Positions 1 to 64,000 of a stretch of 64,000 nt of DNA are shown one piece after another. The translations under genes were made by a program, and so were the position numbers. The stretch's first letter is position 1. Each line of letters starts with the position of its first letter. Location: contig NZ_WUWN01000004.1 of assembly GCF_009846865.1 (NCBI RefSeq), positions 1-64,000 on the forward strand, written 5' to 3'. The notes beneath the pieces are model-generated. The model was not told the DNA's origin. It made no database searches and saw only the letters and a list, made by a program, of their open reading frames with translations. This DNA comes from Puerhibacterium puerhi (GTDB taxonomy: Bacteria > Actinomycetota > Actinomycetes > Actinomycetales > Cellulomonadaceae).

Positions 1-1169
1 GCCGGCGCCCCGCCCGCCGCCCCGCCCGCCTGGGCCACCGGCTCGGGGCGCGGCACCGCGAGCGCCGCGATCGCCGTCGTCGCCGGGATCGCCAGCACCA
101 GCCCGATCGAGCCGACCAGCGTGCGCACCACCTCCTCGGCGATCTCGCCGGAGCTCAGCGCGTTGGCCAGCGGCTGGTCGATCAGCCACAGGTTCATGAG
201 GATCGCCAGCGCCGCCCCGACGTAGGCGAAGGCCATGGTGTAGACGGTCGAGGCGATGTGGTCGCGCCCGATGCGCATCGCCCGGGCGAACAGCACGCGG
301 CGCGGGGCGTGCGGGGCCACCTCGCGCAGCTCCCACACGGCGGAGGCCTGGGTGATGGTGACGTCGTTGAGCACGCCCATGCCGGCCAGCACCAGGCCGC
401 ACAGGGCGATCCCGCGCAGGTCGAGCCCGGGCGCGAGCTGGGGCAGCCACATCGCCTCCTCGCTGGAGGCGCCGGTGACGCGGGCGGCGCCGGATGCCCA
501 CGCCCCGATCCCCGCCGTGAGCGCCAGCCCCACCAGCGTGCCGAGCAGCGCGGTCGACGTGCGCACCGTGAACCCGTGAGCCAGGTAGAGCACCACGAAC
601 ATCACCGCCGAGGACGTCACGAGCGCCACGCCCATGGCCGAGTGCCCCGCGAGCAGCGCCGGGATGGTGAACAGCACGAAGACGGCGAAGGCGAAGCCGA
701 GCCCGGCCAGTGCCGCGAGACCGCGCCATCGGGCGACCAGCAGCACGACCAGCACGAACAGGACGGCGAGCAGCGCCAGCGGCACCTCGCGCTGGAAGTC
801 GATGAACGCGTACGGCGCGGGCTCGTCCGCCAGCACGTCGATGTAGAGCGTGACGACCTCGTCGCCCGGCTCGGGCGCGGCGACGCCGTCCTGCCCCTGC
901 ATGCGTGAGGCGGTGCCGTCGGCGGTCTCGATCGGGTACGTGCCGGTGGCCTCGTCGAGCGGGCCGGTGACCGTGGCGTCCACGAGCCGGGAGCCCTCCG
1001 CGGCCAGCGGCGCGCGCTCGGGGATCTCGCCGTCGTCGGGCCACAGGCTCAGCAGCCCCCAGACGGTCGCGAGGAGGGCCGGCAGCAGGGTGGCGACGAG
1101 GACGATCCGCGTCCGGGTGGACGCCGGCGCGGGCCGGGCGGCAGGCGGGTGCGCGTGACCGTGGGGCAT
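1..1169 (-). CDS. YibE/F-family membrane protein, 3' end outside window
   Basis: Integral membrane protein of the YibE/F family, whose biochemical role is not established. 389 codons are visible from an ATG at 1169 to the window edge, so the C-terminus is missing. A hydrophobic segment (about residues 18-40) is followed by an extracytoplasmic-looking domain of roughly 100 residues and then a run of membrane helices. The stretch at about residues 260-279 (GMGVLNDVTITQASAVWEL) is characteristic of the family. There is no good Shine-Dalgarno; CACCCT six bases before the ATG may be a weak leaderless -10. Family call good; function unknown. Confidence 0.75.
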   Translation of the reverse strand, partial: MPHGHAHPPAARPAPASTRTRIVLVATLLPALLATVWGLLSLWPDDGEIPERAPLAAEGSRLVDATVTGPLDEATGTYPIETADGTASRMQGQDGVAAPEPGDEVVTLYIDVLADEPAPYAFIDFQREVPLALLAVLFVLVVLLVARWRGLAALAGLGFAFAVFVLFTIPALLAGHSAMGVALVTSSAVMFVVLYLAHGFTVRTSTALLGTLVGLALTAGIGAWASGAARVTGASSEEAMWLPQLAPGLDLRGIALCGLVLAGMGVLNDVTITQASAVWELREVAPHAPRRVLFARAMRIGRDHIASTVYTMAFAYVGAALAILMNLWLIDQPLANALSSGEIAEEVVRTLVGSIGLVLAIPATTAIAALAVPRPEPVAQAGGAAGGAP

Positions 1170-1232
1170 GCGGGCAGGGTGGCACGGGCCGACGCCGGGG
1201 CGGCCGAGGTGGCCGGGCGCGCCGCCGGCCTC

Positions 1233-1310
1233 CCGCGTCTGTTCGGCGATTCGTTGGCTGATCGGCGATCCGGATCGCCGATCAGCCAACGAATCACCGA
1301 ACAGACGCGG
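1233..1310. repeat. 39-bp-arm inverted repeat without loop (hairpin A)
   Basis: Two 39-base arms meet directly at 1271/1272 with a single mismatch, giving a near-perfect 78-bp palindrome whose apex reads GATCCGGATC. It lies just downstream of the oxidoreductase stop at 1355 and upstream of the YibE start, so it can act as a terminator between two same-strand genes. It has no T tract. Its apex resembles hairpins at 8980 and 12897. Confidence 0.85.
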
Positions 1311-1354
1311 CGGCCCTGGCGTACAGACGCGGCTGCGGGATCAGTACGGCGCGA

Positions 1355-1996
1355 TCAGTACGCGATGCCGATCTGCTCGCGGCGGTGGGCGCCCTTCTCG
1401 ATCTCGTCGACGACCGCGAGCGCGAAGTCGGCGCCCGAGACGTGCGAGCCGCCCTCGGCGTCGAAGATCGCCACCTCCCCGCCCACGCGGTACTCGCCGC
1501 GGCGCTCACCCGGGTTGAAGGCGCCGAACGTGGCGGCCGGGCTGACGAGCAGCCAGTCGAACGACTCCGGCGTGCCCTGCAGCGCCGGCACGAGCGCGGC
1601 GACCTCGCGGGCCTCGCCGGCGAACTCGGCGGGGACCTGGTCGGTGTCCGCGACGCGCGGGCCGCCCTCCTCCAGGCGCAGCGTGCTCCAGCCGCCCACG
1701 AGGACGAAGCGGGCGCCCTCGGCCTGCGCGAGCTCGATGATGCGGCCGTACGCCTCGGCGAGGTGACCCTCGAGGGCGCCGCGCGGCGACAGTGCGCCGA
1801 CGACGACGTCCGCCCCGCGGACCGCCGTGACCAGCGCGTCGCCCTCGAGCACCTCGCCCTGGACGTAGCGCACGCCGTCCACCGGCGTGGCCGGGACGGA
1901 GCGGCTGAGGCTGGTGACCTCGTGTCCGCGGCCCGCGGCCTCGGCGACGATCGCGGCGCCCGCGTACCCGGTGCCTCCGACGACGGTGATGTTCAT
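1355..1996 (-). CDS. NAD(P)-binding NmrA/YwnB-like oxidoreductase
   Basis: Predicted Rossmann-fold NAD(P)H-binding protein of the atypical SDR type, 213 residues. The N-terminus MNITVVGGTGYAGAAIV carries the GGTGxxG dinucleotide motif, and LVGGWSTL and LLVSPAATF follow where these small reductases have their conserved strands. The ATG at 1996 is chosen because the Rossmann motif starts at once after it; extending upstream adds low-complexity sequence. It is divergent from an HxlR regulator with 109 bp between them, a common arrangement in which the regulator senses electrophiles or quinones and controls the reductase. Substrate unknown. Confidence 0.85.
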   Translation of the reverse strand: MNITVVGGTGYAGAAIVAEAAGRGHEVTSLSRSVPATPVDGVRYVQGEVLEGDALVTAVRGADVVVGALSPRGALEGHLAEAYGRIIELAQAEGARFVLVGGWSTLRLEEGGPRVADTDQVPAEFAGEAREVAALVPALQGTPESFDWLLVSPAATFGAFNPGERRGEYRVGGEVAIFDAEGGSHVSGADFALAVVDEIEKGAHRREQIGIAY

Positions 1997-2077
1997 GCCA
2001 CGCAACCTTCCTGATCGGTGTGCCGGTGCTCCCGGCGGGTGGATCGACGGCCCGGGCCCTTTCCCCGCGCAACCGTC

Positions 2078-2098
2078 TTGGTTACCGTAGGAGACCAA
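2078..2098. promoter_or_regulatory. Candidate HxlR operator in the divergent promoter region
   Basis: TTGGT at 2078-2082 and ACCAA at 2094-2098 form an inverted repeat with an 11-bp spacer. A second dyad, GTGGT-A-ACCAC, sits at 2124-2134 over the possible GTG start of the HxlR gene. Binding by the adjacent HxlR protein is inferred from position. Confidence 0.4.
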
Positions 2099-2105
2099 CT
2101 CCCCG

Positions 2106-2576
2106 ATGGGAAGAAGGCACTTCGTGGTAACCACCTCGCCCGCACCCCGAGGCAGCACTGCCGGAGCAGATGGCGCCGCCCGCCCGGACGACGCCGTGCG
2201 CCTCGGCGACCGCCCCGAGGGCAACCCCTACCTGGCCGGCTGCCCCACCCGGCACATCCTCGACCGCATCGGCGACCGCTGGACGGTGCTGGTGGTGGGC
2301 GTGCTCTCCGAGGGCACCGCCCGGTTCAGCGAGCTGCGCCGCCGCGTCGACGGCATCTCCCAGAAGATGCTCACCCAGACGCTGCGCGAGCTGGAGCGCG
2401 ACGGCCTGGTCGCGCGCACCGTGCACGCCGAGGTGCCGGTGCGGGTCGAGTACTCCCTCACCGCCGCCGGGCGCAGCCTCACCGGGCCGCTCAAGGCGCT
2501 CGAGGACTGGTCGGTGGCGCACCTCGGCGCCGTGCTCACGGCCCGCCAGGCGTACGACGACGGCCGCGCCGCCTGA
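2106..2576 (+). CDS. HxlR-family transcriptional regulator
   Basis: Winged-helix DNA-binding regulator of the HxlR type, up to 156 residues. The domain begins at CPTRHILDRIGDRWTVLVV, with the single cysteine before the first helix that many redox- or electrophile-sensing HxlR proteins keep. FSELRRRVDGISQKMLTQTL is the recognition region and RVEYSLTAAGRSL the wing. An ATG at 2106 gives the longest form; a GTG at 2124 is a strong alternative because GAAGG lies six bases before it. It is divergent from the NAD(P)-binding reductase, its likely target. Confidence 0.9.
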   Translation: MGRRHFVVTTSPAPRGSTAGADGAARPDDAVRLGDRPEGNPYLAGCPTRHILDRIGDRWTVLVVGVLSEGTARFSELRRRVDGISQKMLTQTLRELERDGLVARTVHAEVPVRVEYSLTAAGRSLTGPLKALEDWSVAHLGAVLTARQAYDDGRAA

Positions 2577-2582
2577 CCCGCT

Positions 2583-2646
2583 CGCCGAGACCTGAGCTGT
2601 GGTCGCCTCGCACGACGCCGAGGCGACCACAAGTCAGGTCTCGGCG
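2583..2646. terminator. Long hairpin after HxlR gene (hairpin B)
   Basis: Arms 2583-2610 and 2619-2646 pair over 25 bases with a 3-base internal bulge on each side and an 8-base loop. It starts six bases after the HxlR stop and has no T run, as is usual for strong GC-rich hairpins in this window. Confidence 0.75.
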
Positions 2647-2726
2647 TCGGGGCGCGGCAGCGAGCGGGGGCACGGCGCGGGCACGGAGGGGGCACGGCGC
2701 GGGCGGAGCGCGGGTGCTCGGCCGCC

Positions 2727-2732
2727 TAGGGT
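2727..2732 (+). promoter_or_regulatory. Leaderless -10 element (TAGGGT)
   Basis: TAGGGT lies 7 bp before the GTG at 2740. There is no Shine-Dalgarno, so the transcript probably begins at or next to the start codon. Confidence 0.55.
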
Positions 2733-2739
2733 GGTCCCC

Positions 2740-3438
2740 GTGGATCGTCTGGTGCGGTGGGTGCGCGGGCTGCTGGTCGGCAGCACCGCGCTCAGCCTCG
2801 CCGTCGGCGCCCACGTGCTGGCCGGCGACGGCGTCCCGACGGCGGGCATCGCGCTCGCCGCGCTGGTCGCCACCGTGCTGCCGCCCGCCGTCTGGCTCGC
2901 CCGGCGGCCGCTGAGCCTGCCGCGCGTGCTGCCGGTCGCCGCGGCGCTGCAGGTCGCGCTGCACGTCGAGCTGAGCGTGCTCGCCCACGGCGCGCACGCC
3001 GGCCACGCCGCGACGGGTGCCGCGGGCGCCGGCCTGCACGCCGGACACGCCGCGCACCTCGACCCGACGGCGCTGCAGGAGCTGCTGCAGCAGCAGTCCG
3101 CGCTCACCGGCGGCGGCGCCCACGCGCTGCTCCCCTCGGCGCCGATGCTCGCCGCCCACGCCGCGGCGGTGCTGCTGACGTGCGTCCTCCTGGCCACCGG
3201 CGACCGCACGGCCACCTGGCTGCTCACCTGGCTGACCGCCGTCGCGCTGCTGGTGCGCGCGGCCGCGCAACCCGCGCCTCGCGCCCGGCGCCGCGGCGTC
3301 GTCGTCGACCCCCTGCAGCCGCGCCGCACCCTCGACCGGCTGGGCGCCGGAGGGCTGCGGTTCCGCGGCCCCCCGCGCGGGATCCCGGCCGCCCGCGCCA
3401 CGCAAACCGCGCTCGCGGGCCTCGCGGCCGCCTGCTGA
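2740..3438 (+). CDS. His-rich integral membrane protein beside copper genes
   Basis: Predicted membrane protein of 232 residues, start GTG (VDRLVRWVRGLL) chosen from the -10 box 7 bp upstream. About five hydrophobic segments are visible. Between the second and third lies a loop rich in histidine (AHGAHAGHAATGAAGAGLHA and beyond), which could bind a metal. The C-terminus is a basic, Pro/Arg-rich cytoplasmic tail. It directly precedes ycnI and copC on the same strand, so a part in copper handling is plausible, but I recognise no named family and the function is inferred from context only. Confidence 0.7.
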   Translation: MDRLVRWVRGLLVGSTALSLAVGAHVLAGDGVPTAGIALAALVATVLPPAVWLARRPLSLPRVLPVAAALQVALHVELSVLAHGAHAGHAATGAAGAGLHAGHAAHLDPTALQELLQQQSALTGGGAHALLPSAPMLAAHAAAVLLTCVLLATGDRTATWLLTWLTAVALLVRAAAQPAPRARRRGVVVDPLQPRRTLDRLGAGGLRFRGPPRGIPAARATQTALAGLAAAC

Positions 3439-3497
3439 CCCGCTCCTCGGCCGAGGGGCGGGTGCCCCTCGTACGCCTGAGCCCCAGGAGCTGTCCC

Positions 3498-4379
3498 ATG
3501 CACGCACGTCCGACCCTGCGCCGCGCCCTCGTCACGGCCGGCGCGGCCCTGACCCTCACCGCGCTCGCCGCCGCACCGGCATCGGCGCACGTCCGCGTCA
3601 CCCCCGACGGCGAGGCCGCGGCCGGCGGCTACGCCGTCCTGACCTTCCGCGTCCCCAACGAGTCGGCCACGGCCGCGACCACCAAGGTCGAGGTGGCGCT
3701 GCCCACCGAAACCCCGCTGGCCAGCGTCTCCGTGGAGCCGGTGCCCGGCTGGACCGCCGAGGTCGAGCGGGCCCCGCTGCCCGAGCCCGTCGAGCTGCAC
3801 GGCACCGAGGTCACCGAGGCGCCCGTGCGCGTCACGTGGACCGCCGACTCCGACACCGCCGCCTTGAGCGACGGCGAGTTCCAGCGCTTCACGATCTCGG
3901 CCGGGCCGCTGCCCGAGGTCGACGAGCTCCTGCTGCCCACGACGCAGACCTACACCGACGGCAGCGTCGTCGCGTGGGACGAGCCCACGCCCGCGTCCGG
4001 CGAGGAACCGGAGCACCCTGCCCCGGTGCTGCAGGTGTCGGCGGCGTCCGACGCCGGGACGTCGGACGCCGTCGCAGGAGCCGGAGCCGGGACCGAGGAG
4101 GACGGCGCGGCGGCCGCCGGCACGTCGGCCACTGCCGACGACGGCGGCCCCGGCCTCGGGACCGCCCTGGGCGCGGCGGGGCTCGGCCTCGGCCTCGTGG
4201 GCGCCGTGACCGGCACGGTCGCCGTCGCCCGCACCCAGCGCAGGGCCGCAGGGCCCGGCGCCGCGGGCTCGGCCGACGCCGCGCAGGCCCCAGCCCAGAC
4301 CGCAGCGCAGGCCGCAGCGCAGGCCGCCGCACAGGCCGCAGCGCAGGCCGCCGCGCAGACCACCGGGGAGGCCCGATGA
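3498..4379 (+). CDS. ycnI: YcnI family (DUF1775) copper-binding protein, membrane-anchored
   Basis: Secreted and C-terminally anchored copper-binding protein, 293 residues. A signal peptide ends in ALAAAPASA, so the mature chain would begin with histidine (HVRVTPDGEA), the ligand used by the family for Cu(II). The YcnI domain runs to about residue 165 (FRVPNESA, GWTAEVE, FTISAGPLP). A Ser/Ala/Glu-rich stalk, one membrane helix (about 215-240) and an AAQAAAQ repeat tail follow. AGGAG at 3486-3490 sets the ATG at 3498. The stop overlaps the copC start by 4 bp (ATGA), so the two are translationally coupled. Confidence 0.92.
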   Translation: MHARPTLRRALVTAGAALTLTALAAAPASAHVRVTPDGEAAAGGYAVLTFRVPNESATAATTKVEVALPTETPLASVSVEPVPGWTAEVERAPLPEPVELHGTEVTEAPVRVTWTADSDTAALSDGEFQRFTISAGPLPEVDELLLPTTQTYTDGSVVAWDEPTPASGEEPEHPAPVLQVSAASDAGTSDAVAGAGAGTEEDGAAAAGTSATADDGGPGLGTALGAAGLGLGLVGAVTGTVAVARTQRRAAGPGAAGSADAAQAPAQTAAQAAAQAAAQAAAQAAAQTTGEAR

Positions 4380-5104
4380 CCGCGCTCCGCACCCTCCGCG
4401 CGGGCGCCCGGCGCGCCGCCGTCGTCGCCGTGGCCGCTGCCCTCGCCGCGCCCGGCCTGCTCACCCTCGCCGCCGCCCCGGCGTCGGCGCACAACGTGCT
4501 GGTCGGCACGAACCCGCCGGCCGACCAGACGCTCGCCGAGCCGCTCGACCAGGTGACGCTGACGTTCGACGACGTCGTGCTCGACCTGGGCGGCGGGGGC
4601 GGCGAGGGCGGCGGCGGCACGGCGCTGGACGTGACGGGGCCCGACGGCACCCACCACGCGACGGCCTGCCCGTCCGTCGTGGACACCACTGTCAGCGCGC
4701 CGGTGGCGCTCGGAGAGGCCGGCACCTACACGGTGGCCTACCGGGTGGTGTCCGCCGACGGCCACCCGATCAGCGGCCGGTACCAGTTCGACTACGCGCC
4801 GCCGGAGGGCACGCCGGCCACCGCGGGCACGGCCGCGGCGGCGTGCGGGGCGTCCGACGGCGCCGCGTCCGACGACGGGTCGGCCGGCCGGTCCGCAGGA
4901 GACGCGGGCGGCGCGTCCGACGCCGGCACCGCCGCGCCCGAGACCGGAACCGACGCCGGCACCGCCGACACCGGGACCGCCGCGACGGTCACCGGCACGA
5001 CCTGGGACGTCAGCCCGGGCGCGGCGATCGGCATCGCGGCGGGCACCGCCGTCGTCGGCGCCGCCGCCGTCCTCGTCGCGCTGCGGCTCGCCCGCCGCCG
5101 CTGA
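4376..5104 (+). CDS. copC: CopC-domain copper-binding protein
   Basis: Periplasmic-type CopC domain protein, 242 residues, exported and anchored. The signal peptide ends APASA and mature residue 1 is histidine (HNVLVGTNPPADQ), the standard copper ligand; the second signature SADGHPISGRYQF carries the conserved Asp-Gly-His. A Gly-rich insert (GGGGGEGGGG) interrupts the beta domain. A long Ala/Thr/Asp-rich stalk leads to a final membrane helix (about 214-236) and an Arg tail. It overlaps ycnI by 4 bp. No CopD-like membrane partner is fused or adjacent; the upstream His-rich membrane protein may fill that place. Confidence 0.92.
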   Translation: MTALRTLRAGARRAAVVAVAAALAAPGLLTLAAAPASAHNVLVGTNPPADQTLAEPLDQVTLTFDDVVLDLGGGGGEGGGGTALDVTGPDGTHHATACPSVVDTTVSAPVALGEAGTYTVAYRVVSADGHPISGRYQFDYAPPEGTPATAGTAAAACGASDGAASDDGSAGRSAGDAGGASDAGTAAPETGTDAGTADTGTAATVTGTTWDVSPGAAIGIAAGTAVVGAAAVLVALRLARRR

Positions 5105-5106
5105 CA

Positions 5107-5147
5107 CCGCGGGTCGCCCGCCCCGCACCGGGGCGGGTGACCCGCGG
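5107..5147. terminator. Terminator hairpin after copC
   Basis: An 18-base stem (CCGCGGGTC and CCCGCCCC with their complements, one mismatch) and a short loop begin 3 bp after the copC stop. This closes the ycnI-copC transcript before the CDF gene. Confidence 0.75.
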
Positions 5148-5203
5148 CACCGGCCGGTCCGCGCGGCCCGTCCGCGGCTACCGTGGATCCCGAAGGAGGA
5201 GGC

Positions 5204-6142
5204 ATGACGCACGGTCACGACCACGGCGCGGCCGGCGCGGCCGGCGCGGGCTCCGCGCCCGCGCAGCGGCGGCGGCTCGCGGTCGCGCTCGGCATCACCG
5301 TCACGGTGCTCGTCGCCGAGGTCGTCGGCGCGGCGGTCACCGGCTCCCTCGCGCTGCTGGTCGACGCCGGCCACATGCTCACCGACGCCGGGGGCCTGCT
5401 GCTCGCGCTGGTGGCCGCGTCGCTCATGGCCCGCCCCGCGACGTCGCGCCGCACCTGGGGCTGGCGGCGCGCCGAGGTGGTGGCCGCCGGGGTCCAGGCC
5501 GCGATCCTGCTCGCCGTCGGGGTGTACGCGCTGGTCGAGGGCGCGCGGCGGCTCGCCGCGCCGCCGGAGGTGCAGCCGGCCGGGATGCTGGTCATCGGCG
5601 CCGTCGGCCTCGTGGCGAACGTCGTGTGCCTCGCCGTGCTGGCCGGCGGCCGCACCGCCAACCTCAACCTGCGCGCCGCGTTCCTCGAGGTCGCCGCCGA
5701 CGCCCTCGGCTCGGTGGCCGTCATCGCCGGCGCCGTCGTCGTGGCCACCACCGGCTGGGAACGGGCCGACGCCGTCGCCGGCATGCTGGTCGCGCTGTGG
5801 ATCGTGCCCCGCTCCGTGGTGATCCTGCGCGAGTCCGGCGACGTGCTGCTCGAGACCACGCCCACCGGGCTCGACCTGGACGCCGTGCGGGCCCACCTGC
5901 TGGCGCTGCCGCACGTGCGGGAGGTGCACGACCTGCACGCGGGGCGGATCTCCACCACCCTGCCGGTGCTCAGCGCGCACGTGGTGGTCGACGACTCCTG
6001 CTTCCGCGACGGGCACGCCCCGCAGGTGCTCGACCAGCTGCAGGACTGCGTGGCCCGGCACTTCCCGGTGAGCGTCGAGCACTCGACGTTCCAGCTCGAG
6101 CCGGCGGGGCACGCCGCGCACGAGCACCACGAGTCCTGCTGA
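5204..6142 (+). CDS. Cation diffusion facilitator (CzcD/ZitB-like) metal exporter
   Basis: Proton-coupled divalent metal (Zn/Co-type) exporter of the inner membrane, 312 residues. The N-terminus is His-rich (MTHGHDHG). Six membrane helices are visible; TM2 carries HMLTD (HxxxD) and TM5 carries EVAAD (ExxxD), the metal site seen in CzcD-type proteins. The cytoplasmic C-terminal domain contains LPHVREVHDLHA and ends in a His/Cys tail (HAAHEHHESC). GGAGGAGG directly before ATG 5204 fixes the start over an in-frame GTG at 5183. It follows the copper genes but is separated from them by a terminator. Confidence 0.93.
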   Translation: MTHGHDHGAAGAAGAGSAPAQRRRLAVALGITVTVLVAEVVGAAVTGSLALLVDAGHMLTDAGGLLLALVAASLMARPATSRRTWGWRRAEVVAAGVQAAILLAVGVYALVEGARRLAAPPEVQPAGMLVIGAVGLVANVVCLAVLAGGRTANLNLRAAFLEVAADALGSVAVIAGAVVVATTGWERADAVAGMLVALWIVPRSVVILRESGDVLLETTPTGLDLDAVRAHLLALPHVREVHDLHAGRISTTLPVLSAHVVVDDSCFRDGHAPQVLDQLQDCVARHFPVSVEHSTFQLEPAGHAAHEHHESC

Positions 6143-6174
6143 GCGGGCGACGTCGGCCCCCCGGTGACGTGAAC

Positions 6175-6180
6175 GAGGAT
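6175..6180 (+). promoter_or_regulatory. Possible leaderless -10 (GAGGAT)
   Basis: GAGGAT sits 6 bp before the GTG at 6187. It fits the spacing of other leaderless promoters here, although the first base is not T. Confidence 0.3.
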
Positions 6181-6186
6181 GGTCCC

Positions 6187-6771
6187 GTGCAGGACGCCGG
6201 CCCCCACGCCACCCCGGACTCCCCCGCCACGCCTCCCCGGAGGCGACGCCGCCGCGGGCGCGAGCTGCCCGACCTGCCGCCCGAGGCGCTCGCCGAGGCC
6301 GTGGCGGACCGCGTGCGCGAGCGGGTCTACGTCACGTTCGCCACGCTCGCGGTGCTGCTCACCCTGGGCGCCCACAGCCACGGGCTGCGGGCGGCGCCGG
6401 CGGCCGCGAGCCTGGTCATCACCGCGGTCGGCACGGTGGTGGCCGCGTACGTGGCCGAGCTGATCGCCCACGTGGCCGTGCACGCCGAGCTGCCCGGCCG
6501 ACTGCTGCTGCGCCGGATGGCCTGGGTGAGCCTCGGCGCCGTGACGACGGCGGTGGTGCCGCTGCTGCTGCTCGGTGCGGCCGCGCTGGGCTGGTGGGAG
6601 GTCGGCACGGCGCTGGTGGCCGGGTCGGTGACACTCGTCGCGACGCTCGTGCTGATCGGCTGGTTCGGCCTGCGGCGCGCCCGCCTGCCGTGGTGGCAGA
6701 AGCTCCTGGCCCTCGTGGTGCTGGCGGCGCTGGGCACTTTGGTGCTCGTGCTCAAGATGCTGGCGCACTGA
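6187..6771 (+). CDS. Membrane protein of unknown function, 4-5 TM
   Basis: Predicted integral membrane protein of 194 residues that I cannot assign to a named family. A Pro/Arg-rich cytoplasmic N-terminus (RRRRRRGRELPDLPPEAL) is followed by helices from about residues 47, 80, 115, 140 and 170. YVAELIAHVAVHAEL between helices 2 and 3 and the WWQKLLALVVL segment are notable. The start is GTG 6187, 6 bp after a -10-like GAGGAT; a GTG at 6169 would add six residues. It is alone between the CDF gene and a small basic protein. Confidence 0.75.
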   Translation: MQDAGPHATPDSPATPPRRRRRRGRELPDLPPEALAEAVADRVRERVYVTFATLAVLLTLGAHSHGLRAAPAAASLVITAVGTVVAAYVAELIAHVAVHAELPGRLLLRRMAWVSLGAVTTAVVPLLLLGAAALGWWEVGTALVAGSVTLVATLVLIGWFGLRRARLPWWQKLLALVVLAALGTLVLVLKMLAH

Positions 6772-6853
6772 CGCGGAGGTGGCGACGGCGCGACGCGCTG
6801 CGGGAGCGGCCGCCAACAGAGACGATGGAGTCCCCCGACGCGAGGAGGTCACC

Positions 6854-7177
6854 ATGGGCAAGGCCATGACGAAGTCCACGAAGCAGGGCGGGCGCCGCAA
6901 GGGCGGGCTGCGCCGGGTCGTCATGCTCACGACGGCCGCGCTCGCCGCGACCGCCGTCGTCAAGGAGCTGCGCCAGCCGAAGGAGCAGCGCAGCTGGCAC
7001 GGCACCGTCGCCGGCTTCGTGCCGTACGACTTCCGCATGCCGTCCGTCGCCAAGATGCGCGAGCACATGTGGGCCCCGGAGAACCCGCAGGTGCTGCCCC
7101 CGCGGGCGTTCGGCGTCGGCTGGGACGTCAACGTCGGCCGGCTGGTCGCGCTGGCGCGGCGCAAGACCGCGAGCTGA
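6854..7177 (+). CDS. DUF5808-like small protein
   Basis: Protein of 107 residues with a basic N-terminus, one hydrophobic stretch (VVMLTTAALAATAVV, about residues 22-36) and a C-terminal segment PYDFRMPSVAKMREHMWAPE, followed by PRAFGVGWDVNVGRL. The last part matches the PRxFGxGWxxN pattern of DUF5808 proteins, often found in actinobacterial membrane-associated proteins. GAGGAGG at 6842-6848 and the ATG at 6854 give a good ribosome site. Function unknown; the family call is from memory of the motif. Confidence 0.8.
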   Translation: MGKAMTKSTKQGGRRKGGLRRVVMLTTAALAATAVVKELRQPKEQRSWHGTVAGFVPYDFRMPSVAKMREHMWAPENPQVLPPRAFGVGWDVNVGRLVALARRKTAS

Positions 7178-7249
7178 GCCCCTCGCGGCTGCAGGACGGG
7201 CCGCTGATCAGGCGGCCGGCGCGGTGACGCGCCGGCCGTCGCGCGCAGC

Positions 7250-7564
7250 TCAGTGCGTGAGCTTGAGCCCGATGACGCAGCCGACGAGCCCGGCGATGAG
7301 CAGCAGCCGCACCACGGAGACCGGCTCGGCGCCGGTCAGCATCCCGTAGATCACGGTCAGCGCCGCGCCGATGCCCACCCAGACGGCGTAGGCGGTGCCC
7401 ACGGGCAGGTCGCGCATCGCGTAGGCGAGGCCGCCCATGCTGGCCACGACGGAGACGCCGAACACGACGGACGGCCAGAGTCTCGAGAAGCCCTCCGAGC
7501 GGTCCAGCGCGGTGGCCCACACGGCCTCGAGGGCGCCGGAGAGGACGAGGACGATCCAGGACAT
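7250..7564 (-). CDS. gdx: SMR-family guanidinium exporter (Gdx/SugE type)
   Basis: Small multidrug resistance transporter of 104 residues with four membrane helices. Proteins of the Gdx branch export guanidinium in exchange for protons as antiparallel dimers. The catalytic Glu13 and the Gdx-type Trp16 are present (SGALEAVW), as is GTAYAVW at residues 56-62, which separates SugE/Gdx from EmrE-like pumps. A guanidine-III riboswitch ends just before its Shine-Dalgarno (GGUGGAG) and confirms the substrate. It is monocistronic here. ATG 7564 is the only start after the switch. Confidence 0.95.
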   Translation of the reverse strand: MSWIVLVLSGALEAVWATALDRSEGFSRLWPSVVFGVSVVASMGGLAYAMRDLPVGTAYAVWVGIGAALTVIYGMLTGAEPVSVVRLLLIAGLVGCVIGLKLTH

Positions 7565-7579
7565 GGTGATCACTCCACC

Positions 7580-7620
7580 GCGCCGTCTTGTCGCACACCG
7601 GGTACGGCGCCCTCGTCCGG
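7580..7620 (-). ncRNA. Guanidine-III (ykkC-III) riboswitch
   Basis: Read on the minus strand, the 41 nt contain CCGGACGAGG, then CGCCGUACCCGGU, then GACAAGACGGCGC. These are the conserved blocks and pseudoknot halves of the class-III guanidine riboswitch, common in actinobacteria. The 3' end abuts the Shine-Dalgarno GGUGGAG of the guanidinium exporter (start 7564). Ligand binding would control access to that site. Recognition rests on sequence and on the matching downstream gene. Confidence 0.92.
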
Positions 7621-7856
7621 GAGCCCGCCGACCTCGCGGGGGCTCTGCCCGGGAGGGTGTCACACCGGGGTGCGGGGGTCAAAGGTCGCGGGGTCCGCGA
7701 GTCGCCCGGTCCGCCCCTCGCCCGGCGGCCGACCCGGACCCTCCGGTCGGAAGCGATCGTCCGACACCGTCCGGCGCGCCCGGACGAGACGCCGACGGCT
7801 GCGCGCCCGTCGCGAGGAGCGCTCCGAGCGTGCGGACCGGTCGCGCGGGCGACGAG

Positions 7857-8084
7857 TCACGGCTGCTGTCCGCTGCCCCGGACGCGGGCCGCCACGGCCA
7901 GCGCGCCGGCGACGAGGAGGAGTGTCGGGGCGGCGATCATCAGCCCGACCTCGAGCGGCGTCGGGGAGTACGGGGCCTCGACCGCGTGCGCCTCGTACAC
8001 CATGTTGCCCTGCATCACGGCCACCAGATAGGCGACCAAGCAGGCGCCACCTGCGACCAGCGCCGCCCTTGCCGACCTGCGCAT
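7857..8084 (-). CDS. Small two-TM membrane protein
   Basis: Hypothetical protein of 75 residues with two membrane helices (about residues 8-26 and 46-68) joined by a short extracytoplasmic loop (MVYEAHAVEAPYSPTPLEVG). An AGGGGAG ribosome site before the ATG at 8084 decides the start over an in-frame ATG at 8123. The end reads VRGSGQQP. I recognise no family. The 236 bp between it and the riboswitch hold no gene that I can support. Confidence 0.65.
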   Translation of the reverse strand: MRRSARAALVAGGACLVAYLVAVMQGNMVYEAHAVEAPYSPTPLEVGLMIAAPTLLLVAGALAVAARVRGSGQQP

Positions 8085-8210
8085 CGCTCCCCTACGCGTC
8101 ACCACCTGCACCGACGTCGACACCGACGTCGGGCCGCGTTCCCGGCTCGCTCACGGTACTGCGCGAGCCCGAAGGATCCCACGCGGCGGTGACGACCGCC
8201 GCGGCGGCGC

Positions 8211-8855
8211 TCAGCGCAGCACGAGCGCCAGGTATGCGCGCAGGTGGGCGGCCATGTCGACCCGCTGGGCCTTGGGCCCGTCCAGCGACATGAGCCACTG
8301 CACCTGCAGCCCGTCCATGAGCGCGATGATGGAGCGCGCAGCCTGCGCCGGCGCGACGCCGGGCGCGAGCCCGCCCCGGGCGGCCCGGTCCTCGAACACC
8401 TCGGTGGACTGCTCGACGAGCCGCTCGTACCGGCGCCGGAAGTACTCGTGCGCGGGGTGGTCCGGCGTCGTGGCCTCGGTGGACAGCCCGGCGAACAGCT
8501 CCACCAGCGGCCGGCGCACCTGGTTGCGCTCGACGATCCGCACGAGCGCCTCGAAGAAGTCGGTGCCGCGCGCCAGGTCCTCGGCGAACGCCGCGTCGTC
8601 GACGGCGTCGCGGTACTCGAGCACGGCCTCCAGCAGGGCGGCCTTGGTCGGGAAGTGGTGCAGCAGGCCGGGGTGGGAGATGTCGGCGCGCGCGGCGATG
8701 TCGCGCAGCGAGGCGCCGTGGTACCCCACCTCGGCGAACGCGAGGATCGCCGTCTGGATGATCTCCGCGCGCTTGGCGCGGCCCTTGGCGTAGCCGCGCC
8801 CGCGGCCGCCGGGGGTCGGAGCGCTCGCCGTCTCCGCCGTGGTGCTCGCGGACAT
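8211..8855 (-). CDS. TetR-family regulator, candidate GH3 regulator
   Basis: TetR/AcrR repressor of 214 residues. The N-terminal helix-turn-helix spans about residues 30-76 (IIQTAILAFAEVGYHGASLR, then ISHPGLLHHFPTKAALLEAV), and LLHHF is the usual TetR recognition end. A ligand-binding C-terminal domain (TetR_C type) follows. Upstream, at 8915-8931, lies CTACCGTGC with ACGGT, close to the CTACCGNNYGGTAR dyads in front of both GH3 glucosidase operons at 16-19 kb. I therefore infer that it, or a paralogue, represses glucoside genes. The ligand is unknown. Confidence 0.88.
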   Translation of the reverse strand: MSASTTAETASAPTPGGRGRGYAKGRAKRAEIIQTAILAFAEVGYHGASLRDIAARADISHPGLLHHFPTKAALLEAVLEYRDAVDDAAFAEDLARGTDFFEALVRIVERNQVRRPLVELFAGLSTEATTPDHPAHEYFRRRYERLVEQSTEVFEDRAARGGLAPGVAPAQAARSIIALMDGLQVQWLMSLDGPKAQRVDMAAHLRAYLALVLR

Positions 8856-8908
8856 GCCGTCTCCGATCCGTCGTCCCTCGACGGCGCCGAGGCGGCGCCG
8901 CCAGAGGA

Positions 8909-8931
8909 AAACCCTACCGTGCAGACGGTTT
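8909..8931. promoter_or_regulatory. Candidate TetR autoregulatory operator
   Basis: ACCGT (8916-8920), 4-bp gap, ACGGT (8925-8929), flanked by AAACC and GGTTT. CTACCGTGC is shared exactly with the palindrome at 18841. It lies 55-75 bp upstream of the TetR start at 8855. Confidence 0.5.
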
Positions 8932-8979
8932 CCGTCGGGACACCCGCCCCGGGCGACCCCGCCGGACGTCGTCGTGCAC

Positions 8980-9047
8980 CCCGTGGTGGGTACGGGACAC
9001 GCCGGCGGATCCGCGGATCTGCCGGCGTGTCCTGTACCCACGACGGG
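8980..9047. repeat. Long hairpin C, related to hairpin D
   Basis: A stem of about 30 bp (GTGGGTAC, GGACACGCCGGC and complements) has apex ATCCGCGGAT. It lies just past the stop of the quinone oxidoreductase (9062, minus strand). Its arms share GGGTAC-GGACACGCCGG with the hairpin at 12897, so the two are copies of one palindromic element used as terminators. Confidence 0.8.
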
Positions 9048-9061
9048 AGGGGGTGGGGCGG

Positions 9062-10078
9062 TCAGGACCGGTGCACCACGACCTTGCCGATCGCGCCGCC
9101 GGACGCGACGATCTCGTGCGCCCGGCGCAGCCCCTCGGCGTCCAGCCCCGCGATCCGGGTGCGGACCGTCGTGCGCAGCTCGCCGGCGTCGACCAGCCGG
9201 GCCACCTCGTCCAGCAGCCGGCCCTGCTCGGCCATGTCCGGCGTGCCGAACGCGGCGCGGGTGAACATCAGCTCCCAGTGCCAGGCGATCGACTTGCGCT
9301 TGAGCGGCATGAGGTCGAGGCGCTGCGGGTCGTCGATGGCGGTGATGTGCCCGAACGGCCGCACCACCTCGGCGAACGCCTCCACGTTGCCTGCCGAGTG
9401 CGCCGTGAACAGCAGGTCCACGCCCTGCGGCGCGACCGCGCGCACCTGCGCGACGAGGTCGCGGTGGTCGACCACGTGGTCGGCGCCCAGCGACTCCACC
9501 CACGCGCGGCTCTCCGGCCGCCCGGCCGTGGCGATCACCGTCAGGCGGGTGAGCCGCTTGGCGAGCTGGACCAGGATCGAGCCGACGCCGCCCGGCGCGC
9601 CGACCACCAGCAGCGTGCCCTCGCTGTCGGCGGTGACCCCGAACCGGTCGAACAGCGTCTCCCAGGCGGTGATGGCCGTCAGCGGCAGGGCAGCCGCCGC
9701 CGCGTGGTCGAGGCTCGCGGGCTTGTGGCCCACGATCCGCTCGTCGACGGCGTGCAGGTCGGCGTTCGTGCCCGGGCGGCCGATGTCGCCGGCGTACCAG
9801 ACCTCGTCGCCGACGGCGAAGCGCGTCACCCGGTCGCCCACCGCCTCGACGACGCCCGACGCGTCCCAGCCGAGCTGGCGGGTGCCGCTGCGCAGCGAGC
9901 CGCGCGACTTGGTGTCCACCGGGTTGACCGACACGGCCTCCACCCGCACCAGCAGGTCGTGCGGGCGCAGCTCGGGGACGGGGACCTCGCGGGCGACGAA
10001 CGCCTCGGGGTCCTGCAGGGTGCGGCCGGCCTGCGCGAGGTAGGCGGTCGTGGTGGCCGGGGTGGTGTGCTGCGACAT
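9062..10078 (-). CDS. Zinc-independent NADPH:quinone oxidoreductase-like (MDR family)
   Basis: Medium-chain dehydrogenase/reductase of 338 residues. The GroES-like N-terminal fold (VEAVSVNPVDTKSRG) lacks zinc ligands, as in quinone oxidoreductases, and the Rossmann motif VVGAPGGVGSI follows near residue 160. GADHVVDHRD is the usual cofactor-binding strand. The family reduces quinones or enones with NAD(P)H. The start is ATG 10078 with GGAAGGA upstream. The gene lies downstream of the TehA-like and SDR genes on the same strand, 38 bp after the former, and probably shares their transcript. Confidence 0.9.
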   Translation of the reverse strand: MSQHTTPATTTAYLAQAGRTLQDPEAFVAREVPVPELRPHDLLVRVEAVSVNPVDTKSRGSLRSGTRQLGWDASGVVEAVGDRVTRFAVGDEVWYAGDIGRPGTNADLHAVDERIVGHKPASLDHAAAAALPLTAITAWETLFDRFGVTADSEGTLLVVGAPGGVGSILVQLAKRLTRLTVIATAGRPESRAWVESLGADHVVDHRDLVAQVRAVAPQGVDLLFTAHSAGNVEAFAEVVRPFGHITAIDDPQRLDLMPLKRKSIAWHWELMFTRAAFGTPDMAEQGRLLDEVARLVDAGELRTTVRTRIAGLDAEGLRRAHEIVASGGAIGKVVVHRS

Positions 10079-10116
10079 GGGGGGTCCTTCCGGGATCGAG
10101 GGGTGGTGACGAGGGG

Positions 10117-11133
10117 TCATCGTGCGGCGCGGGGCCGCGGGCGGAGCAGGGCGAGCGAGCGGACGCCGACGGTCCCGACGACGGCGGTGGCGGCCGCGAC
10201 GACGAGCCAGCCGACGACGGCGCCGGAGGCGGACCCCGGCGCCTGGGTCGCCAGCCGCAGGGCGTACGTGGCGCTCGCGGCGGCGGTGAAGGTCAGCGCC
10301 CAGAACCCGATCGCGAACGGCTGGCGCAGGTAGCGCCGCACCAGGAACAGCTGCGGCGCGAGCAGGGCGACCATGGTGCCGAGCAGCAGCTGGTGCACCA
10401 CCGGCGTCGCCGCGCCGTCGATCGCCCACCAGGCGTTGCCCGCCACGGCGGGCGGGGCCGAGAAGATCGCGAGGGTGGGCAGCAGCCCGCCCGGCACCTG
10501 CGGGCCGGTGGCCAGCCGCGCGAGCAGCGCCGCACCGATCAACACCCAGAACAGCAGGCCGACGCCGAGCGCCGCGACGGCGGCGGCGCGCTGCCCGACG
10601 GTCGCCAGGGACTGCGCCGCCACCAGGGACGCGGCCACCGACGGCAGCAGGTACCCGCCGTGCAGCGCCGCGAGGTCGCGGGGCCGGGTGAGCAGGTCGG
10701 CCACGAACCAGGCGAGGAAGGCCAGGGCGGCCGCGGCGGCGAGGTCCACCGCGACGGTGGCGGCGACCCTGAGGGGCCCGACCCCGGCGGCGTGGGCGGC
10801 GAGCAGCGACGCCGTCGTCGGCACGAGCGCCGCGAACGGGCCGAGCACCGGGTGGCGTAGGTCCTCGCCCAGGTCCCGGGGCGAGCGCAGCCGCGCCGCG
10901 TAGCGCACCACGGTGGTCATCCAGACGACGGCCGCGAGCGCCCACAGCGCCTCGCCGACCGCCCGGGGCGCGCCGAGCTGCGCCGCCGCGGCGGTCCACG
11001 TGCCGGCCAGGCCGGACAGGCCGAAGGCGATGCCGAACGTGTTGAGCGGCAGGCGCGGCCGCGCGGGGCGGCCCGCGGGCGTCTCCCGGGGCTCGGCGGC
11101 CGGAAGGGCGGACAGCTCCTGGACGGCGCTCAT
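10117..11133 (-). CDS. TehA/SLAC1-like (TDT family) membrane transporter
   Basis: Ten-helix membrane protein of 338 residues resembling the tellurite-resistance/dicarboxylate transporter (TDT) family, which conducts anions. Hydrophobic segments begin at about residues 33, 58, 95, 125, 155, 185, 215, 245, 275 and 305; LNTFGIAFGLSGLAGTW at the start is typical of TM1. Its ATG overlaps the stop of the upstream SDR by 4 bp (11130-11133), so translation is coupled. The cargo cannot be told from the sequence. Confidence 0.78.
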   Translation of the reverse strand: MSAVQELSALPAAEPRETPAGRPARPRLPLNTFGIAFGLSGLAGTWTAAAAQLGAPRAVGEALWALAAVVWMTTVVRYAARLRSPRDLGEDLRHPVLGPFAALVPTTASLLAAHAAGVGPLRVAATVAVDLAAAAALAFLAWFVADLLTRPRDLAALHGGYLLPSVAASLVAAQSLATVGQRAAAVAALGVGLLFWVLIGAALLARLATGPQVPGGLLPTLAIFSAPPAVAGNAWWAIDGAATPVVHQLLLGTMVALLAPQLFLVRRYLRQPFAIGFWALTFTAAASATYALRLATQAPGSASGAVVGWLVVAAATAVVGTVGVRSLALLRPRPRAAR

Positions 11134-11843
11134 GCCACCCGCTCCCCACCGTCGACGTGCAGCGTGGTGGCCGTGACGAACGGGTTGCGCAGGGCGAACA
11201 GCACCGCGTCGGAGAGGTCGGCGGGGCTGCCGACGCGCCGTGCCGGGTTGCCGGCCGCGGTGCGCGCGAAGAACGGCTCCTTGTCGGCACCCATGCCGTC
11301 CCACGACCCGGAGTCCACCACGCCGGGCGACACCGCGACGACGCGCACCGGCGCCACCTCGACGGCGAGCGCCGGGGCCAGGGCGTCCACCGCGCCGTTG
11401 GTCGTCGCCATGACCGTCAGCCCCGGCGCCGGCCGCGCGGACACGTACCCGGAGAACAGCACGAGCGCTCCCCCGGCCGGCATGCGCGGGGCGAGGTGCT
11501 TGGCGAGCAGCAGGGGGCCGATCACCTTGGCCCGGAACGCATCGGTGACCGCCTCGGCGTCGAGCCGCCCGAGCGGGCCGTTCGCGTGGTCGGCGGCCAC
11601 CGAGACGACGTGGTCCACCGCGCCGAGGCGCGCGGCCAGCGCCGCCACGGAGTCCTCCACGCCGACGTCCAGCGTCTCGGGCGTCACGCCGGCGCCGAGC
11701 TCGGCCGCCGCGCGCTGCGCCGCCTCGGGCCGGCGGCTGGTCAGCACCACCCGGGCCCCGGCTGCGGCGGCGTCGGCGGCGACCTGCCGGCCCACGCCGG
11801 ACGTGCCGCCCACCACCAGGACTGTCGTTCCCTCGAGATCCAC
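11130..11843 (-). CDS. Atypical SDR oxidoreductase lacking YxxxK
   Basis: Short-chain dehydrogenase fold of 237 residues, with the NAD(P) motif GGTSGVG at 12-18 and the SDR catalytic serine position (Ser131, LFSGYVS). The usual Tyr-x3-Lys is replaced: aligned positions read Met145 and Asn149 (GLTVMATTNGAV). It may use another chemistry or only bind cofactor. GTG 11843 is preceded by GGAAGGACGAGGG. It is the first gene of an operon with the TehA-like transporter and is divergent from a LysR regulator that probably controls both. Confidence 0.85.
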   Translation of the reverse strand: MDLEGTTVLVVGGTSGVGRQVAADAAAAGARVVLTSRRPEAAQRAAAELGAGVTPETLDVGVEDSVAALAARLGAVDHVVSVAADHANGPLGRLDAEAVTDAFRAKVIGPLLLAKHLAPRMPAGGALVLFSGYVSARPAPGLTVMATTNGAVDALAPALAVEVAPVRVVAVSPGVVDSGSWDGMGADKEPFFARTAAGNPARRVGSPADLSDAVLFALRNPFVTATTLHVDGGERVA

Positions 11844-11954
11844 GATCCCTCGTCCTTCCAGGATGTCCGGCGGGCGTCCCCCGCCGTCGCCCGGTGCAAC
11901 CGCCTCGCCTGTGCCGACAGTCCCTCGACGCCATCGAAGTCCGAGGGCGTTGCG

Positions 11955-11969
11955 ATAACTTCTGCTTAT
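11955..11969. promoter_or_regulatory. LysR-type box over the -10 and start codon
   Basis: ATAA (11955-11958) and TTAT (11966-11969) form an inverted repeat with a T-N11-A core. The TAACTT -10 (11956-11961) and the ATG at 11968 lie inside it, so binding would block the regulator's own leaderless transcript. Confidence 0.5.
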
Positions 11970-12852
11970 GCCCTCGCTCCGCGCCCTCGAGTGCTTCGTC
12001 GCGGTGCTCGACGACGGGTCGTTCTCCCGCGCCGCGCGCCGGCTGTTCCTGTCGCAGCCCGCGCTGTCCCACCACCTCGCCGCGCTCGAGCGCGAGGTGG
12101 GCACCACGCTGCTGGAGCGCCACCCCGCCGGGGCGCGCCCGACGGCGGCGGGCCGCGCCGTGGAGCCGGCCGCGCGGCAGGCGGTGGACGCGGCGCGGCG
12201 CGTGGTCAGCACCGGGCGGGCGGCCGCCGCGGGCCGGGCCGGGCACGTGCGCCTCGGGTGCGCGGAGAGCATGACCGGGCCGCTCGTCGCCCCGTACGCC
12301 CGGCGCTGGCTGGCCGAGCGGCCGGAGGTGTCGCTCGACATCGTCGAGGCGCCGAGCGCCGACACCCTCGCTGCCGCGCTGCGCGCCGGGGAGCTCGACG
12401 TCGCGGTGGGGCCGCCGCCGTCGGACCCCGTGGGCGAGGTGCACCTGGTCGGCGAGGAGGACGTGCTGCTGGTGTGCCCGCCGGCGCACCCGCTCGCCGC
12501 GGCCGGCGCGGTGGGGTTCGCGACGCTCGCCGGGCACCCGGTGGTGCACTACGCGCCGGAGAACGGGCTGGCCGCCTGGCTGGACGCGCTGGCGGCGCGG
12601 GAGGGCGCGGTGCTGCACCCCGTGACCCGGGTGCGGCACGCGACGTCGGCCGCGCAGCTGGCGGCGGCGGGGCTCGGCGCGGCGCTCGTGCCGCGCACCG
12701 CGCTGCCGGACGGGCTGGACGCCGTCGTGCGGCGGCTCGACCCGCCGCTCGTGCGCCGGGTGGTGGTCCAGGTGGCACGGCCGCAGGACGCGCTGGCGCA
12801 GGCGTTCGCCCGCGGGCTCGCCGCGCGCGGGATGCCGGGCGGCGAGGCCTGA
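11968..12852 (+). CDS. LysR-family transcriptional regulator
   Basis: LTTR of 294 residues. An N-terminal helix-turn-helix (about 2-60) reads FVAVLDDGSFSRAARRLFLS and then QPALSHHLAALEREVG, typical of the family. The substrate-binding domain begins near residue 90 (HVRLGCAESM). It is transcribed divergently from the SDR-TehA-quinone reductase genes. ATG 11968 stands 6 bp after TAACTT and within a T-N11-A box, which points to a leaderless, autoregulated message. The effector is unknown. Confidence 0.92.
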   Translation: MPSLRALECFVAVLDDGSFSRAARRLFLSQPALSHHLAALEREVGTTLLERHPAGARPTAAGRAVEPAARQAVDAARRVVSTGRAAAAGRAGHVRLGCAESMTGPLVAPYARRWLAERPEVSLDIVEAPSADTLAAALRAGELDVAVGPPPSDPVGEVHLVGEEDVLLVCPPAHPLAAAGAVGFATLAGHPVVHYAPENGLAAWLDALAAREGAVLHPVTRVRHATSAAQLAAAGLGAALVPRTALPDGLDAVVRRLDPPLVRRVVVQVARPQDALAQAFARGLAARGMPGGEA

Positions 12853-12896
12853 CCGGCCGCGGGCAGCGCGCCCCCGTCCCCGTCCCCGTCACCTCG

Positions 12897-12956
12897 TCGG
12901 GGGTACAGGACACGCCGGGCGATCCGTGGATCGCCCGGCGCGTCCTGTACCCCCGA
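12897..12956. terminator. Bidirectional hairpin D between LysR and GH3 genes
   Basis: 29-base arms with one mismatch and an almost absent loop; the apex reads GATCCGTGGATC. It lies between two convergent genes (stops at 12852 and 12964), as expected for a two-way terminator. It is a sequence relative of hairpin C. Confidence 0.85.
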
Positions 12957-12963
12957 CCAGGGG

Positions 12964-14856
12964 TCAGGCGATCGAGAGCCCGTCGCCGAACCGGAACAGC
13001 GGGTCGGCCGTGTCGAACGGGACGTCCTCGCGCGACGCCTCGACCGCGGCCATGGAGCGCGGCAGGTCGAACGGCAGCCGCCCCTCGGGCGGCACGGTGC
13101 CGGTGAGCGCGTCGAGCAGCGCGGGCAGCCCGGCCCCGAAGTTCACGACGACGGTCGCGGCCGCCTCCACGAGCGGGGCGAGGATCGCCGGCCGGTCGAG
13201 GTAGACGTCGACGATCGTCGGCACCCGGGAGGCGACGTCGCGCACGTGCGCCACGACGTCGGCCGGGAACTCCAGCGACCCGGCGTGGAAGAAGCTCTCG
13301 AAGCCCGGCCCGCGCTCCTCGAACGGCGCCTTGAGGCGCAGCAGCGCGACGTCGGCCTCCTTGGGGGCGGCCACGAGGGTGTCGCCCGCCCCGAGCGACT
13401 CGCCCTCGGCCAGCCCCTCGACGTAGACCCGCAGGCCCGCGGCGAGCGGCAGCCGGGCCGCGCCGTCGGCGGCGTTCTGCAGCACGGTCACCGCACGCGA
13501 CTGCGCCCGGCGCCCGGCGGCCACGAGGTCGGGGTGCCCGACGACGCGCTCGGCGGCGTCCTCGTCCACGTAACGGCGCTCGTCGAACAGCCCGAGCACG
13601 AACTTCTCGGCCAGCAGCCGGCGCACGGAGACGTCCAGGCGCTCCTCGCTGACGCGGCCCGAGCGGACCAGCTCCACCACCAGCTCGGGGCAGGCCTCGC
13701 CGCCGAGCTGGTCGGCGCCGGCGTCGAGGATCTTGGCCACCCGCTCCAGCGGCGTCAGGTGCTCCACGCCCCAGGCTCGGGCGGGGAACGGCCGGCCGAA
13801 CATCTCGACGTCGGTGACCAGGCCCCAGTCGGTGCAGATGATCCCGTCGAAGCCGAGCCGCTCGCGCAGCAGACGCGTGAGGATCTGCTTGTTGAAGCCG
13901 AACCCGACCTGCTCGATCGGCTCCGGGCCGTCGCCGAGGTCGACCTCGAGCCCGACCGGCATCCCGTAGTACGGCATCATCTGGCGCGTCCCGGCGGCGA
14001 TGAGCGCCGGGAACGGCAGCAGGTGGGTGCCGAAGGCGCCGCCGGGGTAGACCTGCTCGCGCCCGTACGGGAAGTGCGGGTCCTCGCCGTCCTGCTGCGG
14101 GCCGCCGCCCGGGAAGTGCTTGGTCATCGTGGACACCGACTCGGGGCCGAAGCCGCCGTCCAGGCCCGCGGCGCGGGCCACCTCGCCGGTGGCCTGGAAG
14201 CCGCGCACGTAGGCGGCGCCGAGGCGGGCGGCGAGGTCGGCGTCCTCCCCGAAGGTGCCGCTGGCGCGCGCCCAGCGGGGCTCCGTGGCGAGGTCCACCT
14301 GCGGGTGCAGCGCCGTGCGGATGCCGACGGCGAGGTACTCCCGCCGGGCGGCGTCCGCGTGCTCCTCGACCAGCCGCTCGTCGCGCACGGCCGCCAGGCC
14401 GAGCGTCTCGGGCCACTGCGAGAACGGCCCCGACAGCAGGGCGGTGCCCGGGTTGTCGGTGAACGCGTTGCGCGGGTCGGTCGAGACGGTGACCGGGATG
14501 CCCAGGCGGGTCGACGCCGCCAGCCGCTGCAGGCGGTTGTGCCACGCCGCGAACTCGCGGGCCGTGCGCGGGGCCGCCAGCACGTTGAGGTGGGTCATGT
14601 GCTTGCCCACCACCATGCTGCTGGTGGCCTCCACGCCCATGGGCGAGCCGCCCTCGGCGAGCTCGCCGCCGGGGCCGATCTCCACCATGGTCTGGAACAG
14701 CTGGCCGGCCTTCTCCTCGAGCGTCATGCGCCCGAGCAGGTCGGCGACGCGCTCGGCGACCGGGAGCGACGGGTCGCGGTAGGCCGCGTCGTCGGGCACG
14801 GGCGGCAGGTCGGCGCCGGCCGTGGTGCCGCTCGCGGCGGCGTCGGTCGTCGTCAC
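12964..14856 (-). CDS. Glycoside hydrolase family 3 protein (beta-glucosidase-like)
   Basis: GH3 enzyme of 630 residues, predicted to cleave beta-glucosides; no signal peptide, so cytoplasmic. The TIM-barrel signature KHFPGGG (substrate-binding Lys-His) is near residue 245, and the nucleophile aspartate lies in GIICTDWGLVTD. The C-terminal alpha/beta sandwich follows from about residue 440. The GTG at 14856 overlaps the MFS stop (GTGA), so hydrolase and transporter are coupled: the sugar enters by the transporter and is hydrolysed inside. A dyad repressor site lies upstream of the operon. Confidence 0.92.
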   Translation of the reverse strand: MTTTDAAASGTTAGADLPPVPDDAAYRDPSLPVAERVADLLGRMTLEEKAGQLFQTMVEIGPGGELAEGGSPMGVEATSSMVVGKHMTHLNVLAAPRTAREFAAWHNRLQRLAASTRLGIPVTVSTDPRNAFTDNPGTALLSGPFSQWPETLGLAAVRDERLVEEHADAARREYLAVGIRTALHPQVDLATEPRWARASGTFGEDADLAARLGAAYVRGFQATGEVARAAGLDGGFGPESVSTMTKHFPGGGPQQDGEDPHFPYGREQVYPGGAFGTHLLPFPALIAAGTRQMMPYYGMPVGLEVDLGDGPEPIEQVGFGFNKQILTRLLRERLGFDGIICTDWGLVTDVEMFGRPFPARAWGVEHLTPLERVAKILDAGADQLGGEACPELVVELVRSGRVSEERLDVSVRRLLAEKFVLGLFDERRYVDEDAAERVVGHPDLVAAGRRAQSRAVTVLQNAADGAARLPLAAGLRVYVEGLAEGESLGAGDTLVAAPKEADVALLRLKAPFEERGPGFESFFHAGSLEFPADVVAHVRDVASRVPTIVDVYLDRPAILAPLVEAAATVVVNFGAGLPALLDALTGTVPPEGRLPFDLPRSMAAVEASREDVPFDTADPLFRFGDGLSIA

Positions 14857-16193
14857 TTGGTCCCCTTGATGAACATGGTGCTGACCGCGCCGAGGATCAC
14901 GATGACCGCGCCGATCCCGAACAGGGCCACGTAGTTGTTGCCGTTGTCGCCGGCGGCGGCGCCGACGGCGAGGAGCATCGGCGCGAAGGCCGGGGCGAGC
15001 GACTGCGGCAGCGCGTTCGCGATGTTGAACACGCCCATGTTCTTGGCGGCCTCGGTCTCGCGGTTCGGCAGCACGTCGGTGACCAGGGCCAGGTCGACGG
15101 CGAAGTAGGCGCCCAGGCCGGCGCCGAAGAGGCCCGCGCCCAGGTAGAGCACGCTCGGCGCGCCGGCGAACGCGAAGACCACCAGGCCGGCGCCGGCGAG
15201 CACCGTGGAGACGATGACGAAGATCTTGCGGCGGCCGGTGCGGTCGGACAGGTACCCGCCGAGCGACGCGGCCACGAGCAGGACCACGGCCTGCACGACC
15301 ATGAGGCGCAGCTGCCAGCTCAGCGCGGTCGGCTCGTCGAAGCCGAAGCGGTCGAGCATGAAGTACAGCTGGTAGTTGTTGTAGAGCGCGAAGCCGAACA
15401 GCATCATGAAGCGGCCCGCGAACGCCCAGCCGAAGTCGGGGTGCTTGCGCGGCGAGATCCAGAAGCCCTTGACGAACCGGCCCAGGTGGAAGCTGCCGGC
15501 CTCCTCCTTGGTGAGCCGGCGGTCCTTCAGGACGGCCACCAGGGCGACGACGCCCACGATCGCCAGGGCGGTGGGCAGCAGGATCATCAGCGACGGGGCG
15601 GTGCCGGCGCCGGCCAGGACAGAGGCGATCGCGACGCCGACGAGCGGGGCGACGTTCTGCGCGATGCCCAGCCAGCCGGAGACCTTGGCACGCTGGCTCT
15701 CGCCCACCTGGTCCGGCAGCACCGCCTGCAGCGCGGCCTGCGTGCCGTTGAAGGCGGTCTGCGTGATCGCCCAGCCGACGACGACGACGGCGATGCTCGG
15801 CGCGAACGCGATGATCGCGAGGCCGACGGCGCCCGCGAGCACGCCCCACAGCAGCCACGGGCGGCGCATGCCCAGGCGCGACGTCGTGCGGTCGGACAGC
15901 GCGCCGGCGAGCGGGTTGGCGACGAAGGCGAAGAAGGCGCCGACGCCCGTGACGAGGGCCAGGTCGGCGGCGCGGGTGTCGGGGCCCGACAGCGCGTTGA
16001 CCTTGACGGCCAGCGTGCTCATCACCGGGGTCAGCAGCGCGATGTACAGCGCGAAGAACGCGGCGACGTAGGCGATGACGAGCCCGTTGCCGGCGCGGAC
16101 CTCGGGGGCCGGGGCGCCGACGGTGGCCGCGGGGATGCTCCCCGCGGTGGACGTCGCGTCGGCGACCGCGGGCTCGGGAGAGATGGATGCCAT
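14853..16193 (-). CDS. MFS sugar/glucoside transporter
   Basis: Major facilitator of 446 residues with about 12 helices. The loop 2-3 motif is seen as GALSDRTTSRLGMRRPW and its repeat as GGYLSDRTGRRKIF, each with the D-R-x-x-R/G pattern. This GPH/MFS-like arrangement is typical of glycoside importers sitting beside GH3 genes. AAGGAG precedes the ATG at 16193. The gene heads a two-gene operon with the GH3 enzyme (4-bp overlap), and two CTACCG-type operator sites lie 67-103 bp upstream. Confidence 0.9.
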   Translation of the reverse strand: MASISPEPAVADATSTAGSIPAATVGAPAPEVRAGNGLVIAYVAAFFALYIALLTPVMSTLAVKVNALSGPDTRAADLALVTGVGAFFAFVANPLAGALSDRTTSRLGMRRPWLLWGVLAGAVGLAIIAFAPSIAVVVVGWAITQTAFNGTQAALQAVLPDQVGESQRAKVSGWLGIAQNVAPLVGVAIASVLAGAGTAPSLMILLPTALAIVGVVALVAVLKDRRLTKEEAGSFHLGRFVKGFWISPRKHPDFGWAFAGRFMMLFGFALYNNYQLYFMLDRFGFDEPTALSWQLRLMVVQAVVLLVAASLGGYLSDRTGRRKIFVIVSTVLAGAGLVVFAFAGAPSVLYLGAGLFGAGLGAYFAVDLALVTDVLPNRETEAAKNMGVFNIANALPQSLAPAFAPMLLAVGAAAGDNGNNYVALFGIGAVIVILGAVSTMFIKGTK

Positions 16194-16259
16194 GGTGACT
16201 CCTTCGTCCGGGGCATCGGGCCCCGTTCCAGATCGGCGACCGCCGTGGCCGCCGAACCC

Positions 16260-16296
16260 CTACCGGGTGGTAAGCCGGAACGCTACCACCCGGTGA
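16260..16296. promoter_or_regulatory. Paired repressor sites before the MFS-GH3 operon
   Basis: CTACCGGGTGGTAA at 16260-16273 and its inverted relative CTACCACCCGGTGA at 16283-16296 form a double dyad 67 bp upstream of the MFS start. The half-site matches the palindromes at 18841 and 8915, suggesting one TetR- or LacI-like regulator. Confidence 0.65.
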
Positions 16297-16356
16297 CATT
16301 CAGCGCCACAGCCTCTGACCTGCGAAGACGCCGCTGACGTGCGCGCTCGCGACGCG

Positions 16357-16395
16357 CGAAGGCCCCGTCCCGCACGGTGCGGGACGGGGCCTTCG
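16357..16395. terminator. Terminator after the second GH3 gene
   Basis: A 19-base perfect stem (CGAAGGCCCCGTCCCGCAC and complement) with almost no loop lies about 75 bp beyond the GH3 stop at 16469. Confidence 0.8.
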
Positions 16396-16400
16396 GAGGT

Positions 16401-16439
16401 GGCGCCGACCGGGCGCCGACCGGGCGCCGACCGGGCGCC
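16401..16439. repeat. 11-bp tandem repeat (GGGCGCCGACC)
   Basis: Slightly more than three copies of an 11-bp unit directly follow the terminator at 16357-16395. Non-coding; no function evident. Confidence 0.6.
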
Positions 16440-16468
16440 CAGGCGGCGTCCAGGCGGCCGCGCGCTGG

Positions 16469-18790
16469 TCAGGCGTTGGCGGCCGCCAGGAGCTCGCCGA
16501 GGCGGGCGCGGTCGAAGCCGGCCATGCCGAAGTCGGCGATGACGGCCAGCGGCATGTCGCCGACCATCGCCAGCAGGTCGTCGGCGAAGGCGCCGGAGCC
16601 GTAGACGACGTCGCGCACCTGCTGGCCGACGCGCGGGTCGGCGAGCGCCTCGGTGACCGTGGACAGCTCGTGCAGCGGCAGGCGCACGTCCTCGCCCTCG
16701 ACCTCGACGGTCACCGCGCCGCGCAGGTCGCGCGACGAGGCGCCGACGGCGATCACGAACTCGCCGCCCTCGACGACCCAGCGGCGCAGCACCGGGTGCC
16801 AGTACGACAGCGCGCGGGCGTCGAGGTCGAAGGCGACCTCGCGGGACTCGCCCGGCTCGAGCGCCACCTTGGCGAACGCCTTGAGCTCGCGCTCGGGGCG
16901 CTGCACCTGCGACTTCGGGTCGGCCACGTAGACCTGGACCACCTCGGCGCCGGCCCGGTCGCCGGTGTTGGTCACGCGGGCGGTGACGCGCACGCCCGCC
17001 GCGGCGCCCGAGCCGGTGACCTCGGCCGCGACGGCGTCGTACGCGAACGTCGTGTACGACAGGCCGTGGCCGAACGGGAAGGCGACGTCGATCTTGCGGG
17101 CGTCGTACCAGCGGTAGCCGACGAAGATGCCCTCGCCGTAGCGCACGTGGCCGAGCTCGCCCGGGAAGTTGCCGTAGGACGGGTTGTCCTCGAGGCGCAC
17201 CGGGATGGTCTCGGCGAGGCGGCCGGACGGGTTCGCCGCCCCGAGCAGCACGTCCGCGACGGCGGCGCCGGAGGCCTGGCCGCCGAGCCAGCCCTCGACG
17301 ATCGCCGGGGCCAGGTGCTGCCACGGGGCCACGGTGACCGCCGAGCCGTTGGACAGCACGACGACGACCCGCGGGTTGGCCGCGGCGACCGCCTCGAGCA
17401 GCGCGACCTGGTCGGCGGGCAGGTCCATGTGCTCGCGGTCGTAGCCCTCGGACTCGTACGACGCCGGCAGGCCCAGGTGGACGACGACGGTGCGGGCGGC
17501 CTCGGCGACCGCCACCGCCTCGGCGCGCAGCGCCTCCGCGTCGGTGCCGGAGCCGTTGTCCTTGCCGTCGACGGCGTAGCCGGCGGCGAACGGGACGTCG
17601 ACACCGGTGGCGGCGCGCAGCGCGGTCAGCGCGTCGTCGAGCCGGGTCGGGTTGACCTGGGAGGAGCCGGCGCCCTGGTAGCGCGGGGTGCGGGCGAGCT
17701 CGCCGATGACGGCCAGGCCCTCGCCGCCCGCCAGCGGCAGCAGCGGCGCGGCGGCGCCGTCGTCGGACGCCACGGCGTCGTTCTTCAGCAGCACCGTGCC
17801 GGCAGCCGCGGCCTCGCGGGCCAGCGCGTGGTGCTCGGCGACGTCGAAGGTGCCGGGCTCGGCGAGCGCCGGCTGGGCGCGCGAGACGAGGTGCAGCACG
17901 TTGCGCACGGCGGCGTCGACGTCGGCCTCGTCGAGGCGGCCCTCGCGGACGGCGGCGACGACCTCGGCGTCGGTGCGCCCGCCGCTGGACGGCATCTCCA
18001 GGTCCAGGCCGGCGGCGACGGCGGCGACGCGGTCGCGCACGGCGCCCCAGTCGGAGACGACCAGGCCCTCGAAGCCCCACTCGTCACGCAGCACCTCGGT
18101 CAGCAGCCAGTGGTTCTGCGAGGCGTAGACGTCGTTGACCTTGTTGTACGAGCACATGACGGTCCACGGCTGCGCCTGCTTCACGACGCGCTCGAAGGCC
18201 GGCAGGTAGATCTCGCGCAGGGTGCGCTCGTCGACGTCGGACGACACGCGCATGCGGTCGGCCTCCTGGTTGTTCGCCGCGTAGTGCTTGAGCGACGTGC
18301 CCACGCCCTGCGACTGGATGCCCTGCACGAGCGCGGCGCCGAGCTCGCCGGCGACCAGCGGGTCCTCCGAGAGGTACTCGAAGTTGCGGCCGCACAGCGG
18401 GGACCGCTTGATGTTGATGCCCGGGCCGAGGAGCACGGCCACGTCGTTGGCACGGGTCTCGCGGCCCAGGGCCTCGCCGACGCGGCGCAGCAGCGCGGTG
18501 TCCCAGGTGGAGCCGAGCGCGGCCGCCGTCGGGAAGCAGGTGGCGGGCACGGAGTTGCCGATGCCCAGGTGGTCGGCCGACTCCGCCTGCTTGCGCAGGC
18601 CGTGCGGGCCGTCGGTGACCATGACGCTCGGCACGAGCCTCTCGCCGTCGCGCTCGACCGGCTGGGTGTGCCAGAAGTCGACGCCCGAGAGCAGCGACGC
18701 CTTCTCCTCGAGGGTGAGCTCGGCGAGCACGCGCTCGGTGTCGAAGGGCTTGCCGGAGGCGGTCGCCGGAGCCGCGTCGGTGGTGGTCAT
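16469..18790 (-). CDS. GH3 beta-glucosidase with C-terminal fibronectin-III-like domain
   Basis: Cytoplasmic family 3 beta-glucosidase of 773 residues. In order: the TIM barrel with GPGINIKRSPLCGRNFEYLS and LKHYAANNQE, the nucleophile Asp in LVVSDWGAV (near 245), the alpha/beta sandwich (about 330-540) with SYESEGYDRE, and an FnIII-like domain (about 590-665, VTNTGDRAGAEVVQVYV). This layout and length match bacterial BglX/BglB-type enzymes. GAGGAG stands before ATG 18790. A perfect CTACCGTGCGGTAG dyad 51-66 bp upstream suggests joint control with the neighbouring MFS-GH3 operon. It is monocistronic and closed by the hairpin at 16357. Confidence 0.95.
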   Translation of the reverse strand: MTTTDAAPATASGKPFDTERVLAELTLEEKASLLSGVDFWHTQPVERDGERLVPSVMVTDGPHGLRKQAESADHLGIGNSVPATCFPTAAALGSTWDTALLRRVGEALGRETRANDVAVLLGPGINIKRSPLCGRNFEYLSEDPLVAGELGAALVQGIQSQGVGTSLKHYAANNQEADRMRVSSDVDERTLREIYLPAFERVVKQAQPWTVMCSYNKVNDVYASQNHWLLTEVLRDEWGFEGLVVSDWGAVRDRVAAVAAGLDLEMPSSGGRTDAEVVAAVREGRLDEADVDAAVRNVLHLVSRAQPALAEPGTFDVAEHHALAREAAAAGTVLLKNDAVASDDGAAAPLLPLAGGEGLAVIGELARTPRYQGAGSSQVNPTRLDDALTALRAATGVDVPFAAGYAVDGKDNGSGTDAEALRAEAVAVAEAARTVVVHLGLPASYESEGYDREHMDLPADQVALLEAVAAANPRVVVVLSNGSAVTVAPWQHLAPAIVEGWLGGQASGAAVADVLLGAANPSGRLAETIPVRLEDNPSYGNFPGELGHVRYGEGIFVGYRWYDARKIDVAFPFGHGLSYTTFAYDAVAAEVTGSGAAAGVRVTARVTNTGDRAGAEVVQVYVADPKSQVQRPERELKAFAKVALEPGESREVAFDLDARALSYWHPVLRRWVVEGGEFVIAVGASSRDLRGAVTVEVEGEDVRLPLHELSTVTEALADPRVGQQVRDVVYGSGAFADDLLAMVGDMPLAVIADFGMAGFDRARLGELLAAANA

Positions 18791-18840
18791 GGGGACGCTC
18801 CTCGTCGTCGAAGGGTGAGGTGCCCGCCGGCGGAGGAATC

Positions 18841-18856
18841 CCTACCGTGCGGTAGG
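18841..18856. promoter_or_regulatory. Palindromic operator CCTACCG-TG-CGGTAGG
   Basis: A 16-bp dyad, perfect except for the central two bases, 51 bp upstream of the GH3 start at 18790. It is the best copy of the motif found at 16260, 16283 and, imperfectly, 8915. Confidence 0.7.
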
Positions 18857-19084
18857 AGTCAAGGTACACCGCGGCGCGGCGGATGCCCACCGGCCGGGCG
18901 GCGACGGCGGCGCGTCGTCCGGGCGCCGCGACGTCGCCGCAGGTGACGGACGTGCGCCCGACGCCGCGGCCGTCGCGAGGTGCGGGCGCCGCGCACGCGT
19001 GGTGGCGTGGGTCACACGCACGACCCGCACCGCACCACGCGCGGACCACACCGCACAGCACCACGACGACGAGAGGGCACCACC

Positions 19085-19309
19085 GTGATCAAGAAGCTCG
19101 CAGAGATGGGCGTGAAGTCCGAGTACGCCTACATGGCCGGGTTCGCGTCAGTCGCGTTCACCTGGGTCTCCTGGCTCGTGTCCCGCGGCAAGCCGAGCGA
19201 CTCCCGCGCGCAGTCCGACCGCTGGGGACTGTTCGTCGGCGAGTGGGCTCCCACGTTCTTCGCCATCGGCACGGCGCTGCGCCTGGAGGAGCAGGACAAG
19301 GAGGGGTGA
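19085..19309 (+). CDS. Small membrane-associated protein
   Basis: Hypothetical protein of 74 residues. A short amphipathic start (VIKKLAEMGVKSEYAYMAGF) is followed by one hydrophobic stretch (FASVAFTWVSWLVS), then RWGLFVGEWAPTFFAIGTAL and an acidic end. The GTG at 19085 is preceded by GAGAGGG at about 8 bp. I know it only as a short conserved-looking actinobacterial protein; no function can be given. It precedes the 21-bp tandem repeat. Confidence 0.65.
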   Translation: MIKKLAEMGVKSEYAYMAGFASVAFTWVSWLVSRGKPSDSRAQSDRWGLFVGEWAPTFFAIGTALRLEEQDKEG

Positions 19310-19348
19310 GCCGGCGGCAGCCGGCCCGAGGGCACGACGACGCGCCGA

Positions 19349-19453
19349 GGGCACGGCGGCAGGGCCGCAGGGCACGGCGGCAGGGCCGCAGGGCACGGCG
19401 GCAGGGCCGCAGGGCACGGCGGCAGGGCCGCAGGGCACGGCGGCAGGGCCGCA
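19349..19453. repeat. Five exact 21-bp tandem repeats
   Basis: Units start at 19349, 19370, 19391, 19412 and 19433, each beginning GGGCACGGCGGCAGG. They lie between the small protein at 19085 and the insertion sequence, 15 bp from its target duplication. No gene covers them convincingly. Slippage would change copy number, so the array may vary among strains. Confidence 0.9.
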
Positions 19454-19468
19454 GGGCTGCGCAGGACG

Positions 19469-19474
19469 CCTAGG
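19469..19474. repeat. Left target-site duplication CCTAGG
   Basis: CCTAGG here and again at 20578-20583 bracket the IS. IS481 elements insert at NCTAGN with a 6-bp duplication, so this matches. The TAG inside serves as the transposase stop codon. Confidence 0.85.
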
Positions 19475-20456
19475 TGTACTGACCCGGCAGGTTGGTCAAT
19501 CGGGTGATGGGGGGCTTGTTCCCGCAGGCGGTGTGGGGCCGGTGGTAGTTGTACTGGTGGATCCATGCTGCCAGGGCGGCGCGGCGTTCGGCTTCGCAGG
19601 TGTAGCAGCGGGCGTAGCCCCAGCCGTCGGCCAGGGTGCGGTGGAAGCGTTCGATCTTGCCGTTGGTCTGCGGGCGCCGCGGCCGGGTGCGTGAGTGCTT
19701 GATCGCCAGGTCGGTGCAGGCGTCACGCCACAGGTGGGAGCGGTAGGCCGAGCCGTTGTCGGACAGGACTCGTTGGGTGGTGATACCGCGGGCGGCGAAC
19801 CACGTCACGGCCCGGCGCAGCACCCCGGTGGCGGTGGTGGCGGTCTCGTCGTCGTGGACCTCGGCGTAGGCGACCCTGGAGTGGTCATCGATCACGGTGT
19901 GCACGAACGCGTGACCCATCTTGGGGTTGTGGTGCTTGCTCTTCGGTTTGCCGGGCGTGGCGGCCCGGTTGCGGTCGCCCTGGGCGCGGCCCACGAACCG
20001 CCACCCGCCGCCGTCGGGGATGTTGCCGAGCTTCTTGACGTCCACGTGCAGCAACGCCCCGGGGGTCGCGTGCTCGTAGCGGCGCACCGGCTGGCCAGTG
20101 GCCCGATCGACATGCGTCAGCCGGTTGATCCGGCAACGGGTCAGCACCCGGTGGGCGGTCGAGGGCGCCACCCCGGTCAGCGCGGCCAGCTGGACCGGCC
20201 CGAGGCGTTTGCGTAGCCGCAGCGCCACGATCCGGCCCGTGGTGGCCCGGTCGGTCTTGGCCGGCATCCGGTGCGGCCGCGAGGACCGGTCGGTCATCGG
20301 CTGACCGGCCGCATACCGGGCGGCCCACCGCTTGACCGTGGGCCAGGCGCACTGGAACCGGGCGGCGACCTCGGCGATCGGAACCTTCTGATCGACGACC
20401 AGCCGGGCGACCGTCAGCCGGGCCCGAGGGGTCAAAGCGGCATTAGCGTGGGACAC
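19470..20456 (-). CDS. IS481-family transposase
   Basis: DDE transposase of 328 residues, complete. An N-terminal helix-turn-helix (ARLTVARLVVDQKVPIAEVA, then FQCAWPTVKRW) and a second HTH lead to the integrase core with the three acidic residues in LHVDVKKLG, VLSDNGSAY and NGKIERFHR. NYHRPH near the end is typical of the family. The stop codon TAG (19470-19472) is not in the element itself but in the CCTAGG target duplication. No frameshift is seen, so it may be active. Confidence 0.95.
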   Translation of the reverse strand: MSHANAALTPRARLTVARLVVDQKVPIAEVAARFQCAWPTVKRWAARYAAGQPMTDRSSRPHRMPAKTDRATTGRIVALRLRKRLGPVQLAALTGVAPSTAHRVLTRCRINRLTHVDRATGQPVRRYEHATPGALLHVDVKKLGNIPDGGGWRFVGRAQGDRNRAATPGKPKSKHHNPKMGHAFVHTVIDDHSRVAYAEVHDDETATTATGVLRRAVTWFAARGITTQRVLSDNGSAYRSHLWRDACTDLAIKHSRTRPRRPQTNGKIERFHRTLADGWGYARCYTCEAERRAALAAWIHQYNYHRPHTACGNKPPITRLTNLPGQYT

Positions 20457-20577
20457 GAGGGCCTCCTGTCAGCGGAGCGGATTCCTAGGCAGTTCCACTC
20501 CACCGCGGGAGGCCCTCCCGCGCCAACACTCAGATCAACGCATCACACCCACTCGACCAACGTCCCCGATCAGTACA
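19475..20577. mobile_element. Complete IS481-family insertion sequence, 1103 bp
   Basis: The ends are inverted repeats beginning TGTACTGA and sharing GTTGGTC further in (left TGTACTGACCCGG, right read outward TGTACTGATCGGGG). They are flanked by direct CCTAGG repeats. The element holds one intact transposase. It inserted precisely at the stop codon of the quinone oxidoreductase gene to its right; the duplication regenerates TAG for that gene as well, so the insertion itself did not shorten the protein. Confidence 0.92.
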
Positions 20578-20583
20578 CCTAGG
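20578..20583. repeat. Right target-site duplication CCTAGG
   Basis: Second copy of the 6-bp duplication. Its TAG (20579-20581) is the stop codon of the neighbouring oxidoreductase gene. Confidence 0.85.
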
Positions 20584-21584
20584 GCACGACGACGAGCCGG
20601 CCGCGCACGCCTCCGGCCTCCAGCAGGCGGTGGGCCCGGGCGGCGTCGGCGAGAGGGATCGTCGCCGCGACGCGCGCCGTGGGCGGCCCGGCGGCGAGCA
20701 GCCGGTTGACGGCGACCGCGGCCGTGGCGAGGTCCGCCGTCGTCGCGTTGCTGATCGCGAACCCGCGCACGCTCGCGTCGCGCGCGTAGAGCGCGCCGCC
20801 CGGCAGGCTGACGGTCGTGTGCAGGCCCGCCGAGAGGATGACCCGGCCGCCGCGGCGCAGCAGCGGCACGGCGGCGGCCACGTCCTGGCGCCCGCTCGTG
20901 TCCCACCAGACGTCGACGCCGTCCGACGCCCCGTCCCGGGCCAGCACGGCCCGGACCTGCGCGGGCAGGTCCGGGCCCGTGTGGTCGACGACGGCGTGGG
21001 CGCCGAGCGCGCGCCCGCTCGGCGTCGCGCGGCGACGTCGTCGCGACCACCCGCGCGCCCGCCTCGGCGGCGAGCCGCACGGCGGCGGCGCCCACCGCGC
21101 CTGCCCCGCCGCCGACCAGCACTGTCTCTCCCGGCCGCAGCCCGGCCACACGCACGAGCCCGAGGTGGGCGGTCGCGGCGCCGTGCAGCGCGGCCGCCGC
21201 GGTGACCAGGTCGACGCCGTCGGGCAGGTGGTACAGCCGGTCGGCGGGCACGACGGCGTACTCGGCGAGCGCGCCCTGCCGCCCGCCGTGCCCGAGGCTG
21301 TTGCACCACACCCGGTCGCCGACGTCGAACCCGACCGCGCCGGGGCCGGTCTCGACGACCTCGCCGACGAGGTCGCGGCCGAGCACGAACGGCATCGGCG
21401 TGGGCGTGCGGTACGCGCTCGAGCGGACGAACAGGTCGACCTGGTCGACGCCGCTGGCCGTCATGCGCACCAGCACGTCGGTGGGGCCGGGGCGCGGGGT
21501 GGGCAGCTCGCCGTGCTCGATGAGCTCCGTGCCGCCGAGGGCGCGCACGAACGCCGCGCGCATGGTGGGCGGGGCGCTGGTCAC
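20579..21584 (-). pseudogene. Quinone oxidoreductase-like MDR gene with a frameshift
   Basis: A zinc-independent MDR protein of about 335 residues can be read only by changing frame near 21005-21015. The first frame (GTG 21584) runs from MRAAFVRALGGTELIEHGEL through the Rossmann motif GGGAGAVGAA to TTSPRDAERARA. The second continues at once with LGAHAVVDHTGPDLPAQVR and ends GRLVVVP at the TAG made by the IS target. The shift falls in an alternating GCGCGC run and equals one extra base or two missing. Sequencing error or a true mutation are both possible. A TAGGGA box lies 6 bp before the GTG. Confidence 0.85.
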
Positions 21585-21684
21585 GGACCATCCCTACCCC
21601 GGGCCCCGCCCGACGACAACACCGGAGCATCCGGAGGCCGGCACTGCCGGCACGGCCGACACGGCCAGCACGGCCGACACGGTC

Positions 21685-21741
21685 GACGGCTAGGGAAGTG
21701 GGACGAAACCCTGCGAGTTTCGTCCCACTTCCCTGGCCGTC
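21685..21741. terminator. Long hairpin E between ZIP and oxidoreductase genes
   Basis: An 18-base perfect stem (AGGGAAGTGGGACGAAAC, 21692-21709, with 21717-21734) and a short outer extension. It lies just beyond the ZIP stop at 21762 on the minus strand. Confidence 0.8.
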
Positions 21742-21761
21742 GGCGCGGGTGGGGCGGCGGG

Positions 21762-22517
21762 TCAGGCGCCCGCCTGGCTCAGCGCAAAGGCCACGAGGAA
21801 GCCGACGGCGGTGATCAGCCCGGTCGCCAGGTGGGCCCGCTCGAACGCCTCGGGGATCATCGTGTCGGCGATCATCGCGAGGATCGCGCCCGCCGCCACC
21901 GCGGTGATGACGGCGACGGCCAGCGGCGGCGCCACGCCCGCCAGCAGGAACCCCGCCGCGGCCGACGCCGCGCAGACGACGGCGATCGCGCCCCACACCC
22001 CGAACACGTAGCCGGCGCTGCGGCCGGCCCGCTTCATCCCGACGACGCTGGACAGCCCCTCGGGCACGTTGGAGATGAAGATCGCCGCGATCAGCGTGGT
22101 GCTCACGCCGCCGCCGGTCACGAGGCTCACCCCGAGAACCACGGACTCGGGGATGCCGTCCAGCAGCGAGCCGATGGCGATGGCGACGCCGCTGCCCGCG
22201 TCGTCCTGCTCGGCGGGCTGCTGGCCCCCGGACCGCTTGCGGTGCCGCCCGCCGAAGCGGGACACGACGGCGTTGGCGCCCGCGTAGGCGGCGGCCCAGC
22301 CGAGGACGCCGACGACGGTCGCCACGGTGCCGCCGGTCTCCTGCGCCTCGAGCGTCAGGTCGAACGCCAGCGCCGAGATCAGCACGCCGGCGCCGAACGC
22401 CATGATGCTGGCGCTGACCCGCTGCGGCACCCGCACGAACCACGCGATCAGCGCCCCCAGCACCAGGGCCGCGCCCCCGAGCAGTCCCCACGCCCCGGCT
22501 TCCCACCACGTCGACAT
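21762..22517 (-). CDS. ZIP-family metal transporter
   Basis: ZIP-type divalent metal permease of 251 residues, usually importing zinc or related ions. About eight helices are present. The metal-binding helices read GSLLDGIPESVVLG and FISNVPEGLSSV, with the conserved E/N-x-P-E pattern; a charged loop rich in His/Arg/Lys (FGGRHRKRSGGQQP) lies between TM3 and TM4. ATG 22517 (MSTWWEAGAW) is chosen because the upstream extension is not hydrophobic. It is separate from the CDF exporter at 5 kb. Confidence 0.88.
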   Translation of the reverse strand: MSTWWEAGAWGLLGGAALVLGALIAWFVRVPQRVSASIMAFGAGVLISALAFDLTLEAQETGGTVATVVGVLGWAAAYAGANAVVSRFGGRHRKRSGGQQPAEQDDAGSGVAIAIGSLLDGIPESVVLGVSLVTGGGVSTTLIAAIFISNVPEGLSSVVGMKRAGRSAGYVFGVWGAIAVVCAASAAAGFLLAGVAPPLAVAVITAVAAGAILAMIADTMIPEAFERAHLATGLITAVGFLVAFALSQAGA

Positions 22518-22750
22518 GGGCTCCACCGTGCGGCGCCCCGCCCGGGCACGCACCTCGCACCGGTCCCGCCGTGCCGCGTCGGCGCACGTCACCGCCCCTC
22601 GCCACGGCGTGAGCACCGTCCGCGGGGCCGCGCGCCCGGGCTGCGAACGGGGCGCAGAGCGCGAAGAGTGGGTAGCGACCGGGGCGCCCGCCCTCGTCGA
22701 CCCTCCGAGCGAACCGGCGGCGGACCACCGCCGGTGGAGAGGCCGGGGCC

Positions 22751-23071
22751 ATGCTGCTGCTCGCGGAGGACCAGGCGCTGCAGGGCGGGATCGACGTGTC
22801 CGCGGGCGCGTGGTCGTTGTGGGGCGAGGTCGACCAGGCCGTGGTGCGACGGGTCGAGGGCCGCGTGCACGAGCACCTCGCGCACGTCCACGGCACGCTG
22901 CGCGTCGACACGTCCCGGGTCACGTTCCTCGACTCGGCCGGGCTGCGGCTGCTGTGGAGCGCCGTGGGCCAGGTGGGCCGCGTGGTGATCGTCGGGCTCA
23001 GCCCGGCCGCACGCGACCTGCTGGAGCTCACCGGGACGATCGACATGTTCGAGGTCCGCCCCGAGAGCTAG
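22751..23071 (+). CDS. STAS-domain protein (anti-sigma antagonist-like)
   Basis: Single STAS domain of 106 residues. TSRVTFLDSAGLRLLWSAV contains the Asp-Ser-Ala-Gly motif whose serine is phosphorylated by anti-sigma kinases in SpoIIAA/RsbV proteins. The N-terminus is atypical (MLLLAEDQALQGGIDVSAGA). GGAGAGG precedes ATG 22751. No kinase or sigma gene is adjacent; instead it borders the stress block (universal stress protein, DevS-like kinase), so a part in stress signalling is inferred. Confidence 0.82.
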   Translation: MLLLAEDQALQGGIDVSAGAWSLWGEVDQAVVRRVEGRVHEHLAHVHGTLRVDTSRVTFLDSAGLRLLWSAVGQVGRVVIVGLSPAARDLLELTGTIDMFEVRPES

Positions 23072-23127
23072 CCCGGGCCCGCGCGCCCCTCGCCGGGCAC
23101 GTGCGGTCCGGGCGGCACGCGCCCGGG

Positions 23128-24000
23128 TCACGACTCCGTGCGGGTGTGCACGACGACGACCGGGCACGGCGCGCGCCGCAGCAGGACGTCCGGCACGGAG
23201 CCGGGCGCCCGCGCCGCCGCCCCCGGGCGGCGACGCCCCCCGACGACGAGCACGTCGGCCGGGGTGACCGCGTCGAGCAGCACGCCGGCCGCGCCGCCGC
23301 GCCGCACGGCGACCGTCCGGTCGACGTCGGTGTACTTGTCGGACCAGCGTTCGAGCAGGTCGCCCATCTGGTCGTAGGCGAGCTCGCGGCGCAGGCGCGC
23401 GTAGCTGCGCACGTCGGCGATCGCCTCGTCCGAGCCGGCGGCCGGGATGGCGTGCACGAGCTGCACCCAGCAGCCGGCGCCGCGGGCCTCGGCGAAGGCG
23501 AGGTCGAGCACCGCGCTGGGGTCGTCGTCCGGGTCCACGCCGACGACGACGCGGGCGGGCGCGCCGGTCCGGCTCCCCCGCGGCACGACCGCCACCGGCC
23601 CGTAGGCCATCGCGCCGGTGGCCGCGGAGACCGACCCGAGCACGAACCGCTCGAGGCCCGCGACGCCGCTGCGCCCGACGACGACCAGGTCGGCGGTGCG
23701 CGAGTGCTGCACCAGCACGTGCGCCGGTGCGCCCGGCTCGAGCCGCAGGCCGACGTCCGGCCGCATCTCCTCGACGCCGGAGGCCTGCTGCACGACGCGC
23801 AGGGCGGCGTCGCGGCTCTCGCCGCGGACCGCGGCGTCCCCGCCGGCGGGCGGTGGGGCGTACGGCAGGTCGTAGGCGCACACGGCCGTCACCTCGGCGC
23901 CGTGCCGGGCGGCAGCGCCGACCGCCCACTCCAGGGCGCGCCGGCTGTCCGCCGACCCGTCGACGCCGACGACGACGCCGCCGCTCCAGGTGCGCTCCAT
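23128..24000 (-). CDS. Universal stress protein, two tandem USP domains
   Basis: Tandem UspA protein of 290 residues. Domain 1 (about 8-145) starts GGVVVGVDGSADSRRALEWA and ends with the ATP-loop VVGRSGVAGLERFVLGSVS (G-x2-G-x9-G-S). Domain 2 (about 155-290) starts VVVGVDPDDDP, and its loop VVGGRRRPGAAARAPGSV is altered. Such proteins are hallmark members of DosR/DevR dormancy regulons. The ATG at 24000 follows a GAGGGGGGG ribosome site. A GGGCC-N3-GGTCCC site lies at 24155-24168, upstream of this gene. Confidence 0.92.
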   Translation of the reverse strand: MERTWSGGVVVGVDGSADSRRALEWAVGAAARHGAEVTAVCAYDLPYAPPPAGGDAAVRGESRDAALRVVQQASGVEEMRPDVGLRLEPGAPAHVLVQHSRTADLVVVGRSGVAGLERFVLGSVSAATGAMAYGPVAVVPRGSRTGAPARVVVGVDPDDDPSAVLDLAFAEARGAGCWVQLVHAIPAAGSDEAIADVRSYARLRRELAYDQMGDLLERWSDKYTDVDRTVAVRRGGAAGVLLDAVTPADVLVVGGRRRPGAAARAPGSVPDVLLRRAPCPVVVVHTRTES

Positions 24001-24154
24001 CGCCCCGCCCCCCCTCGTCCGCGCCTCGCCGGCGCCTCGCCGACGCCGGCTCTCCCAGCGCGTCGCCGGCACGCCGCCGGCGGCTCGCCGTGCGACGAGG
24101 CCAGCCAACCGGCGCCCCGACGCCGGGCGTAGGACCGGCGGACCCGCCCCGGCC

Positions 24155-24168
24155 GGGCCGATGGTCCC
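24155..24168. promoter_or_regulatory. DevR-like site 1 (GGGCC-GAT-GGTCCC)
   Basis: 14-bp near-palindrome 155 bp upstream of the universal stress gene. One of five identical-pattern sites between 24.1 and 26.5 kb. Confidence 0.6.
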
Positions 24169-24177
24169 GTCGCCGGG

Positions 24178-24728
24178 TCAGGGGGCGGCGGCCCCCGACG
24201 CGCTCACCGGCATCACCAGCCGCGTGCGCCAGGCCGCCGGGTCGGGGTCGGACGACGGCCCGGACTCGTAGAGCTCCCAGGACTGGTCCAGCGGCTCGAG
24301 GCCGTGCCGGCCGAGCCAGGCCACGAGGCGGTCGTAGGCCCGCCCGAGATCCTCGTACGCCCCGACGTGGACCGTCTCGGCCGCGCGGACGGCCGGCAGC
24401 GCGTCGGCCACGAGCCGGCCCTCCGGCACCTGCTCCCGCCGCAGCCGCTCGGCCGGCACGGCGTCGACCAGGGGGAACCCCACCTCGACGTCCACGGTGT
24501 CCCCCACCACGCCGCGGTAGCGGGCGTACGGCGGGCCCCGGCCGGGGCGGCGCCGGTGCGCCGCAGCAGCTCCGCCACGGCGAGCACCGCCCGCGCGACC
24601 GTCGACGGCAGGGCGTCCCGGCGCACCACCTGCCGCACCCCGAGCGCCGGCTGCTCCGCGCGCTCGATGACCAGCACGTCGCTCGTCGTCTCGTCCCTCG
24701 GGGCACCCACCGGCCCGGCACCGGCCAC
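24178..24728 (-). pseudogene. GyrI-like effector-binding protein with a frameshift
   Basis: A GyrI/AraC-effector-binding (SOUL-like fold) protein can be read in two frames. The first, from GTG 24728 (or GTG 24710), gives DETTSDVLVIERAEQPALGV, then VARAVLAVAELLRRTG. After a shift near 24540-24560 the second gives GPPYARYRGVVGDTVDVEVG, then AYDRLVAWLGRHGLEPLDQS and ends VMPVSASGAAAP. The joined protein of about 183 residues has the usual domain order. One base seems to be missing in a CCGGCCGGGG run. Error or decay cannot be separated here. A DevR-like site lies upstream at 24765. Confidence 0.75.
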
Positions 24729-24764
24729 GCTCCCACCCTCGCGCCGGCGCGCCGACCACCCCCA

Positions 24765-24778
24765 GGGCCGATGGTCCC
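24765..24778. promoter_or_regulatory. DevR-like site 2 (GGGCC-GAT-GGTCCC)
   Basis: Same 14-mer as site 1, between the divergent GyrI-like gene (start 24728) and the alpha/beta hydrolase gene (start 24934); it could serve both. Confidence 0.6.
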
Positions 24779-24850
24779 GAGACCGCGGCGCGGGGCGGAC
24801 GCCCTGTCGCCCGGGCGGCGGGCGCGCGAGGATGGACCGACCGCCGCCCC

Positions 24851-24910
24851 ACGGCGTCGAGGACCACGGCGTCGAGGACCACGGCGTCGAGGACCACGGC
24901 GTCGAGGACC
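24851..24910. repeat. Four exact 15-bp tandem repeats
   Basis: ACGGCGTCGAGGACC repeated at 24851, 24866, 24881 and 24896, ending 24 bp before the hydrolase ATG. If translation began at an in-frame ATG at 24832, the repeat would encode GVEDH units; the strong ribosome site at 24923 argues that it is leader DNA. Confidence 0.85.
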
Positions 24911-25862
24911 CGAGACGGGACCAGGAGGTGTCGATGGACGCCGCGCGCAGCACCGCCACCGGACCGCACGACCCCGTCCCGCCGCCGGGCCCGCCGGCCC
25001 GCGCGCGGAGCCCGGCCCCTGGGCGCCGGGGACGGCCTCCCTGCGCACCGGCGCCGGCCCGCCGCTGCTCGTGATGCCGGGGCTCGCGGGCCACCCCCAG
25101 CCGTCGAGCCGGCTCGAGCGCGCCATGATCGTCGCCTCGCTGCGCGCCCTCGCCCGTCGGCGGGAGGTGTGGTGGGTCGACCGGCGGACCGGGCTGCCCC
25201 CGGGCACGACTGTGGCGGACCTGGCGGCCGACTACGCCGCCGCGCTGCCGCGCCGGTTCCCCGGCCCGGTCGACGTGCTCGGCGTCTCCACCGGCGGCAG
25301 CGTGGCGCTGCAGCTCGCCGCCGACCACCCGCGGCTCGTGCGGCGGCTCGTGCTCGTCTCGTCGGCGGCGCGGCTGGGGCCCGGCGGGCGCGCGGGGCAG
25401 CGCGCGGTCGCGGCGGCGCTCGCGGCGGGCCGACGCCGCGCCGCGGGCGCGGCGATGGCCAGCCTCCTGGGCACCCCGCTCACCGACCCGCTGTGGGTGG
25501 CGCTCGGGTGGCTGGCCGGCCCGCTGATGTTCCGCCGGGACTGGTCCGACCTGGTGACCACCATCACCGCCGAGGACGCGTTCGACCTCACCGACCGGCT
25601 GCCGGAGGTCACGGCGCCCGTGCTCGTCGTCGCGGGCGACTGCGACGGCTGCTACGGCCCCGGGATCTTCGCCGCGACCGCCGCCGGCGTGCCCGACGGG
25701 CGGCTGGTCGTCTACCCCCGCACCGGCCACGCGGGCGTGCAGTCGCACCGGACGTTCACCCGCGACGTCCTCGCCTTCCTGGACGGCCAGCGGGACGACG
25801 AGCAGGACGGCCAGCAGGCGGGTCAGCAGCACGGCGCCGAGCACCGCGTCCAGGGCCGGCCA

Positions 25863-25876
25863 GGGCCACAGGTCCC
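25863..25876. promoter_or_regulatory. DevR-like site 3 (GGGCC-ACA-GGTCCC)
   Basis: Lies in the 3' tail of the hydrolase gene, 164 bp before the 2TM gene start, with site 4 centred 47 bp further on. Confidence 0.55.
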
Positions 25877-25909
25877 GGCCGGTGACGCGCACCCGGCGGC
25901 ACGGGTCCA

Positions 25910-25923
25910 GGGCCGAAGGTCCC
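25910..25923. promoter_or_regulatory. DevR-like site 4 (GGGCC-GAA-GGTCCC)
   Basis: 116 bp upstream of the 2TM-domain gene at 26040, paired with site 3. Confidence 0.6.
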
Positions 25924-26039
25924 TGCCCCGGTCCGGGCGGCCGGCCTAGCGTCGACGACGCAGGATCCCGGTGCCGGCTCCGCCGCGACGGCGCGGCGGG
26001 GGCGGGGCCGCGGAGGACGCCTGCGACCGGGAGGACGCC

Positions 26040-26342
26040 ATGGACCCGTCGCTGAACCCGTCGGCGGACCGGTCGACGCCGCCGGGCCCGGACGACCTGC
26101 GCGCCCTGGCGGTGCGGTGCCTGCGCGCCAAGCGCGAGCTGGCCACCCACGCGGTGGCGTACGTGCTGGTGAACGCGATGCTGGTCGTGTTCTGGTTCAT
26201 CACCGGCGCGAGCTTCTTCTGGCCGGTCTTCTCGATCCTGGGCTGGGGCATCGGTCTGGTCTTCCACGCCTGGGACGTGCTGGCGCCGGGACCGTCGGAG
26301 GCCCGCATCCAGGCCGAGATGGACGCGCTGAGACGGCGCTGA
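26040..26342 (+). CDS. 2TM-domain protein
   Basis: Protein of 100 residues with the 2TM domain: a basic helix (ALAVRCLRAKRELATHAVAY) leads into two membrane segments (YVLVNAMLVVFWFITG and FFWPVFSILGWGIGLVFHAW) with a short turn. Such domains occur alone or on the N-terminus of LytTR and histidine-kinase proteins in redox and stress clusters. GGGAGGACGCC precedes ATG 26040. It sits directly before the DevS-like kinase, and both have paired DevR-like sites, so it may act with the kinase. That link is inferred. Confidence 0.85.
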   Translation: MDPSLNPSADRSTPPGPDDLRALAVRCLRAKRELATHAVAYVLVNAMLVVFWFITGASFFWPVFSILGWGIGLVFHAWDVLAPGPSEARIQAEMDALRRR

Positions 26343-26423
26343 GACGGCGCTGAGACGGCGCGCTGAGCCGGCGCCGGGAGCCCTTGGTCCCCCGTTCCCC
26401 GGGCCGGCGGACCACGAGGCCCC

Positions 26424-26437
26424 GGGCCCGAGGTCCC
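26424..26437. promoter_or_regulatory. DevR-like site 5 (GGGCC-CGA-GGTCCC)
   Basis: About 153 bp upstream of the kinase start. A degenerate copy, GAGCCCTTGGTCCC, lies 46 bp before it at 26378-26391, mirroring the 47-bp spacing of sites 3 and 4. Confidence 0.6.
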
Positions 26438-26577
26438 TGTCGCGGCGGCGCGGGGCGCCGGACGCTGGTGCAGCGGGCTCGTCGCGGGCAAGGGTGCCTG
26501 GGCGGGCCCGACCAGCAGCCCGACCACCCACCCGACCAGCAGCCCGACCGGGCCTCCCGCCACGTGTGCCGGAGGAC

Positions 26578-26583
26578 TAGCGT
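26578..26583 (+). promoter_or_regulatory. Leaderless -10 (TAGCGT) of the kinase gene
   Basis: TAGCGT stands 6 bp before GTG 26590, supporting the longer kinase start. Confidence 0.45.
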
Positions 26584-26589
26584 GACCAT

Positions 26590-28457
<1,868 letters not shown>

Positions 28458-28461
<4 letters not shown>

Positions 28462-29195
28462 CGCGGCCCGCGGTACGCCGCGCGCCCCCCGCCCTCCTCG
28501 CCGGCGAGGCGCACCGCGAGCACCGCCGCCTCGACCCGGCCGCGCAGGCCCAGCTTGGTGAGCAGGCTCGAGACGTAGTTCTTCACGGTCTTCTCCGCCA
28601 GCCCCATGCGGGAGGCGATCTGGCGGTTGGTCAGCCCCTCGCCGATCAGGTCGAAGATGCGCCGCTCCTGGTCGGTGAGCGTCGCCCGCGGGTCCTCCCG
28701 CGGCGCCGGGGGCCGCCGCATCCGGGCCATCACCTGCGCGGCGGCCTGGGCGTCGAGCGTCGACCCGCCGGCGGCCACGGTGCGGACGGCCTCCACCAGG
28801 TCCGAGCCCCGCACCTGCTTGAGCACGTAGCCGGCCGCGCCGGCCATGATCGCGTCGAACAGGGCCTCGTCGTCGGGGAACGACGTCAGCATCAGGCACG
28901 CGGGCGGGTGCTCGCGCGAGCGCAGCTCACGGCACAGGCTCACGCCGTCGCCGTCCGGCAGGCGCACGTCGAGCACGACGACGTCGGGGGCGGCGGCGGG
29001 CACGCGGGCGAGCGTCTGGCGCACGTCCGCGGCCTCCCCCACGATCTCCATGTCGTCGTGCGCCGTGAGCAGCTCGGCCACGCCGCGGCGCACGACCTCG
29101 TGGTCGTCGACGAGGAACACCCGCACCGGCCTCGCACCCGCCACGTCGCTCACCGCCTCGGCCGCCGCCTCGTCCACCGTCGGGCCGCTCACCAT
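28458..29195 (-). CDS. NarL/DevR-family response regulator
   Basis: Response regulator of 245 residues. The receiver spans about 22-140, with VFLVDDHEVVRRG, phospho-acceptor Asp76 (VVVLDVRLPDGDG) and the conserved Lys (YVLKQVRG). The LuxR-type helix-turn-helix (about 170-235) reads LTDQERRIFDLIGEGLTNRQ, then VKNYVSSLLTKLG, as in DevR/DosR. It probably pairs with the DevS-like kinase that faces it and may bind the GGGCC-N3-GGTCCC sites nearby. The tail-to-tail layout with overlapping stops is unusual, since kinase and regulator are normally in one operon. Confidence 0.93.
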
Positions 29196-29276
29196 CGAGT
29201 CTCGTGCCGGAGCCGCCGGTGACGCACGCGGGGGCGTGAGCCGGCGCCGCCCCGGCCCGGGGCGAGGACGCCCCGC

Positions 29277-29313
29277 CCGCGCGGGGCCCTCGCCAGTCGA
29301 GGGCCCCGCGCGG
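29277..29313. terminator. Terminator after alkaline phosphatase
   Basis: A 16-base perfect stem (CCGCGCGGGGCCCTCG and complement) with a 5-base loop, ending 3 bp past the phosphatase stop on the minus strand. Confidence 0.8.
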
Positions 29314-29316
29314 TGC

Positions 29317-30621
29317 TCAGCCGCGCCCGCGGCCGAGCATCGCGGCGCGCACCGCGTCGTGGACGTCGGTGTTGCGCTGGGCGCCCGCCAGCCCGGCCGC
29401 GCCCGGCCCCTGCGCGGTGACGGGCGTGGCGTCGCCCGTGTGGCCGCCGGTCGTCCAGTCGACGGTGAACTGCAGGTCGGTGCCCGGGATGTCGTACGGC
29501 CCGTCCTCCGTGGTCGGGTCCTGGCCGGACTCGTCGGTGTCGTCGACGTTCTCGATCGCCAGGCCGCCCGTGGCGTGGTCCCCGACGACGACCACGAGCG
29601 TGCGCGGGTTGCGCTCCTGGAACTCCAGGGCCAGCCGCACCGTCTCGTCGAGGGCCTGGCCCGCCTGGATGGTGCGGGTCGCGTTGCTGCGGTGGGCGAA
29701 CTCGTCGACCGCCTCCTCCTCGACCAGCAGGAAGAAGCCGTCGCGGTCGTGGGACAGCACGTCCAGCGCCTTGGCGGTCATGTCGACCAGGGGCACCTCC
29801 GGGTCGTAGAGGTCGCCGTCGCCCTCGTTGCGCTGCTCGAACATCTCCTCGTTGGCGAACAGCCCCAGCAGCTTGCGCCCGCGGGCGTCCGCGAGGCCCT
29901 CGGCGTCGCTGACGTACGTGTACCCCTGCCGCTGCGCCTGCCGCACGAGGTTGCCCTCGGTGCCCTTGCTGGCCTCGGTCGGGTCGGTCGCCGGGGCGTC
30001 GGGCCAGCGGCCCGGGTCCCCGGCGGGGTACCACCAGTCCTCGCCGCCGCCCAGGATGACGTCGGGCTTCGAGGACTCGAGGAACTGCCGTGCGATCTCG
30101 CTCTGGTCGGCGCGGTCGGGCACGTGGGCCCCGAACGCGCCCGGGGTGGCGTCGGTGACCTGCGCGGTGGTGACCAGGCCCGTGGCCTTGCCGGCGCGCC
30201 GGGCCTCCTCGAGCAGCGTCGGCACCGGGTTCTTGTCGAGGTCCACGCCGACGGCGCCGTTGTAGGTGCGCACGCCGCTGGCGAAGGCCGTGGCGCCCGC
30301 GGCGGAGTCCGTGACCGCCTCCTCGGGGTCGGCCGAGTCGGTGTACGCCCAGCCGGCGTGCTCCAGGGAGTCCATCGCGAGCTGTCCCTCGTGGCCCACC
30401 GTCGCGATCCGGATCAGCTCGCGCTGGGACATCCCGAGGCCGTCGCCCTGGATGAAGATGACGTTGCGTGCCCGCTCCGACGCGCCGTGGCCGCCTCCGC
30501 CTCCCCCGCCGCCGCGGCCGCCGTCGAGCGGCAGCATCGCCGTCCCGATCACCGCGGCCGCGGCGAGGCCCGCCACGCCCGTCGTCCGTAGTGCCTGTCG
30601 TGCGGTCTCTCGTGCGCCCAT
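29317..30621 (-). CDS. Alkaline phosphatase (PhoA-type)
   Basis: Secreted alkaline phosphatase of 434 residues, a metal-dependent phosphomonoesterase. An N-terminal export signal (VAGLAAAAVIGTAML) is followed by an odd Gly-rich linker (GGRGGGGGGGGHGAS). The first metal site is in IFIQGDGLGMS (Asp60), the nucleophile Ser106 in TDSAAGATA, and later metal ligands lie in VGDHATGG and TTGGHTGDA. Length and motif order are normal. GAGGAGGAG precedes ATG 30621. It is monocistronic; I see no clear Pho box, but I cannot exclude one. Confidence 0.93.
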   Translation of the reverse strand: MGARETARQALRTTGVAGLAAAAVIGTAMLPLDGGRGGGGGGGGHGASERARNVIFIQGDGLGMSQRELIRIATVGHEGQLAMDSLEHAGWAYTDSADPEEAVTDSAAGATAFASGVRTYNGAVGVDLDKNPVPTLLEEARRAGKATGLVTTAQVTDATPGAFGAHVPDRADQSEIARQFLESSKPDVILGGGEDWWYPAGDPGRWPDAPATDPTEASKGTEGNLVRQAQRQGYTYVSDAEGLADARGRKLLGLFANEEMFEQRNEGDGDLYDPEVPLVDMTAKALDVLSHDRDGFFLLVEEEAVDEFAHRSNATRTIQAGQALDETVRLALEFQERNPRTLVVVVGDHATGGLAIENVDDTDESGQDPTTEDGPYDIPGTDLQFTVDWTTGGHTGDATPVTAQGPGAAGLAGAQRNTDVHDAVRAAMLGRGRG

Positions 30622-30811
30622 GACTCCTCCTCGACGGTCCCACCCCGCGGGAGGCTCCCTGCGGGGCCGCGCGCACCGCGCCCGGCACCCTGGTCGAGCG
30701 CTCGGCCGACGTCCTCGTCGGCTCCGCCACGGTATGACCGGCACAGGCCACCGGCACGCGGGGCGCGAGGCCACGGCGCGCACCGGTTGCGCTACGCCCG
30801 GGCGCTGCCCG

Positions 30812-31075
30812 TCAGGCGGGCCGCGGCAGGTGCGTCACGGCGGCGTCGTCGGGCAGCGCGGCGCGCGAGGCCGGGTGCTCGACGAGGGCGAGGACCCGCG
30901 ACGACATGAAGCGCGCGGTGCGCACAGGGGTGCCGCTCCGGGTGGTCTCGGCGACCTCGACGACGCCGCGGCCGTGGCTCACCTCGACCCGGCGGCCGGC
31001 GCGGGTGGCCTCGACCTCGTAGGTGCGGGTCGACCCGCCGGCGTCGATGACGATCTCCACTCGGTCGCCCTTCAC
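30812..31075 (-). CDS. Small hypothetical protein, beta-rich
   Basis: Protein of 87 residues (VKGDRVEIVIDAGGSTRTYE, then VEVSHGRGVVEVAETTRSGT). The pattern of short alternating strands suggests a small beta barrel, but I cannot name a family. The start is taken as GTG 31075 because AGGAG lies 9 bp before it; an ATG at 31084 abuts the same AGGAG with no spacer and is less likely. It is downstream of the AsnC regulator on the same strand and may share its message. Confidence 0.6.
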   Translation of the reverse strand: MKGDRVEIVIDAGGSTRTYEVEATRAGRRVEVSHGRGVVEVAETTRSGTPVRTARFMSSRVLALVEHPASRAALPDDAAVTHLPRPA

Positions 31076-31154
31076 GGGTCTCATCTCCTGGGGCAGAGGA
31101 AGGGTGCGCTACCTGGTACAACCCTGCGCGCAGGTGCGGTTGTTCCCCACGTGG

Positions 31155-31640
31155 TCAGCCGCGCCGGCGGCGCACGGGCGCGGGCGGCTCGACCGACCGG
31201 GCCTGCAGGTGCTCGTAGACCACGGAGGTGCGCACGTCGGCGACCTCGCGCCGCTCGGTGAGCCGGTCGATGACGAACGAGTAGAGCGCGTCGTTGTCCG
31301 GCACCGCCACGTGGACCAGGAAGTCCTCGGTGCCGCTCGTGACGAACAGCCCGAGCGTCTCCGGCAGCGCGGCCGCCCAGGTGCGGAACCCCTCGATGTT
31401 CGCCCGCGACGGCGGCCGGATCCGCACGGCGACCAGCGCCTGCACCGGCCGGCCCAGCGCGCCGAGGTCCACCTCCAGGCGCGCGCCGCGGATCACGCCG
31501 CGCTCGCGCAGGGAGCGGGTCCGGTCCAGCGCCGTCGTGGGGGCCACGCCGACGACGGCGGCGACGTCGCGGTTGGTCCGGCGCGCGTCCTTCTGCAGCT
31601 CGCGCAGGATCGCCAGGTCGAGGGCGTCGAGCTCCACCAC
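31155..31640 (-). CDS. Lrp/AsnC-family transcriptional regulator
   Basis: Feast/famine regulator of 161 residues. The N-terminal helix-turn-helix (about 4-50: LDLAILRELQKDARRTNRDV, VVGVAPTTALDRTRSL) and the RAM effector domain (about 65-145, with TSGTEDFLVHVAV) are both complete. GTG 31640 stands 7 bp after a TACGCT -10 (31648-31653) and has no Shine-Dalgarno. It is divergent from a DUF2000 gene that also has a TACGCT promoter, so joint control from the 142-bp gap is likely. TCCGTACGGA at 31661-31670 is a possible operator. Confidence 0.92.
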   Translation of the reverse strand: MVELDALDLAILRELQKDARRTNRDVAAVVGVAPTTALDRTRSLRERGVIRGARLEVDLGALGRPVQALVAVRIRPPSRANIEGFRTWAAALPETLGLFVTSGTEDFLVHVAVPDNDALYSFVIDRLTERREVADVRTSVVYEHLQARSVEPPAPVRRRRG

Positions 31641-31647
31641 GGGTCCG

Positions 31648-31653
31648 AGCGTA
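31648..31653 (-). promoter_or_regulatory. Leaderless -10 (TACGCT) of the AsnC gene
   Basis: Seven bases upstream of GTG 31640 on the minus strand. The 10-bp palindrome TCCGTACGGA (31661-31670) is just upstream and may be the operator. Confidence 0.5.
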
Positions 31654-31770
31654 GCCGTCGTCCGTACGGAGGTCGACGCCAGCGGTCGTACATCGTCTGG
31701 GCCAGGACGTGGCTGCGGCGCGGGCGGCGACGATCGTCCGCCCGCGCCGCACGACGCACGGGGCGCCTCC

Positions 31771-31776
31771 TACGCT
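31771..31776 (+). promoter_or_regulatory. Leaderless -10 (TACGCT) of the DUF2000 gene
   Basis: Six bases before ATG 31783; identical hexamer to the divergent AsnC promoter. Confidence 0.5.
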
Positions 31777-31782
31777 CGCCGC

Positions 31783-32268
31783 ATGAGCACTCCCGTCAGC
31801 ACCCCCGCAGCCGTCGGGTTCGAGCCCGACGAGATCCGCACCTCCGAGCCCACCCGGTCCGCCCGCCTCAAGTGGGTGGTGGTCGTCGACGAGGCGCTCC
31901 CGCCGGGGCGCGCCGCCAACGCCGCCATCTGCGTCGCCGCGGCGACCGCCACCGACGTGCACGGGCTGCGCGGGCCCGACGCCGTGGACGCCGAGGGCGG
32001 CGTCCACCCCGGCCTGCCGTGGGCCGGCTGCACGGTGCTGACCGCACCGGCCGCGCAGCTCGCCGCCATCCGGGCCAAGGCCGCGGCGTCGCTCGGGGTG
32101 TACGTGGCCGACATGCCGGCCGCCGCCCAGCACACCCGCGTCTACGACGAGTACCTCGAGGCGGTGGCCGCCGCCGGGGCCGCCGACCTGCCGGCGTACG
32201 CCGTCAGCCTCGTGGGCCCGCGCAACCGGGTGGACAAGATCGTCGGCCGGCTGCCGCTGATGTCCTGA
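31783..32268 (+). CDS. DUF2000-family protein
   Basis: Protein of 161 residues in which KWVVVVDEALPPGRAANAAI, then GGVHPGLPWAGCTVLTA match the DUF2000 family, a peptidyl-tRNA-hydrolase-like fold of unknown activity. No signal or membrane segment. It starts 6 bp after a TACGCT box and is divergent from an Lrp/AsnC regulator, which suggests a link with amino-acid metabolism. The transcript ends at the structured repeat 32269-32336. Confidence 0.82.
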   Translation: MSTPVSTPAAVGFEPDEIRTSEPTRSARLKWVVVVDEALPPGRAANAAICVAAATATDVHGLRGPDAVDAEGGVHPGLPWAGCTVLTAPAAQLAAIRAKAAASLGVYVADMPAAAQHTRVYDEYLEAVAAAGAADLPAYAVSLVGPRNRVDKIVGRLPLMS

Positions 32269-32336
32269 CCCCTCGCCTGGCCGACCGCCGTCGCGGCATC
32301 AGCAGCGGTCGGGACGCCCGAGGGCACGGCGAGGGG
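32269..32336. terminator. Nested inverted repeat between convergent genes
   Basis: Outer arms CCCCTCGCC / GGCGAGGGG (32269-32277, 32328-32336) enclose inner arms CCGACCGC / GCGGTCGG (32281-32288, 32305-32312). It fits exactly between the stops at 32268 and 32339, so it probably ends both messages. Confidence 0.65.
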
Positions 32337-32338
32337 CG

Positions 32339-33916
32339 TCAGCCGACGAGGAAGCCGAGCGCGGCACCACGCGCGAGGGCCGCGTCACGGCTCTGCACGC
32401 CGAGCTTGCGGTACAGCGACTTCACGTGGGTGCGCACCGTGTTGGTGCTGACGTGCAGGGCGCGGGCGACGTCCGACGTGGTGCTGCCGTCGGCGAGCGC
32501 CCGCAGCACCTCCCGCTCGCGGTCGGTGAGGACGACGATCGCCAGGGGCAAGCCGGCCCGGGGCCGCGGCCGCGCGCCGGTGGGCGTGATCAGCTCGGCG
32601 GGGTCGGTGCCGGTGAGGCGGCAGAGCTCGGCGAGCGTCTCGTGCGGCAGCACCGTGAACGCCCGCCCGAGCCCGTGCACCCACAGCTCCAACGCGGACC
32701 GGAAGGACCGGGCGGCGCTGTCCGCCTCTCCGTCGAACAGGTGCGCGACGGCGAGCACGAGCTGGAGCTCCTGGAGGTCCCGCGGGCTCGCGGCCGGGTG
32801 GCGCAGCGCGCGGGCGGCGACGGCGACGGCCTGGTGCCGCTGCCCGGCGCGCAGGTGCACGGCCGCCGCCGCGGCGGCGAGGTCCGGCCGGCGCGAGACG
32901 TCGCCGAGCACGGCCAGCACGTAGGTGCCCTCGCCGCTGACCACCAGCAGGTCGGCGTACGCCCGCAGCAGCACGGCGGGATCGCCCTGCTGCGGACGCC
33001 GGCCCACGCCGTGGGCGAAGCCGGCGGCGTCCAGCCGCACGAACGCGTCCGTCGGGCCGCGGAACGTCAGCTCGTACGCCAACCAGGCCGCCGCCACGTG
33101 CGGCCACAGGTCGGTGGCGTCGGTGCCCTCGCCCGCGCGGGCGAGGGCCTGCTCGGCCGCCGGCCGGTCCAGCCGGTCGATCGCCAGCAGCGCCTCGGCG
33201 ACGAACGCGCCGGTCAGCAGGTAGCGGTCCAGCCACCGCGGGACCGGGCCCAGCGCCGCGAGCCGGTCGAGCCAGGCCGCCGCGAGGCGGTGGTGGCCGC
33301 GCTCGGCCGCGAGCATCGCCAGGACCCCGCACGCCGCGGCGCCCGCGAAGTGCTGGAACGGCGCCGGCCCGGCCTGGGCGTAGGCGCGCTCCAGGTGCTC
33401 CACCGCACCGGCGGCGTCGTCGGCCGCCACCCGGCCCAGCCCCCGCTGCAGCGCCACCAGCCCCGGCCGGCGCCGGGCCCCGGCACGCGCCTCGGTCAAC
33501 CGGGCCACCCGCTCGGCAGCCTCGTGGTCGCCGCGCCACCGCGCGGCCTGCATCGCCAGCACCCCGGCGGTCACGGCGTCGGGCGCCGCCGCGTACGCCC
33601 CGAGGCGGCGCTCGGTCCGGGAGCCGTGCAGGGCGTGCGAGCGCTCGACGCGCCGCACCTCCGCCGGGTCGTCGGCGTGCAGGAAGCGGTGCGCGAGCAG
33701 CCCCGTCACCAGCAGCCGCGGGCGCTCGGTCAGCCGCCGCGGCGGCACCTCCGCCAGCGCGTCGAGCAGCGGCCGGGCGTACCGGGCGGGCAGCTGGTAC
33801 CACAGGCGGTCGCTGAGGTCCTCCAGCGCGTCGAGGTCACCGCTGCTCAGCGCCGCACGGACCGCGCCGTCGACGTACGGTGACGCGGGGTTGGTACGGA
33901 CAGGTATCGACGTCAT
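32339..33916 (-). CDS. LuxR-type regulator with long TPR-like N-terminus
   Basis: Transcriptional regulator of 525 residues. The first 430 residues form Ala/Leu-rich helical repeats (for example VALQRGLGRVAADDAAGAVE) without an ATPase P-loop, so it is not a complete LAL/MalT protein. The C-terminal LuxR helix-turn-helix reads LTDREREVLRALADGSTTSD, then ALHVSTNTVRTHVKSLYRKL. ATG 33916 follows GGGGGACC. It is divergent from the AAA+ ATPase/TPR module with 238 bp between, and is the best candidate for its regulator. The signal is unknown. Confidence 0.85.
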   Translation of the reverse strand: MTSIPVRTNPASPYVDGAVRAALSSGDLDALEDLSDRLWYQLPARYARPLLDALAEVPPRRLTERPRLLVTGLLAHRFLHADDPAEVRRVERSHALHGSRTERRLGAYAAAPDAVTAGVLAMQAARWRGDHEAAERVARLTEARAGARRRPGLVALQRGLGRVAADDAAGAVEHLERAYAQAGPAPFQHFAGAAACGVLAMLAAERGHHRLAAAWLDRLAALGPVPRWLDRYLLTGAFVAEALLAIDRLDRPAAEQALARAGEGTDATDLWPHVAAAWLAYELTFRGPTDAFVRLDAAGFAHGVGRRPQQGDPAVLLRAYADLLVVSGEGTYVLAVLGDVSRRPDLAAAAAAVHLRAGQRHQAVAVAARALRHPAASPRDLQELQLVLAVAHLFDGEADSAARSFRSALELWVHGLGRAFTVLPHETLAELCRLTGTDPAELITPTGARPRPRAGLPLAIVVLTDREREVLRALADGSTTSDVARALHVSTNTVRTHVKSLYRKLGVQSRDAALARGAALGFLVG

Positions 33917-34154
33917 CGCAGGTCCCCCGGTTCCGCGACGTGCCTGTCGAGCCCCGGGCCCGCCGACACCGGCGCGGACGGCAATGGTCGACGCACACAG
34001 CACGGTGATCCCATCTCGACAGACGGTTCGTAGTGAGCCCCCACACACCACTGCAATCCCGCACCGCACTGTATCCGCTTGTATGCCACGGGCGACATCC
34101 CGGGCCCGATGACACACTGAGGGCCGACCCCGCCGATCACATCCCGGAGCCCGC

Positions 34155-35621
34155 ATGACCGACGTCCTCGACGCCCTGGCCGCCGCCGTGGCGGCCGCCC
34201 CGGACAGCGCCCCGCTGCGCGTCCACTACGGCAGCCTGCTGCACGACGCCGGCCGCCACGTCGAGGCGGTGGAGCAGGCGAGCGCCGCGCTGCGCCTCGT
34301 CCCCACCGACGGCGACGCGCTCGCGCTGCTCACCCGCGCGACGACGGCGCTGCAGGCGGCAGCCGTGCCGACCGAGGCGCCGACCGAGGCGCCCGCGGGG
34401 CCCACGGAGGTCGTCGAGCAGGCCATCGAGCAGGTGGCCGAGCAAGTCGCCGACGAGGTCGTCGAGGACCTGGCCGAGCCGCTCGAGCCCTTCGCGACCG
34501 TCGAGCCGCTCGACGCCCCGGACACGGTCGAGGGCGCCGCCGTCGAGGCCGCCGACCAGGCCGACGTCGAGACCGACGTCGAGACCGACACCGAGGCCGA
34601 CATCGAGGCCTCCGTCGACTGGAAGGCCCTCGAGGCGGAGGTCGGCATCGACGTGCCGCCCCCGTTCGTCGCGCCGGAGCGGGCGGACGACGCCCCGCTC
34701 GTCCCGGCGCGCGACGACGAGCCCGGCGACGGCGCGGACCTGCTCGACGTGGCGCACGAGACGGTGACGCTCGACGACGTCGGCGGTCTCGAGCCGGTCA
34801 AGCAGCGCATCCGCGAGGCGTTCCTGGAGCCGATGCGCAACCCGGCGATCGCCAAGGCGTTCGGCAAGTCGTTGCGCGGCGGCCTGCTGCTGTACGGCCC
34901 GCCCGGCACCGGCAAGACGTTCCTGGCCCGCGCCGTGGCCGGCGAGCTCGGCGCGCGGTTCCTCACCGTGACGCTGGCCGACATCCTCGACCGCTACCTC
35001 GGCGAGAGCGAGCAGAACCTGCACGCGCTGTTCCAGCGGGCGCGCCAGCTCGCCCCGGCGGTGCTGTTCCTCGACGAGGTCGACGCCATCGGCGGCAAGC
35101 GGTCGCAGTACTCGGGCTCGGGCGGCATGCGCACCGTGGTCAACCAGCTCCTGCAGGAGATGGACGGCATGGGAGCGGACAACGACGGGCTGTTCGTGCT
35201 CGGCGCCACCAACCACCCGTGGGACGTGGACACCGCGCTGCTGCGGCCCGGCCGGTTCGACCGCGTCGTGCTGGTGCTGCCGCCGGACGCCCCGGCGCGC
35301 GAGGCGATCCTGCGCCACCACCTGCGCGGCCGCCCCCTGGCCGGCATCGACCTGGGCGAGCTCGTCGACCGGACCGACGGGTTCTCCGGCGCGGACCTGG
35401 AGCACCTGGCGGCGTCGGCGGCCGAGAAGGCGATGATGGACTCGATCGCCACCGGCGAGGTCCGAGCCATCACGATGGACGACCTGCGCGCCGCGCTGCG
35501 CGAGGTGCGCCCCTCCACGACCGCGTGGCTGCAGTCGGCGCGCAACGTGGTGCAGTTCGCCAACAACGATGGCCGGTACGACGACCTGGCGGCCTACCTG
35601 CGCAGCCGCCGCATGCTGTGA
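34155..35621 (+). CDS. AAA+ ATPase with N-terminal TPR and acidic linker
   Basis: Predicted AAA+ remodelling ATPase of 488 residues. A TPR-like start (about 18-65, LRVHYGSLLHDAGRHVEAVE) is followed by a strongly acidic, Val/Glu-rich linker (about 75-200). The classical AAA domain has Walker A GPPGTGKT at 248-255, Walker B LFLDEVDA near 305, sensor 1 GATNHP and arginine finger region RPGRFDR, closest to VPS4/katanin/FtsH-type modules, but no protease domain. ATG 34155 follows CGGAG. It overlaps the next gene by 4 bp (GTGA). The partner and substrate are unknown; the pair looks like one functional unit. Confidence 0.88.
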   Translation: MTDVLDALAAAVAAAPDSAPLRVHYGSLLHDAGRHVEAVEQASAALRLVPTDGDALALLTRATTALQAAAVPTEAPTEAPAGPTEVVEQAIEQVAEQVADEVVEDLAEPLEPFATVEPLDAPDTVEGAAVEAADQADVETDVETDTEADIEASVDWKALEAEVGIDVPPPFVAPERADDAPLVPARDDEPGDGADLLDVAHETVTLDDVGGLEPVKQRIREAFLEPMRNPAIAKAFGKSLRGGLLLYGPPGTGKTFLARAVAGELGARFLTVTLADILDRYLGESEQNLHALFQRARQLAPAVLFLDEVDAIGGKRSQYSGSGGMRTVVNQLLQEMDGMGADNDGLFVLGATNHPWDVDTALLRPGRFDRVVLVLPPDAPAREAILRHHLRGRPLAGIDLGELVDRTDGFSGADLEHLAASAAEKAMMDSIATGEVRAITMDDLRAALREVRPSTTAWLQSARNVVQFANNDGRYDDLAAYLRSRRML

Positions 35622-37351
35622 GCGCCCCCGGCGCCGGTGCGGTCGGCGGTGCCGCGGGCGCTCCCGCGGCCGGCGGCCCCGCCGTCGACGCCGAGGGCGT
35701 CGTCCGCCGCGCCCGCCTGCTGGCCGAGGCCGGGCGCGTCGAGCGCGCCGTGGAGCTGGTCGACGAGGCGCTCGGGCAGGAGCCCGACAGCGGGTACCTG
35801 CTGATCGCCGCGGCCTCGCTGCGCCTGCAGACGGGCCGCCCGCGCGAGGCGCGCGAGATCCTCGAGGCGGTCACGGCCGTGGCGCCCGAGCTGCCCGGCC
35901 CGCTGTACCTCCTGTCGCGGGCGCGGCAGGAGACGGGCGACCTCGACGGCGCCCGCGCGAGCATCGCGGCGGCGCTCGAGCTGGACCCGTCCGACGCGGT
36001 CTACCACCTGCAGCTCGCCGACGTCGTCCTCGACGCCCGGCCCCGCCGCAAGGACAAGGCGCTGGCGCGCGAGCGCATCGCGTCGGCCCGGGAGCTGGCG
36101 CCCGAGGACCCGGACGTGCTGCTGGAGTGCGCGCGCCTGCGGATGCGGCTCGGCGACGGCCTCCAGGCCCTGCAGCACGTGCTGCAGGGCCTGGAGGTGG
36201 CCCCGGAGCACGAGGGGCTGCGGTACGCCGAGGCGCAGCTGCGGCCCGACGACGCCGCCCGCGCCCGCGGCCTGGGCGACGTGCTCGCGGCCAACCCGGC
36301 GCACACCGAGGCCGCCTATTGGCTGCACGTCAGCGCCGTGCAACGGCTCATGCACATCGCGGACGCGCCGGTGTGGACCGGGGTGGTGCTGGCGTGGGCC
36401 ACCACGCTGGCGATGGCGGACGGCTGGTCGCTGGTGGTCACGCTGGTCAGCGCCCTGTGCCTGCTGCGGCTGGCGACGGGCGCGCGCCGGTCGGTCGCGG
36501 TCACGCGCACGATGCCGCCCGGCTATGCGCGGCGGACCGCGACGCACGGCCGCCAGCCGTGGCTGCGCCCCCTCCTCGTCGGCGCGGCGTGGGCGGGGGT
36601 CGTGGCGGTTGCCGTCGCGCTGCTGTTCGTGCGCGACGCCGTGGCGGTGCGCTGGGTGCTCGTCGCGCTCACCGTGGTCGAGCTGGTCGGCGCCGCGGGC
36701 AGCGCGCTGGTGCTGCGCTCGGTGTGGCGGTCGGCCGGCGCGTCCGGGCTGTACCCGGCGGGCGACGTCGGCGTGCAGCGCGTGGACCGGCTGCGGGTGC
36801 TGGCCCGCTCGGTGCTCACCAAGCGGCTCGTGGTCGCCGCCGCGATGACCCTGGTGGCGCTCGGCTCCGGCCTGCGGACGGGGCGCGGCGACGCGCTGGG
36901 ACCCCTGGCGGTCGGCGCGGGCGGCACGGTCCTCGCCGTCGTCGTGCTGATGTGGGTGCAGCGGCGCACGGTCGCCCGCCTGCGGTCCGACGGCGCGGCG
37001 GGCGGCGGGCGCCCGGCCGGTGCCCACGGCGCGGGCGGCGCCGCCGGGCTCGTGGCGGCCGGCGCTGCCGCGGCGCTGGCCGTGGTCGCCGGGCTGGCCG
37101 CCCTGCCCGTGGGGCCCAACCGGTACGACGCCGACGGCACGTACGCGCTGACCGGCAGCAGCCCGCGCTCGGGCGGCTCGGGGCTCACCGACCGGGAGCG
37201 GCAGCTCATCGAGGACCTGCGGACCCGCGGACCGCAGCCCTACCCCACGCTCGACCTGCCCGAGCTGGACGGCCTGGAGGGGCTGGAGGGGCTGGACCTC
37301 GACGGGGCGGGCGAGCCCGCCGGGCAGCCCACCGCAGAGCCGGTTGGCTAG
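35618..37351 (+). CDS. TPR-repeat membrane protein, partner of the AAA+ ATPase
   Basis: Protein of 577 residues. TPR-like helices fill about 15-240 (ARLLAEAGRVERAVELVDEA, ARASIAAALELDPSDAVYHL), then six or so membrane segments follow (from about 250, 320, 350, 410, 430 and 475). The C-terminus is exported-looking and ends in a Leu/Glu-Gly repeat (LDGLEGLEGLDLDGAGEPAG). GTG 35618 overlaps the ATPase stop. I infer that the ATPase is held at the membrane through TPR contacts. I do not recognise a named system. Its stop TAG is part of the next gene's -10 box. Confidence 0.82.
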   Translation: MSAPGAGAVGGAAGAPAAGGPAVDAEGVVRRARLLAEAGRVERAVELVDEALGQEPDSGYLLIAAASLRLQTGRPREAREILEAVTAVAPELPGPLYLLSRARQETGDLDGARASIAAALELDPSDAVYHLQLADVVLDARPRRKDKALARERIASARELAPEDPDVLLECARLRMRLGDGLQALQHVLQGLEVAPEHEGLRYAEAQLRPDDAARARGLGDVLAANPAHTEAAYWLHVSAVQRLMHIADAPVWTGVVLAWATTLAMADGWSLVVTLVSALCLLRLATGARRSVAVTRTMPPGYARRTATHGRQPWLRPLLVGAAWAGVVAVAVALLFVRDAVAVRWVLVALTVVELVGAAGSALVLRSVWRSAGASGLYPAGDVGVQRVDRLRVLARSVLTKRLVVAAAMTLVALGSGLRTGRGDALGPLAVGAGGTVLAVVVLMWVQRRTVARLRSDGAAGGGRPAGAHGAGGAAGLVAAGAAAALAVVAGLAALPVGPNRYDADGTYALTGSSPRSGGSGLTDRERQLIEDLRTRGPQPYPTLDLPELDGLEGLEGLDLDGAGEPAGQPTAEPVG

Positions 37352-37354
37352 GGT
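37349..37354 (+). promoter_or_regulatory. Leaderless -10 (TAGGGT) inside the upstream stop codon
   Basis: TAGGGT starts with the TAG stop of the TPR membrane protein (37349-37351) and stands 7 bp before GTG 37362. Confidence 0.5.
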
Positions 37355-37361
37355 GTGCGGC

Positions 37362-37664
37362 GTGACCTTCGCGAACGTGGGGACGCTCGGCGCCGTCGCC
37401 GGGAAGCGGGACGAGCTCGTCGCCCATCTGACCCGCCGCAGCACCGCCCTGGGCGAGGCCGGCTGCCTCGCCTACGAGGTCGGCGCCAACGACGACGACC
37501 CGGACACCGTCTACGTGGTCGAGCTGTGGGAGAGCGCCGAGGCGCACCGGGCGTCGCTCGCGCTGCCCGAGGTGCAGGCGTCGATCGCCGCCGCGCGCCC
37601 GCTGCTGTCCGGCCAGTTCGGCGGGTTCCGCTTCGACGTCGTCGGGTCGCCGCTGCGGGACTGA
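37362..37664 (+). CDS. Antibiotic biosynthesis monooxygenase (ABM)-domain protein
   Basis: Dimeric alpha/beta-barrel protein of 100 residues of the YgiN/ABM type, which oxidise quinols or similar aromatics without a cofactor. VTFANVGTLGAVAGKRDELV starts the first strand and helix, CLAYEVGANDDDPDTVYVVE and LWESAEAHRASLALPEV follow in the family order. GTG 37362 is set by the -10 box 7 bp upstream; upstream in-frame starts would read into that promoter. Substrate unknown. Confidence 0.88.
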   Translation: MTFANVGTLGAVAGKRDELVAHLTRRSTALGEAGCLAYEVGANDDDPDTVYVVELWESAEAHRASLALPEVQASIAAARPLLSGQFGGFRFDVVGSPLRD

Positions 37665-37708
37665 GCGGCGACGGCGACTGAGCGGCGCGGTCGCGCGCCG
37701 TCGCGGCC

Positions 37709-38308
37709 CTAGCTGACGACGATCCGGGCGAACCGCGCCGTCGTGGTGCCGGTGTTGACGTACGCGTACTGCTGCGCGCTCGAGCAGACGCTGTGCTGGC
37801 CGGCCTCGAGGTCGGTGTGGCCGCCCTCCTGCTCGATCCGGACGCTGCCCTCGGTGACCAGCACCATCTCGTGCCAGCCGTCCGGGTCCGGCTGGGCGTC
37901 GTACCGGTCCCCCGCGCCGAGCGTCCAGACCCACAGCTGCGCCTCCTGGCGCGCCGGCACCGAGGCACGCAGCACGCCGACGCTGTCGGCGCTCGACCCG
38001 CGCCAGGCCACCTCGTGGAGGTCGAGGTGCGACGCCGCCGGCGCCGCGACGAGGTCGACGAAGGTCACGCCCAGCGCCTCGGCCAGCCGGTCCAGGCCGG
38101 ACAGGCTGATGTTCGCCTCCCCCGCCTCGAGCTTGATGATCGTGCGCCGGCTGACGCCCGACCGCTCCGCCAGGGCTGCCTGGCTCAGCCCCGCCGCGCC
38201 GCGGTGCCGCCGCAGGTTCGCGCCCACGTGGGCGAGCACGTCGGACGCCGGGGCGTGCGCGGGGTGGGCGGGCTCGGCGGGGTGGGCGACGTCGTCCATG
38301 TGCACCAT
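37709..38308 (-). CDS. XRE-cupin transcriptional regulator
   Basis: Regulator of 199 residues: a Cro/CI helix-turn-helix (about 25-85, LRRHRGAAGLSQAALAERSG, then SRRTIIKLEAGEANISLSGL) joined to a small cupin sensor (about 120-195, DGWHEMVLVTEGSVRIEQEG, then LEAGQHSVCSS). Such proteins often control divergent exporters or amino-acid genes. It faces a DMT exporter. Two dyads of the form GTGCA-N6-TGCAC lie in the gap, one over its own start. ATG 38308 or ATG 38299 may be used. Confidence 0.92.
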   Translation of the reverse strand: MVHMDDVAHPAEPAHPAHAPASDVLAHVGANLRRHRGAAGLSQAALAERSGVSRRTIIKLEAGEANISLSGLDRLAEALGVTFVDLVAAPAASHLDLHEVAWRGSSADSVGVLRASVPARQEAQLWVWTLGAGDRYDAQPDPDGWHEMVLVTEGSVRIEQEGGHTDLEAGQHSVCSSAQQYAYVNTGTTTARFARIVVS

Positions 38309-38315
38309 TCTGCAC
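38300..38315. promoter_or_regulatory. XRE operator 1 (GTGCA-N6-TGCAC)
   Basis: Overlaps the start of the XRE-cupin gene. Same half-sites and spacing as operator 2, centre to centre 25 bp. Confidence 0.6.
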
Positions 38316-38317
38316 TG

Positions 38318-38323
38318 TAGAGT
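38318..38323 (+). promoter_or_regulatory. -10 element (TAGAGT) of the DMT gene
   Basis: TAGAGT lies 8 bp before ATG 38332 and overlaps operator 2 at its edge. Confidence 0.45.
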
Positions 38324-38343
38324 TGTGCAACATGCTGCACAAC
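38322..38343. promoter_or_regulatory. XRE operator 2 (GTTGTGCA-N6-TGCACAAC)
   Basis: Perfect 8-bp arms covering the DMT -10 end and start codon. Binding would shut off the exporter. Confidence 0.7.
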
Positions 38344-39330
38344 CGTCGCCTGCGGATGGGCCGCCCCTCCCGGGAGGAGCTGCTGCTCGTCCTCATCACG
38401 TTCGTCTGGGGCACCACGTTCCTCATCGTGCACGTGGCCATGGGCCACAGCGGGCCGTGGTTCTTCGTCGGGCTGCGGTTCGCCGTGGCGGGTCTGATCA
38501 GCGCAGTGATCTTCCACCGCGCGCTGCGCGGGACGCGCTGGCGCGACGTCGGCGCCGGCGCGTCGATCGGCGCCATGATCTGGCTCGGGTACGGGCTGCA
38601 GACCGTGGGCCTGCAGACGATCAGCAGCAGCACGTCGGCGTTCATCACCGCGCTCTACGTGCCGCTCGTGCCGCTGCTGCAGTGGCTCGTGCTGCGCCGA
38701 CGCCCCTCGCGCACCACGCTCGTGGGCGTGGCGCTGGCGTTCGTGGGCCTGATGCTGCTGGCCGACCCCGGCGCCGTCGGGTTCGGGCTCGGCCCCGGCG
38801 AGGTCGCGACGCTGGTCAGCACCCTGCCCATCGCCGCGGAGATCATCCTCATCAGCCTCTTCGCCGGCAAGGTCGACCTCGGGCGCGTCACGGTGGTGCA
38901 GCTGCTGACCGCCAGCCTGCTGTCGCTAGCCACCATGCCGGCCACGGGCGAGGGTCTGCCGGCGTTCTCCTGGGTCTGGCTCGCCGCCGCCGTCGGCCTC
39001 GGGGCCGCGAGCTGCGCCATCCAGCTGACGATGAACTGGGCGCAGCGCTCGGTCTCCCCCACCCGCGCCACGATCATCTACTCCGGCGAGCCGGTGTGGG
39101 GCGGGATCATCGGCCGCATCGCCGGCGACCGGCTGCCCGCCGTCGCCATCGTCGGTGCCGTGCTCATCGTGGCCGGGTCGCTGGTCAGCGAGCTCAAGCC
39201 GCGCCGGAGCGGGCCGGAGACCGCGGAGCCGGCGCCGCTCGCCGGCGGCCCTGGCGACGGTGCCGCCGACCCGCGGCCTGACGTCCCTGCCGGCACGGCT
39301 CGGACGCCGGAGCCGGCGGTCCCCGCCTGA
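38332..39330 (+). CDS. DMT/EamA-family exporter
   Basis: Drug/metabolite transporter of 332 residues with ten helices in two EamA repeats (about 20-155 and 165-290). LITFVWGTTFLIVHVAM is the typical TM1 and ISSSTSAFITALYVPLVPLL the TM4 signature. The C-terminal 45 residues are Pro/Gly-rich. ATG 38332 fits the TAGAGT promoter; ATG 38356 has no ribosome site. It is divergent from the XRE-cupin regulator and its start lies inside that regulator's operator. Substrate unknown, perhaps an amino acid or amine. Confidence 0.92.
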   Translation: MLHNRRLRMGRPSREELLLVLITFVWGTTFLIVHVAMGHSGPWFFVGLRFAVAGLISAVIFHRALRGTRWRDVGAGASIGAMIWLGYGLQTVGLQTISSSTSAFITALYVPLVPLLQWLVLRRRPSRTTLVGVALAFVGLMLLADPGAVGFGLGPGEVATLVSTLPIAAEIILISLFAGKVDLGRVTVVQLLTASLLSLATMPATGEGLPAFSWVWLAAAVGLGAASCAIQLTMNWAQRSVSPTRATIIYSGEPVWGGIIGRIAGDRLPAVAIVGAVLIVAGSLVSELKPRRSGPETAEPAPLAGGPGDGAADPRPDVPAGTARTPEPAVPA

Positions 39331-39353
39331 GCGCGGGGCCTGCGCCCGCGGGC

Positions 39354-39818
39354 TCAGCCGGCGTCGGGGCCGACGACGACCGCGTGCCACGCGCCCTCGC
39401 GGTCGGCGCCGAAGCCGTCGACCCGCACGCTCGTCGCGTCGGCCACGGGCAACGAGACCTCGTGCTCGTCCGGCCCGCACTGCAGGTCCCTGTGCTCCTC
39501 CGTCGTCGAGGACGACACGCCCGTCACCTCCACGATGAAGCTCACGGTGCCCTCACCGAGGCACGCCAGCCGCACGCCGTCCACCCGCTCCGGGCGGGGG
39601 TAGGTGACGCTGATGCCCTCGTCCGGTCCCGGCTCCGGGTCCGCGGGCCCGACCGGCGCGCTCATGACCCCGAGCGAGACGTCCGCCGCGGCGTCGCGCT
39701 CGCTCATCCAGCGTTGGACCTCGTCGGGGTCCGCTCCCTGCGGGGCGGTGCACGCCGCAGCCCCGAGGGCGAGGAGGAGCACGGCGGCGGCTCGCGGAGC
39801 GACGGTGGCCCGGGTCAT
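39354..39818 (-). CDS. Putative lipoprotein
   Basis: Protein of 154 residues with a lipoprotein signal (AAAVLLLALGAAAC, lipobox LGAAAC with Cys at about 23). The mature part is acidic and Pro-rich, with a possible beta domain (VRLACLGEGTVSFIVEVTGV) and a second cysteine pair candidate (DLQCGPDEHEVSLPV). No family is recognised. ATG 39818 stands 6 bp after TACCAT (39825-39830), a leaderless pattern. Confidence 0.78.
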   Translation of the reverse strand: MTRATVAPRAAAVLLLALGAAACTAPQGADPDEVQRWMSERDAAADVSLGVMSAPVGPADPEPGPDEGISVTYPRPERVDGVRLACLGEGTVSFIVEVTGVSSSTTEEHRDLQCGPDEHEVSLPVADATSVRVDGFGADREGAWHAVVVGPDAG

Positions 39819-39824
39819 GCGGGC

Positions 39825-39830
39825 ATGGTA
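39825..39830 (-). promoter_or_regulatory. Leaderless -10 (TACCAT) of the lipoprotein gene
   Basis: Six bases upstream of ATG 39818 on the minus strand. Confidence 0.45.
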
Positions 39831-39889
39831 GCGGCGCGGGTCGGGCCCCGGCGGCGCGGCGCGCCACGGCCTGCCGCCGCTCCACCTGC

Positions 39890-39895
39890 TAGAAC
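39890..39895 (+). promoter_or_regulatory. Leaderless -10-like TAGAAC
   Basis: Six bases before ATG 39902; last base deviates from T. Confidence 0.35.
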
Positions 39896-39901
39896 TGCCG
39901 C

Positions 39902-40834
39902 ATGACCCACCGGCCGCAGATCGGCGTCGTCCTGCCCCGTGACCTGCCCGCCCCGCGGGTCCTCGAGTACGCCCGCACCGCCGAGCGGCTGGGCTTCGAC
40001 GAGCTGTGGGTGGTGGAGGACCTCGGCTTCCGCGGCGGGCTGGCGCAGGCGACCGCGGCGCTCGGTGCGACCACGCGCATCCGGGTCGGCATCGGCATCC
40101 TGCCCGCCGCCGTGCGGAGCGCCGTCTTCGCCGCGATGGAGATCGCCACGCTCGAGCAGCTGTTCCCGGGGCGCACCGACGTCGGCATCGGCCACGGCAT
40201 GCCGGGCTGGATGCGCCAGGCCGGGGTGTGGCCGCAGCGACCGCTGACCTTCCTGTCGGACTACGTCACCACGGTCCGGGCGCTGCTGAGCGGCGCCGAG
40301 GCCGACGGCGTGCGCCTCGATCCCTCGGCCGTGCCCGCCGCCGTGCCGCCCCTGCTGCTCGGGGTCCGCGGGCCGCGGTCCCTGGCGGCGTCCGGGAAGG
40401 TCGCCGACGGCACCGTGCTCGCCGAGCCGTGCACGCCCGAGTACGCGGCCGCCGCGCTGGCGGCGATCGCGCCGGCCGCCGAGCACCGGCTGGTGGCCTA
40501 CAACATCGGGGCGGTCGACGACGACCCGCGGGCCGCGCTCGCGGCCGCCCGCCCCGGCCTGGAGTGGATCGGCGAGCCGGACTGGGCTCCCCACCTGGCA
40601 CCGCTGCCCTTCGCCGCGGAGCTCGCCGCGCTGCGGGAGCGCTGCGCGACCCGCGAGGAGTTCGTCGCGCAGCTGCCCGACGCGTGGGTCGGCGCCCTCG
40701 CGCTGGCCGGCACGCCGGACCGGGTGCGCGAGCGGATCGGCGAGCTCGGGGCCGCGGGCGTGACCTCCAGCGTCTTCTTCCCCGCGGGGCCGGACCCGCT
40801 CGCGGCGCTCACGGCGCTGGCGCGGGTGCTCTGA
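39902..40834 (+). CDS. LLM-class flavin-dependent oxidoreductase
   Basis: Luciferase-like monooxygenase fold of 310 residues, using F420 or FMN. IGVVLPRDLPAPRVLEYART, GFDELWVVEDLGFRGGL and GIGILPAAVRSAVFAAMEIA are the usual N-terminal strands; GRTDVGIGHGMPGWMRQAGV is the conserved GxGH-like segment, and PPLLLGVRGPRSL comes later. Cofactor and substrate cannot be told, though many actinobacterial members use F420. It is a single gene, convergent with sdaA. Confidence 0.9.
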   Translation: MTHRPQIGVVLPRDLPAPRVLEYARTAERLGFDELWVVEDLGFRGGLAQATAALGATTRIRVGIGILPAAVRSAVFAAMEIATLEQLFPGRTDVGIGHGMPGWMRQAGVWPQRPLTFLSDYVTTVRALLSGAEADGVRLDPSAVPAAVPPLLLGVRGPRSLAASGKVADGTVLAEPCTPEYAAAALAAIAPAAEHRLVAYNIGAVDDDPRAALAAARPGLEWIGEPDWAPHLAPLPFAAELAALRERCATREEFVAQLPDAWVGALALAGTPDRVRERIGELGAAGVTSSVFFPAGPDPLAALTALARVL

Positions 40835-40863
40835 GCGGGCGCGGGTGCTCCGAGCGTCGGCGC

Positions 40864-42219
40864 TCAGCACTCGACGACGTTGACGGCGAGCCCGCCGCGG
40901 CTCGTCTCCTTGTACTTGTCGCTCATGTCGGCCCCGGTCTGACGCATCGTCTCGATCACGGCGTCGAGCGAGACGATGTGCGAGCCGTCGCCGTGCAGCG
41001 CCAGGCGCGCCGCGGTGACCGCCGTCGTCGCGGCGATGGCGTTGCGCTCGATGCACGGCACCTGCACGAGCCCGGCGATCGGGTCGCAGGTGAGCCCCAG
41101 GTGGTGCTCCATCGCGATCTCGGCAGCGTTCTCCACCTGCGCCGGGGTGCCCCCGAGCACCGCGCACAGGCCGGCGGCGGCCATGGCGCACGCCGAGCCC
41201 ACCTCGGCCTGGCACCCGCCCTCGGCGCCCGAGATCGACGCGTTCGCCTTGATCAGCGACCCCACGGCCGCCGCCGTGAGCAGGAAGCTCCGCACCCCCT
41301 CGATCGAGGCGGACGGCTCGGAACGCCAGTAGTGGCGCAGCACGGCGGGCAGGATGCCGGCCGCGCCGTTCGTCGGCGCCGTCACGACGCGGCCGCCGGC
41401 CGCGTTCTCCTCGTTGACGGCGAGCGCGTACACCTGCAGCCAGTCGCCCTCGACGTGGCGCCCCTGCGCCTCGGCGGCCTCGAGGCTCGCCCGCATGGCG
41501 GCCGCGCGCCGGCGCACGCCCAGGCCGCCGGGCAGCGCGCCCTCGGCCGTCAGGCCGGCGTCGACGCAGGCGCGCATGGCGGCCCACACCGCGTCGAGCC
41601 CGGCAACCACGTCCGCCGGGTCGCGGCGCGCGGTCTCCGCCGCCCAGGCGACGTCGGCGATCGACGCCCCGTCGCCGCACAGGGCGAGGAGCTCCGCGGC
41701 CGAGCGGAACACGGGCCCCTCCGACCCGCCGGCCGTCCCGGGCGGCTCCTCGCCCGCACGCCGGACGAACCCGCCGCCGATCGACTCGTACGTCTCGTCG
41801 AGGGCGGGCTCGTCGGAGCCGTCGGCCCACGCGCGCAGGCGCAGGGTGTTCGGGTGGCCGAGGCGCCGCACGCGCGGCGCCAGGACCACGTCGGCGCTGT
41901 CGAACGGCACGGGGACCACCCCGCCGAGCAGCAGCGGCCGACCCGCCGGGTGGCCGGACCACGCGCCGCGCACCGCCGCCGGGTCGCACGTCTCGGGCTC
42001 GAGCCCCGACAGCCCCGCGACCAGGGCGTCCGGCGTCCCGTGACCGAGCCCGGTCGCGGCCAGGGACCCGTACAGCTCGGCGCCGACCCGGGCCGGGCTC
42101 TGCGGCAGCGCGGCCAGCACGCGGCGCGCGAAGTCGGCGCCGGCGCGCATGGGCCCGACCGTGTGCGACGAGGACGGGCCGATCCCGATGGAGAACAGCT
42201 CGAGCGCGGAGACGTACAC
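40864..42219 (-). CDS. sdaA: L-serine ammonia-lyase (iron-sulfur)
   Basis: Single-chain L-serine dehydratase of 451 residues, converting L-serine to pyruvate and ammonia with a 4Fe-4S cluster. The beta domain (about 1-155) begins [20 protein letters not shown] and the alpha domain holds the cluster cysteines ([33 protein letters not shown]); a C-terminal Cys (NVVEC) is typical. Motif order and length are normal. GTG 42219 stands 6 bp after CAGGAT, a leaderless pattern. Confidence 0.96.
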
Positions 42220-42225
42220 GCCCTC

Positions 42226-42231
42226 ATCCTG
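42226..42231 (-). promoter_or_regulatory. Possible leaderless -10 (CAGGAT) of sdaA
   Basis: Six bases upstream of GTG 42219 on the minus strand. Confidence 0.35.
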
Positions 42232-42292
42232 GCCCGTCCGCGACGATGTCGCCGCCGCCCCCGCCGCCCTACCCCCGCGGCGGCCGCCTTGC

Positions 42293-42298
42293 TAGCGT
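42293..42298 (+). promoter_or_regulatory. Leaderless -10 (TAGCGT)
   Basis: Seven bases before ATG 42306. Confidence 0.5.
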
Positions 42299-42305
42299 CC
42301 CGGGC

Positions 42306-42695
42306 ATGCGCAGCCGCCACGTCAGCCTGGTGATCGCTCGCTGCCCCGCCGAGGTCTACGCGTTCGCCGCCGACCCGGACAACCTGCCACGGTGGGCCGC
42401 CGGCCTGGCGCAGAGCGAGGTCCGCCGCGACGGCGACCGGCTCGTTGCGCGGTCGCCGATGGGCGAGGTCACCGTCACGTTCACGCCGCGCAACGAGTAC
42501 GGCGTGCTCGACCACGACGTGACCCTGCCCTCCGGCGCGGTCGTCTCCAACCCCCTGCGTGTGCTCGCGCACCCGGAGGGTGCCGAGGTGGTCTTCACGC
42601 TGCGGCAGCTCGACCTGTCCGAGGACGCGTTCGAGCGCGACGCCGCGATGGTCCGCGCGGACCTGGAGCGCCTGCGGTCCCTGCTCGAGGGCTGA
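42306..42695 (+). CDS. SRPBCC (polyketide cyclase-like) protein
   Basis: START-like SRPBCC fold of 129 residues: SLVIARCPAEVYAFAADPDN and LPRWAAGLAQSEVRRDGD begin the helix-grip fold, and the C-terminal helix (DAFERDAAMVRADLERLRSL) closes the cavity. These proteins bind hydrophobic ligands; the ligand here is unknown. The start is fixed by a TAGCGT box 7 bp upstream. It converges on the Imm-5-like gene. Confidence 0.85.
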   Translation: MRSRHVSLVIARCPAEVYAFAADPDNLPRWAAGLAQSEVRRDGDRLVARSPMGEVTVTFTPRNEYGVLDHDVTLPSGAVVSNPLRVLAHPEGAEVVFTLRQLDLSEDAFERDAAMVRADLERLRSLLEG

Positions 42696-42713
42696 CGCCG
42701 CGGCGGCCGCCGC

Positions 42714-43250
42714 TCAGCGGCCCTCGCGCAGCGCCGCGTCGAGCACGCTGAGGAGCTGCGACGCCCGGCTGCGGCCGGCCGGCGCGGGCGGGTACCGGCG
42801 CAGCACGTCGACCAGCACCGGCGTCGCCCGCGCGCGGGCCGCCTCGAGCGCCCGGTCGGCGGCGGCCGCGTCGCCCGCCTCGAGCTCCGCGATGCGCGCC
42901 GCGTTCGCGGCAGCGCGCAGGATGTGGCCCACCTGGGTGGCCTGGGCGATCGGGTGCAGGTAGGCCGCCGACGCCGCGTCCCCGGCGGCCTGGGCCGCCA
43001 GCCGCGCGGCCTCGTCGGCGGCGGCCCCCGCGGCGCGGTGCGCGTCCATCGCGGCGGTGCGCTGCAGCGCCGACCGCGGCGCGCCGTCGACGAACACCCG
43101 CGCGGCCTCGAGCGCCGCACGCGGCCGAGGGTCGTTCGGGTGGGCGGCCTCGAACACCCGCAGCACGGGCGCGGCGGACTCGGTCGCGTAGCGGGCGACC
43201 TCGCGCAGCTCGTCGGCGGTCAGCTCGAAGTCCCCCGTCGAGACGGTCAC
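42714..43250 (-). CDS. Imm-5-like putative immunity protein
   Basis: All-helical protein of 178 residues. FELTADELREVARYATESAA, FEAAHPNDPRPRAALEAARV and AYLHPIAQATQVGHIL match the pattern of proteins annotated as putative immunity protein (Imm-5 type), which I recall from polymorphic-toxin surveys. No toxin gene is next to it, so an immunity role is unproven and it may be a housekeeping relative. GTG 43250 lies 6 bp after TAGGCT. Confidence 0.7.
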   Translation of the reverse strand: MTVSTGDFELTADELREVARYATESAAPVLRVFEAAHPNDPRPRAALEAARVFVDGAPRSALQRTAAMDAHRAAGAAADEAARLAAQAAGDAASAAYLHPIAQATQVGHILRAAANAARIAELEAGDAAAADRALEAARARATPVLVDVLRRYPPAPAGRSRASQLLSVLDAALREGR

Positions 43251-43256
43251 GGTGCG

Positions 43257-43262
43257 AGCCTA
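43257..43262 (-). promoter_or_regulatory. Leaderless -10 (TAGGCT)
   Basis: Six bases upstream of GTG 43250 on the minus strand. Confidence 0.5.
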
Positions 43263-43306
43263 GCGACGGCCGCCCCCGGCGGGCTGCGCGCGCGGGACGG
43301 GCGCCC

Positions 43307-43714
43307 TCAGGCGGGCAGCCGGGCGACGCGACGCAGCGCCGCGAGACCGTCGGGCGTCCCGGGCCAGTGCCGGGCGACGGCGTCGGGCCCGGCGCGGCGC
43401 ACGACGGAGCGCAGCACCAGGGCCACGACGAGCGCGTCGTCGGCGTAGCCGAGCACGGGGACGACGTCGGGCACCAGGTCGACCGGCAGCGCGAGGTAGC
43501 CCAGCAGCAGCCAGAGCCGCACGCGCACCCCGCGCGGCAGCGTGCGGTCGGCGGCCAGGCGGCGTACCAGCCGCAGCACGTCGGGCAGGAGCCGGAGCAG
43601 CTCGCGCAGGCGCAGCTCGTCCGGGCGGGTGGCCCACAGCGCCGCGACGAGCAGCAGCCAGAGCAGCACGAGGCCGCCCACCGCACCCACGAGGGTCCAC
43701 GCCCAGCCCGGCAC
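43307..43714 (-). CDS. DUF1232-domain membrane protein
   Basis: Protein of 135 residues: one N-terminal membrane helix (WTLVGAVGGLVLLWLLLVAA), a basic segment, then the DUF1232 core LWLLLGYLALPVDLVPDVVP with LGYADDALVVALVLRSVV. DUF1232 proteins are small membrane proteins of unknown role. GTG 43714 follows GGGGAG at 5 bp, which decides the start. Confidence 0.85.
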   Translation of the reverse strand: MPGWAWTLVGAVGGLVLLWLLLVAALWATRPDELRLRELLRLLPDVLRLVRRLAADRTLPRGVRVRLWLLLGYLALPVDLVPDVVPVLGYADDALVVALVLRSVVRRAGPDAVARHWPGTPDGLAALRRVARLPA

Positions 43715-43859
43715 CGCCGCTCCCCTCGTCGGTCCTGCGCTCCACGTCCCACCGTCGGGCTCCGGGGCCCGCGCTGTCACCCGATTCGGGTGACCACACC
43801 GGTGTAATTCTCGCCGAGCATGACGACGTCCGCCGGCTCCCGCCGCCCAGGAGGACGCG

Positions 43860-44444
43860 ATGTCGACGCTCACCGTCTGGAAGTTCGACTCCGCCGACGG
43901 CGCCGAGCGCGCCATGCGCCGGATCGCCGACGCCCAGGCGGACGGCCTGCTCGTCGTCGACGACGCGGCCTGGGTCTCATGGACGGGCGCCGAGGACGCG
44001 CGGACGCTGCTGCCGCAGTCGGGCGGCAGCCTCGGCACGCTGTCGCGCCGGTTCTGGGCCCTGCTGTTCGCCGCGCTGTTCCTGCTGCCCCTCTCGGCAG
44101 CGGCCGCCGGCACGGGCCTCGGCGCGGACACCGGCGTGGCGGAGCTCGGCGTGACCGAGCTCGGCGCGGACCTGGCCCCGCCGGTGGTGCTCCAGGAGGT
44201 CGGCATCGACGACGGGTTCATCCGCGAGGTGCGCGACACCGTCGTCGCCGGCACGTCGGCGCTGTTCGTCCTCAGCCACGACGCCGTCGTGCACCGCCTG
44301 CCGGACCCGTTCGCCAGGACGCACGTCGCCCTGGCGCAGCGGAGCTTCTCCCGCGCCGAGGAGGCCCGGCTGCGCGCCGTGTTCGCGCCCGGCGACGCGG
44401 CGTCGGCGGTCCCCGCCCCGGGGCGTGTGCTCCCGCCGTCGTGA
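43860..44444 (+). CDS. DUF1269-family membrane protein
   Basis: Protein of 194 residues. TVWKFDSADGAERAMRRIAD and LLVVDDAAWVSW form the ferredoxin-like start of DUF1269 proteins, and a Gly/Ala-rich hydrophobic segment (FWALLFAALFLLPLSAAAAG) with DGFIREVRDTVVAGTSALFV completes the pattern. The role of the family is unknown. AGGAGG stands 7 bp before ATG 43860. Confidence 0.85.
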   Translation: MSTLTVWKFDSADGAERAMRRIADAQADGLLVVDDAAWVSWTGAEDARTLLPQSGGSLGTLSRRFWALLFAALFLLPLSAAAAGTGLGADTGVAELGVTELGADLAPPVVLQEVGIDDGFIREVRDTVVAGTSALFVLSHDAVVHRLPDPFARTHVALAQRSFSRAEEARLRAVFAPGDAASAVPAPGRVLPPS

Positions 44445-44468
44445 CCGCGCCGCCCGCACACTGGGGCG

Positions 44469-45188
44469 GTGTCACGAGGCCGCCCCCGAGGGGACTTCTT
44501 CCGCGCCTGGGTGAGCAGCGTCGTCGCCGCCCTGGCTGCCGTCGGGGCGATGCTCCTGCTCACCCGCGTGGGCGACGTCGGCATCTCCACCGTGACCGAG
44601 GTCGTGGTGACCACCTTCGTGTTCATCTACCCGGTCTACGCGGTGGTCTACGTGGGCTGGAGCACCTGGGCCTACTCGCGGCTCGACGCCGCGCGGCTGC
44701 ACGACGTCGCGGCGGCGGAGCACCGGGCCGAGCAGCGCCCGCTCTACCGGACGCTGGGGATGACGGGCACCGTCAACACCACGCTGACCGCGGCCGTGGT
44801 GGCCGTCGTCGTGACCATCGGCATCGCGCAGAGCCCCGCGTTCCGCTCGCAGCAGCTCTACCTGCTGCTCGGCCTGCTCACCGTGGCCAGCGCCTGGGCG
44901 CTCATGGTCTTCGCGTTCGCCCAGGCCTATGTCCGGCTGGTCGCCCGCGCGGGCCGGGGCGACGGGGCCGGGGCGCCGATCCGCTTCCCGTTCGACGACC
45001 GCCCGCGGTTCGGCGACTACCTCACGCTCACGCTGCTCATGTCGACGATGGCGGCCACGGTCTCGGCCGAGATCTCCACGCGCCCCGCCTGGCGGCTGGT
45101 GCGCGCCAACGTGCTGGTCGCGTTCGTGTTCAACACGGTGATCATCGCGATGACCGTCTCCCTGCTGTTCGGCAGCATCGCGGCCTGA
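44469..45188 (+). CDS. DUF1345-family membrane protein
   Basis: Membrane protein of 239 residues with about six helices, of the DUF1345 family (FRAWVSSVVAALAAVGAMLL, YLTLTLLMSTMAATVSAEIS, and a final VLVAFVFNTVIIAMTVSLLF). The short segment PFDDRPRFGDY before the fifth helix is characteristic. Function unknown. The GTG at 44469 has no strong ribosome site. It follows the DUF1269 gene on the same strand after 24 bp, so the two may form an operon. Confidence 0.85.
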   Translation: MSRGRPRGDFFRAWVSSVVAALAAVGAMLLLTRVGDVGISTVTEVVVTTFVFIYPVYAVVYVGWSTWAYSRLDAARLHDVAAAEHRAEQRPLYRTLGMTGTVNTTLTAAVVAVVVTIGIAQSPAFRSQQLYLLLGLLTVASAWALMVFAFAQAYVRLVARAGRGDGAGAPIRFPFDDRPRFGDYLTLTLLMSTMAATVSAEISTRPAWRLVRANVLVAFVFNTVIIAMTVSLLFGSIAA

Positions 45189-45291
45189 GCCCGCGCGGCG
45201 CTGGGGCCTGCGCCGGGGCCTGCGCTGGTGCCTGCGCGACGCGCCGGCCCGCCCGGTGGTGACGGCCCGCCCCGCGCGGGGACCCTGGAGC

Positions 45292-45834
45292 ATGGTGACG
45301 TTGCGCTGGGACGGCCTGGAGTCGGGCAGCACCGAGACGTGCACCGTCCGCGACACCGACGACGGCGTCCTCGTGGAGGCCGTGGTCCGGGGCCCGTCCG
45401 GTGACTGCGCGTACACGCTGAGCGCCGACGCCCGGTGGCGGTTCCGCGCGCTGGACGTCCGGCTCGGCGGGCGCTCGGTCCACGTCCGGTACGACGTCGA
45501 CGGCGCCGCGGACGGTGCGGAGTGGACCGTCGACGGGCAGGTGCGCCGCGACCTGGCCGCCGCCCGCGAGGTGGACCTCGCCGCCTCCCCGCTGACGAAC
45601 ACCCTGCCGATCCGCCGGCTCGTGCTGGAGGTCGGCCAGAGCGCCGACATCACGACGGCCTGGGTCGCGGTGCCGGAGCTCACGGTGGTGGCCGACCCCC
45701 AGCGGTACTCGCGGCTCGGCGACCGGCAGTACCGGTTCGAGTCCCGCGACTCCGACTTCGAGCGGGTGATCACTGTCGACGAGCACGGGCTGGTGGTCAG
45801 CTACCCGGGGCTGTTCGCCCGCAGCCCCGGGTAG
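45292..45834 (+). CDS. Putative glycolipid-binding (DUF1089-like) protein
   Basis: Protein of 180 residues. VTLRWDGLESGSTETCTVRD begins a beta-barrel-like fold, and SRLGDRQYRFESRDSDFERV with EHGLVVSYPGLFAR is the C-terminal signature of the putative glycolipid-binding family (PA1994-like). ATG 45292 or GTG 45295 may be used; GTG 45256 is possible but without support. Ligand and role unknown. Confidence 0.82.
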   Translation: MVTLRWDGLESGSTETCTVRDTDDGVLVEAVVRGPSGDCAYTLSADARWRFRALDVRLGGRSVHVRYDVDGAADGAEWTVDGQVRRDLAAAREVDLAASPLTNTLPIRRLVLEVGQSADITTAWVAVPELTVVADPQRYSRLGDRQYRFESRDSDFERVITVDEHGLVVSYPGLFARSPG

Positions 45835-45870
45835 GACGCCGCCCGGGCGGCGGGGTGCCCGGGGGTGGCC

Positions 45871-47118
45871 TCAGGCGGCGGGCGCCGTGCGCGGGCGGGC
45901 GAGCAGGAACGCCCCGAGCGCGACGACGGCGGCAGCGACCATGACGACGGCGAGGGGCACGGCGGTGCGCTCGCCGCCCAGGCCGACCAGCGGCGACACG
46001 AGCGCCGCGAGCGCGAACTGCAGCGCGCCCAGGACGGCGGAACCCGTGCCGGCCGCGCGCGGCACGGCCGCCAGCGCCAGCGCGGTGGCGTTGCCCAGCA
46101 CCAGCCCCAGGCTCGCGACGGCGACGAAGATCGGCACCGGCAGCAGCGCCGCCGGCGCACCGGTCAGGACCAGGACCACGAGCGCCAGAGCGCCGGCCAG
46201 CACCAGGCCGAGCCCCACGCCGAGCAGCCGGCGGGCCGGGCGGGTGGCCGCGAGCCGGGCGGAGAGGGCGCTGACCACGAGCAGGCCGAGCGCCGTCGCG
46301 CCGAAGACGATGCCGTAGGCCACCGCGCTCATGCCGATCATCACCTGGTACACGAACGGGGACGCGGAGATGTAGGCCATCATCACGGCGAAGGCGAACC
46401 CGAAGGCCAGCGTGTGGCCCAGGTAGGCGCGCGAGAGCAGCGCCCGGACGGGCGATCCGGCCGCCCGGGCGTCGGACGCCGTCGACGCCGACGCCGCGGC
46501 CCGGCTGCGGCGCTCGGCGGGCAGCGTCTCGCGCACGACGACGAGGACGGACGCGAGCATCACGGCGGCCAGCGCCGCGACCACCCACAGGATGCCGCGC
46601 CAGCCGACCGCGCCGACCAGCAGGCTGCCGACGAACGGGGCGAGGATCGGCGCGATGCCACCGACCATCATCATCACGCTGAACGCGCGGGCGGCGGCCT
46701 TGCCGGTGGCGAGGTCGGAGATGATCGCGCGGCCCACCACCATGCCGGCGGCGCCCGTCAGGCCCTGCACCAGCCGCGCCGCCACGAGCACGGTGACGTT
46801 CGGGGCGAGCGCGGCGACCACGCTCGCCGCGACGCACAGCACCGCGCCCACGACGAGCGGGCCGCGCCGCCCCCACCGGTCGGACAGCGGGCCGAACACG
46901 AGCTGCCCGGCGGCCACGCCGACGAGGAACGCGGTGAGGGTCAGCTGCACCTGGGTCGCGTCGGTGGCCAGGTCGACGGTCATGCGCGGGAACGCCGGCA
47001 GGTACAGGTCGGTGGCGAAGGGGGCGAGCGCGGACAGCAGCGCCAGCACCACCAGAAGGCCGGGGGTGATGGGCGCGGCGACGCGCGGCGACGCGGGTGG
47101 CGCCAGGGTGTCGGTCAT
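45871..47118 (-). CDS. MFS multidrug exporter (Bcr/CflA type)
   Basis: Major facilitator drug:proton antiporter of 415 residues with 12 helices. Motif A is seen as GPLSDRWGRRGPLVVG and the antiporter region as GMVVGRAIISDL; the start LSALAPFATDLYLPAFPRM is characteristic of the Bcr/CflA group. It faces a MarR regulator, and a 22-bp dyad lies between them 29-50 bp before its ATG (47118). The transported compound is unknown. Confidence 0.93.
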   Translation of the reverse strand: MTDTLAPPASPRVAAPITPGLLVVLALLSALAPFATDLYLPAFPRMTVDLATDATQVQLTLTAFLVGVAAGQLVFGPLSDRWGRRGPLVVGAVLCVAASVVAALAPNVTVLVAARLVQGLTGAAGMVVGRAIISDLATGKAAARAFSVMMMVGGIAPILAPFVGSLLVGAVGWRGILWVVAALAAVMLASVLVVVRETLPAERRSRAAASASTASDARAAGSPVRALLSRAYLGHTLAFGFAFAVMMAYISASPFVYQVMIGMSAVAYGIVFGATALGLLVVSALSARLAATRPARRLLGVGLGLVLAGALALVVLVLTGAPAALLPVPIFVAVASLGLVLGNATALALAAVPRAAGTGSAVLGALQFALAALVSPLVGLGGERTAVPLAVVMVAAAVVALGAFLLARPRTAPAA

Positions 47119-47146
47119 GACGGGAGGCTCCGGTGGGTCGACGGCA

Positions 47147-47168
47147 GTAGTTGTATTTGTACAACTAC
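47147..47168. promoter_or_regulatory. MarR operator (GTAGTTGTA-N4-TACAACTAC)
   Basis: 9-bp perfect arms with a 4-bp gap in the divergent promoter region. A half-site GTAGTTG recurs at 47188, before the MarR start. Confidence 0.75.
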
Positions 47169-47199
47169 CATGATCCGGGGGCGCCGCGTAGTTGGACCC

Positions 47200-47676
47200 G
47201 TGCAGCGCGACGACCGCCCCGACGAGACCGCCTCCGCCCGCGCCGAGGCGATGGCCGACCTGGTCGACCTCGTCGTCAACGTCGCCCGGGAGGTGCGCCA
47301 CCACGGCGCGCGGGACGCGGCGGTGGTGCGGCTGACCTCCGCCGAGGGCAACGTCATGCGCTACGTCGACAGCCACCCCGGGGCGAGCGCCGGCGAGGTG
47401 GCCGAGGCCACCGGCCTGCAGCGAAGCAACCTCAGCACGGCGCTGCGGAGCCTGCAGGCGAGCGGCCTGGTGGAGCGCCGGGCCGACGACGTCGACGGGC
47501 GCGCGGTCCACGTCTACCCGACGCCGAAGGCGGCGGAGAACCTCCGGCGCCTACGGCGGGAGTGGGCCGAGCGGGTGGAGGCGGCCCTGGGCGGCGAGGT
47601 CGAGCACCTCGAGGGCACGGTGACCCTGCTGCGCGCCCTCGAGGAGGGTCTGGTGGCAGCGCGTCGCGAGGGCTGA
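47200..47676 (+). CDS. MarR-family transcriptional regulator
   Basis: MarR repressor of 158 residues. The winged helix-turn-helix reads LTSAEGNVMRYVDSHPGASA, EVAEATGLQRSNLSTALRSL and VERRADDVDGRAVHVYPTPK, and the flanking dimer helices are complete. GTG 47200 is the preferred start; ATG 47170, directly after the operator, would add ten residues. It is divergent from the MFS exporter, which it probably represses until a drug or phenolic binds. Confidence 0.92.
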   Translation: MQRDDRPDETASARAEAMADLVDLVVNVAREVRHHGARDAAVVRLTSAEGNVMRYVDSHPGASAGEVAEATGLQRSNLSTALRSLQASGLVERRADDVDGRAVHVYPTPKAAENLRRLRREWAERVEAALGGEVEHLEGTVTLLRALEEGLVAARREG

Positions 47677-47721
47677 ACGGGCACCTCCAGCCCACCGGCA
47701 GCGAAGCTGCGGAAGGAGGGC

Positions 47722-47886
47722 GTGCGCCAAGAGGACGTCAACGAGCTGGTTGTTTGGCTCAGGAAGGCCCAGGCGGGGCGTCGTCTGGTTCCTCAGCGCA
47801 GCTACCGCGACTTCCGGTTCGGCCCGCCGCCCGAGGACTCCGAGCCGCAGGGACTGCAGCAGTTCCCGACCAGTCGGGACTGGTGA
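47722..47886 (+). CDS. Small hypothetical protein (54 aa)
   Basis: Short reading frame with an excellent ribosome site (GGAAGGAGG at 47711-47719) 2 bp before GTG 47722. It encodes VRQEDVNELVVWLRKAQAGR and continues through RSYRDFRFGPPPEDSEP to SRDW. Composition is coding-like: helix-prone start, acidic Pro-rich end. The close ribosome spacing is a weakness. It lies between MarR and the terminator at 47900. I recognise no family; it may be the rest of a larger gene. Confidence 0.45.
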   Translation: MRQEDVNELVVWLRKAQAGRRLVPQRSYRDFRFGPPPEDSEPQGLQQFPTSRDW

Positions 47887-47899
47887 AGTGCACATGACG

Positions 47900-47934
47900 A
47901 AGGACCGCACCCGGATGCCCGGGCGCGGTCCTTT
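47900..47934. terminator. Bidirectional terminator
   Basis: AAGGACCGC, ACCCGG and complements form a stem ending in CTTT, between the small reading frame and the convergent CU044_5270 gene. Confidence 0.75.
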
Positions 47935-47945
47935 GCCTGCATTCC

Positions 47946-48932
47946 TCAGCAGAACCGTTCGGGGACCGATCCAGGGCCGCAGATCGGCGGCTGGGGTGTA
48001 GGGGCAGTGTCGCGCGGGCCCTGCTCCAGCACGGTGCTGCGAAGGGGCTCCACGCCCTCGACGAGGAACCGGCTCTCCAGAAGTGCGCCGGTCGCCGGGT
48101 CGAGCACCAGCACGTCGTGCCCCAGGCGCCTGTCGCTCAGGTCCAGCTCGATCGCTGTGCCCTCACGCCCGGCGGCATCGGTGGTCCTGCCGAGCAGGTG
48201 CGTGCCGGGGACGGCGGCGAGCACCTCCCACAGCGCCCGCCGCAGCTCGGGGCTCGCGGGGCTGTTGCGCAGCATCCCGGTCACCACCATCCACATGTCG
48301 TAGTCGCGGCCATGATGCGTCGGGCCCAGCCGGCCCTCGATCACCAACTGCAGCTGGTCTGAGTCCGTGGGCAGGTCCATCAGCTCCTGCCAGGTGAACA
48401 TCGCCTCCTCGCCGAACGTCGGAACCGTTGCTCCGTCTTCGCCCGAGTTCGAGAGGTCCTCAACCCGGACCAGCTCCGGGTCGAGGTGGTCAGTCCCTTC
48501 GCGCTGAGCCTCCTCGGCGGCGACGTATTCGTCGCGCATGAGGAACGTGTCGGGCGCCAGCCACACCTCCCGCTCGTACGGGATGGTGTCGGGGCCGTCC
48601 GACTGCGACCGGACATACCAGTACTGGCCCTCGGCCACCGGCTGCTCCGCGGCGTTGCTCGCGGCCTCCAGCAGCACGTGCTCGGCGGATGCGGGGGCGG
48701 TGGCGAGCACCCCGGCCGACACCGCGGCACCCAGCGCGGCCACGACGGCCGCGATCCGGATGCCGAGCCGGCGCAGACGTGACCTCGCGGCACCGGCGGC
48801 CGGAGGGACCGCGGTGATAGTGCGCAGCAGCGCCTCCGCCCGCACGGACTCAGTGGCGGTCAGCTCCGTCGTCGGCACCGGATTGGCATCGGCGAGGCGT
48901 CGCAGGATCGGGTCGTCGAGCAGGCGGTTCAC
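47946..48932 (-). CDS. CU044_5270-family protein with one TM (sigma-linked)
   Basis: Protein of 328 residues: a cytosolic start (about 1-50), one membrane helix (LGIRIAAVVAALGAAVSAGV) and a large exported domain (AEGQYWYVRSQSDGPDTIPY, EVWLAPDTFLMRDEYV, LLGRTTDAAGREGTAIELDL). These match the CU044_5270 family found behind ECF sigma factors in actinobacteria, where it takes the place of an anti-sigma protein. GTG 48932 overlaps the sigma stop by 4 bp. Its role as anti-sigma or sensor is inferred from the operon. Confidence 0.85.
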   Translation of the reverse strand: MNRLLDDPILRRLADANPVPTTELTATESVRAEALLRTITAVPPAAGAARSRLRRLGIRIAAVVAALGAAVSAGVLATAPASAEHVLLEAASNAAEQPVAEGQYWYVRSQSDGPDTIPYEREVWLAPDTFLMRDEYVAAEEAQREGTDHLDPELVRVEDLSNSGEDGATVPTFGEEAMFTWQELMDLPTDSDQLQLVIEGRLGPTHHGRDYDMWMVVTGMLRNSPASPELRRALWEVLAAVPGTHLLGRTTDAAGREGTAIELDLSDRRLGHDVLVLDPATGALLESRFLVEGVEPLRSTVLEQGPRDTAPTPQPPICGPGSVPERFC

Positions 48933-49525
48933 GGCTGTCCTCCTTCGACGGCGGTGGCCGTCGGTCGCAGAGCGGACGTGGCGGTGGCGGTGGCGTCAGG
49001 GGCGACGTCGACGTCGTCCACCAGACGCCTGAGGCGCCGACGAGCTCGACTGAGCCGGACGGAGAACGCCGCCCGCGTGCACCGCAGTACCTGGGCGGCC
49101 TCTCGGCCGGTCAGCCCGTCCCAGGTCACGAGCGCCAGCACCTCGCGGTCGGCATCGCTCAGCCGTGCCCAGGCCAGGTGCAGATCCAGGGTGCTGGTCG
49201 CGGCAGCCATGGGGTCGTCATGGGTGGGCACCCGTTCGGTGCCGATGCGCAGCGTGAGGCGGTCCCGCCGCCCTTGGGCGCGGCGGTCGTCGGCGAGCAC
49301 GTTGCGAGCCACGCCGAACAGCCAGGGGCGCACCTCGCGCGGCACGTCGGCCCACCGGTTCCACGCGATCGCGAACACCTCGGCGGCGAGGTCCTCGGCG
49401 ACGTCGCCGTCCACCCGCCGTCGCATGAACGCCAGCACGTCCGGGTAGGTGGTGCGGAACACCTCGCTGAACACCACATCTGGGCCGGCCGTCACGGCCT
49501 CATCCTCTGTCTCACACCCATACAT
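48929..49525 (-). CDS. ECF-type RNA polymerase sigma factor
   Basis: Sigma-70 family factor of 198 residues. Region 2 (about 25-90: FRTTYPDVLAFMRRRVDGDV, EVFAIAWNRWADVPREVRPW) and region 4 (about 115-170: LDLHLAWARLSDADREVLAL, LTGREAAQVLRCTRAAFSVR) are intact. The C-terminal tail is Asp/Thr/Ala-rich. ATG 49525 (MYGCETEDEAV) is chosen as the last start before region 2; an upstream GTG at 49603 would add 26 residues. It is coupled to the CU044_5270 gene (4-bp overlap). Confidence 0.92.
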   Translation of the reverse strand: MYGCETEDEAVTAGPDVVFSEVFRTTYPDVLAFMRRRVDGDVAEDLAAEVFAIAWNRWADVPREVRPWLFGVARNVLADDRRAQGRRDRLTLRIGTERVPTHDDPMAAATSTLDLHLAWARLSDADREVLALVTWDGLTGREAAQVLRCTRAAFSVRLSRARRRLRRLVDDVDVAPDATATATSALRPTATAVEGGQP

Positions 49526-49651
49526 CGTCCGCAGGCGCCCAAGTGCAACACCAAGATTTGATCGTGCGCCCCGGCGGCCGCCGACCCGCTGTTCGTAAAC
49601 CACCGTTTATGAGCTCCGGGTTCACAGGCCCGGGACTGGTGGCGCTAGGCG

Positions 49652-50029
49652 TCAGCGCGCCATCGCGGGCGTGAGCGCGGCCTGGGTGGCCTGCTCCACG
49701 AGGCTGCGCGCCTGCGGCGCGATGGCGTAGTAGGCCCACTTGCCGCGCTTCTCGCGGGTGACGAGCCCGGCCTCGACGAGCACCTTCATGTGGTGGCTGA
49801 CGGTGGGCTGGGCCAGGCCGACCGGCTCGGTGAGGTCGCAGACGCAGGTCTCGCCGGCGTCGGCGGCGGCCACGATGGACAGCAGCCGCACCCGGGCGGG
49901 GTCGGCGAGGGCCTTGAAGGTCCGCGCAACGTCGACGGCCGCGTCCGGCGCCAGGCCGGTGCCGCCGGGCGCGCAGCAGGCAGCGGCGTCGGCGGTCGCG
50001 CGGTCGAGGGCGATCGGGATAGCGGCCAT
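49652..50029 (-). CDS. arsR: ArsR arsenic-responsive repressor
   Basis: ArsR/SmtB repressor of 125 residues that leaves DNA on binding As(III)/Sb(III). The DNA-binding helices read LADPARVRLLSIVAAADAGE and LAQPTVSHHMKVLVEAGLVT. The metal site in the alpha-3/alphaR helix is ETCVCDLTEP, with Cys62 and Cys64; an additional vicinal pair Cys18-Cys19 (AACCAPGG) lies in the N-terminus. It is divergent from a FAD monooxygenase and the rest of the ars cluster. Candidate operator: GATACG-N12-CGTATC at 50061-50084. Confidence 0.95.
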   Translation of the reverse strand: MAAIPIALDRATADAAACCAPGGTGLAPDAAVDVARTFKALADPARVRLLSIVAAADAGETCVCDLTEPVGLAQPTVSHHMKVLVEAGLVTREKRGKWAYYAIAPQARSLVEQATQAALTPAMAR

Positions 50030-50060
50030 GGACCCATCTTGCCACGCATCGATGTTTGTG

Positions 50061-50084
50061 GATACGTTCCGTCCATCACGTATC
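50061..50084. promoter_or_regulatory. Candidate ArsR operator (GATACG-N12-CGTATC)
   Basis: An inverted repeat lies between arsR (start 50029) and the oxidoreductase (start 50113), with CATCGATG and ATCGATCGAT palindromes beside it. Confidence 0.55.
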
Positions 50085-50112
50085 GAGATCGATCGATGGA
50101 TGGGGTGGGTTG

Positions 50113-51567
50113 ATGAGCGCGACGACGTCGCAGGAGCTGCCGGTGGTCGTGGTGGGGGCGGGCCCGGTGGGCCTGGCCGCCGCGGCGCACCTGCTGGAGC
50201 GCGGGCTGGAGCCGCTGGTGCTGGAGGCCGGCGGCGGCCCGGGCGCCGCGGTGGGGCGGTGGGGGCACGTGCGGCTGTTCTCCCCGTGGCGTTACGACAT
50301 CGACGCCGCCGCGCGGCGGCTGCTCGAGGCCTCCGGGTGGGCTGCGCCGGACCCCGACGTGCTGCCGACCGGCGCGGAGCTGGTGCGCGACTACCTCGCC
50401 CCGTTGGCCGCCACCGCGGCCCTCGCGCCGCGCATCCGGTACGGCACCCGCGTGGTCGCCGTGGCCCGCGACGGCGCCGACCGCACCCGCTCGCTCGGCC
50501 GCGACCGGCTGCCCTACCGGGTGCGCACCGTGGACGCCGCCGGCGAAGTCATCGACGTGCTCGCCCGGGCCGTCGTCGACGCCTCGGGGACCTGGGGGCA
50601 GCGCAACCCCATCGGCACCAGCGGGCTCCCGGCCGTCGGCGAGGACGCCGCCGCGGCGGCGGGCCTGCTGGCCGGCCCGCTGCCGGACGTGCTCGGCGCC
50701 GATCGTGCACGGTTCGCCGGAAGGCGGGTCCTGGTCGTCGGCATGGGCCACTCCGCCGCGAACACCCTGCTCGCCCTGGCCGAGCTCGCCGAGGCCACGT
50801 CGGACACCCGCATCACGTGGGCGATCCGCGGCGCCTCGCCGCGGCGCCTGTACGGCGGCGGCGCAGCCGACGAGCTGCCCGCGCGCGGCCTGCTCGGCAG
50901 CCGCCTGCGCGACGCCGTCGAGGCCGGCCGCATCGAGCTGCTCACCCGTACCTCGATCGAGCGCCTCGAAGTCCTCGACGGCGGCGCTGCGGTCCGCGTC
51001 GGCGGTTCCGCCCGGCGGGGCGGTGTCGATGGCCTGCTGGACCTGACCGTGGACGTGGTTTTTGACGCCACCGGCTTCCGCCCCGACCTGGCGATGCTGC
51101 GCGAGGTGCGCCTCGACCTCGATCCGGTGATCGAGGCCCCGTCCGCCCTGGCCCCGCTGGTCGACCCCAACCTGCACTCCTGCGGGACGGTGCCGCCGCA
51201 CGGCGAGCGCGAGCTGGCCCACCCCGACGCCGGGTTCTACCTCGCCGGCGTGAACTCCTACGGCCGCGCGCCGACCTTCCTGCTGGCCACCGGGTACGAG
51301 CAGGTGCGCTCGATCGCCGCCGCCCTGGCCGGCGACCGCGCTGCGGCCGACGCCGTCGAGCTGAACCTGCCCGAGACCGGGGTCTGCTCCACCGACCTGG
51401 CCGCCGAGGGCGACACCGCAGGCGGCGCGGGCGGCGGCTGCTGCGCGGTGCCGGCCGGGCCGCGGCCGGTCACGCTCGGCGTCGGCGCCCCGGTCGGTGT
51501 CGGCGCGGGCGTCGGGTTCGCCACCGGCGTGGCGCACGGCCGATCCGGCGACGGAGGATGCGCATGA
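50113..51567 (+). CDS. FAD-dependent monooxygenase of an ars cluster (ArsO-like)
   Basis: Flavoprotein of 484 residues with a FAD motif GAGPVG at 15-20 and a second nucleotide-binding loop VVGMGHSAANT, as in flavin monooxygenases called ArsO in actinobacterial arsenic operons. ATGFRPD is the usual later motif. A C-terminal tail carries vicinal cysteines Cys443-Cys444 (GGCCAVPAG). ATG 50113 has only weak ribosome support (GGGTGGGTT). It is followed by an acetyltransferase whose ATG overlaps its stop. Its reaction in arsenic chemistry is inferred from context. Confidence 0.85.
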   Translation: MSATTSQELPVVVVGAGPVGLAAAAHLLERGLEPLVLEAGGGPGAAVGRWGHVRLFSPWRYDIDAAARRLLEASGWAAPDPDVLPTGAELVRDYLAPLAATAALAPRIRYGTRVVAVARDGADRTRSLGRDRLPYRVRTVDAAGEVIDVLARAVVDASGTWGQRNPIGTSGLPAVGEDAAAAAGLLAGPLPDVLGADRARFAGRRVLVVGMGHSAANTLLALAELAEATSDTRITWAIRGASPRRLYGGGAADELPARGLLGSRLRDAVEAGRIELLTRTSIERLEVLDGGAAVRVGGSARRGGVDGLLDLTVDVVFDATGFRPDLAMLREVRLDLDPVIEAPSALAPLVDPNLHSCGTVPPHGERELAHPDAGFYLAGVNSYGRAPTFLLATGYEQVRSIAAALAGDRAAADAVELNLPETGVCSTDLAAEGDTAGGAGGGCCAVPAGPRPVTLGVGAPVGVGAGVGFATGVAHGRSGDGGCA

Positions 51568-52064
51568 CCCCGGTGATTCGCGCGGCCACCGGCGCGGACC
51601 TGGAGGCGGTCGCGGGCATCTACTGCCACTACGTGGCCGGCTCGACCGCGACCTTCGAGCTGACGGCGCCGGACACCGCGGCATGGGCGAACAAGCTCGC
51701 CGGGCTGCAGGAAGCCGGGTGGCCGTTCCTCGTGGCCGAACAGGACGGGCAGGTCGCCGGCTACGCGTACGTCGGGCCGTGGCGGCCGCGCCCGGCGTAC
51801 GCCGCCACGGTGGAGGACACGATCTACCTCGACCCGGCGGCCACGGGCAAGGGCATCGGGGCGCTGCTGCTAGCCGAGCTGCTGGACCAGGCCCGCGAGG
51901 CCGGGGCCCGGGAGGTGATCGCCGTGATCGCGGACGCCGAGTCGACCGCGTCGCTGGTCCTGCACCGCCGCGCGGGGTTTACCGAGGCCGGGCGGCTCGA
52001 ACGGGTCGGACGCAAGTTCGACCGCTGGCTGGGCACCACCCTGCTGCAGAAGTCCCTCAACTGA
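51564..52064 (+). CDS. GNAT acetyltransferase, ArsN1/phosphinothricin type
   Basis: GNAT N-acetyltransferase of 166 residues similar to phosphinothricin acetyltransferases. IRAATGADLEAVAGIYCHYV is the typical beginning, VEDTIYLDPAATGKGIGALL carries the acetyl-CoA loop (G-K-G-I-G), and AGFTEAGRLERVGRKFDRWL closes the fold. In arsenic clusters such enzymes (ArsN1) can detoxify the arsenical antibiotic arsinothricin. GGAGG lies 6 bp before ATG 51564, which overlaps the preceding stop (ATGA); ATG 51558 is too close to that site. Confidence 0.88.
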   Translation: MTPVIRAATGADLEAVAGIYCHYVAGSTATFELTAPDTAAWANKLAGLQEAGWPFLVAEQDGQVAGYAYVGPWRPRPAYAATVEDTIYLDPAATGKGIGALLLAELLDQAREAGAREVIAVIADAESTASLVLHRRAGFTEAGRLERVGRKFDRWLGTTLLQKSLN

Positions 52065-52117
52065 ACCAGCGAACGACGAGCGACTGGCACTTGGGGTTGG
52101 TCGATGAAGGAGGAGCG

Positions 52118-52330
52118 ATGTTCCCCGAGCTGGAGCGGATCGTCTTCGATCAGCGCACCCGCGAGGCCGAGCAGGTGCTGGCCTACCGCCTGGCCGTCCT
52201 GCAGCGGCGCGGCGACGTCACGCCGCCGCGCCGCACCCCGGGCCGGCCGACCGCGGTATGGGCGCGGGCCCTCGCGCGGATCGCCGCGGCCCGTCCGGCG
52301 GTCGCGCAGCCGTGCTGCGTGCCGGCCTGA
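52118..52330 (+). CDS. Small ars-cluster protein ending in a CC motif
   Basis: Protein of 70 residues: a helical start (MFPELERIVFDQRTREAEQV), a basic Pro-rich middle, and a C-terminal end AVAQPCCVPA with Cys66-Cys67. AAGGAGGAGCG precedes ATG 52118. No family recognised. The vicinal cysteines echo those in the ArsR and FAD protein of the same cluster and could bind As(III). It is the last gene of the plus-strand operon. Confidence 0.7.
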   Translation: MFPELERIVFDQRTREAEQVLAYRLAVLQRRGDVTPPRRTPGRPTAVWARALARIAAARPAVAQPCCVPA

Positions 52331-52346
52331 CTCGGCGCGGATGGCA

Positions 52347-52378
52347 CAAGGCCTCCGCCCATCCGGACGGAGGCCTTG
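52347..52378. terminator. Terminator between the ars operon and arsC
   Basis: An 11-base stem (CAAGGCCTCCG and complement) with a 10-base loop, placed between convergent stops at 52330 and 52420. Confidence 0.75.
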
Positions 52379-52419
52379 TCAGCGCTCGAGATGCCCGGGA
52401 GCCGAGCCTGGCACCGCGT

Positions 52420-52845
52420 TCAGGCGACGGGCTGCACGCCCAGCTCAGCCAACAGCCCACGCACCCGTTGCTCGATCTCGTCACGGATGGGACGCACGGA
52501 CTGGATGCCCTGCCCGGCCGGGTCATCAAGGGCCCAGTCCTCGTAGCGCTTGCCGGGGAAGATCGGGCAGGCGTCACCGCAGCCCATGGTGATGACGACG
52601 TCGGAGGCCTGGACGGCCTCGGTGGTAAGCACCTTGGGCTGCTCGGCGGTGATGTCGATGCCCCGCTCACGCATGGCCTCGACCGCCACGGGGTTGATCT
52701 GCTCGGCAGGCATCGACCCGGCCGAGCGCACCTCGACCTCACCGTCGGACAACTCGCGCAGGAAGCCCGCCGCCATCTGGGACCGGCCGGCGTTGTGCAC
52801 GCACACGAACAACACGGACGCACGGATAAAACTGGGCTCGGTCAC
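52420..52845 (-). CDS. arsC: Arsenate reductase (LMW-phosphatase fold)
   Basis: Arsenate reductase of 141 residues. The phosphatase loop FVCVHNAGRSQMA (Cys15-x5-Arg21) binds arsenate, and a further pair Cys89/Cys93 (GCGDACPIFPGKRYEDW) and the DP in ALDDPAGQ follow. In actinobacteria this type is coupled either to thioredoxin or to mycothiol/mycoredoxin; the redox pair here would allow a thioredoxin route, but this is not certain. GTG 52845 has a moderate GAGGTTT site. It is convergent to the other ars genes and without an efflux gene nearby. Confidence 0.93.
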   Translation of the reverse strand: MTEPSFIRASVLFVCVHNAGRSQMAAGFLRELSDGEVEVRSAGSMPAEQINPVAVEAMRERGIDITAEQPKVLTTEAVQASDVVITMGCGDACPIFPGKRYEDWALDDPAGQGIQSVRPIRDEIEQRVRGLLAELGVQPVA

Positions 52846-53180
52846 GGGAAACCTCGCGGTGGTGCGACGACAGCTGTAGACACCAGAAGGCTACGGCCTC
52901 ACCGGCGGCCTCCCACCGTTCGCGCTGACCGACCTTCGGTACCGCGCAGCGGGACATCAGCCCCACGTACACGCTGGCGTTCAAATCCGACCGTTTCCGG
53001 ACTGCGCTTCAAGGGGCATAGGCCGGCGTCTTGCAGCGACTACCGCATCACACAGATTACGAGAGGCGACAACACCCCCCGCAGATTCTCGCGGTGGCTT
53101 CGACCCTGTACGGGGACCGGTTGCCAGCTATACGCTCCCCGTGCGCGATCCAGCGCACACAGGGGAATACAGGGGGAACC
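52846..53180. other. Gene-free stretch before the secreted-protein genes
   Basis: 335 bp with lower GC than the flanks. I see no convincing gene. It holds AGGGGGAACC just before ATG 53181 as a ribosome site and a TATACGCT box at about 53132, a possible -10 for the genes that follow. Transposase remnants and clear repeats were not found. Confidence 0.5.
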
Positions 53181-53330
53181 ATGCTCAGAACATCGAGGTT
53201 CACAGCCCGTCTTGTAGCTGCCGGCGCAGTCACAGCTGGCGTCGTCGCTGGGATGGCGTCGCCGGCGACCGCAGCGGGCGAGGAGCCGCCGCGGCTGGCC
53301 GACGTGTGCACCGCTCTCGTCAGCGAGTGA
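53181..53330 (+). CDS. Signal-peptide half of a split secreted protein
   Basis: 49-residue reading frame: a complete signal peptide (RLVAAGAVTAGVVAGMASPA ending TAA) plus 16 more residues, AGEEPPRLADVCTALVSE, and a stop. AGGGGG lies before ATG 53181. The stop TGA overlaps the ATG of the next frame (TGATG). Because the next frame begins without a signal and looks like an exported domain, both parts probably came from one gene by an indel. Confidence 0.6.
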   Translation: MLRTSRFTARLVAAGAVTAGVVAGMASPATAAGEEPPRLADVCTALVSE

Positions 53331-54076
53331 TGACCACTGCCGCACACGACGGCCAAACTGGCGAAGGCCGGGCCACGTGCACCGGGGACAACGCCCAAGT
53401 CGCTTTCGGTGACGAGGCCAACGAAATCCGTTACGCCACGGACGCCTCCAGCACAGTGGTCTACATCATGGACGAGGACGAAGCGCCTGACGGCGAGACA
53501 TCTGAGCGCGAAGATGCCGCGCGCAGCGAGCTCGAGCCGACTCCTGCGCCCGCTACCTACACGATGGCGAACGCCATGGAGTGCAGCAGCTACCAGATCG
53601 TCCGAACGGAGTACACCGCCGACTCACGCACGTGCCTGTGGTGGGGACAGGTCGACCCCGCGACCAATGCAGTGGCCTGGTCCCAGGAGGGGTACGTGCG
53701 GCATTCGCTAAGCCTGCAGTTCCAACACCACCACATGGCGTTCGATTTCATGATCCTCGCTGAGGATGGTATTCCCAGGCTGACCCAGTTCAACGTGCCC
53801 GTTCGCATGCGAAAGCATGTCGCCCTCTCTCCCGACATCACGACAGATACGGCGGCATTCACGAGCGGCGGGGCCTACTCCGAAGGGGGATGGGGTGCCA
53901 GCATGACCCTCAGCACCGACGGCACCCTCGGCACCTTCTTCACTGAAATTCACGACATCACCCTCGTCGACGCATTCTCAGGAGCGAGGTTCCAAGTAGT
54001 GGATCTGACCCACCACCAGTCGCCTCGCTTCGATTGCGTCAAAGTGGACTACTCATGCACGTTCCAGGACGCGTGA
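53330..54076 (+). CDS. Putative exported-domain protein (main part of split gene)
   Basis: 248-residue frame with an extracellular look: many Thr/Ser/Asp, four scattered Cys near the two ends (RATCTGDNAQ, ECSSYQI, RTCLWWG, VKVDYSCTF), no membrane helix and no signal. It resembles no family that I can name. ATG 53330 overlaps the preceding stop; without it the protein would remain in the cytoplasm. Lower GC and different codon use than neighbours suggest transfer. Either a frameshifted gene or, less likely, a coupled pair. Confidence 0.6.
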   Translation: MTTAAHDGQTGEGRATCTGDNAQVAFGDEANEIRYATDASSTVVYIMDEDEAPDGETSEREDAARSELEPTPAPATYTMANAMECSSYQIVRTEYTADSRTCLWWGQVDPATNAVAWSQEGYVRHSLSLQFQHHHMAFDFMILAEDGIPRLTQFNVPVRMRKHVALSPDITTDTAAFTSGGAYSEGGWGASMTLSTDGTLGTFFTEIHDITLVDAFSGARFQVVDLTHHQSPRFDCVKVDYSCTFQDA

Positions 54077-54083
54077 GGATGCA

Positions 54084-54320
54084 ATGAGGGATGACGTCCT
54101 CGCCCCCGCCGGCGAAGCACGCGACTCGATCGAGGCCGCAATGCGCAGCCTTCACTCGGAGATCGAGCTGCGCACCGGAGAACCTCGCGTAGTCAGCCAG
54201 CACTTCGAGGTCGTATCCGTCAGCCATCACGTGACGCAGGTGAGCACAGACCCGCCCAGCTACGTCGCCAGCGCCCTCATGGTCGTTCGCTACGAAGGCT
54301 TTCCGCGTCGCTCGTCGTAG
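54084..54320 (+). CDS. Small hypothetical protein (78 aa)
   Basis: Acidic-to-neutral protein of 78 residues (MRDDVLAPAGEARDSIEAAM, then QHFEVVSVSHHVTQVSTDPP), no signal or membrane segment. ATG 54084 lies 8 bp after the preceding stop, with GAGGA nearby, so it is probably co-transcribed with the split secreted protein. I recognise no family. Confidence 0.5.
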   Translation: MRDDVLAPAGEARDSIEAAMRSLHSEIELRTGEPRVVSQHFEVVSVSHHVTQVSTDPPSYVASALMVVRYEGFPRRSS

Positions 54321-54703
54321 CGCTCCGATCTGCGCAGACAGCGTCCATCGCGACGGCCCCACGGTGGATCACCGTGGGGCCGTCTATGGCCTGCCACAGC
54401 CAGTCTCGGGGCTCCGCCAGCGATGAACAGGACGCGCGGATGGATGAGTCCGTGCGCGCCTCGATCCAGAAGGCTCACGATGGCTACCTCCTGAGTCGCG
54501 ACCACGTCCTCGTCGTCCGCGAGCGAGTCGCACCGTGCGGCCGCGCACTGCGGCCGGCTCGATGCGGACAGGTTCTTCGCGCCCAACGGTGGTGGCGCCT
54601 GTTCAGAAACGACCGCTTCCGGGCGCCTCCTCCTCGATCGCTCGCTGACAGCACGGCCCCGCCTTGCCTCGGCAGGGGGTGCGTACGAACCGCGATGGCT
54701 CGG
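54321..54703. other. Intergenic stretch with a terminator, no supported gene
   Basis: 383 bp in which reading frames on both strands look random. Contains the hairpin at 54352-54384. It may include worn coding DNA, but I can name nothing. Confidence 0.5.
54352..54384. terminator. Terminator hairpin
   Basis: A 15-base perfect stem (GACGGCCCCACGGTG and complement) with the 3-base loop GAT, about 30 bp after the small protein's stop. Confidence 0.8.
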
Positions 54704-55561
54704 TCAGGAGGCCGGCTCAGGCAGCGGCACGGCACGCTCGGCGGCACGGCTGACCCGTTCCCACGCCGACCACGTCTCGAGCCGTTGCCGGGACACCTCG
54801 TGGGCCAGGTCGTACGTCAGGCTCCCCAGCGCCAGGCGCAGCGGCGGTTCGTCGCTGTCGACGAGGGTGAGCATCGCCTCAGCAGCGAGCCGTGGGTCGC
54901 TGTCCACCGATCCGTCTGCCCACTGGCGCTCGAGCTCCGCGCGCAGGGAGCCGTAAGCCTCGAGGGGCGTCGTGGAGACCATGCTCGCGTAGAGGTCCGT
55001 CCAGTAGCCGCCCGGCTGGACGATGGTGACGGCCACCCCGAAGGCCGCGGCCTCCCGCGCGAGGGCCTCGCTCATGCCCTCGAGCGCGAACTTGCTCGCG
55101 CTGTACAGGCCGGTGCTGGGGAACCCGCCGAGCGCGGCGATGCTCGAGATCTGCAGGATGTGGCCCTTCCCCTGGCGGCGCAGGTGCGGCAGCACGGCCT
55201 GACTCACCCACAGCGCACCGAAGAAGTTGACCTCGAGCTGGGTGCGGGCCTGCTCCTCGGTGAACTCCTCGACCATGCCCATGGACATGGTGCCCGCGTT
55301 GTTCACCACGACATCCAGGCGACCGAAGCGGGCGACGGCGGCTTCCACCGCCGCGTCGACCGCGCTCCGGTCGGTCACGTCCACGCTCAGCGCCAGGACC
55401 CGATCGCGGTGCTGCACGTCGAACGCCTCGACGGTCGCCGTCCGTGCCGCCACGACCACGCGGTCGCCGCGCTCGAGGGCTGCGAGGGCCACCGCGTGGC
55501 CCAGTCCCCGGCTGGCGCCCGTGATGAACCACGTACGAGGGGCGGATGAAGAGTGGCGCAT
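54704..55561 (-). CDS. Short-chain dehydrogenase/reductase
   Basis: Classical SDR of 285 residues. FITGASRGLGHAVALAALER (TGxxxGxG), VDVTD, VVNNAGTMSMG, the catalytic serine in QISSIAALGG and YSASKFALEG (YxxxK) are all present. C-terminal length is typical of ketoacyl-type oxidoreductases. It is divergent from a TetR gene, and a perfect 19-bp dyad lies 23 bp before its ATG (55561), so it is probably repressed by that TetR. Substrate unknown. Confidence 0.95.
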   Translation of the reverse strand: MRHSSSAPRTWFITGASRGLGHAVALAALERGDRVVVAARTATVEAFDVQHRDRVLALSVDVTDRSAVDAAVEAAVARFGRLDVVVNNAGTMSMGMVEEFTEEQARTQLEVNFFGALWVSQAVLPHLRRQGKGHILQISSIAALGGFPSTGLYSASKFALEGMSEALAREAAAFGVAVTIVQPGGYWTDLYASMVSTTPLEAYGSLRAELERQWADGSVDSDPRLAAEAMLTLVDSDEPPLRLALGSLTYDLAHEVSRQRLETWSAWERVSRAAERAVPLPEPAS

Positions 55562-55583
55562 CGTTGCTGCTCCTATCGGTTAG

Positions 55584-55602
55584 ACGAGACGGTCCGTCTC
55601 GT
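55584..55602. promoter_or_regulatory. TetR operator (ACGAGACGG-T-CCGTCTCGT)
   Basis: Perfect 9-bp arms around a single central base in the SDR-TetR gap. A half-site CGTCTCGT recurs at 55646-55653 near the TetR promoter. Confidence 0.8.
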
Positions 55603-55663
55603 TGATGCGACCGTAGGGCACACGAGGCAGGAAAGCAATACGCAACGTCTCGTCTCGCCCGGG

Positions 55664-55669
55664 TAGGCT
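55664..55669 (+). promoter_or_regulatory. Leaderless -10 (TAGGCT) of the TetR gene
   Basis: Six bases before ATG 55676, with a TetR half-site just upstream. Confidence 0.55.
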
Positions 55670-55675
55670 GGGTGG

Positions 55676-56266
55676 ATGCCGAGCCCTGATCCCGCACGCC
55701 GCAGCGAGAGGTCGCGTCGAGCCGTGCTGACGGCCGCGCTCGACCTGGTGCAGGAGGTGAAGTACTCCCACGTCAGCATCGAGGCCATCGCGGCCCGTGC
55801 CGGCGTCGGCAAGCAGACGATCTACCGCTGGTGGCCCTCGAAGGCGAGCATCCTGTTCGACGCCTTCCTGCAGCTGAGCGAGACGGCGGAGGGCGGGGCG
55901 CCGGAGCTGCCCGACACCGGCGACCTCCACCGCGACCTGACGACCGTGCTCCGCGCGACCGTCGCCGAGCTGAACGATCCGCGGATGGACGCGCCGATGC
56001 GCGCACTGGCCGTCGAGATCGCCCAGGACCCCGACCTCGCCCGCACCTACCACGAGCGGCTCGACGGCCCGCTCCGGGACGCGAAGAAGCGGCGGCTGCG
56101 CACCGCCCAGCGCGCCGGCCAGCTCGCAGAAGGCCTCGACCTGGACGTCGCCGTGGACCTCGTCTGGGGCCCTGTGCTCAATCGCTGGCTGCAGCGCACC
56201 GGCCCCCTCACCGACGACTACGTCGACAGCGTCCTGACCACGGCCATGCGGGGCCTGCGCCCCTGA
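55676..56266 (+). CDS. TetR-family transcriptional regulator
   Basis: TetR repressor of 196 residues. The helix-turn-helix (about 14-60) reads LTAALDLVQEVKYSHVSIEA, then GVGKQTIYRWWPSKASILF; the C-terminal domain is of the TetR_C_16/AcrR kind. It is divergent from the SDR, and the 19-bp dyad plus half-site suggest repression of both. Leaderless start. The inducer is unknown. Confidence 0.93.
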   Translation: MPSPDPARRSERSRRAVLTAALDLVQEVKYSHVSIEAIAARAGVGKQTIYRWWPSKASILFDAFLQLSETAEGGAPELPDTGDLHRDLTTVLRATVAELNDPRMDAPMRALAVEIAQDPDLARTYHERLDGPLRDAKKRRLRTAQRAGQLAEGLDLDVAVDLVWGPVLNRWLQRTGPLTDDYVDSVLTTAMRGLRP

Positions 56267-56609
56267 GCACACGTCGGTCCAGGGTTGGGACGAGCGAGCC
56301 ACTCGGCCCACGACGGCCGCCGGCGGGCAGTCCGCCGAAGCCGCTCGAGAACCGACCGTTGCGGACGCCGCCTCCTGGACGGGCTACCAGGGTGCCGGAG
56401 CTCGCGCCGCCCTCCCGCTCGCACTCATGCACGACGGTCGTCTCGGCGCCGGATACCTGCCGCTCGGGCATGACGTCGACTGCCGGTCCCACCAGCTCGG
56501 GGGACGGCGTGGCGCTCACGGCGATCGTGAGCTGCTCGCCGACGTCGGCGCTCCTCCACGGCCCCCCCCACACACACACACATGCTGCGGCTGTCAGCGT
56601 CGTCGTCAT
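56208..56609 (-). CDS. Possible coupled reading frame with a simple-sequence tract
   Basis: 133-residue frame whose ATG overlaps the stop of the GbsR/MarR gene (ATGA, ribosome site GGAG), as for a coupled gene. The start MTTTLTAAACVCVWGG is odd because it is made by the CA and C repeats at 56562-56582; DVGEQLTIAVSATPSPELVG then looks like a normal exported segment, and the end (RSRR) overlaps the TetR 3' end. Probably a gene whose frame has been changed in or after the repeats, or one that varies by slippage. No family recognised. Confidence 0.35.
   Translation of the reverse strand: MTTTLTAAACVCVWGGPWRSADVGEQLTIAVSATPSPELVGPAVDVMPERQVSGAETTVVHECEREGGASSGTLVARPGGGVRNGRFSSGFGGLPAGGRRGPSGSLVPTLDRRVLRGAGPAWPWSGRCRRSRR
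56562..56582. repeat. C8 followed by (CA)7 tract
   Basis: Simple-sequence run rare in this GC-rich genome, 27 bp inside the 5' part of the frame starting at 56609 (minus). Prone to slippage. Confidence 0.9.
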
Positions 56610-57085
56610 CGCTCCTGCTTCGTGCCGTGGTCGCTGCGAACGGCCCGTGGTCGACGTCCGGCGAGGATCTGTTCCCCCGCAGCGACGTAGCCGTCGAACA
56701 GCGCGACGATGTCGTTCAGCCGGTCGCTGGCGGCCGAGGCGGGAGCGACCAGCTCCTCGCCCGCGCGCAGCGCGTCGATGAAGAGCCGGGCACGGCGGTG
56801 CGAGGCCTCGAGCAGCGTCTCGAGCCCCGATTCGGCCTGGACGTACAGGCGGCGTGTGCCTCGACCGGTCCAGGTACGCGCCAGCCCCCAGCTGGTCAGC
56901 TCACGGACCGAGGTGCTGACCTGGCCCGCGCTCAGCCCGGTCGCCTCGCGCAGCGCCTCGAGCGTCGTCGCCTCCTCGGCGAGCAGCAGGACGGCGTACA
57001 CCTTGCCCGTGGCGCGGGGGAGATGCCACGTGGCCAACAGCTCGGCCAGGTTCTCGGTGAAGCGCGCGTACGCCTCATCCGGCAC
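56606..57085 (-). CDS. GbsR/MarR-like transcriptional regulator
   Basis: Winged-helix regulator of 159 residues (FTENLAELLATWHLPRATGK, EALREATGLSAGQVSTSVRE) of the GbsR/MarR group, which often control osmolyte or membrane-stress genes. The C-terminal helices (HRRARLFIDALRAGEELVAP) follow. GTG 57085 overlaps the hydrolase 3' end by 11 bp, so it belongs to the same transcript. A short palindrome ATTCA-C-TGAAT at the hydrolase promoter is a candidate target. Confidence 0.88.
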   Translation of the reverse strand: MPDEAYARFTENLAELLATWHLPRATGKVYAVLLLAEEATTLEALREATGLSAGQVSTSVRELTSWGLARTWTGRGTRRLYVQAESGLETLLEASHRRARLFIDALRAGEELVAPASAASDRLNDIVALFDGYVAAGEQILAGRRPRAVRSDHGTKQER

Positions 57086-57884
57086 GGTCGACCACCCGGG
57101 CCAGGAAGTCGCCGAGCGCCTGAGCGACGGCGTCGGGAGCATCCTGGGTGACGACATGGCCGGCGCCGGGCACGACGGTCTCGGAGACGCCTTCCGTGGC
57201 GGCCCAGCGCGGCATCGCGCGGGCGATGTTGCCAGTCCGGTCCTTCTCGCCACGCAGCAGCAGCAGAGGAACCGGCGTGCGATATTCCGGGTCGGGCACG
57301 ACGAGCTGTGTCGTCGCCTGCCACACGGCGAGGAACTCCGCCTTGGACAGCGTCGAGAACGCGCGCACCAGGTCGGAGCGTGCTGCCGCGGTCACCGCGG
57401 AGGCGTCGGCCATCATCCGCGGCAGGCGTGAGGCGGGCACCAGACGCAGCACAGGCGCCGCACAGGCCAGAGCCCACCGTTCCGCCACCGACAACGGACC
57501 GGCGTTCCACGTGGCGTCGAGCACCGCCAGGGCGGAGTAACGCTCCGGCGCCCGCTGCACGAGCCGCTGGGCCAGGTTGCCACCGAGCGAGTGCCCCACG
57601 AGCGCCGGACGATCCAGCCCGCAGTGCCTCACCAGCGCCTCGATGTCGCTGACGAGGAGCTCCGCCGAGACGGGGACCGTGTTGGGCCGCGAGGCACCAT
57701 GCCCACGCAGGTCCACCACGACGGTGCGGAACCCCGCCTGTGCCAGGGTGCGACGCTGCACCTGAAACATCACGTGGTCCGCGCCCGCTCCGTGCAGGAG
57801 AAGCACCGAGGGTCCCGGGCCGCCGTCGTCGGCGTAGCGCAGGACGCATCCAGAAGTGTCGAGTTCCCCGGGTAGATTCACCAT
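57075..57884 (-). CDS. Alpha/beta hydrolase
   Basis: Alpha/beta-hydrolase-fold enzyme of 269 residues: oxyanion region LLLHGAGADH, nucleophile elbow VGHSLGGNLA, acid in LRGEKDRTGN and histidine in PGAGHVVTQD. Substrate cannot be told; such enzymes act on esters, lactones or epoxides. ATG 57884 follows CATATT by 6 bp (leaderless). Operon with the downstream GbsR/MarR regulator. Confidence 0.92.
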   Translation of the reverse strand: MVNLPGELDTSGCVLRYADDGGPGPSVLLLHGAGADHVMFQVQRRTLAQAGFRTVVVDLRGHGASRPNTVPVSAELLVSDIEALVRHCGLDRPALVGHSLGGNLAQRLVQRAPERYSALAVLDATWNAGPLSVAERWALACAAPVLRLVPASRLPRMMADASAVTAAARSDLVRAFSTLSKAEFLAVWQATTQLVVPDPEYRTPVPLLLLRGEKDRTGNIARAMPRWAATEGVSETVVPGAGHVVTQDAPDAVAQALGDFLARVVDRAG

Positions 57885-57893
57885 TCACTGAAT
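57883..57893. promoter_or_regulatory. Palindrome ATTCA-C-TGAAT over the hydrolase promoter
   Basis: 11-bp perfect dyad overlapping the CATATT -10 (57891-57896) and the hydrolase start; candidate site for the GbsR/MarR protein or the divergent regulator. Confidence 0.4.
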
Positions 57894-57942
57894 ATGGTGC
57901 ACACGCCGGCACGGGCACAAGGCCTGAGCGACACAGGCCCGC

Positions 57943-58254
57943 ATGCACCGCCCGGACGACGTCCAGCGCACGCGTCCGTATGTGCTCGCCATGTGCAGGT
58001 TCTTCCGGTTCCTCGCCGATCTGCTGGAGGTCAGCGACTCCACCCTCTCGCAGACCCTCACCGTCTTGTCAGACGCCGGCCTGGTGTCGGTACGGAAGGA
58101 ACCGGTAGGCCGGCGCACCCGCACCTGGGTCGCGATCAGCGACACCGGCCGCGAGGCCTTCGCACGCCACCTGTCCACGTTGCAGGCCATCATCGAAGCC
58201 GGCACCGACACCGACACCGACACCGCAGTGCAGCACCGAGGAGGCCAGCGATGA
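57943..58254 (+). CDS. Winged-helix regulator (HTH_34/MarR-like)
   Basis: Regulator of 103 residues. LADLLEVSDSTLSQTLTVLS and DAGLVSVRKEPVGRRTRTWV are the helix-turn-helix and wing of the small PF13601-type regulators. The N-terminal helices are shorter than usual (RPYVLAMCRFFRF), suggesting a small deletion. The Asp-Thr repeat near the end is unusual. It is followed by a coupled start (ATGA at 58251) of a decayed gene, and is divergent from the hydrolase operon. Confidence 0.75.
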   Translation: MHRPDDVQRTRPYVLAMCRFFRFLADLLEVSDSTLSQTLTVLSDAGLVSVRKEPVGRRTRTWVAISDTGREAFARHLSTLQAIIEAGTDTDTDTAVQHRGGQR

Positions 58255-58590
58255 CCCCCGCCTGGCACGCCCAGGCGATCTCAACGCTGCCGCCGAGACG
58301 CTCACCGACGAGCGCGAGCCGTCGCGGCATACCGCAGGGCCGCCGGCCGCTGGTCCTCGAAGCACGCGGCCGATGCCCGCACTGCGCGCCTCGGACTCTG
58401 GCTGCACGACGAGCCGCAGCGAACGACCCCGACCGCCCCGGCCGCTGGTCGCCGGCGCGCCACGCCTACCTCGACCGGCTGGCACCCGGGCGGGAGGCAC
58501 AGGCGCGGACTGCGGAGATGGCGTCGTCGCACTGCGTGGTGAGACGTGCCCCGCGTCCTGGCCCGAGGAGAGCGTTCCAGTCCCCGCGCT
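58251..58590 (+). pseudogene. Decayed gene coupled to the winged-helix regulator
   Basis: GAGGAGG and ATG 58251 (overlapping the regulator stop) begin MTPAWHAQ. Coding-like pieces then occur in successive frames: LNAAAETLTDERE, then VAAYRRAAGRWSSKHAADAR with TARLGLWLHDEP. No single frame runs through, so at least two indels are present. I do not know the family. It may be genuine decay or repeated sequencing error. Confidence 0.45.
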
Positions 58591-58880
58591 CAGCGGCCTG
58601 TCGAGACGACCGAGCTCTCCTCGCTGATCGACACCGAGGAGACCACGTAGGCCAGGCTGGCCACGAGCGCGAGTCCTGACAGCGCGAGAGCAACGATGAT
58701 CCATCCCAGGCGGCCGCGGCGAAGCAGCAGGTTCCGGAGCACGAACGCTGTGGCTGCGAGGGCTGCGAAGATCCCCCAGACGGGATTGATCACGACGACC
58801 AGTGCGGCAAGCACGGCGATGACCACCGACGCCAGCTCGGCCGACCTGATGGGTTGCCGAGCCTCGTGTGTCACCGTCAC
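58590..58880 (-). CDS. Small membrane protein, three hydrophobic segments
   Basis: Protein of 96 residues: after a polar start (VTVTHEARQPIRSAELASVV) come three hydrophobic stretches (VIAVLAALVVVINPVWGIFA, ALAATAFVLRNLLLR, IIVALALSGLALVASLAYVV). The pattern resembles DUF4190-like or similar small proteins, but I cannot assign it. GAGAGG lies 8 bp before GTG 58880. Confidence 0.65.
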   Translation of the reverse strand: MTVTHEARQPIRSAELASVVIAVLAALVVVINPVWGIFAALAATAFVLRNLLLRRGRLGWIIVALALSGLALVASLAYVVSSVSISEESSVVSTGR

Positions 58881-59232
58881 CGCAGCAGCCTCTCGCACGG
58901 GAGGCGCCTTCCGAAGCCTTTTGCCCCATCGCGGCGTGCCGAGACGGGGCCAGTCCGGCCAGGCGGTGGTCCGGGTTGATGCTGCGCGCCCGGGTGGCGA
59001 CCGCGCGGGCGGGTCGACGATGGCGGCACGGCCCGCTCGGCGGCCAGCTCGACCTCGGGGTCGTCGTCGGCGGCGATCATCCGGGCGGGCAGCTCGAACG
59101 GCAGGCACAGGGCCGGTCCGGCACCGAGTGATCACCCGGTCGTCCGAAGATCCACACGACTTCCGGGACTACGACGCCCCGTCCGTGCGTTGTGGCTGGT
59201 GGCACGATCGCCGACCGGAAGGAGCGACGCCG
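58881..59232. other. 352-bp stretch without a supported gene
   Basis: The minus strand keeps a protein-like piece (LPFELPARMIAADDDPEVEL, about 59050-59110) without a proper start or continuation, perhaps a worn gene end. Nothing else is seen except the ribosome site GGAG before 59233. Confidence 0.4.
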
Positions 59233-59418
59233 ATGAGCATCTTCGACGCCACGAACCCCGTCCCGGCCGGCGGCTGGTGGAGCCGGCTGTGGGAGCCCGT
59301 GCAGGTGTGGTGGCAGGTCCGTCAGGACATCGCCCGCCTCACCCGCGACCTCCCCAGGCTCGACCAGCCGACGGACGCCGACCCGACGCCCGCGGACTGC
59401 CAGGCGTGCCCCGTCTGA
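59233..59418 (+). CDS. Small hypothetical protein with CxxC end
   Basis: Protein of 61 residues (MSIFDATNPVPAGGWWSRLW, VWWQVRQDIARLTRDLPRLD), Trp-rich in the first half, ending PADCQACPV with a CxxC that could bind a metal. AAGGAG stands 9 bp before ATG 59233. No family recognised. It ends before the palindrome at 59470. Confidence 0.6.
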   Translation: MSIFDATNPVPAGGWWSRLWEPVQVWWQVRQDIARLTRDLPRLDQPTDADPTPADCQACPV

Positions 59419-59469
59419 GCAGCGCACCACCGACGAACCGACCTGACGAACTGACCTACTGACCCAGCT

Positions 59470-59511
59470 ACGACGGGCCGGGTACCGGAGCTCCGGTACC
59501 CGGCCCGTCGT
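59470..59511. terminator. 42-bp perfect palindrome between convergent genes
   Basis: 21-base arms meet without loop (apex CCGGAGCTCCGG). It lies between the stops at 59418 (+) and 59555 (-), fitting a bidirectional terminator. Confidence 0.8.
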
Positions 59512-59554
59512 CGTCCGCGGGGCCGTCGCCGCCGACCTGTCGGCCATCGGTCTG

Positions 59555-60106
59555 CTACTGGCCGGCGCGGCCGTCCAGGCACTCGCGCAGCAGGTCGGCG
59601 TGCCCCACGTGCCGCGCGTACTCCTCGACCATGTGGACCAGGATGTCGCGCACGGCGGAGGTCTCCGCGCCGTCGCGGAAGACGACGACGTCGTCGAGGC
59701 GGTCCTCGGCCAGCCCGTCGAGCCACGCGTCGGCGAGCGCGACCTGCTCGCGCCAGGCGCCGAACGCGTCCGCGACCGCCGCGTCGGTGGGCCGCACGTC
59801 GGCGAACCCGGAGTCGCCGTCGTCGTACAGCCGCTCCTCCCCGAGCCCCTGCAGCGCGATCCGGAACCAGAACTGCTCGACGCGGGCGAGGTGGCGCACC
59901 AGGCCCAGCAGGCTCAGGGCGCTCGGCGGCACGCTGCGGGTGGCGAGCTGCTCGGGCGTCAGGCCGTCGCACTTGAGCTCGAGGGTCATGCGGTAGGCGG
60001 TGAGGTACTGGCGGTAGGTCGCCAGCTCGCCGTGCACCTCGTCGGTGGGGCGCGGGTCCTGGTCGGCGGGCACGAACATGCCGCCGTAGCCGGTGGGGGC
60101 GTTCAT
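59555..60106 (-). CDS. DinB-family (DUF664) protein
   Basis: Four-helix bundle protein of 183 residues with the DinB/DUF664 pattern. LALLG-like segments SLLGLVRHLARVEQFWFRIA and VHMVEEYARHVGHADLLREC supply the metal-binding histidines. Many members are mycothiol- or thiol-dependent transferases or maleylpyruvate-isomerase-like; the activity here is unknown. ATG 60106. Confidence 0.9.
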   Translation of the reverse strand: MNAPTGYGGMFVPADQDPRPTDEVHGELATYRQYLTAYRMTLELKCDGLTPEQLATRSVPPSALSLLGLVRHLARVEQFWFRIALQGLGEERLYDDGDSGFADVRPTDAAVADAFGAWREQVALADAWLDGLAEDRLDDVVVFRDGAETSAVRDILVHMVEEYARHVGHADLLRECLDGRAGQ

Positions 60107-60196
60107 GGCGCCAGCCCACCAGACCAGGGTCGCCGGGCGCCACGGCTTTCCGCGGCGCGCCCCGACGACGCCGCGGCGCCGTCGGGGAGGCCCGCG

Positions 60197-60670
60197 TCAG
60201 CCCGCGGCCTGCCGCACCACCTCGGCGAGCCGCTCCCAGGCCTCCTCGCTGACGTCTGTCAGGGCGTACGACGTCGCCCACAGGCCGCTCGGGTCGTCGA
60301 GCGCCGCCTCGGCGTTGAACCCGAACGTGGAGTAGCGCTCGCCGTCCGCCTGCCCGCTGCGGAAGAAGCACACCACCTTGCCCTTCCGGGCGTAGGCGGG
60401 CTGCCCGTAGTACAGCTTCGGCGCCAGGTCAGGGGCCACGCTGGTGACGATCGCGTGCACCCGCTCGGCGAGCGCACGGTCCGGCTCCGGCATGGCGGCG
60501 ATCTTCGCCAGCACGTCGGCCTGGTCGCGCGCCGCCTTGTCGGCGCCGCGGCCCCGCTTCGCCTGGGCCCTGAGCTCGGCGGCCCGCTCCTTCATCGCCG
60601 CGCGCTCCCGCGTGGAGAACCCGTCCCCTGCCGTCGCGTCCTGCGTGGCGGACCTCGCGGTCGTCGTCAT
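60197..60670 (-). CDS. DUF1801-family protein
   Basis: Protein of 157 residues. The core VTSVAPDLAPKLYYGQPAYA, KGKVVCFFRSGQADGERYST, FGFNAEAALDD matches the DUF1801 (YdhG/iron-chaperone-like) family. A basic coiled N-terminus (AAMKERAAELRAQAKRGRGA) is added before it. ATG 60670 with AGGG. Function not established. Confidence 0.87.
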   Translation of the reverse strand: MTTTARSATQDATAGDGFSTRERAAMKERAAELRAQAKRGRGADKAARDQADVLAKIAAMPEPDRALAERVHAIVTSVAPDLAPKLYYGQPAYARKGKVVCFFRSGQADGERYSTFGFNAEAALDDPSGLWATSYALTDVSEEAWERLAEVVRQAAG

Positions 60671-60790
60671 CCCTGTCGCTCCCTTCGTCGTCCCGCCTCG
60701 TGGGCGTCTCACGTGGCACGACGACGCTAGCGACGGGAGCCGCGCCGGCTCTTCTCGATTCCTGACCGATCCCACCGCGGCCACGCCCGG

Positions 60791-60806
60791 GTGTACGAGC
60801 GTACAC
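60791..60806. promoter_or_regulatory. Dyad GTGTAC-N4-GTACAC before the acetyltransferase-TetR operon
   Basis: Perfect 6-bp arms just upstream of the TACGCT -10. A likely site for the TetR protein encoded second in the operon. Confidence 0.6.
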
Positions 60807-60814
60807 ATCCCGCC

Positions 60815-60820
60815 TACGCT
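60815..60820 (+). promoter_or_regulatory. Leaderless -10 (TACGCT)
   Basis: Seven bases before ATG 60828. Confidence 0.55.
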
Positions 60821-60827
60821 GGCCGCC

Positions 60828-61439
60828 ATGACCACCGACTACTTCGCGGGCGACCCGCGCACGAACCGGGAGCGCATGCTCGCCGGCGACCTCTACGTCG
60901 CCGACGACCCGGAGAACGCCCGCCTGGCGCAGCGCGCGGTGCGGCTGCAGGAGGAGTATCGCGCGCGGGCGGCCGAGGACCAGGGCGCCGCCGTCGCCGT
61001 CCTCGCCGAGCTGCTCGGCACGCTCGGCGAGGGCGCGTTCGTCAAGCCGCCGCTGTTCGTCGACTACGGGGAGAACCTCCACGTCGGACCGCGCACGTTC
61101 GTCAACTACAACCTCACGGCGCTCGACGTCGCCGAGATCCGCATCGGCGCCGACTGCCAGATCGGCCCGAACGTCCAGCTCCTGACGCCCACGCACCCGG
61201 TGGCCCCCACGCCTCGGCGCGACAAGCTCGAGGCCGCCCGGCCCATCACCATCGGGGACAACGTGTGGCTCGGCGGGGGCGTCATCGTCTGCCCGGGCGT
61301 CACCATCGGCGACAACACGGTGGTCGGCGCGGGCTCCGTCGTCGTGCGCGACCTGCCGGCGAACGTGCTCGCCGTGGGCAGCCCGGCGCGCGTGGTCCGC
61401 GAGATCTCCGACGACGACGGCGGGGTCCCCGGTGCCTGA
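60828..61439 (+). CDS. Sugar O-acetyltransferase (maltose/galactoside type)
   Basis: Trimeric left-handed beta-helix acetyltransferase of 203 residues. The Mac N-terminal domain (RERMLAGDLYVADDPENARL) is followed by hexapeptide repeats (IGADCQIGPNVQLLTPTHPV with the catalytic His, IGDNVWLGGGVIVCPGVTIG). It transfers acetyl from acetyl-CoA to sugars. It heads an operon with a TetR gene that overlaps its end by 8 bp. Confidence 0.94.
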   Translation: MTTDYFAGDPRTNRERMLAGDLYVADDPENARLAQRAVRLQEEYRARAAEDQGAAVAVLAELLGTLGEGAFVKPPLFVDYGENLHVGPRTFVNYNLTALDVAEIRIGADCQIGPNVQLLTPTHPVAPTPRRDKLEAARPITIGDNVWLGGGVIVCPGVTIGDNTVVGAGSVVVRDLPANVLAVGSPARVVREISDDDGGVPGA

Positions 61440-61995
61440 CGACGCGCCGCGCGCGCGGCGCCACGACCCGCAGCGGCGCGACCGGATCATCGACGCGTGC
61501 CTCGACGTCGTCGTCGCCCACGGCGTGGCCGGCACCTCGCACCGCAAGGTGGCCGCCGCCGCAGGCGTGCCGCTGGGGTCGATGACCTACCACTTCGCGG
61601 GCATGGACGAGCTGCTGCGCGAGGCGTTCACGCGGTTCGCGACCGCGGCCTCCGACCAGTTCGAGCGCCGGCTCGGCGCCGCGCGCGACGCCGCGGAGGC
61701 CAAGGCCGCCGTCGTCGCGCTCATCACCGGCGACGTGCTCACCACGCGCCGCGACCTGGTGCTGACCAGCGAGCTGTACACGCTCGCGGCGCGCGAGCCC
61801 GCGTTCCGGGACCTCACGAACCGCTGGATGGCCCGCTCCCGGGCCGCGCTCGAGCGGCACTTCGACCCGGTGACCGCACGGATGCTCGACGCGCTCATCG
61901 AGGGGCTCACCCTGCACCGCGCCCTGGACACCGAGCCGCACGACGCCGCGACCGCGGCGGAGGCTGTCGAGCGGATCACGCGGCCGGCCGGCTGA
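61432..61995 (+). CDS. TetR-family transcriptional regulator
   Basis: TetR repressor of 187 residues. Helix-turn-helix (about 17-62) IIDACLDVVVAHGVAGTSHR, then GVPLGSMTYHFAGMDELLRE; the MTYHF end is usual for this group. GTG 61432 overlaps the acetyltransferase by 8 bp, so both come from one message controlled at the GTGTAC dyad. Confidence 0.92.
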   Translation: MPDDAPRARRHDPQRRDRIIDACLDVVVAHGVAGTSHRKVAAAAGVPLGSMTYHFAGMDELLREAFTRFATAASDQFERRLGAARDAAEAKAAVVALITGDVLTTRRDLVLTSELYTLAAREPAFRDLTNRWMARSRAALERHFDPVTARMLDALIEGLTLHRALDTEPHDAATAAEAVERITRPAG

Positions 61996-62035
61996 GGCCG
62001 GCGACCGGCGCCGGACCGCGGCACCGGGCACGCGA

Positions 62036-62082
62036 GAGGCCCCGCCTCACGACCCTCTTCTCGAGTCGTGGGGCGGGGCCTC
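62036..62082. terminator. Terminator after the TetR operon
   Basis: Stem GAGGCCCCGC plus CACGAC with their complements and an 11-base loop, 41 bp past the TetR stop. Confidence 0.75.
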
Positions 62083-62110
62083 AGCGCGTCAGCGGGGCGT
62101 CAGCCCTGCG

Positions 62111-62332
62111 TCAGCCCTCCGCGCGGCGCCGGGCGGCGCGCACCGCGAGCAGGCCGAGGAGCAGCAGCAGGGCCGCCGCGCCCACGATCCCGCCGACCAT
62201 CACGCCGGTCTGGGCCAGGTGCCCGCCCGGTCCGGCCTGCGCCGGCTCGGACGGCGCCGGAGCCGGGTCCGACGGGTCCGCCGGGTCGGCCGGAGCCGGA
62301 CCCGCCGGGTCGGCCGGCGGGACCGTGCCCAC
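62111..62332 (-). pseudogene. C-terminal cell-wall anchor remnant with LAQTG
   Basis: 73-residue frame: Pro/Ala/Asp-rich wall-spanning part (PAGPAPADPADPSDPAPAPS), then LAQTG, one membrane helix (VMVGGIVGAAALLLLLGLLA) and RAARRR. LAxTG is the signal cut by class-E sortases of actinobacteria. There is no signal peptide; the frame continues open upstream for about 90 bp to a TGA but without a start codon. It is therefore the end of a lost surface protein rather than a working gene. Confidence 0.65.
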
Positions 62333-62403
62333 GGTCGCCGTCGACGGGTCGGACGTCAGCCGGTCGCCGCCGGGCAGACGTGTCCCGCGATGATCGAACA
62401 GGG

Positions 62404-62433
62404 TCGGGGAGGCCGCGGACGCGGCCTCCCCGA
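62404..62433. terminator. Terminator after the MFS gene
   Basis: A 13-base perfect stem (TCGGGGAGGCCGC and complement) with a 4-base loop, about 75 bp past the MFS stop at 62509. Confidence 0.75.
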
Positions 62434-62508
62434 GATATCGCCCAGCGCCTCACCCAGCCCTGGCCCGATCTCACCCGCTCCACCGGGTGCGAGCGACGCG
62501 GCGAGGGG

Positions 62509-63846
62509 TCAGCCGACCCTCGTCGGCAGGCCGGGCCCGCCGCCGGCCGGGTCCCCGGCCTCCGTCGCCGACGGCGCGGACGGCGCGGCCGTCGTCACCG
62601 CGCCCGGCCCGCCACCGGGCCGCCCGTGCCGCACCAGCGCGGCGGCCCCGGCGCCCGCGGCGAGGAACACGACGCCGAGCCCGACCCACCCCACGGTGCC
62701 GTGCTCGATGGCGGTGGCGGTCACCAGCGGCGGGGCCACCATCGAGGCCACGGCGTAGCCGGTCTGGCTCAGGCCCTGGTACGCCCCGGCGCTGCGCGGG
62801 TCGGCCAGCTCGAACGCCATGCCCCACCCGCCGGCCTCACCGAGGATCTCGCCGAGGGAGTGCGCGAGCGCCGCGACGACCAGCAGCACGCACGCCGTCG
62901 CCACGCTGCCGTACCCGGCGAGCGCGTAGGCCAGGCACGCCCCGGCGAGCAGCCACGACGCCCGGCGCACGGTGAGCCCCGCGCGGCGCACGTCGTCGGT
63001 GCCGCGCGAGGCGCGCACCTGCAGCAGCGCCACGACGGCGGTGTTGAGCACCAGCAGCAGCGACACCATGACCGTCGGCGCGCCCGTGCTGGCGATCCAC
63101 AGCGGCACGCCGACCGTCTGCAGCCCGAAGTGCATGGCGAGCACCGAGTTCAGCGCCACGCTGGCGACGTACGTGCGGTCGCGCAGCGGCGACGGTCCGC
63201 GCGAGCGGCCGGCGCCGTCGTCGGACCGGTGCTCGAGCATCCGCGCGGCGAGACCGGGCACGCGCCCCAGCCGGGCCAGCGGGAGCACCGCGGCGAGCAG
63301 CAGGACGGCGACGGCGAGCATCGCGGCCTGGTACGCGACGGCGGTGTCCACGAGCAGGGCGGCGCCGGCCGCCACCGTGCCCAGGCCGATGCAGACGTTG
63401 GTGACCACGCGCATGCGGGCGCGCACCGCCACCCGCTCGGGACCCACGTACCAGCGGGCCAGCACGGCCTGCTTGGCCGACCCGCTCGCCGAGCGCATCG
63501 CCACCGCGAAGCACGCGACGACGACGAACGCCGCCGCCGAGTGCGCCGCCGTGTAGGCGAGCATCGCCAGCCCGTTGAGCGCGGTGGCCACCCACTGCAC
63601 GCGGTGCGCGCCGACCCGGTCGGCCAGTCGCCCGGCGCCGTACGCCGCGAGCACCCCGGCGCCGCCGGCGACGCCCAGGCCGAGGCCCACCGTCGTCGGC
63701 GCCAGCCCCACCACGCGCGTGAAGTACAGCGTGCTCACCGTGTAGAAGACGCCGCTGGACAGGGCGAACGCCATGGTGCTGAGGGTGAGGGAGCGCGCCA
63801 CGCGCTCGCGGGGCCAGAAGGTCTCGATCACGGGCCCATTGCGCAC
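62509..63846 (-). CDS. MFS transporter
   Basis: Major facilitator of 445 residues with 12 helices. GRLADRVGAHRVQWVATALN corresponds to motif A, and a basic loop (LEHRSDDGAGRSRGPSPLRD) divides the halves. The C-terminal 45 residues are Pro/Gly-rich. GTG 63846 or 63831 may be the start. It is divergent from an ArsR-type regulator at 63888, with a 41-bp gap, so mutual control is likely. Substrate unknown. Confidence 0.88.
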   Translation of the reverse strand: MRNGPVIETFWPRERVARSLTLSTMAFALSSGVFYTVSTLYFTRVVGLAPTTVGLGLGVAGGAGVLAAYGAGRLADRVGAHRVQWVATALNGLAMLAYTAAHSAAAFVVVACFAVAMRSASGSAKQAVLARWYVGPERVAVRARMRVVTNVCIGLGTVAAGAALLVDTAVAYQAAMLAVAVLLLAAVLPLARLGRVPGLAARMLEHRSDDGAGRSRGPSPLRDRTYVASVALNSVLAMHFGLQTVGVPLWIASTGAPTVMVSLLLVLNTAVVALLQVRASRGTDDVRRAGLTVRRASWLLAGACLAYALAGYGSVATACVLLVVAALAHSLGEILGEAGGWGMAFELADPRSAGAYQGLSQTGYAVASMVAPPLVTATAIEHGTVGWVGLGVVFLAAGAGAAALVRHGRPGGGPGAVTTAAPSAPSATEAGDPAGGGPGLPTRVG

Positions 63847-63873
63847 CGCGGCGGCCGTGTCGGTGAACTCCTG

Positions 63874-63879
63874 TAGCGT
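63874..63879 (+). promoter_or_regulatory. -10 element (TAGCGT)
   Basis: Eight bases before ATG 63888, in the short gap to the divergent MFS gene. Confidence 0.45.
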
Positions 63880-63887
63880 CCGGCTTC

Positions 63888-64000
63888 ATGCACACGCCCT
63901 CCCGGCCGCACCACGGCGGCCTCGTCGAGTACGAGCTGGCCGGGATGGACGTGGCGGACGTGCGCTTCGCCGTCTCGCCCCTGACCGAGCTGACGCTGTC
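63888..64000 (+). CDS. ArsR-type (DUF5937-like) regulator, N-terminal part only
   Basis: The first 37 codons before the window ends: MHTPSRPHHGGLVEYELAGM then DVADVRFAVSPLTELTLS. The pattern D-x2-x-RFAVSPL-E matches the beginning of DUF5937/ArsR-like winged-helix regulators of actinobacteria. It is divergent from the MFS transporter. Confidence 0.65.
   Translation, partial: MHTPSRPHHGGLVEYELAGMDVADVRFAVSPLTELTL

Follow-up and report, generated by a model that had tools for sequence, protein, structure and literature searches.

Closest described systems

A bacterial VPS4-like AAA+ ATPase encoded beside a TPR-6TM gene has been described by Ravi et al., with ACB74714.1 as an example, and was read as a VPS4-like ATPase in whose company snf7 is displaced by the TPR-6TM gene; the passage on the pair contains no functional test (Ravi et al., 2024; PMC11237479). 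Here, we analyzed a 64,000-nucleotide stretch of Puerhibacterium puerhi DNA (the window), in which an AAA ATPase gene is followed by the gene for a TPR membrane protein. Shared with the published passage are an AAA ATPase beside a multi-helix TPR protein and the lack of a PspA match in the loci. Set against the printed description only, the window pair differs by its seven membrane helices, an N-terminal TPR domain with no detected MIT domain, and a family-specific C-terminal tail. The first-pass annotation of the window had called the module undescribed-looking; to go by the passage of Ravi et al., the pair is already in print.

The ATPase also resembles several established AAA proteins. Vps4/CdvC shares with it a small N-terminal helical domain, a flexible linker, one AAA module, a C-terminal helix and an aromatic pore loop, but the window ATPase, at 186 bits, does not reach the 650-bit cut-off of the CdvC model. 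Neither MIT nor Vps4_C was matched in it by Pfam at E<=0.01, four TPR-like helices being found instead. The D2 domain of p97/CDC48 provides both the best NCBIfam profile and the best fold match of the AAA module, although the window ATPase has a single AAA domain and reaches 227 bits vs. a cut-off of 803. The top structural match of the ATPase model (mean pLDDT 83) was p97 (5c18; Z 27.3, 276 residues, rmsd 2.9, 39% identity), with archaeal Vps4 of M. sedula (4d82) ranked lower (Z 25.9, 263 residues, rmsd 2.7, 38% identity). FtsH has in common a membrane-linked AAA action and, in plasmid FtsH matches, AAA modules about 40% identical to that of the window, whereas in the window the membrane part resides on a separate protein and a zinc protease is lacking. 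Finally, IetAS likewise joins an AAA ATPase to an adjacent second gene, which in the window encodes a TPR membrane protein rather than a subtilisin-like protease. The annotation had recognized no known system, and indeed the window proteins fall below every named-system NCBIfam cut-off, the best PADLOC match being IetA (7.7e-41), over the AAA domain only.

Gene layout in the window

The features of the locus, with the evidence for each, are as follows.

32339-33916, minus strand: divergent LuxR-type regulator, a neighbor gene (Pfam GerE, 3.4e-17)
34155-35621, plus strand: AAA ATPase gene, 488 aa, comprising TPR, linker, AAA and C-terminal helices (ORF call, Pfam, structure model, alignment)
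34155-34364, plus strand: N-terminal four-helix TPR-like domain of the ATPase, residues 1-70 (structure model, weak TPR_16)
34365-34739, plus strand: acidic, low-confidence linker of the ATPase, residues 71-195 (composition, pLDDT)
34614-34670, plus strand: linker motif (F/Y/V)DW..E......PPxF, residues 154-172 (alignment, n=49)
34761-35504, plus strand: AAA module with Walker A/B, pore loop, sensor 1, arginine fingers and lid, residues 203-450 (alignment, fold matches)
35511-35618, plus strand: family-specific C-terminal helices of the ATPase, PST..W..SARNVV.FAN..G.YDDL (alignment, model)
35618-35621, plus strand: GTGA stop/start overlap, with the ATPase TGA at 35619-35621 and the partner GTG start at 35618
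35618-37351, plus strand: TPR membrane partner gene, 577 aa (ORF call, Pfam TPR, structure model)
35690-36301, plus strand: TPR solenoid of the partner, 12 helices, residues 25-228 (structure model)
36305-37099, plus strand: seven predicted membrane helices of the partner, residues 230-494 (model, hydropathy of relatives, loop charge)
37100-37348, plus strand: acidic tail of the partner, predicted to lie outside the cell, residues 495-577 (odd helix number, charge pattern; low-confidence model)

The ORF calls place both genes exactly where the annotation had put them, joined by the four-base overlap that it reported. A scan of positions 33900-37500 for sigma-70 promoters returned zero sites.

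Conservation of the pair

In a neighborhood survey with a partner profile, 98 of 107 loci (96 of the 105 distinct ones) were found to have a TPR-type partner adjoining the ATPase, with the order reversed, the partner lying upstream, in seven. Left out of this count were four non-family ATPases, from haloarchaea and Tsukamurella (L146, L147, L155, and L156), and one locus without an ATPase match (L017). Because the partner adjoins in so many loci, while the profile matched 0 of 895 other called genes lying more than 2.5 kb away in loci from genome contigs, the pairing is not a product of chance. As a two-gene module, ATPase and partner are conserved in Actinomycetota and Chloroflexota, and the proposal that the two genes form a genuine module is upheld. 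The exact four-base overlap is retained in 49 of 90 downstream pairs. When neighboring genes were clustered, the partner alone spanned nearly all lineages, and other clusters were mostly limited to one lineage. Nine of the 107 loci, five of them in Nocardia, had no partner-profile match in the DNA covered, so the ATPase may be able to act without an adjacent partner; among these nine, one locus (L058) ends less than 600 bases downstream and two (L034 and L052) carry almost nothing upstream.

The divergent gene fared differently from the pair in the survey. It had been annotated as a TPR-type LuxR regulator, of which the LuxR-type helix-turn-helix stands, whereas no Pfam TPR match was obtained at E<=0.01. 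This LuxR-type gene was found in only 2 of 107 loci, namely the window and L016 from another genome of the same genus, and was on this count ruled out as a module part.

The ATPase

Pfam matches to the ATPase comprise AAA (1.5e-41), AAA_lid_3 (1.7e-9) and a weak TPR_16 (E 0.005); no protease or nuclease family was matched in either protein, as had been claimed for the ATPase. The annotated TPR start and long acidic linker are likewise borne out. In the structure model, helices at residues 2-14, 19-31, 35-48, and 53-70 have pLDDT block means of 90-98, and the linker, with 38 D/E vs. 3 K/R, falls below a pLDDT of 70 in almost all ten-residue blocks. Within the linker, W156, F171, and E160 of the motif are kept in 45, 46, and 43 of 49 aligned ATPases, respectively. 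The corresponding DW...F pattern occurs in 76 of 107 loci and is absent from the Chloroflexota loci. The C-terminal tail is modeled as helices at 455-469 and 476-484; W458 and L478 are present in 49/49 aligned sequences and Y475 in 48/49, and its PS...W pattern recurs in 101 of 107 loci.

In the family alignment (A4, 49 members), every sequence keeps the Walker A G/K/T, the Walker B D307/E308, sensor-1 N353, R364, R367, and pore-loop G283. Position 281 of the pore loop is Y, W, or F in 42 of the 49 (Y 20, W 20, F 2), with H in four. The Walker A sequence GPPGxGKT was found in 106 of 107 loci, L080 being the exception. Because these motor residues are invariant and an aromatic pore-loop residue is largely retained, the window ATPase should, judging from its sequence, be a working protein-threading motor.

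The membrane partner

The partner was annotated as a TPR membrane protein, and both halves of that description agree with our results. Pfam detects TPR (TPR_19, 8.4e-15), and the structure model (mean pLDDT 84) contains a TPR solenoid that aligns with the TPR protein TTC0263 (VIA-align; Z 21.3, 183 residues, rmsd 2.0), the fold-search matches being TPR proteins that barely probe the membrane part. Where six membrane helices had been counted, the model for this lineage has seven, at residues 230-265, 271-298, 316-337, 341-375, 383-421, 424-460, and 472-494. A crude hydropathy scan finds five segments in the window partner and seven in close relatives (e.g., L013, L014, and L018). With loop boundaries set by hand from the structure model, the even loops are positive and the tail acidic. 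Because the helix number is odd and the charges follow this pattern, the N-terminus would lie inside and the tail outside; the exported tail of the annotation thus fits seven helices and the loop charge better than it would six.

Across lineages the membrane part varies. At least one hydropathy-predicted membrane helix is present in 84 of 90 downstream partners, and none in six, two of which are short ORFs (L092, 120 residues; L177, 126 residues). The number of segments ranges from 0 to 8, with two to four in many other lineages, and Streptomyces, Mycobacterium, and many other partners stop shortly past the fourth helix. An RDD domain was seen in 2 of 40 partners. HHalign comparisons of membrane parts between lineages gave probabilities of 17.5, 0.5, 3.9, and 24.1%, too low for one common membrane function or homology of the membrane cores to be claimed. 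A proline motif in the loop joining the second and third membrane helices was also set aside as too weak (65 of 85 partners vs. 46% in shuffled segments).

Possible roles of the pair

Our preferred reading, to which we give slightly better than even odds, is that the pair works docked at the membrane, as an unfoldase or disassembly machine without proteolysis, with docking and substrate as its conjectural parts. The ATPase would belong to the classic-clade AAA protein translocases of the p97-D2/Vps4 type, most likely forming a hexamer that uses ATP to thread protein chains through its pore; because it has no peptidase, its clients would leave it unfolded or disassembled. Its partner and membrane receptor would be the TPR membrane protein, whose cytoplasmic TPR solenoid would recruit the ATPase, via the TPR or the linker motif of the latter, and/or the client. 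Together, the two would act on protein complexes at the cytoplasmic membrane by remodeling, extracting, or disassembling them, the class of substrate being presumed. Computed support for this mechanism consists of the intact motor residues, the conserved pairing, and the membrane topology pattern. The lack of the linker pattern in 31 of 107 loci counts against docking through the motif. A broader version, which we hold to be less likely than not, casts the pair as a widespread bacterial membrane-remodeling machine. A Vps4/p97-type motor would here be teamed with a TPR membrane receptor that replaces ESCRT-III, and the whole would be a general-purpose extractor or disassembler of complexes of membrane proteins in the Actinomycetota and Chloroflexota.

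Closer to the published VPS4-like interpretation (Ravi et al., 2024; PMC11237479) is an ESCRT-like machine, in which the ATPase, like Vps4, would disassemble PspA/ESCRT-III-type membrane filaments and the TPR protein would be the membrane anchor. We consider this unlikely. A first tree of 69 rows had very long branches; in it, one Klebsiella sequence split the family (2 changes vs. 1) and an IetA sequence joined Haloarcula domains. A second tree of 40 rows, with 29 long references and family members left out, placed the family with yeast Vps4 and one haloarchaeal domain opposite CDC48/FtsH (branch 93/94), and is compatible with a Vps4 affinity of the ATPase family. However, this grouping depends on the single, long-branched yeast sequence. 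A grouping of the family with yeast Vps4 alone was not rejected (p-AU 0.344). A PspA homolog exists in the same genome, but on a different contig; used as a query against the 107 ATPase loci (E<=1e-3), it found nothing, and PspA was rejected as an adjacent gene. The missing MIT and Vps4_C matches also argue against this interpretation.

It is quite unlikely that the ATPase is an unfoldase feeding a separate protease, whether in the manner of a proteasome activator or with an unknown peptidase. Its AAA module does match the proteasome-activating nucleotidase (209 bits) and FtsH (206 bits) models over the whole module length, and 49/49 aligned members match both models, but the scores are far under the respective cut-offs of 500 and 600 bits and there is no peptidase domain. 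The HbYX motif requires Y at the second-last position, which was found in 0 of 107 C-terminal ends, and no peptidase was recognized among the recurring neighbor clusters, as judged by eye only.

A role in membrane sensing or signaling, with the TPR protein responding to outside conditions via its tail and a regulator being remodeled by the ATPase, appears very unlikely. The seven helices and outside acidic tail of the window partner and its close relatives would suit such a role, as would the occasional RDD domain, but many partners (e.g., in Streptomyces and Mycobacterium) have no such tail and the LuxR-type regulator recurs in only 1 of 106 other loci.

An IetAS-like system for anti-phage defense or conflict is the least likely of these. 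IetA models do match the AAA domain, and the module is unevenly distributed (found in 26 of 296 genomes of the class at E<=2e-15) and occurs on plasmids too. However, the NCBIfam IetA score of 137 bits falls far short of the 510-bit cut-off, the PADLOC and NCBIfam models cover the AAA domain only, and where a Leptolyngbya plasmid has an S8 peptidase after its IetA-like ATPase, the window has a TPR gene instead. Several neighbor clusters also resemble, by eye, ordinary chromosomal genes. A phage origin of the proteins was rejected as well, the 18 PHROGs matches of the ATPase lying nearly all on its AAA part and the partner having none at E<=0.001.

If the mechanism of a membrane-docked unfoldase or disassembly machine is true, a sizeable fraction of actinobacteria, along with some Chloroflexota, would have a membrane-tied, non-proteolytic p97/Vps4-type motor. 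The 105 distinct ATPase loci, 96 with an adjacent partner, with their conserved motor and the reversed gene order in some lineages, lend themselves to direct genetic and biochemical testing.

At one of the haloarchaeal loci (L147), whose ATPase lies outside the family, the AAA gene is followed by that of a protein with 12 hydropathy segments, an arrangement that had the look of a cousin but was set aside.

Results

The module consists of two genes that lie in tandem:

34155-35621, + strand: ATPase gene, 488 residues
35618-37351, + strand: membrane partner gene, 577 residues

The end of the first gene and the start of the second share exactly four bases, GTGA, as described in the first-pass annotation, which had read them as a translational-coupling overlap. 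The ATPase structure model (mean pLDDT 83) runs from four N-terminal TPR-like helices through a low-confidence acidic linker of 125 residues (38 acidic vs. 3 basic) to an AAA module that is modelled well and, after it, two C-terminal helices, bearing out the TPR start and long acidic linker noted from the sequence. In the partner model (mean pLDDT 84), 12 TPR helices (25-225) are followed by seven membrane helices and a tail of poor model quality; six membrane helices had been counted before, and this is the sole correction to the earlier observation. A simple hydropathy scan gave five segments in the window partner vs. seven in close relatives. If the TPR domain lies inside, the seven helices of the model place the tail outside, and the loop charges, counted with boundaries chosen by the analyst, agree with this topology (even loops +4/0, +6/-2 and +5/-1; odd loops near neutral; tail +6/-15). 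Two cysteines occur at like places in the tail of four relatives of the window partner (L013, L014, L015, and L028) and are absent from the window partner. An RDD family domain was matched by 2 of 40 partners (best 1.8e-18); judging by eye, these belong to the Nocardiopsis loci L095 and L096, where the domain seemingly occupies the C-terminal half of a longer partner.

Gene pairing was analyzed in 107 ATPase loci (105 distinct), comprising the window, L013-L016, 80 genome_contigs loci, 19 genome stretches and 3 plasmid stretches. A downstream partner, defined as a partner-profile match starting -60 to +150 bases from the ATPase stop, was present in 90 of the 107; 49 of these 90 pairs have the exact 4-base overlap, and 84 of the 90 partners show at least one predicted membrane helix. 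In seven loci the order is reversed, with the partner upstream on the same strand (L051, where it is some 0.4 kb off, L074, L087, L089, L090, L184, and L187), and in L059 it lies downstream, slightly beyond the rule. In total, the partner adjoins the ATPase in 98/107 loci (96/105 distinct), a count of TPR-type partners, since 40 of these same partners were used to build the profile, which leans on TPRs. The profile had no match in nine loci (L029, L034, L044, L052, and L058, all five from Nocardia, and L081, L188, L189, and L193), among which the L058 stretch is too short downstream and L034 and L052 have almost nothing upstream; it also matched none of 895 background genes more than 2.5 kb away in the genome_contigs loci. 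Clusters of other neighbors, whose identities were judged by eye, are mostly restricted to a single lineage. Because the linkage is kept despite gene reordering, it is strong evidence for a joint function of ATPase and partner. In L029 and L044 (Nocardia), the ATPase without a partner in the stretch examined is followed by a gene that is Fur-like by eye.

Among the 49 aligned members of the 107 over which conservation was counted, the Walker A G/K/T, Walker B D307 and E308, sensor-1 N353, R364, R367, and pore-loop G283 are invariant. Pore-loop position 281 is Y in 20, W in 20, H in 4, F in 2, and another residue in 3. Conservation of this kind is typical of AAA motors that thread proteins, such as Vps4 and p97. 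The GPPGxGKT pattern occurs in all loci except L080 (106/107). In the linker, W156 (45/49) and F171 (46/49) belong to a motif found as a DW...F pattern in 76/107 loci. This pattern is absent from the Chloroflexota loci and from some of the distant actinobacterial ones; in L091-L094 and L097 the motif has NW. W458, within the C-terminal stretch PST..W..SARNVV.FAN..G.YDDL, is present in 49/49 (PS...W in 101/107 loci), and the final eight residues carry a net basic charge in 106/107 loci.

The closest folds to the AAA module are p97 D2 (Z 27.3) and Vps4 (Z 25.9), rows less than 1 Z apart being regarded as ties. CDC48 is the best NCBIfam profile (227 bits), but the window ATPase falls below its cut-off and below those of PAN, FtsH, CdvC, IetA, and proteasome ATPase, consistent with the earlier statement that the module was not recognized as a known secretion, phage-defence or protease system; each of these models was matched by 49/49 aligned members at E ≤ 1e-10. 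MIT and Vps4_C gave no Pfam match in the window ATPase at E ≤ 0.01. A first tree (69 rows, very long branches) placed one Klebsiella sequence inside the family. In an unrooted tree built from 40 AAA modules, a branch (95/78) has the family alone on one side, and a second branch (93/94) parts the family, yeast Vps4 and one Haloarcula domain from CDC48 and FtsH; the single Vps4 and the Haloarcula domain are long branches. A grouping of the family with Vps4 only is absent from the best tree but was not rejected (p-AU 0.344). The label "VPS4-like" is compatible with these comparisons. The nearest outgroup of the family in the 40-module tree is the first AAA domain of a two-AAA gene on a Haloarcula halophila plasmid (L147:3731-7729); the gene directly after it encodes a protein of 710 aa in which 12 hydropathy segments were marked.

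Discussion

One sentence in section 18 of a 2024 paper places an AAA ATPase beside a TPR membrane gene, with no functional test in that section (Ravi et al., 2024; PMC11237479). The window pair has the same architecture as this VPS4-like/TPR-6TM pair, so the module, initially considered undescribed, is by architecture a further case of a kind already known from that sentence.

Motor residues, gene pairing and the topology pattern are supported by computation. We infer a hexamer, its docking and a client: the ATPase would assemble as a hexamer, dock on the TPR membrane partner and thread clients via its pore at the inner membrane face. Such docking and pulling without degradation is the most likely mode of action. 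ESCRT-like action with PspA as the client is possible, and a PspA homologue is present in the window genome; however, it lies on a different contig, and PspA was not found in the 107 ATPase loci.

The search counts from genomes, contigs and plasmids show that the two-gene module is widespread yet patchy. A scan of genome_contigs with A3, an alignment of the ATPase C-terminal region, gave at least 245 confirmed places; the best 80, which were retained, are in Cellulosimicrobium, Streptomyces, Nocardia, Arthrobacter, Mycobacterium, Nocardioides, and others, plus one Chloroflexi MAG. Whole-genome counts, which may be too low since first-look candidates were scored only in part (for example 12/45 for the window genome), were 48/296 for the class at E ≤ 1e-5, including 26 at E ≤ 2e-15; 10/396 for the phylum when the wider model A6 was used at E ≤ 1e-15; and 13/201 for the phylum to which the Chloroflexi MAG belongs at E ≤ 1e-10, MAG included (11 of the 13 at E ≤ 3.2e-22). 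Most of the weaker matches in the class sit in open frames that reach or exceed about 700 residues, and probably represent FtsH or CDC48. The partner was matched in 10 of 59 relatives of the window genome at E ≤ 0.001, five of them strongly (E ≤ 3e-71, window genome included).

The L016 contig (G001:C404) repeats itself in inverted orientation, which is probably an artefact of assembly, and carries the module and its LuxR neighbor twice, mirrored. Plasmid-labelled actinobacterial records also carry copies: in Actinomyces oris (L149, a 415-kb record) the pair is near dnaK and grpE, and on a 387-kb linear plasmid of Streptomyces anthocyanicus (L150) transposase genes lie a few kb upstream of the pair.
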